From contig JAOADG010000030.1 of assembly GCA_026417415.1 (NCBI GenBank), positions 1 through 16,735 on the forward strand: a DNA stretch of 16,735 bases. The letters run 5' to 3'. Positions 1 to 16,735 of the stretch are shown here, one piece after another. The notes under the pieces were generated by a model. The model had not been told where the DNA came from and searched no databases. It saw nothing but the letters and a program-made list of their open reading frames with translations. How positions within the stretch are numbered: position 1 is the stretch's first letter; the number at the start of each line of letters is the position of its first letter. Made by a program: the position numbers and the translations under genes. This stretch comes from a bacterium (GTDB taxonomy: Bacteria; Electryoneota; JAOADG01).

Positions 1-138
1 TACTTATGCAACGCAAGATAGACAATGATGTCGCAATCCCCTAAATCGGGGTAGGCAATTGAAAGTTGGAAAAATAACCGTCTGGTATAATGATATCTCT
101 AGGTCGCAATCCCCTAAATCGGGGTAGGCAATTGAAAG
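1..138 (-). CRISPR. Left CRISPR array, leader-proximal end (two repeats)
   Basis: Two identical 36-nt repeats are seen at 30-65 and 103-138, separated by a 37-nt spacer (66-102). A partial spacer (1-29) runs off the window edge, so the array continues to the left. Read on the minus strand the repeat starts CTTTCAATTG and ends GGGGATTGCGAC. A CCCC-GATTTA-GGGG hairpin sits directly before an 8-nt ATTGCGAC tail, the geometry expected for a Cas6 product with an 8-nt 5' handle. Together with the leader on the right side this argues for leftward transcription. The subtype cannot be told from the repeat alone. Confidence 0.96.
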
Positions 139-332
139 ACACCCTCTCCACAAACCAAACCAAATCTACCTTCCAAGACGCAAAATTCGTAACCTACCCA
201 TACCCTTGACAGAAATTGTCGCAATGTAACTAAACACGAAAACGTTTTATCGTACAACTCCAATTATCTCCTTGACTTATACAGATTCGTAACCTCCCCC
301 CCTTTTTTCGCTCAAAATAGGTTACGAATGGA
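103..332. repeat. Left arm of 230-bp inverted repeat (CRISPR repeat + leader)
   Basis: The reverse complement of 16419-16648 aligns to this stretch without gaps. I compared it base by base and see mismatches only at 159, 169 and 235 (partners 16592, 16582 and 16516). The homology starts at the first CRISPR repeat and ends just beyond the third leader 11-mer. Outside the first repeat the spacers differ, so this is a duplicated leader-repeat unit and not an assembly echo. Confidence 0.95.
139..332 (-). promoter_or_regulatory. CRISPR leader of the left array
   Basis: This AT-rich non-coding flank abuts the first repeat and is repeated almost exactly (3 differences) in inverted orientation beside the right array, which identifies it as the leader. 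It holds three copies of the 11-mer ATTCGTAACCT: 185-195 and 285-295 on the plus strand and 319-329 on the minus strand. The last two can pair as an 11-bp stem across a C7T6-containing loop. No clear -35/-10 pair was found. The 163 bases between the leader and cas2 (333-495) show no gene or clear signal. Confidence 0.85.
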
Positions 333-495
333 GCGTATTTTATTAAAATATTTTAACCATCCAAGTAACCAACGGATCTGTCAGGTTCCATCTATCTGAT
401 ACATAAGAATACAAAATAGAAATGAAAAAGTCAAGTCCTTCTCCTATGATTTGCAAAAAAACTGACCCATTTACCTACAGATTGCATCTTTCCTC

Positions 496-795
496 TTAAA
501 CAATCCAATACCTTTCCGTACCGGGCGGCGTTAACCCAATCGCCAAGCCAATGGCTACCCTTTCCAACATACAGTTGGCACACAAACGAAACACATGCAC
601 ACTGTCAAGATCAGTTTCAATGATCTGAGCAATATCTTTGAGCATCTTTTGATACAATTTTTCATCTAAACGTGCTTCAAACACACTGTATTGGATCCGA
701 TCACCATACCCTTCCAAGCACTTTGCTACCTGATTTCTCCGCTTATCATCACAAATATCATAACAAATGATATAGGAAAATTCGGTTTCTGGCAT
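496..795 (-). CDS. cas2: CRISPR-associated endonuclease Cas2
   Basis: This 99-aa protein has the usual length and ferredoxin-like pattern of Cas2. The N-terminal strand FSYIICYDICDDKRR carries the conserved Asp (D13) followed by D/K/R. The middle has QYSVFEARLDE, and the HVFRLCANC strand precedes the C-terminal tail. Cas2 dimers bridge two Cas1 dimers in the spacer-integration complex. The ATG is preceded by AGGAG five bases upstream. The gene starts 8 bases after the cas1 stop and runs towards the left leader, so the two form one operon. No interference genes follow; the downstream neighbour is the CRISPR leader itself. Confidence 0.95.
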   Translation of the reverse strand: MPETEFSYIICYDICDDKRRNQVAKCLEGYGDRIQYSVFEARLDEKLYQKMLKDIAQIIETDLDSVHVFRLCANCMLERVAIGLAIGLTPPGTERYWIV

Positions 796-803
796 CGCAT
801 CTC

Positions 804-1847
804 CTAACTTGCACCAAAATAATAAGGTGAATACGGTTGCTGATGAAGTAATGCTGTTGCCAACTGCTGTACCTGACGTTCAACCAATTTCATCACTTCC
901 AAAGATTCGTTTTCCGCAACACGGATCGGTTTTGCTAAAAAATTTTCCCATTCCGCAAAAAACAATTTTCTTTTTTTCTCTTGGAGGCGAACGCCACCAT
1001 AACGGTCTTCGTCTTCTTCAAAATCATTTTTGGTAAATACACGCAGGTTGCACATCCGCATCACAAATCGGTCCACAATCGGATGGCGAAACTCTTCCAA
1101 TAGATCCAACGCCAACGATGGCCGATTGGGACGAATCTCATGAAAAAATCCACACTCCGCATCAAATCCACGCGCTTCCAACAACCCTTCAATCTTGGCA
1201 GTCAGCAATACATAAGCCAACGAAAGCAAAGCGTTGGCAGGATCCGTGGGTGGACGTTGTGAACGCTCTGTAAAAGTGATGTCCCCTTTGAAAGAACGTG
1301 CCAAAGCGCGAAAATAAGTCGCAGCCGCTACCCCTTCAAATCCACGCACCTGCTCAATGGTCTGCGTCTGCTCAATCCGTTTCTGATAGTGGTCAATGGA
1401 TTGGATGGCTTGTGTGTACACCCCTTCCGCCGTATCATTAGAGCGGAGTTGTTCCAACACGGTCTTGGCATTCTGCAGTTTGGCATGCACCACACGTTTA
1501 GAATGCTGTAAACAACGCTCCGTATCCAACGCCAAGGCAAATTGCTTCATCCGCAATTCTATGGTACCCAGACCAGACGGAACATAACGCCCTAAAAACG
1601 TCCCGCCTTTAGAAAAGTAGTACACTCCGATCTTGCGCTCAAATAAGGCATGGATTGCGTCAGTAGTGACCGTGATTTTCCCAAAAAGGTAGATCTGGTC
1701 AATCTTATGAAGTTCCACTTCCAACAATTTTTCACGCACCATCCCTAATGGACCACTACCATCCGGATCGGTATCTTTGGTAATCAAAATACTTTCACCA
1801 GTCAAACGGATCACGGAACCCGTTTGGTTTACGTAAAGGGTTGACAA
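804..1847 (-). CDS. cas1: CRISPR-associated integrase Cas1
   Basis: Cas1 is the metal-dependent integrase that inserts new spacers at the leader-repeat junction. The chosen TTG start gives 347 aa beginning MSTLYVNQTGSVIRLTGE, which matches how Cas1 proteins usually begin, and AGGAGG lies four bases upstream. A longer in-frame reading from a TTG at 1886 adds 13 residues but has no ribosome site. The three expected metal ligands are visible: E171 in GFEGVAAATYF, H236 in GFFHEIRPNRPS and E251 in LALDLLEEFR. RPPTDPANALLSLAY is the typical segment before the His. The sequence resembles Cas1 of type I-C/type III-like systems, but I would not assign a subtype. There is no fused reverse transcriptase or Cas4. 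It is followed by cas2 after 8 bases. Confidence 0.95.
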   Translation of the reverse strand: MSTLYVNQTGSVIRLTGESILITKDTDPDGSGPLGMVREKLLEVELHKIDQIYLFGKITVTTDAIHALFERKIGVYYFSKGGTFLGRYVPSGLGTIELRMKQFALALDTERCLQHSKRVVHAKLQNAKTVLEQLRSNDTAEGVYTQAIQSIDHYQKRIEQTQTIEQVRGFEGVAAATYFRALARSFKGDITFTERSQRPPTDPANALLSLAYVLLTAKIEGLLEARGFDAECGFFHEIRPNRPSLALDLLEEFRHPIVDRFVMRMCNLRVFTKNDFEEDEDRYGGVRLQEKKRKLFFAEWENFLAKPIRVAENESLEVMKLVERQVQQLATALLHQQPYSPYYFGAS

Positions 1848-1851
1848 TAGG

Positions 1852-1857
1852 CCTCCT
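1852..1857 (-). promoter_or_regulatory. Ribosome binding site that decides the cas1 start
   Basis: Read on the minus strand this is AGGAGG, four bases before the TTG at 1847. The alternative upstream TTG at 1886 has no comparable site. Confidence 0.6.
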
Positions 1858-1911
1858 AAACTGTTCTCTAAATCATAAATATACAATCAAACAAGTTGTT
1901 CTACAATAGAA

Positions 1912-1961
1912 AAGGTCGCCATCTGCCCTCACCCACAGTTGAGCGACGAGAAAGCGACCTT
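1912..1961 (-). terminator. Stem-loop with T-rich tail between the 121-aa gene and cas1
   Basis: An 8-bp perfect inverted repeat (AAGGTCGC at 1912-1919 and GCGACCTT at 1954-1961) encloses a 34-base loop. On the minus strand the stem is followed by TTCTATT, so it could end transcription from the upstream 121-aa gene (stop at 2063) before cas1. The long loop makes it an atypical terminator. A structured 5' region for cas1 is the alternative. Confidence 0.4.
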
Positions 1962-1976
1962 AAACAATTGGACAAA

Positions 1977-2043
1977 GGTTGACTTATGAACCTGTTGGGT
2001 GTATGCTGAACCACTTTAACCAGCAGGTTAAAAAGGATCAACC
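1977..2043. other. Nested hairpin, possible structured RNA or terminator
   Basis: An outer 6-bp stem (GGTTGA 1977-1982 with TCAACC 2038-2043) encloses a 10-bp stem (1989-1998 with 2020-2029). The inner stem pairs fully on the plus strand with one G-U pair, while the minus strand would have one A-C mismatch. It lies 20 bases beyond the stop of the 121-aa gene. No known RNA family was recognised. Confidence 0.35.
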
Positions 2044-2062
2044 AAACCCTTGGGAACCTCTT

Positions 2063-2428
2063 TTAGGGATCAATCAATTCCAATAACAACATCACCGCCA
2101 CATCCGAGTTGGGCGTTACCCCTGTGATGGTGACAGAGGTGTCGCTTTCGTTGACGCGTACCACCAAGGTATAGTTGGGTGCGTTGTACACTGCTTTCAC
2201 CGAAATGCGGTCCCCCGTCTGGATAGGTTTTGCACTCTCAACCTGATAGGTACGGCTACCATCAAAAGCAATCATCTTTTTGATGGTGCCCGCAAGTGGG
2301 ATGGGAACACCAAAGTTAGACAACTGCCCCACCGAATAGAGTTGGACAGTGGTGGTGCTTAAAGTCCGACCAAAATTCAGAACTACGCGATTCTTTTTGG
2401 TAAAGAGGTAACATTCGTTTGTTTTCAT
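2063..2428 (-). CDS. Small beta-rich protein, possibly phage structural
   Basis: This 121-aa protein has no signal peptide or membrane segment. It is predicted by eye to be mostly beta strand: alternating hydrophobic stretches such as VQLYSVGQL, RTYQVESAKPIQTGDRISVKAVY, VVRVNE and VAVMLLLELID. The GTIKKMIAFDGS turn and the GVTPNSDVAVMLLLELIDP end resemble small head-decoration or tail-fibre-type proteins of phages, but I cannot name a family. AAGGAA precedes the ATG. It is divergent from the VOC gene, with only 34 bases between the two start codons. The other virus-like genes downstream on the same strand raise the chance that it is phage-derived. The function remains unknown. Confidence 0.7.
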   Translation of the reverse strand: MKTNECYLFTKKNRVVLNFGRTLSTTTVQLYSVGQLSNFGVPIPLAGTIKKMIAFDGSRTYQVESAKPIQTGDRISVKAVYNAPNYTLVVRVNESDTSVTITGVTPNSDVAVMLLLELIDP

Positions 2429-2462
2429 AATTCCATTTCCTTATCTTAGGTGAGTTTTTTTA

Positions 2463-2873
2463 ATGAAAGAGAGTACAATGCACTATCACGACATCGTCCA
2501 TACCGAATTTTGTGTTCAAAATATCCCCCAAGCGGCACACTTTTTTCAGCAACTCTTTGGCTGGGAATGCTTTTCCAGCGAGATGGAAAACTATTGGTTT
2601 TGGAAACTTCCCCATTCTGAAGAAATCCTCGGTGGCATCACCACTTGCGAGGAAAGCTTGCCCAGCGTAGCGACCACTACCGTGTACGTCCAGGTGGAAA
2701 ACATTCAAACAACCATTGAAAAAGCCCTGGCTTTAGGAGGACATTGTTTGGTGCAAGAAACCAAAATTAGTGACCGTTTGGGCTATTTTGCCATTATCGC
2801 TGAGCCGAGTGGCTGTCAAGTGGGAATTTGGTCAAAAAATCCTTCAAAACCATCCAATCGGGAGGAAAAATGA
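2463..2873 (+). CDS. VOC-family protein (glyoxalase/dioxygenase fold), copy 1
   Basis: The 136-aa protein carries one vicinal-oxygen-chelate domain: HTEFCVQNIPQAAHFFQQLF (beta-alpha), FGWECF, then VYVQVENIQTTIEKALALGG and a final AEPSGCQVGIWS strand. The pattern matches the COG3324-type 'lactoylglutathione lyase-related' group, many of whose members have no assigned reaction. E15 sits where a metal ligand is usual, but the complete ligand set is not obvious, so activity is uncertain. The ATG at 2463 has AGGTGA upstream; an ATG five codons later is possible. Its TGA stop overlaps the start of the next VOC gene (ATGA), so the two are translationally coupled. Confidence 0.85.
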   Translation: MKESTMHYHDIVHTEFCVQNIPQAAHFFQQLFGWECFSSEMENYWFWKLPHSEEILGGITTCEESLPSVATTTVYVQVENIQTTIEKALALGGHCLVQETKISDRLGYFAIIAEPSGCQVGIWSKNPSKPSNREEK

Positions 2874-3244
2874 ATCTCCACGTAGAATTGCGTACCACAG
2901 ATTTAGCGGCAACCGGAAAATTCTTACAAGAGTGTTTGCATTGGGTGGTAGAATCGTGGGAGTGGCAAGGTGAAACCTACCTTTTGTTCAAAGATCGGTA
3001 CGATAACCCCGTGATCGGAGGCGATGTAGAAGCGGTTAGCACACTCCCAGAAGTTCCAACCTGTGTGGTATACTGTCCTTGCGAAAACATAGAACAAACC
3101 GTGGATGCTGCTCTCAAGCACGGTGCTACCATTTTTAGGCCTATTATGAACGTTGGGGATTATGGATTAAAAATTGTTATTCTGAAACTTCCCGGTGGTT
3201 GTCATCTCGGTTTCTGGTGGTCGCCGAAACAAGATCAGTCCTAA
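2870..3244 (+). CDS. VOC-family protein, copy 2
   Basis: The protein is 124 aa from the ATG at 2870, which has GGGAGG a few bases upstream; an in-frame ATG at 2828 lies inside the preceding gene and is less likely. The layout repeats that of copy 1: MNLHVELRTTDLAATGKFLQ, a central TCVVYCPCENIEQTVDAALKHGA and a closing LPGGCHLGFWW strand. VOC domains pair to build an active site, so the two coupled products may form a heterodimer; this is inference. The TAA stop overlaps the stop of the convergent protease-like gene by four bases. These two genes are the only intact plus-strand genes in the window. Confidence 0.85.
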   Translation: MNLHVELRTTDLAATGKFLQECLHWVVESWEWQGETYLLFKDRYDNPVIGGDVEAVSTLPEVPTCVVYCPCENIEQTVDAALKHGATIFRPIMNVGDYGLKIVILKLPGGCHLGFWWSPKQDQS

Positions 3245-4035
3245 CCGTTCGCCGTCTCCCGAAAGGTGTCAATAGGCGTAGAATCTACTCCATCCGAATA
3301 CTCTACCAATTTCCAAACTTTTTTGTTCCATTTCACAAGTAGCATTTGGTTTGGGGTTTGTGGTGAGGATGGGGGGAGTGATGAAGGGAGTTGGTTGGGT
3401 AAAAATGCTGTAAAAGGTTCAGCCCCGCGATAGACCAACGAACCCTCTAACACGCTTTCAATGCCGTCGTACCAATAGTGGCAAAGCACACCGTCGTACC
3501 ACTCCCCAACTTGGTGCTGACAAAGCCGCAAATCGCGTTCGCAAAGGTTGCAAGTCGCTTGCTGGAACACAAATGCGATGCTGGCTTCGGTCACCAAACC
3601 GCCATCAATTTCCAATCTTAAATCTTCTGCACGGGAGTGATCTTTCAACCAATACAACTTGGGAACAATGTATTCGTACTCCCCTAACTGTTCAATGTTT
3701 CCTCCAAAAAAGCGTGCAATGGCAATGCTTTGATGGTTATGACCGATCAGAGCCGGTGCCCCTTGCACCAATTTCAACAATAAAGGGAGATCTTGCTTGC
3801 GAAAACAGCCACCTTTTTGGTCCACAGCAGTACCTGCTAAGCGGCAGCGTCGGACGTAGAGATCCTCCACCGTCAGTGGCACCAAGGGCGGATTTGGCAA
3901 AGCATATATGGTGGCTAAGTCCTCTTCACTGGCACACCCCTTTTCCAGACAACAGGTCGCAAAATCTTTGGTAGCATCAAGAGGGGGTAACGTGGGTCTT
4001 GGTACAAACGTACCTTGTAAAATTTGGTAATGCAT
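3241..4035 (-). CDS. Phage prohead-protease-like protein with Cys/His cluster
   Basis: The protein is 264 aa from an ATG with GGAGG four bases upstream; the longer open frame to 4164 has no such site. The core from about residue 96 to 206 resembles HK97-type (U35) head-maturation proteases. H99 in LIGHNHQS and S152 in GGLVTEASIAFVF are at plausible catalytic positions, and LEGSLVYRGAEP closes the fold. Between them lies C162-x2-C165, C172-x-H174, a probable zinc site seen in some phage protease relatives. Head proteases cleave the scaffold and capsid precursor during virion assembly. No capsid or portal gene is adjacent: the neighbours are VOC proteins and a fluoride-export operon. The family call rests on motif memory, so moderate confidence. 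Confidence 0.65.
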   Translation of the reverse strand: MHYQILQGTFVPRPTLPPLDATKDFATCCLEKGCASEEDLATIYALPNPPLVPLTVEDLYVRRCRLAGTAVDQKGGCFRKQDLPLLLKLVQGAPALIGHNHQSIAIARFFGGNIEQLGEYEYIVPKLYWLKDHSRAEDLRLEIDGGLVTEASIAFVFQQATCNLCERDLRLCQHQVGEWYDGVLCHYWYDGIESVLEGSLVYRGAEPFTAFLPNQLPSSLPPSSPQTPNQMLLVKWNKKVWKLVEYSDGVDSTPIDTFRETANG

Positions 4036-4097
4036 CAATCCTCCAATTCCTTCATTTAGGATGGTTACAAAAGTAGAAAAAAAGTGAATTAGTGATC

Positions 4098-4454
4098 TTA
4101 AGACGATTTGCTTTGGGAGTAGTGGATAATATGGGCGCGCTCTTCGGTAATCATCGCCCCACAACCACTCTCTTCAATCAATTTGCGGACGATGGGGATA
4201 AACGCTTCAATTTTGGGAGCAGTATCCACCAGTTCAATCACAATGGGGAGATCTTCAGATAATCGTAAAATTTTTGAGATGTGGATGGTACGGCTATTAG
4301 CACCAAAACCAGCAATCCCACGCAAAACGGTAGCGCCTGCCATACCTTGTTTTCTGGCTTCTAAAACGATGGCTTCAAAGAGGGTGTTCCGTTGGTGCCG
4401 ATCCGATTCTCCGATAAAGATACGCAACAGTTTTCCTTCGCCTTCTAATACCAT
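4098..4454 (-). CDS. DUF190 family protein (CrcB-associated, PII-like)
   Basis: The 118-aa protein matches the DUF190 family. EGKLLRIFIGESDRH opens the fold, followed by EARKQGMAGATVLRGIAGFGANSRTIH, the signature segment, then RLSEDLPIVIELVDTAPKIEAFIP and a C-terminal VRKLIEESGCGAMIT. These small soluble proteins have a ferredoxin-like PII-type fold and are commonly encoded with crcB fluoride channels; their biochemical role is not settled. The ATG has AGGAG six bases upstream and begins 9 bases after the crcB stop, so the pair is one operon. Confidence 0.88.
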   Translation of the reverse strand: MVLEGEGKLLRIFIGESDRHQRNTLFEAIVLEARKQGMAGATVLRGIAGFGANSRTIHISKILRLSEDLPIVIELVDTAPKIEAFIPIVRKLIEESGCGAMITEERAHIIHYSQSKSS

Positions 4455-4463
4455 AAGGAACTC

Positions 4464-4838
4464 CTAAAATAGTTTTCCCAGCACCATTCCCAAATAGGTC
4501 GCTACCAAACAGAATATCAGGTTCAAAACAACATTGGCAAGGGCTTGCAGATATTCCATCTCTCGAATCATCAGTACCGTTTCGTAACTAAAGGTAGAAA
4601 ATGTGGTAAAGCCGCTTAAAATACCGGTGGTCAAAAAGATTCGCAGCTGCGGTGGGATGTACACGCGATCTAACGCCAATACCATAATGAAACCAATCCA
4701 AAAAGAACCCATCACGTTGACCAACAGCGTCCCAAAAGGAAAAGAAGGGGGTAGCCAGCGATAGACCATCCCACCCATCCCATAACGTAGGATAGCCCCC
4801 AAGCCACCCCCAATAAACACCCATAAGGTCTGTTTCAT
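4464..4838 (-). CDS. crcB: Fluoride ion channel CrcB/Fluc
   Basis: The 124-aa inner-membrane protein has four hydrophobic segments, the length of a single-domain Fluc subunit that works as an antiparallel dimer to expel fluoride. Motifs seen are GGGLGAILRY near the start, PFGTLLVNVMGSFWIGF (residues 34-50, with the conserved Asn41 of the ion track) and GFTTFSTFS (77-85), which carries the phenylalanine/threonine box and sodium-site loop. ATG at 4838 was chosen; a TTG one codon earlier is also possible. The ribosome site is weak. It is followed by the DUF190 gene. No fluoride riboswitch could be recognised in the 70 bases upstream. Confidence 0.93.
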   Translation of the reverse strand: MKQTLWVFIGGGLGAILRYGMGGMVYRWLPPSFPFGTLLVNVMGSFWIGFIMVLALDRVYIPPQLRIFLTTGILSGFTTFSTFSYETVLMIREMEYLQALANVVLNLIFCLVATYLGMVLGKLF

Positions 4839-4907
4839 CAATGCGCTCGGTTGTCTTGAATGAACCTTATCCTACCCGACACCGCATTTTAAGAGTCGGC
4901 ATAGGGT

Positions 4908-6563
4908 TTAGTTCCACAAACGCATCACCATCGTACGTTGCCAATCTTCCGCACGTATCCCAAAGGTTTGTTTGAACGTCGCATCGGTCATCCCCGGCAG
5001 CAATCCATTGATGGTGGGATTAGGCAATATCCATTCTTGGAAATTTTGGGCTTGCCAGGTAATTACCGGCTGCCAACGAGTACGCCAGATCTCCCGATAA
5101 AACACTTCAAAATTGATGCCGTTGTACCAATTCCCTTGCTGTTGATAGTTGGGATAGAGCCATAGCCGCAAGCGTGCGAAAGGATAATTCCGTTGCCGAT
5201 ACTCGGCAACCTTACGGTTCCAAATGGTATCTAACTCCGGAAAATTGTAAGAATAGTTCAAAAACTCTTGAGTGATGGTCCCATATTCCATTTCAGCCAC
5301 ATGCTCCCAATAATGGTTACCCGCAAAGGGAAAATGAACCACTTGGGATAAGTTTTCGTAACGGTTTTCTTCCGCATACACCACCCCGGTATCTAAAGAA
5401 ACGGTATAGGGTGGAAGTAGCCCCTTCAAATTTTGTACCGCATTGTGAAACATTTGCCGCATAGAAATTTCTAAATTGACCTCGGGGGTAGAATCGTTCC
5501 CATCTGCATCCATCATAAAGCGTTCTGAGGTGGTAAAAGCGCGCCGTATCTTTGGTAGATACGCTTTCAAGGTATCCAAATCCTGTCTGGTAATCCCATC
5601 GTTGGGGTCAATTTTAATCAAATGACGACTTTGGTTTCCAGTTTCCGCTTCCAAATGGGTGATGGCGCGATCCAACGCATCAATGGCGTTTAACCAACAA
5701 TCCCCTGCTGTTGCCATATGCTGAGCCCCTTGGGAGCGCAATGCCAAAAAGGGTGAACTTTGGGTCACCGCATTCCGCAACCCATTGCCGGTATAATCTT
5801 CAAAGGATAAATCATAAGCACACCAATGCAACACTTGGGCTTTGAGTACATTCAAAGCAGAAAGGGTAGCGTTGATTTCTGTTAAATCCAAATAAACTTC
5901 ATCTTCCCACGGATCCCCTTGCATCCGAGCCGTGACCACAAAGGTAAACGACGGCTGGTTCGCTACAAACTGAAGATGATCAATAGCACTGGAAAGACGT
6001 GGAACCAAATGGCTAAGCAAAAAATCTTGGGCATCCCGAATGCTGGGGTTGACCGTCATCACCCGATTCCCATCGGTCAAGGTCTTTAAGATGGTTAAAG
6101 GACTCATAAACGGAAGTGCCAATTCTGTACCCGAGAAAACTGGCCGAGACAACGGTGGTTCGCGGGTAAACAGACCCGGTAAATTGATTTCAAAGATGCT
6201 ATCCCGCTCAATAAAATTTTTCCAATCATCAAAAATTTGTTGCATTGAATTTTCGCGAGACAACATTAAAATTTCCAACAACCCGACACCAAAGTGTGCT
6301 GTTGGGTTAAGAGTATCCAGTTGGAGTGCTTCGCGGTAGAGGTTGTAAGGGACAGTAAAGTTGAGGTCCATCGGGTCTTGCGGTTCTGGACCGTTGATAA
6401 GCGTGTAGAGTACCTCTTCCAAAGCCGTGTTGGCTGCGTTAACTTTGGCGGCTGCAGCAGTAGAATCGCGGATAGGACCTGTGGGCTTTTGATCCGCTTC
6501 CTCTTTTTCACAACCATAGAGAAAGAAAAAAACGAGGGTTAAAAGAGCAATCAACTTTTTCAT
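4908..6563 (-). CDS. Large lipoprotein with N-terminal TPR-like segment, unknown function
   Basis: The protein is 551 aa. MKKLIALLTLVFFFLYGC is a lipoprotein signal with the acceptor Cys at residue 18, so the mature protein should be anchored in an envelope membrane. An acidic linker (EKEEADQKP) follows. Residues ~60-110 contain a TPR-like pair (YREALQLDTLNPTAHFGVGLLEIL). The rest is soluble and helical, with acidic DPNDG and DADGNDSTPEVN stretches and a C-terminal part rich in Trp, Tyr and Asn. No catalytic motif was recognised. The start was fixed by AAAGGAG before the ATG and by the signal peptide; an in-frame start 15 codons upstream would spoil the signal. A promoter-like TTTG/TATATTTG pair lies ~85 bases upstream. 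Confidence 0.85.
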   Translation of the reverse strand: MKKLIALLTLVFFFLYGCEKEEADQKPTGPIRDSTAAAAKVNAANTALEEVLYTLINGPEPQDPMDLNFTVPYNLYREALQLDTLNPTAHFGVGLLEILMLSRENSMQQIFDDWKNFIERDSIFEINLPGLFTREPPLSRPVFSGTELALPFMSPLTILKTLTDGNRVMTVNPSIRDAQDFLLSHLVPRLSSAIDHLQFVANQPSFTFVVTARMQGDPWEDEVYLDLTEINATLSALNVLKAQVLHWCAYDLSFEDYTGNGLRNAVTQSSPFLALRSQGAQHMATAGDCWLNAIDALDRAITHLEAETGNQSRHLIKIDPNDGITRQDLDTLKAYLPKIRRAFTTSERFMMDADGNDSTPEVNLEISMRQMFHNAVQNLKGLLPPYTVSLDTGVVYAEENRYENLSQVVHFPFAGNHYWEHVAEMEYGTITQEFLNYSYNFPELDTIWNRKVAEYRQRNYPFARLRLWLYPNYQQQGNWYNGINFEVFYREIWRTRWQPVITWQAQNFQEWILPNPTINGLLPGMTDATFKQTFGIRAEDWQRTMVMRLWN

Positions 6564-6643
6564 CGTAAACTCCTTTCCTATCTTTGCACTCAGTTTCAAA
6601 ACATCCAACCAAACTCAATGGTTTAGTGAAACTGAAGCAACTT

Positions 6644-6675
6644 CAAATATAGTACATCGTTTTCTCAAAAGCAAA
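6644..6675 (-). promoter_or_regulatory. Bacteroidota-type promoter for the lipoprotein gene
   Basis: On the minus strand TTTG (6675-6672) is followed after 20 bases by TATATTTG (6651-6644), an exact fit to the TTTG...TAnnTTTG promoter of Bacteroidota and relatives. It lies about 80 bases before the lipoprotein ATG in a 233-base gap that holds no gene. Confidence 0.4.
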
Positions 6676-6796
6676 TCGTTTTCCCATTTAACTGGGTAAA
6701 AATGAAAATTTTTTCTTGCTTACCTCGCCTTATCTTTACCTATAATTGTTTTGATTTTCGTCGGAAGGTTGCTTTTTTGCTTCCTATGGAACCCTA

Positions 6797-7804
6797 TTAG
6801 GTGTATCGTGCTAAGGTCTCTTTGAGCACCTTGACCATCCACTCCCGAAAATGTTGGGGTTCCAGCACTTCCACATATTTTTGCCATCGCATTATCCAAG
6901 CCACCAGTTCGTCGGTAAGTTGGACACGGAAGGTCAGTTTGACGGTGTTGTCATTTTCTTTGGTGATCATTTGGCTGGGGTGCCACATCCGCTCTGCGAT
7001 TACCTGCGCTACCGGTGGATAAAAGCGCATGGTTACATCCGAAACCAATTTGCTGTTGTGTCCTAAAATACCGAAACGATCGTTTAGAATCTGCTGGAGT
7101 TTGAAATTAGGGTTGCGCTTAAAGGTTTGTGAGGGGAGCAGTTCCACTTCTTCCATTCTATGGAATGGGAGCGTCAAATAGCGTTCTTGGAGAACATCCC
7201 AAACGATAGCATAAAGTGCTTCACGGAAGAGCAAGATTCCATACGGTTCAGCCAAATAGCGGTTTACTGATTGTTGCGTGGGTTTTTTGTAAACGATATG
7301 GATGCGGATACTTCGTTTGACTGCTTCTGTGAAGTTCCGAATCTGTTTGGTAAAAGGTCTTAAATCCACACGTCCATTTTGAGCGATGTAAAAGGTGTCA
7401 TTCAACGAATTTTGACGCGGATCAATCACTTCAATAGGAAACAGTTCTTTCATTCTATCCCGCAGCTGCTCTACCCCTTCTGCCCAAGGGGTATATTCTA
7501 CGATCTTTGCCAACTCATCCAACAACAGCACGGCAGCAATTTCGTCGTCGCACAACAGTTTCGGAAAATAATCACGAAAATGCGGTGCCAGTTTCCAAGT
7601 AAGTTCACGACCATTTTCATACACACTTTCCAATGGTATATTTGCCATTGACAGACGGACCATATCGCGCTCTAAGGTGCGGCGAGAGACCTTTCTGTCA
7701 AAAAGATAATACAACTGGTTAATGGTTGCTTTGCGATTGGTACATAAAAACCGCAAAATCCGTAAACAACGTTCCAATACTTGGGTTTCGGTTCGTGAAT
7801 TCAT
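6797..7804 (-). CDS. WYL-domain transcriptional regulator
   Basis: The 335-aa protein has the usual three-part layout of WYL regulators. A winged helix-turn-helix lies at about 8-70 (LERCLRILRFLCTNRKATINQLYYLF, VSRRTLERDMVRL). A WYL domain lies at about 163-228 (AEPYGILLFREALYAIVWDV...YLTLPFHRMEEVELL), and a C-terminal WCX-like domain at about 255-332 (DVTMRFYPPVAQVIAERMW ... WIMRWQKYVEVLEP). The name-giving W-Y-L is degenerate here (LYA), though the Arg/His-rich ligand face is partly kept. Such proteins sense nucleic acids or nucleotides and often control CRISPR or other defence genes. GAGG sits four bases before the ATG. It is a single-gene unit with its own promoter-like sequence; its target is unknown. 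Confidence 0.88.
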   Translation of the reverse strand: MNSRTETQVLERCLRILRFLCTNRKATINQLYYLFDRKVSRRTLERDMVRLSMANIPLESVYENGRELTWKLAPHFRDYFPKLLCDDEIAAVLLLDELAKIVEYTPWAEGVEQLRDRMKELFPIEVIDPRQNSLNDTFYIAQNGRVDLRPFTKQIRNFTEAVKRSIRIHIVYKKPTQQSVNRYLAEPYGILLFREALYAIVWDVLQERYLTLPFHRMEEVELLPSQTFKRNPNFKLQQILNDRFGILGHNSKLVSDVTMRFYPPVAQVIAERMWHPSQMITKENDNTVKLTFRVQLTDELVAWIMRWQKYVEVLEPQHFREWMVKVLKETLARYT

Positions 7805-7830
7805 ATCACCTCAAAATGAATTAAAATAGA

Positions 7831-7860
7831 AAATTACAAAAAAAAGATATCCATTGTCAA
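7831..7860 (-). promoter_or_regulatory. Sigma-70-like promoter of the WYL regulator gene
   Basis: On the minus strand TTGACA (7860-7855) and TAATTT (7836-7831) are 18 bases apart and end about 26 bases before the ATG. The -35 box is perfect and the -10 is moderate. Confidence 0.4.
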
Positions 7861-7884
7861 CTCTTTTCAAATTGTCATCATTTT

Positions 7885-8097
7885 TCTTTAAGACCTTTTG
7901 AATCCACATTAAAACTGTTCTTAGAAAACGATGGTATTCAAAGAATAGATTTAGAAAAAATTGTTATTCCGAATTCTAAGATAATCAATGGGGAAGATTT
8001 ATCATATTCTCAAAAATTCTTCAGTTTTATTCAAAACGCTCCTAAAAAGGTTTACTATTTGGATAAAACTATAGGAATCGGTTTAACTTATCTTTGA
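7885..8097 (+). pseudogene. 3' remnant of an unidentified gene
   Basis: The frame starting with codons at 7885 reads as coherent protein for about 70 codons: SLRPFESTLKLFLENDG, then QRIDLEKIVIPNS, then FFSFIQNAPKKVYYLDKTIG and a TGA at 8095. There is no ATG and no plausible start; the frame opens after a TAA at 7822 within the WYL promoter region. Composition is AT-rich and lysine/isoleucine-rich, unlike the flanking portal gene. It looks like the C-terminal tail of a gene whose 5' part was deleted. The last 29 bases overlap the 3' end of the convergent portal-like gene. The family was not recognised. Confidence 0.55.
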
Positions 8098-9397
8098 CCT
8101 CCTCTTTGTGGATATACCCTTTGGCTTCCAATTCCAATAAGGTCTTGACTTTTAGCGAAAATGCTTGCTCGCGGGGCAGTGCAAAGGGGTCTGCGTGCGG
8201 TTCATAGCGATGTTCCACGGTACAAGGGTTGCCTCGTAACGCCAGTTCTATATTTGCCAAACGGTCTGCCAGCTGCAATCCTCGCAGTTGTAAAGATCGC
8301 ACAATATGCATCAACAAATTGTACTGGGCCTCTACCCAATTTTTGGTGGTCCCGTGGCTACGGCCGAGCACCCAAGGAAACAGTTTTAGTCCAGTAATCA
8401 CATCTTCCATCACTTCTTGCCGATGGATGCGCCACTGGGCACGCATTCCACCATCCCCGCCAATGACCGTCACTTCCACATCGCTCCACGTAAAGAGATG
8501 ATCGTCAGCTTCCAAACGTGAAAACCCTTGAACGGTATCATCAAAGTATCTGGAAGCACGCAGTTCGTAATCTTCCGCAGATTCGGACGGGTCACGTGGA
8601 GGTGGTGTGATTTTGATTTGCAATCGGGGTGTCCCAGCGTGCTTCGCACTTCGTGCCATATCTTCCAACAGTTGTGTTTCTATGGCCAAAACGAATGGGA
8701 GTGTTGCCAACGGCTCTATTCCAGACGGATTAGACGGATCGTGAGTCAACACCGCATAGAAAAACCGATCAGGTGGGACCGGAATTAGATATCGTTCATT
8801 TTGCAGCCAATACTTTTCGTTTTGAGGGCCGAAACGCACGCGGTATGGATCCAGAAAATGAATGCGGTCAATCCCACTTAAATCGGGATATGGGACGATC
8901 TCCACCGCACAACGTCCTAAGGTAAAAAGTTCCAGAAACAGAGCTTCGGTCAGTCGCTCTAAAGCACGTTTGCCGGGGTACGGTTCAAGTTTTTGCTCAA
9001 ACTGGTCTAAGATCTGATTGGCAGACGGTTTGGCATACTCGGGACCACTAATCACCCGTTCTAACGGCGTAGCACACAGATGCACCCACGACCAAATCCC
9101 AGCAGAAACAATGGGAATGCGATCACGCAGATAACGAAAAAAGGCGGCACGCTGGTGCGTATCATACTGTAAAAAAGCGTGTTGATAGGGTGAAAACACT
9201 GTTTGAAAGAAAGTCGTGGTCCCTTGAAAAAAAGGGGGTGGCGTAGGGTTTAAGGAAGGTGGATCCAAAGCAGGTGGATCGTTCGGTTGTTGGGCTAAAT
9301 GCCGTTCATACAACTGTACAAAAGTGGAATAAACCGAAGGTTGTGGCCGTCTTGGTTTGCTCAATAGCCGAAACGGCGGTTGAACCGTAGAATTCAT
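8069..9397 (-). CDS. Phage portal-like protein
   Basis: The protein is 442 aa, a normal size for a portal. A proline-rich N-terminus (residues 35-56) leads into helices with IPIVSAGIWSWVHLCATP and then EALFLELFTLGRCAVEIVPY and DLSGIDRIHFLDPYRVRF (about 150-189), the characteristic portal core in which a strand pair follows the 'G-x-A-v-E-i' segment. A clip-like beta region (YLIPVPPDRFFYAV) and a long helical C-terminal half (ETQLLEDMARSAKHAGTP, WVEAQYNLLMHIVRS) follow. Portals form the dodecameric DNA gate of the virion head. GGAG precedes the ATG by five bases. No terminase or capsid gene is nearby; the upstream neighbours on the same strand are lysis genes. The reading frame is intact. Confidence 0.75.
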   Translation of the reverse strand: MNSTVQPPFRLLSKPRRPQPSVYSTFVQLYERHLAQQPNDPPALDPPSLNPTPPPFFQGTTTFFQTVFSPYQHAFLQYDTHQRAAFFRYLRDRIPIVSAGIWSWVHLCATPLERVISGPEYAKPSANQILDQFEQKLEPYPGKRALERLTEALFLELFTLGRCAVEIVPYPDLSGIDRIHFLDPYRVRFGPQNEKYWLQNERYLIPVPPDRFFYAVLTHDPSNPSGIEPLATLPFVLAIETQLLEDMARSAKHAGTPRLQIKITPPPRDPSESAEDYELRASRYFDDTVQGFSRLEADDHLFTWSDVEVTVIGGDGGMRAQWRIHRQEVMEDVITGLKLFPWVLGRSHGTTKNWVEAQYNLLMHIVRSLQLRGLQLADRLANIELALRGNPCTVEHRYEPHADPFALPREQAFSLKVKTLLELEAKGYIHKEEVKDKLNRFL

Positions 9398-9542
9398 AAT
9401 ATCTCCTTTGAGAAAACGTATCCTAATCCTCTAAGTTGAGTAGGGAGTTTACTTCCTTTTCATCTCTTAGGGGAATTTGAAATTAAAAAATGTCTTCAGC
9501 GTTGTTCTCAATGCACTCAGATTTTCTTAGGTTTTCACGTTT

Positions 9543-9764
9543 CTAAAACAGCATATTTGAACGGTTGCGCGAGGGCTTTTCTTTTAGCACCTGAACTATG
9601 TCCACCGCAGATTGCCCCAAGAGGTAACTGGATAAAATCACCATAATCGCTTCAACCATCTCTTTTGCCGCCTCGGGAGTAAGCCCTAAGTACTGAATAA
9701 ACACGGTGGTAAGCAATCCTGCTAAGGTCATAAGAAGTTTTCGTGAAAGCCATTTTTTCCACAT
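9543..9764 (-). CDS. Holin-like small membrane protein
   Basis: The 73-aa protein has a charged N-terminus (MWKKWLSRK), a hydrophobic segment LLMTLAGLLTTVFIQYLGL, a short TPEAAKEM loop and a second hydrophobic stretch AIMVILSSYLLGQSAVDIV, ending in a basic tail. The LxLTPEAAxxxV...YLLGQSAVDI pattern is common in small phage proteins encoded beside endolysins and taken as holins. GGAG lies eight bases before the ATG. Two genes upstream on the same strand is a peptidoglycan amidase, which supports a lysis role. Pore formation itself is inferred. Confidence 0.65.
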   Translation of the reverse strand: MWKKWLSRKLLMTLAGLLTTVFIQYLGLTPEAAKEMVEAIMVILSSYLLGQSAVDIVQVLKEKPSRNRSNMLF

Positions 9765-9843
9765 ATGGGGAACTCCTTTCTTGTGTAAGTAAATTTTGGG
9801 AAGAATTGGGGTTTTGAATGCAGTTAGAAATCCGATTCGGAAG

Positions 9844-10128
9844 TCATTTTCCGAACCACGTGATTACTGCGACCATAAACCCAAACAACGCGGTAGTGGA
9901 CAAGTAGCGGATGGTCAAACGCCGCTCCAATAAAGCGTGTAGGGTCTCCAGTTGACGAATGGTTTGAGCGATGATCATTTGACTGCGGCGATCACTTTCT
10001 GCCGGATGTAGGGCTTGCAAAATGGCGCGCTGTTCGGATAACAAATCTGTTTCCATCGCCAATATGCGCTCCAAGCGTTCGGCAATCGTCGCTAACTGTT
10101 CACTAATGTGATACAATTCATTGGACAT
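9844..10128 (-). CDS. Coiled-coil protein with C-terminal membrane anchor (lysis-associated?)
   Basis: The 94-aa protein is helical with heptad-like spacing through ISEQLATIAERLERILAMETDLLSE and IAQTIRQLETLHALLERR, followed by a single C-terminal membrane segment (YLSTTALFGFMVAVITWFG). This layout recalls XhlA-type proteins that accompany holin and amidase in phage lysis cassettes, but no signature motif was seen. It lies between the amidase (52 bases upstream) and the holin-like gene (79 bases downstream). The ribosome site is weak. Confidence 0.65.
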   Translation of the reverse strand: MSNELYHISEQLATIAERLERILAMETDLLSEQRAILQALHPAESDRRSQMIIAQTIRQLETLHALLERRLTIRYLSTTALFGFMVAVITWFGK

Positions 10129-10180
10129 AAATCAACCTTTTCCATCTGTTTACAAAGTAGGATTAGCCAAAAATACGGTC

Positions 10181-10636
10181 TTACCGTGCCTTGAACGCTA
10201 CCCCCCACTCTTTTCGCAGCGTGTCCATATCCAACAGTGGACAGCGTTTATATGGCTGAAATTCGTAGTGGCCATAAAGGGACGCTTGGGGATAGCGGGG
10301 GAGCAATTGATCCACTATCAATATACGGGCTGCATCCAATTGGGCTTTTGGATACTCCCCTTTTCCAATCAAACAGACCCCGATACTGTGGGTATTGAAC
10401 CCTTGACAATGCGCCCCGATTTCCGTTTCTGCACGGCCGATCTCTATAGCACCAAGCGGTGCATCGGGCTTTTGGGTTTGATACGCTGATAAAGTGCGAT
10501 ACCCATTCAGCACCACATAATGATACCCAATGCACTGAAACCCGCGCGCTTGATGCCAACGATCAATCAGTGCAGCATCACCAAAATGCGAATCCGAACA
10601 ATGTAAAATAATAAAATGAATGTCTCTGTATAGCAT
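10181..10636 (-). CDS. N-acetylmuramoyl-L-alanine amidase (T7 lysozyme/PGRP family)
   Basis: The 151-aa single-domain enzyme cuts the bond between N-acetylmuramic acid and the peptide stem of peptidoglycan. The zinc ligands of the Amidase_2 fold are in place: H12 (FIILHCSDS), H123 (YGHYEFQP) and C132 (KRCPLLD). Catalytic partners Y38 (CIGYHYVV) and K130 (K-x-C, as in T7 lysozyme) are also present, and NTHSIGVCLIG is the typical core strand. There is no signal peptide or cell-wall binding domain, so export would depend on the neighbouring holin-like protein. It has a phage-endolysin size. The ATG lacks a clear Shine-Dalgarno site. The gene's upstream region is a remnant of a restriction-modification gene. 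Confidence 0.92.
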   Translation of the reverse strand: MLYRDIHFIILHCSDSHFGDAALIDRWHQARGFQCIGYHYVVLNGYRTLSAYQTQKPDAPLGAIEIGRAETEIGAHCQGFNTHSIGVCLIGKGEYPKAQLDAARILIVDQLLPRYPQASLYGHYEFQPYKRCPLLDMDTLRKEWGVAFKAR

Positions 10637-10676
10637 GATTTTACTTTGTTAAATTGAAAAAAAGCGTTGGAGTTAA

Positions 10677-10865
10677 TGGAATGAGATCTGGAACTTTACC
10701 ATTGGTGGGTACCAAGTGTGTCAAAAGTGGTTAAAAGATAGAAAGGGTGAAACATTATCTTTTGAAGATATTCAACATTATCAAAACATCGTTTCTGTGG
10801 TGCAAGAAACGTTGCGTATCATGCAAGAAATAGATGGTGTTACGAAGGACTTTTTTACTAAGTAG
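10677..10865 (+). pseudogene. 3' remnant of a type ISP-like restriction-modification gene
   Basis: A plus-strand frame of 62 codons opens after a TAA at 10674 and ends with TAG at 10863. It reads WNFTIGGYQVCQKWLKDRKG, then TLSFEDIQHYQNIV and ETLRIMQEID. The segments IGGYQVCxKWLKDRKG and L-S-x-x-D-I-x-H-Y-Q are the well-conserved extreme C-terminus of type ISP-like restriction enzyme/N6-adenine methylase fusions. No start codon or ribosome site is present and the rest of the ~1000-aa protein is missing, so this is a dead tail. Its last 8 bases overlap the end of the convergent histidine kinase gene. It implies that an R-M gene once occupied this site. Confidence 0.75.
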
Positions 10866-13641
10866 GAACCTCCTTATTGTTTTGACTTACGATTTGCTGA
10901 ATTTTTTGGATCAATTCGCTTATCGTGAACGGCTTGTTGATTAAGTAAACGTTTTCATGTTTTAATTTTTCATAGTCCATATCGGAGGTATAACCGGACA
11001 TCAAGAGGATCGGGATTTGGCTAAACCGTTTCTTCACCTCTCTGTACAGTTCTAAGCCCCCCATCACCGGCATCACAATATCTGACAAAATAAAATGGGG
11101 ATAATCCTCTGGTTTCAGGGTGTCTAACCATTGTAAAAGTTGCTCACCATTGTGGAAAAGTTTTACTCTACAACCTAAATTAGTTAGCGATTTAAACAGT
11201 AAATTCCGAATAAATTCTTCATCTTCGGCAATGGCTATGGTTTTTTGTACTTCTGATGAACCTTTCAATTCCACTTTTTTCATCTGTTCGCTTTCTATTT
11301 CTATTGCAAGCGGTAGAAAGATTTTGAACGTGGTCCCTTCGTTGATGGCACTTTGAACCGAAATATACCCCCCGGCTTCATGGATAATGGATTTCACCGT
11401 AGCCAGTCCTAATCCAGTCCCTTTTCCTTCCGGTTTGGTTGTGAAAAAGGGTTCAAAAATCCGTTCCATTACTTCTTTGGACATACCCGATCCATTATCT
11501 TCTACCGAAAGCACACCATAATCACCGATAGGTATCTCTGGCGGCATTTGGGTATCAATATCCCAGTACTGCAGCAACGAGGTACGGATCATTATCCGTC
11601 CATTTTTTTTGAGTGCATCACGCGCGTTCACCACCAAGTTCATAATCACCTGCTCCAACATACTCGGATCGATATTCACATAGGGAGTATTTTCTTCACA
11701 AACCACTTGAAACTCAATATTTTCGCCGATCAACCTGCGGAGTACCTTTTGCATATTTAGCACCACTTCTTTTAAGGAGACAACTTTAGGAAGATGCGGC
11801 TGTTTTCGTACAAATGCCAACAACTGTCTCGTCAAACTGGAAGCACGTTCCACCATCGTTTTGATGGTCATCAATTCGTTGTGAGCAGGATGATCGGGTT
11901 CTAATAACATATTGATGATATCCGTGGTTCCACCAATCACGGTCAAAACATTGTTAAAATCGTGGGCTACTCCACCTGCTAACCGTCCAATTGCATCCAC
12001 TTTTGCTATTTGACGCAGTTCTTCTTCGTAACTCTTGCGATCGGTAATATCGTGGAAGATCCCTAACAACACGTTATCCTCGCGATAAGGGACATAAGTC
12101 AAAGACACTTCTACATAACGGTCAATCTTTTTTTTGGTGTGGACCTTCATTTCAAACTGTTGTTTTTGCAAAGAAGGGTTTGATAGCAACTGTTCTGCAT
12201 ATTGTTGAAAGGTTTGGCGAAACGGCTCTGCAATCAGTTCATAAAAATCAAATTCTAAAGATTCGATTTCTAAGCGGGTCAATCCAAACAATTCTAAAAA
12301 GCGTGTATTTACAAATATTAAACGATTCTCATGAAGTAAAAACACAGAATCATGGGATAATTCCACCAACATACGATATTGCTCTTCACTATTCTTTAGT
12401 TCATCTTCCAATCGCATTTGTTCCGTTATATCAATGCATACCCCATAAATTAACCCTTCTTTTGGAAAAGCAAATGCCGACCATTTGAGGTAGCGGTAAT
12501 CCCCATCTACAGTAAGGTATCGGTTTACAAAATTGTTGATTTCTTGACCCTCACGCAATTGCTGGAATACATCTATGGTTTTTTGGTGATCCGAAGGGTG
12601 AACAAAATCAATCCACGGACGCTCTAAGAATTCTTCAATTTTCCAACCCAACATTCTTTTCCAAGCATTATTGATCTGCTTGAAATACCCACGAAAATCG
12701 GCAATGCACATAGGGATTTCCGAGAGTTCAAAAATGCGATTGCGTTCCAGCAATACACGTTCCGCTTCGCGTTGTTTACGTAGTGTAGATAAAGAAAAAC
12801 CAACATCGTGTGCCAGTTCCATTAAAAGGTATTTTTCATCTTCATCATAAGGGTAGAATTCACAGGTAAATAAATTAAGGACACCCAGCACCTCAGTGCC
12901 ACCAATGAGTGGCAATGAAACCAAGCAGATGGGTTTGGTAGAATATTGCTCGGAAGACACTTCACCTAAAAATAGGGTCCGATTGAGATTCGGAATAAAA
13001 ATGGGAACTTTTTCTTGAAACACACGATACAGTGGGTTGTTAGGCAGATTAGGATTGAGTAGTTTTTTCAACAATTCTTGTTCTGAAGTGATACCGGCTT
13101 GTGCCACAATTTCTAATTCTTCCGGACAATTCTGTTTTGGTAACACAATCCAAGCAATTACGTAACTGCCTTCTTGAGTGAGTAAAAGGGTGATTTTTTG
13201 AAATAACTCTTGTTCCGTTTGCGTACGAATAATGATTTGGTTGACCGAACTTAATAAGCGTAAGTTGCGATTGACACGTTTAAGACGCTCTTGCAACTTC
13301 AGCAAATGGGTCACATCGTGGATCATCACCAATCGTGCTTTTCTATCTTGATACTCAATGGAATGGGCTGTAACCTCCACATAGATGGTGTCCCCCTTTT
13401 GGGTCAGATGACGCCAAATTGTGGTATCACTTAGACCCTCTTCAAGTTGTTTCAAATCTTGATCTAATTTTGGAATATCCTCTGGAGGACGAATATCACG
13501 AATGGTAAGTTGAAGAAACTCTTCTCGAGTCCAACCATATTTTCGTACGGCAGCATCATTTACATCTAAAATCTTTAACGTTTCATTATCAAAAACCCAC
13601 ATAGGGACGGGGCTGTGGTGGAAATACACGATATTTTCCAT
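10858..13641 (-). CDS. Hybrid sensor histidine kinase (PAS-GAF-PAS-PAS-HisKA-HATPase-REC)
   Basis: The protein is 927 aa from the ATG at 13641; a TTG at 13677 would add 12 residues but has its AGG only three bases away. Domain order: PAS ~1-118, GAF ~135-290, PAS ~295-410, PAS ~418-538, HisKA with phosphoacceptor H560 in GRLAGGVAHDFNNVLTVIGG, and HATPase with N-box N668/N672, EDNGSG (714-719), FEPFFTTK (729-736) and GKGTGLGL (739-746). A receiver domain (~800-920) has E806/D807, phospho-acceptor D854, S882 and K903. There is no membrane segment or DNA-binding domain, so it is a cytosolic phosphorelay hub needing a partner phosphotransferase or regulator, none of which is in the window. The H-box resembles the CckA group of hybrid kinases. 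It is encoded between phage-like genes. Confidence 0.94.
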   Translation of the reverse strand: MENIVYFHHSPVPMWVFDNETLKILDVNDAAVRKYGWTREEFLQLTIRDIRPPEDIPKLDQDLKQLEEGLSDTTIWRHLTQKGDTIYVEVTAHSIEYQDRKARLVMIHDVTHLLKLQERLKRVNRNLRLLSSVNQIIIRTQTEQELFQKITLLLTQEGSYVIAWIVLPKQNCPEELEIVAQAGITSEQELLKKLLNPNLPNNPLYRVFQEKVPIFIPNLNRTLFLGEVSSEQYSTKPICLVSLPLIGGTEVLGVLNLFTCEFYPYDEDEKYLLMELAHDVGFSLSTLRKQREAERVLLERNRIFELSEIPMCIADFRGYFKQINNAWKRMLGWKIEEFLERPWIDFVHPSDHQKTIDVFQQLREGQEINNFVNRYLTVDGDYRYLKWSAFAFPKEGLIYGVCIDITEQMRLEDELKNSEEQYRMLVELSHDSVFLLHENRLIFVNTRFLELFGLTRLEIESLEFDFYELIAEPFRQTFQQYAEQLLSNPSLQKQQFEMKVHTKKKIDRYVEVSLTYVPYREDNVLLGIFHDITDRKSYEEELRQIAKVDAIGRLAGGVAHDFNNVLTVIGGTTDIINMLLEPDHPAHNELMTIKTMVERASSLTRQLLAFVRKQPHLPKVVSLKEVVLNMQKVLRRLIGENIEFQVVCEENTPYVNIDPSMLEQVIMNLVVNARDALKKNGRIMIRTSLLQYWDIDTQMPPEIPIGDYGVLSVEDNGSGMSKEVMERIFEPFFTTKPEGKGTGLGLATVKSIIHEAGGYISVQSAINEGTTFKIFLPLAIEIESEQMKKVELKGSSEVQKTIAIAEDEEFIRNLLFKSLTNLGCRVKLFHNGEQLLQWLDTLKPEDYPHFILSDIVMPVMGGLELYREVKKRFSQIPILLMSGYTSDMDYEKLKHENVYLINKPFTISELIQKIQQIVSQNNKEVPT

Positions 13642-13725
13642 AACTTGATCCGATGTAAAGATGCTTGATTGTAACAACCTTTATAGCAAAATACAAGTTG
13701 AATAGTAAAAAATTTAAATTAAGTA

Positions 13726-13741
13726 GGTGATGCACATCACA
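13726..13741. promoter_or_regulatory. CRP/FNR-family-like dyad upstream of the kinase gene
   Basis: GGTGA-N6-TCACA matches nine of the ten half-site bases of the CRP-type TGTGA-N6-TCACA operator. It sits ~85 bases before the kinase ATG, beyond the end of the upstream connector gene. A TATAAA lies nearer the start. No CRP-family gene is in the window, so binding is speculative. Confidence 0.3.
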
Positions 13742-13783
13742 CGATAATCGTATGTTGGTTTGATATACTTCTGGATATCGTTT

Positions 13784-14605
13784 TTATCCTACCCTTGCCC
13801 CTCGCCTTTCGGGTACACGGAGGTACGGTTGTAACAACTTCCACGCTTCCAAAAAGTAGCGATCGGATAGTTGCAGCCACTGTTTAGAGCGATCATCGGC
13901 TGCTGTATCTTTTCCATACTGCAACGGCCTAGCAGCCAGCGCCAAAGCGGCTAATCCTGCAGCCAACAAGGTCGCCCCTTCTTTGAGCATGGGTTCGTGC
14001 TGGTTGGGTGGGATAGGGTCACTTAGACGGCTTTCAATCATTTGGATGGCTGCAGCAACGGTCTCTTCTAACAGCGCATCTTCAATATGCACCTCTGCCA
14101 AATCATAATCCATCAATACAAAGGATGGATCTTGAATTTTGCTATTCCCACGCCGCCGTATTGCGCTTCCATCACTTGACCATTCGTAATCTGTTTCATG
14201 AGAATACACTTGGGCTTGGGAATAGATCAGGTACACGCTGCTGTTATCCGCAATGGAAGAACCATGGGCGCGTTTGATACGACCATTATCATAATCCACT
14301 ACATAATCTATCCCCTCGGTGTAAATGATGTCCATCCGCTCACTTTCACAAACAGAGACACTTCCATATGCCAGTTTGCTGCCATCAAACATACTCCATT
14401 GCGTACCGTTCAGGACCACGCTCACGGCGGTGGGGAGGATAGCGTTTTCACTATACACCAGTTCATTGGCAGGGATAGCTGCTCGCGTCGGCAGATAACT
14501 CCAATCTAATCCTTGCAAAAGAAGAGGGATCTGATACACCCGTTGGGAGGGAATGGGCGATCCCAATAAATGAAGACGCAACGCAGTCACATCGGTGAAA
14601 CTCAT
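13784..14605 (-). CDS. Phage head-tail connector/head-completion-like protein
   Basis: The 273-aa protein begins with MSFTDVTALRLHLLG, the short helix typical of head-tail connector (gp6/gp15-like) proteins. It then has a beta-rich middle with YTEGIDYVVDYDNGRIKRAHGS and VYLIYSQAQVYS, and a helical end rich in Ala and Leu (LLEETVAAAIQMIESRL, EGATLLAAGLAALALAA, KQWLQLSDRYFLEAWKLLQPYL). The 'G.DYvvDy.nGrIkr' phrase is common in phage neck and structural proteins. There is no signal peptide. AAAGGGA lies ahead of the ATG. It stands alone between the kinase and the ARPP-1 gene, far from the portal. The exact virion role is not certain. Confidence 0.6.
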   Translation of the reverse strand: MSFTDVTALRLHLLGSPIPSQRVYQIPLLLQGLDWSYLPTRAAIPANELVYSENAILPTAVSVVLNGTQWSMFDGSKLAYGSVSVCESERMDIIYTEGIDYVVDYDNGRIKRAHGSSIADNSSVYLIYSQAQVYSHETDYEWSSDGSAIRRRGNSKIQDPSFVLMDYDLAEVHIEDALLEETVAAAIQMIESRLSDPIPPNQHEPMLKEGATLLAAGLAALALAARPLQYGKDTAADDRSKQWLQLSDRYFLEAWKLLQPYLRVPERRGARVG

Positions 14606-14701
14606 TTCAATTCCCTTTCTGATTTGAATATGAATTCAAGCAAACCATCCGAGTTTACAAAAACCGTTGTTTTCCTGCTACAAAAGCAGATGGTAAAGGG
14701 G

Positions 14702-14733
14702 ATCACTCCCCTTCAAAAGTGAAGGGGAGTGAT
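14702..14733. terminator. Perfect 13-bp stem-loop between the ARPP-1 and connector genes
   Basis: ATCACTCCCCTTC (14702-14714) and its perfect complement (14721-14733) flank a 6-base loop. It starts 20 bases beyond the ARPP-1 stop codon. There is no U-run on either strand, so it would act as a non-canonical terminator or an mRNA 3'-end stabiliser. Confidence 0.55.
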
Positions 14734-14752
14734 ATCGGTTCAGCCCTTAAAT

Positions 14753-16060
14753 TTATCGGGATCTAGATCGGCGCGAAGAATCTAACAATCGGAGGATTTG
14801 GTTAAGGTTATACTCAATATCCTCTAAAAGATGATCTAAGTGTTCGGTTGGATAGTGCCTTCTTCTAATATGATGGATCTTCTCAAGCGTTTGTTCAATT
14901 AGTTGTGCCACTTTCGGATGCGATTGAAGTTCGGATGCGAGACGTTCGAGTAGTTGTTCTACCTCTCTTGAAAGAGTGTCCAATCGTAAGGTATCGTGAT
15001 GACTCAACATTTCTCTTAGATCTATAAAGATTCTTCTTAAATGTTGGATATAATCTCTTACCTGTTCAATCATCATCGGATCTTCACTTTCCCTTCTACG
15101 AATGGGGATTTCCACTACCGCTTTAGAATAGATGGTAGAGCAAATCAGTTCATCCTCCCAAAAAAGAAAATTAGCCTCGTAAGCTTTGGTCTGCTTTCTA
15201 TAATCCACGCCCAAACCGATGGATTCCGTTTCAATCTCATCCTTTACATCTTTTTCAAGGGACTGAATAACCTTTTCCAAACTGCGTTCTGCCTTACTTC
15301 TGTTGATCGGAGTGCACGTTTCTTTGAGACGTAATTTCGACTCCAACCCATAACTGAGTAGCAATTTGGGAAATAAAATGCTAAACGCAGACGGCTGGGA
15401 AATGTAATCCATTAAATAGAATTCACCATTCACAAAGACCATCATCCCTACTTGATTTTCTAAGCAATGCGTCTCTTTGAGGAGTTGATCAAATTCTTTT
15501 TTGGACTTGGTCACAAGATCATTCATGGCAGAGGTCTGTGAACGCTGTTGAAACGCTTCAAAGTACTCATCAATCATCGCCCAACTTTTACCTTGATCAG
15601 ACATAAATTGATGGAATGATTTTAGATTATCCTTTGTGCTTTGGCTTTTGTGGTATCGAAAAGTAGGGGGATGCACAAACTCCGCATCTTTCATACTATT
15701 TTCAAATTTAGAACTCCAGCGACCTCGTTCAGTACAGTTAACTGGTATGCGGATCTCCGATTGGGCTGGAATCAAGATTGCAGTTACCATCACACGGTTT
15801 TGTTTTGCACCGGTAACCTCTTCACCATCTGTGATCAATATCACATAGGGTGATTGGTTAATCGCAAGCAAGGTGTTTACGGTGCCGGCTTGGCTCACTT
15901 CTTGAATAGTCAGGTATTTTTTTTCAAGCGCTTCTTTTAATGTAATATATTGATGTTTTGGTCCATTTTGCTTGCTAATTAAGGGAAAATAGGTTAAATT
16001 GGAAATAGATGTCATTTCCCCTAACGTAAACAGTTGAAATAATTCTTTTGTCTTTTTCAT
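14753..16060 (-). CDS. ARPP-1 domain protein (DUF6569) with C-terminal helical extension
   Basis: The protein is 435 aa from the ATG with AAAGGAGG four bases upstream; an in-frame ATG 21 codons earlier has no such site. The N-terminal ~330 residues match the ARPP-1/DUF6569 family: NLTYFPLISK, ITLKEALEKKYLTIQEVSQAG, DGEEVTGAKQNRVM (78-91), IPVNCTERGRW (105-115) and the late ESIGLGVDYRK strand followed by the EANFLFWEDELICSTIY segment. The family name refers to gene-neighbourhood links with ADP-ribosylglycohydrolase and rhodanese-phosphatase proteins; its activity is unknown. The C-terminal ~120 residues are a charged helical bundle or coiled coil (QVRDYIQHLRRIFIDLREML, REVEQLLERLASELQS) that may mediate oligomerisation. 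There is no signal peptide. It is a single-gene unit nearest the right array. Confidence 0.8.
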   Translation of the reverse strand: MKKTKELFQLFTLGEMTSISNLTYFPLISKQNGPKHQYITLKEALEKKYLTIQEVSQAGTVNTLLAINQSPYVILITDGEEVTGAKQNRVMVTAILIPAQSEIRIPVNCTERGRWSSKFENSMKDAEFVHPPTFRYHKSQSTKDNLKSFHQFMSDQGKSWAMIDEYFEAFQQRSQTSAMNDLVTKSKKEFDQLLKETHCLENQVGMMVFVNGEFYLMDYISQPSAFSILFPKLLLSYGLESKLRLKETCTPINRSKAERSLEKVIQSLEKDVKDEIETESIGLGVDYRKQTKAYEANFLFWEDELICSTIYSKAVVEIPIRRRESEDPMMIEQVRDYIQHLRRIFIDLREMLSHHDTLRLDTLSREVEQLLERLASELQSHPKVAQLIEQTLEKIHHIRRRHYPTEHLDHLLEDIEYNLNQILRLLDSSRRSRSR

Positions 16061-16077
16061 TTTGCCTCCTTTGTTTT

Positions 16078-16095
16078 GGTTTACAAAAGTAAACC
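16078..16095. promoter_or_regulatory. Palindrome at the ARPP-1 promoter/5' end
   Basis: GGTTTAC-AAAA-GTAAACC is a perfect 7-bp dyad 17 bases before the ARPP-1 ATG. On the minus strand it contains TACTTTTG, a match to the TAnnTTTG -7 element, so it could be an operator overlapping the promoter. No matching TTTG -33 element is seen. Confidence 0.35.
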
Positions 16096-16123
16096 GACAT
16101 AATATACGAGGTTGATGCGTCAA

Positions 16124-16418
16124 TTTCTGTCGTTAATGGAAATTTTTGATCTTAATTTTCATTGGAACGTTTTCTTACAAAAAATATTTGATTGATTTTT
16201 TCTTTATTTTTTGATTATACAATATCTTTTTAAGAAAGATATATCTAAAACCACCTCTCAGAGTTTTTAAATTTGAAAGTATTTTCGGATAGGGACAATT
16301 CCGTTTAGATCATTTTTTTCTTTTTTTGGAGTGTAGCACTTGACTTTTTTATTTTTTTGTATTATTTTTTTTGCGTTAAGTTGTTTTTCCATTGAATTAA
16401 GGTAGCGGATTGAGTTTT
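16124..16418. other. AT-rich gene-free stretch between the ARPP-1 gene and the right leader
   Basis: About 295 bases, with long T-runs on the plus strand and no coherent coding frame. The one structured element is an 8-bp perfect inverted repeat, ATATCTTT/AAAGATAT, at 16222-16242 with a 5-base loop. TTGACT near 16340 followed by T-rich sequence might be part of a promoter towards the right leader, but no convincing -10 was found. Confidence 0.5.
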
Positions 16419-16612
16419 TCCATTCGTAACCTATTTTGAGCGAAAAAAGGGGGGGAGGTTACGAATCTGTATAAGTCAAGGAGATAATTGGAGTTGTACG
16501 ATAAAACGTTTTCGTATTTAGTTACATTGCGACAATTTCTGTCAAGGGTATGGGTAGGTTACGAATTTTGCGTCTTGGAAGATAGATTTGGCTTGGTTTG
16601 TGGAGAGGGTGT
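16419..16612 (+). promoter_or_regulatory. CRISPR leader of the right array
   Basis: Near-identical inverted copy of the left leader, abutting the first repeat of the right array. The 11-mer ATTCGTAACCT occurs at 16422-16432 (plus) and at 16456-16466 and 16556-16566 (minus). The two minus copies are exactly 100 bases apart and the last ends 46 bases before the repeat. ATTGCGAC, the same 8-mer as the crRNA handle, occurs at 16526-16533. Confidence 0.85.
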
Positions 16613-16648
16613 CTTTCAATTGCCTACCCCGATTTAGGGGATTGCGAC
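16419..16648. repeat. Right arm of 230-bp inverted repeat (leader + CRISPR repeat)
   Basis: This is the reverse-complement partner of 103-332, ungapped with three mismatches (16516, 16582 and 16592). It ends at the outer edge of the first repeat of the right array. Confidence 0.95.
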
Positions 16649-16735
16649 AAGGATAGTAGGTGATTTCTTGATGTTAATGTTTAATAACTTTCAATTGCCT
16701 ACCCCGATTTAGGGGATTGCGACAAAGCGTGATAT
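16613..16735 (+). CRISPR. Right CRISPR array, leader-proximal end (two repeats)
   Basis: Two copies of the 36-nt repeat at 16613-16648 and 16688-16723 are identical to those of the left array in inverted orientation. They flank a 39-nt spacer (16649-16687). A second spacer starts at 16724 and runs off the window. The spacer differs from those of the left array, so the two arrays acquire spacers separately. Leader position and hairpin-plus-handle geometry indicate rightward transcription. Confidence 0.96.

Follow-up and report, generated by a model that had tools for sequence, protein, structure and literature searches.

A putative gene transfer agent of virus origin, inherited vertically in the bacterial phylum Electryoneota

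The analysed window, a stretch of 16,735 nucleotides from an Electryoneota genome (G000), contains seven phage-type genes on the minus strand, all intact, with cellular genes between them. The question raised by this locus is whether such genes are the debris of a prophage or the parts of a maintained particle system. The initial annotation of the window proposed a domesticated virus or gene transfer agent (GTA) with dispersed genes, and most of the tests that it suggested gave results favourable to a maintained, GTA-like system. Domestication of these genes and their vertical inheritance are considered close to certain. It is also considered probable, on balance, that they form one vertically inherited head-packaging-lysis module representing a GTA of a new lineage.

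Virus-type genes of the window

Every open reading frame named in the initial annotation was found where it had been placed, on the minus strand and uninterrupted. Its portal and amidase assignments were confirmed by profile matches and its holin-like assignment by a weak one; the prohead-protease-like gene was supported by a profile match together with invariant His and Ser motifs (Table 1). Neighbouring genes in the window were cas1/cas2, a DUF190 gene, a lipoprotein gene, a WYL regulator, a hybrid kinase and an ARPP-1 gene and, by reading of the sequence, two glyoxalase-like genes and a CrcB-like fluoride exporter.

Table 1. Features of the window and related genes elsewhere in the same genome
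Feature	Position	Strand	Evidence
CRISPR array	30-138		36-nt repeat
cas1/cas2	496-1886		beside CRISPR array
121-aa jelly-roll protein	2063-2428	-	homologues in cluster of most relatives; AF2 beta sandwich
Head maturation protease, 264 aa	3241-4035	-	PHROG 16951, E 2e-14; start MHYQ... agrees with homologues
Portal protein, 442 aa	8069-9397	-	PHROG 3753 "portal", E 8e-30
Holin-like small membrane protein, 73 aa	9543-9764	-	PHROG 9987 holin, weak, E 8e-5
Coiled coil with C-terminal membrane helix, 94 aa, putatively XhlA-like	9844-10128	-	build and position
N-acetylmuramoyl-L-alanine amidase (endolysin), 151 aa	10181-10636	-	PHROG 822, E 1e-29; Pfam Amidase_2, E 5e-11
Head-tail adaptor/connector with inserted Ig-like beta domain, 273 aa	13784-14605	-	AF2 model against PDB
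CRISPR array	16613-16725		same 36-nt repeat, opposite direction
Major capsid protein (MCP)	G000:C18:9379-10446		PHROG 3922, E 5e-48
Large terminase (TerL)	G000:C36:17397-18710		PHROG 2, E 3e-28
XRE regulator	G000:C38:236279-236704		E 9e-35; conserved C-terminal motif

The PHROG family matched by the protease has no assigned function. In an alignment from 14 genomes the His of LxGH and the Ser of E-A-S-[IL]-[AG]-F were invariant, and these would be the His and Ser expected of a head protease. Behind the catalytic Ser, residues 162-174 contain an invariant C-x2-C ... C-x-H cluster; this is possibly a zinc knuckle, which would be unusual for a head protease.

The AF2 model of the adaptor (pLDDT 82) was compared with the PDB and resembled phage neck proteins, namely T4 gp13 (Z 8.7), the cyanophage A4 neck (Z 8.5) and Carin 1 (Z 7.7) as well as those of SU10 and phi812, with an overall range of Z 7.5 to 8.7. 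The inserted domain was similar to tail-tube/Ig domains. The connector-like assignment was upheld, though the window copy, like the 121-aa protein, had no significant match of its own to PHROG or Pfam; adaptor homologues in relatives matched PHROG 807 and 18315. The 121-aa protein was modelled as a confident beta sandwich (pLDDT 88). Its best PDB matches were weak (Z 4-6), with several viral surface proteins among unrelated ones, and naming its function from the fold was rejected on that account. It lies between capsid and adaptor in relatives, so that the gene first listed as a doubtful member does belong to the set, and it may be a surface, turret or decoration protein.

The lysis genes comprise an amidase, replaced by a different wall hydrolase in some genomes, and small membrane proteins. 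The place of the holin-like gene is taken in other genomes by an unrelated small membrane protein. No family match was obtained for the XhlA-like protein in PHROG or Pfam, and proteins of similar build precede the lysin in relatives. PDB sequence searches with the capsid, portal, protease and adaptor profiles returned nothing meaningful.

Gene order and the remainder of the set

MCP and TerL were each found once in the window's own genome, each on a contig other than the window and on two contigs in all, in agreement with the expectation of single-copy terminase and capsid genes lying apart. Neither portal nor capsid nor TerL occurred a second time in this genome. A cement-like protein is encoded upstream of the capsid gene on C18, preceded by a helical 128-aa protein which, by position, could be a scaffold. 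The TerL motifs KSRQM, WDEMAF (Walker B), DxGY, DPAG and DHxxDALRY were invariant or nearly so; the nuclease aspartates sit in the last three, and both ATPase and nuclease motifs are intact. With their catalytic residues kept, the module proteins look functional as judged from sequence.

In relatives (Electryoneota/AABM5-125-24) the same genes form one cluster of fixed order: scaffold-like, cement, capsid, 121-aa protein, adaptor, (TerS), TerL, portal and protease. The adaptor directly precedes TerL, and protease and portal adjoin in most relatives. The protease is followed by at least one signal-peptide protein, a LamG-type protein, a TM-coiled-coil protein, a small membrane protein and, as the last gene, the amidase or another lysin. 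Nine genomes had several module genes per contig, mostly interrupted by cellular genes, and here strand and the order capsid > TerL > portal > protease were kept over 6-54 kb. The conserved synteny that had been proposed as a check was thus found in separated sets as well, and the window's lineage can accordingly be placed at a later stage of the same loosening. The scatter is best read as an "exploded" operon, an ancestral cluster pulled apart by cellular genes, so that tightly clustered and exploded states of the module can be compared as a natural series.

A CRISPR array lies at each end of the window, the two being built on one 36-nt repeat that runs in opposite directions; the capsid contig (L086) starts with this repeat as well. 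Because their ends lie in the same repeat, the window and capsid contigs may adjoin; the two may be side by side and the separation local rather than genome-wide. Of the dispersal originally described, separation by cellular genes was borne out, and genome-wide scatter was not. Spacers of the flanking arrays had no 16-mer in common with the loci examined outside the window.

The absence of integrase and tail neighbours noted in the window was extended to 65 unassigned ORFs in or next to the clusters (14 loci), none of which belonged to a tail, integrase or replication family. The tape-measure family PF10145 was absent from the window's own genome and patchy in the phylum (9/39 genomes). The earlier description as a particle system accordingly stands for head, neck and lysis genes, and not for a tail gene, none being found in the module, so that the genes recognised do not account for how DNA would enter other cells. 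TerS-like ORFs of 75-103 aa without HTH, assigned by position and motif only, precede TerL in several families. An HTH was present in TerS of the LCP-89 group, and no TerS was recognised in two families. By these assignments, the DNA-binding domain is lacking from the small terminase, or the protein itself is absent, in most lineages.

In the LCP-89 family the capsid cluster is preceded upstream by an XRE regulator gene paired with a gene for an M78 (ImmA/IrrE-like) peptidase (L063:4899-5949, L062, L066, L075), and this pair is likely the on-switch of the module. The XRE copy of the window's genome lies away from the capsid contigs. Members of the XRE family were also present in the capsid-less genomes G013 and G036; the family is therefore not exclusive to the module, its co-loss is unsupported and its use as a module marker was rejected.

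Inheritance and selection within the phylum

Among 39 Electryoneota genomes 33 had the portal, 34 had MCP and about 33 had TerL, generally in one copy, giving a single-copy share of about 85% for each. G013 and G036 were without all three. This conservation of the set over the phylum is far above chance. A profile search of genome contigs with the capsid alignment returned 27 loci; the corresponding search with the portal only returned nothing. Named records with the same capsid family were "Candidatus Electryonea clarkiae", AABM5.125.24, LCP-89 and "Candidatus Hatepunaea". Two further records, L061 and L064, are titled "Caldithrix abyssi DSM 13497" and "Candidatus Puniceispirillum"; their contigs match Electryoneota genomes and are probably mislabelled. 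The start of contig L179 (G026:C184) encodes FFFFNDTATTEIYTLSLHDALPI, a translated Illumina adapter, and is an assembly contamination.

A module tree was calculated from concatenated capsid, TerL, portal, adaptor and protease of 28 genomes; as reference served a tree of four gene families (1051 columns) from the region of the ribosomal protein operon. The two trees had 22/25 splits in common, compared with a maximum of 3 after label shuffling, and distances were correlated with a Mantel r of 0.91 (0/2000 permutations). Trees of single module genes also agreed with the ribosomal-operon tree. The capsid protein evolved at 0.68x the rate of the ribosomal-operon set and was among the slowest-evolving parts tested.

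Between near relatives dN/dS was 0.09-0.11 for MCP, 0.09-0.25 for portal, 0.10-0.29 for protease and, where dS was not saturated, 0.06-0.23 for TerL. Values for the adaptor and the 121-aa protein were higher. The sole broken core gene seen in the phylum was the capsid gene of G023 (L097:10098-11153), which has an internal TGA that could be a sequencing error. Purifying selection, with dN/dS well below 1 and about 0.1 for capsid, portal and protease, was as predicted for maintained genes, and apart from that single stop the core genes of the relatives gave no sign of the relaxed selection or frameshifts that had been named as counter-evidence. A decaying prophage was ruled out by single-copy presence, congruent trees and low dN/dS. 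Vertical inheritance over the whole phylum goes beyond what had been claimed for the window.

Proposed function and relation to known systems

The capsid, cement, portal, protease, adaptor, TerL and lysis genes are established at the gene level, and from these we infer packaging and delivery of DNA. Single-copy retention and inheritance like that of core genes make it probable that the module is a virus tamed very long ago that packages the DNA of its own cell. A single capture of a virus module would have preceded the diversification of the phylum, with vertical inheritance ever since. Under control of the XRE regulator (with the M78 peptidase in one family) a few cells would switch the module on. 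Protease and capsid would form a procapsid, which TerL would fill through the portal with host DNA; packaging would occur without choice of site, given a TerS that is absent or has probably shed its DNA-binding domain. The adaptor would close the neck of the filled head, and holin, XhlA-like protein and amidase would burst the cell. The released particles would carry chromosomal pieces to other cells and so constitute a GTA, of a lineage unrelated to the Rhodobacter type. Traits by which a GTA is recognised were found, namely host-encoded phage head and packaging genes, vertical inheritance, purifying selection, lysis genes and, among the 65 unassigned module ORFs, no integration or replication genes of its own. 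Against the GTA reading stand the HTH-bearing TerS that persists in one family, the lack of a recognised tail in the module, the XRE regulator in two capsid-less genomes and the stop in the G023 capsid gene.

Whether the particle injects DNA or only protects or releases it depends on the tail. A domesticated capsid with another use, in which particles with host DNA are released by lysis and do not inject, is rather unlikely but forms the main competitor; such particles could supply extracellular DNA or matrix, serve in stress export or kill like PBSX. The missing tail in the module, the absence of the tape-measure family from the window's own genome and the signal-peptide and LamG proteins encoded between protease and lysin are all in its favour. 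The conserved neck adaptor is, however, of the tail-holding kind, and tail genes could sit at a separate locus, as several loci are often used by GTAs (PMC11841831).

The phage origin of all the proteins would be accounted for by an ordinary prophage, or by related phages that infected repeatedly and independently, with partial scrambling by assembly or rearrangement. Distant free gut phages (MT835508, MT835769) do have homologous MCP (about 29% identity to the copy of the window's genome), protease, portal and TerL; unlike the genes studied here, these form one contiguous block in the usual phage order, and in trees of portal and capsid the phages branch outside the chromosomal clade. Single-copy presence in nearly all genomes of the phylum, the missing integrase and replication genes and low dN/dS make this explanation very improbable, and for the phylum as a whole it is refuted by congruence of the module and ribosomal trees. 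An encapsulin-like compartment, derived from a capsid and storing cargo other than DNA, is equally improbable. The slow evolution of the capsid protein would suit it. An encapsulin has a HK97-type shell and needs neither portal nor terminase, whereas here the portal and a TerL with intact ATPase and nuclease motifs are conserved and inherited together with the shell.

The favoured GTA reading was compared with known systems. RcGTA and its alphaproteobacterial relatives also retain phage-derived head, portal, protease, terminase and lysis genes over the long term, at several loci, and have a TerS without DNA-binding domain (PMC6854486, PMC11841831), as may be the case in several families here; the absence of this domain from the Rhodobacter GTA was tied by the authors to random packaging (PMC6854486). 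The module differs in its order of capsid before terminase before portal, in its lack of recognised tail genes and in its unrelated host phyla. PF04860 (Phage_portal, Caulobacter/Rhodobacter type) had no match in the window's own genome and did match the control, Caulobacter vibrioides, and membership of the RcGTA-like family was rejected. FpGTA of Faecalibacterium likewise represents GTA-like particles outside the Alphaproteobacteria, with capsids that showed no identifiable tails and with structural and lysis genes split between two operons (PMC12946183). Compared by description, FpGTA is confined to one gut genus and the module extends over a whole phylum and beyond. VSH-1 of Brachyspira has tail genes and, also by description, is limited to one genus. 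It resembles the module as a GTA with a divided gene set (Stanton et al. 2009, cited in PMC11841831).

Outside the Alphaproteobacteria, the GTAs known so far occur as isolated cases; a 2024 review raises the question whether such distant GTAs are exceptions or widespread within their clades (PMC11841831). Nothing in the literature searched linked GTAs to these phyla, and a paper using the phylum name Electryoneota/AABM5-125-24 mentions neither phages nor GTAs (PMC10439189). On the best reading, what is new is a GTA-like lineage that is not of RcGTA type, is fixed in whole phyla and has an exploded gene order and no recognised tail. If host DNA is packaged, gene exchange by tamed viruses would be an ancestral trait of whole phyla.

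Beyond Electryoneota, the portal profile was found in one copy in 112/132 genomes of the phylum of G194, in 12/14 genomes of the phylum of G181 (capsid 13/14) and in 3/3 of the phylum of G066. Portals of the G181 type were surrounded by housekeeping genes. In portal and capsid trees the copies of the G181 and G194 phyla were each monophyletic. Electryoneota were monophyletic in the capsid tree and nearly so in the portal tree, in which three genomes of other families were nested with weak support; their sister group, at full support, was the G194 phylum, and free gut phages branched outside. The capsid genes form a separate lineage that is near core in one phylum, and their relatives are almost as widespread in at least one other large phylum. 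Capture before the split of these phyla is plausible. Tentatively, the taming of a head-only and possibly tailless DNA-packaging and lysis system could predate the divergence of two or more phyla, namely Electryoneota, that of G194 and perhaps that of G181. If so, it would be older and more widely fixed than any other tamed virus known in bacteria, and it would release or transfer host DNA in a manner unlike known GTAs.

IMG/VR matches (L106-L110) were short contigs with the same genes and order; listed as viral, they are probably chromosomal fragments. Two head proteases outside Electryoneota (L111:6765-8960, L246:12249-14060) carried a long C-terminal extension, for a total of 603-731 aa.
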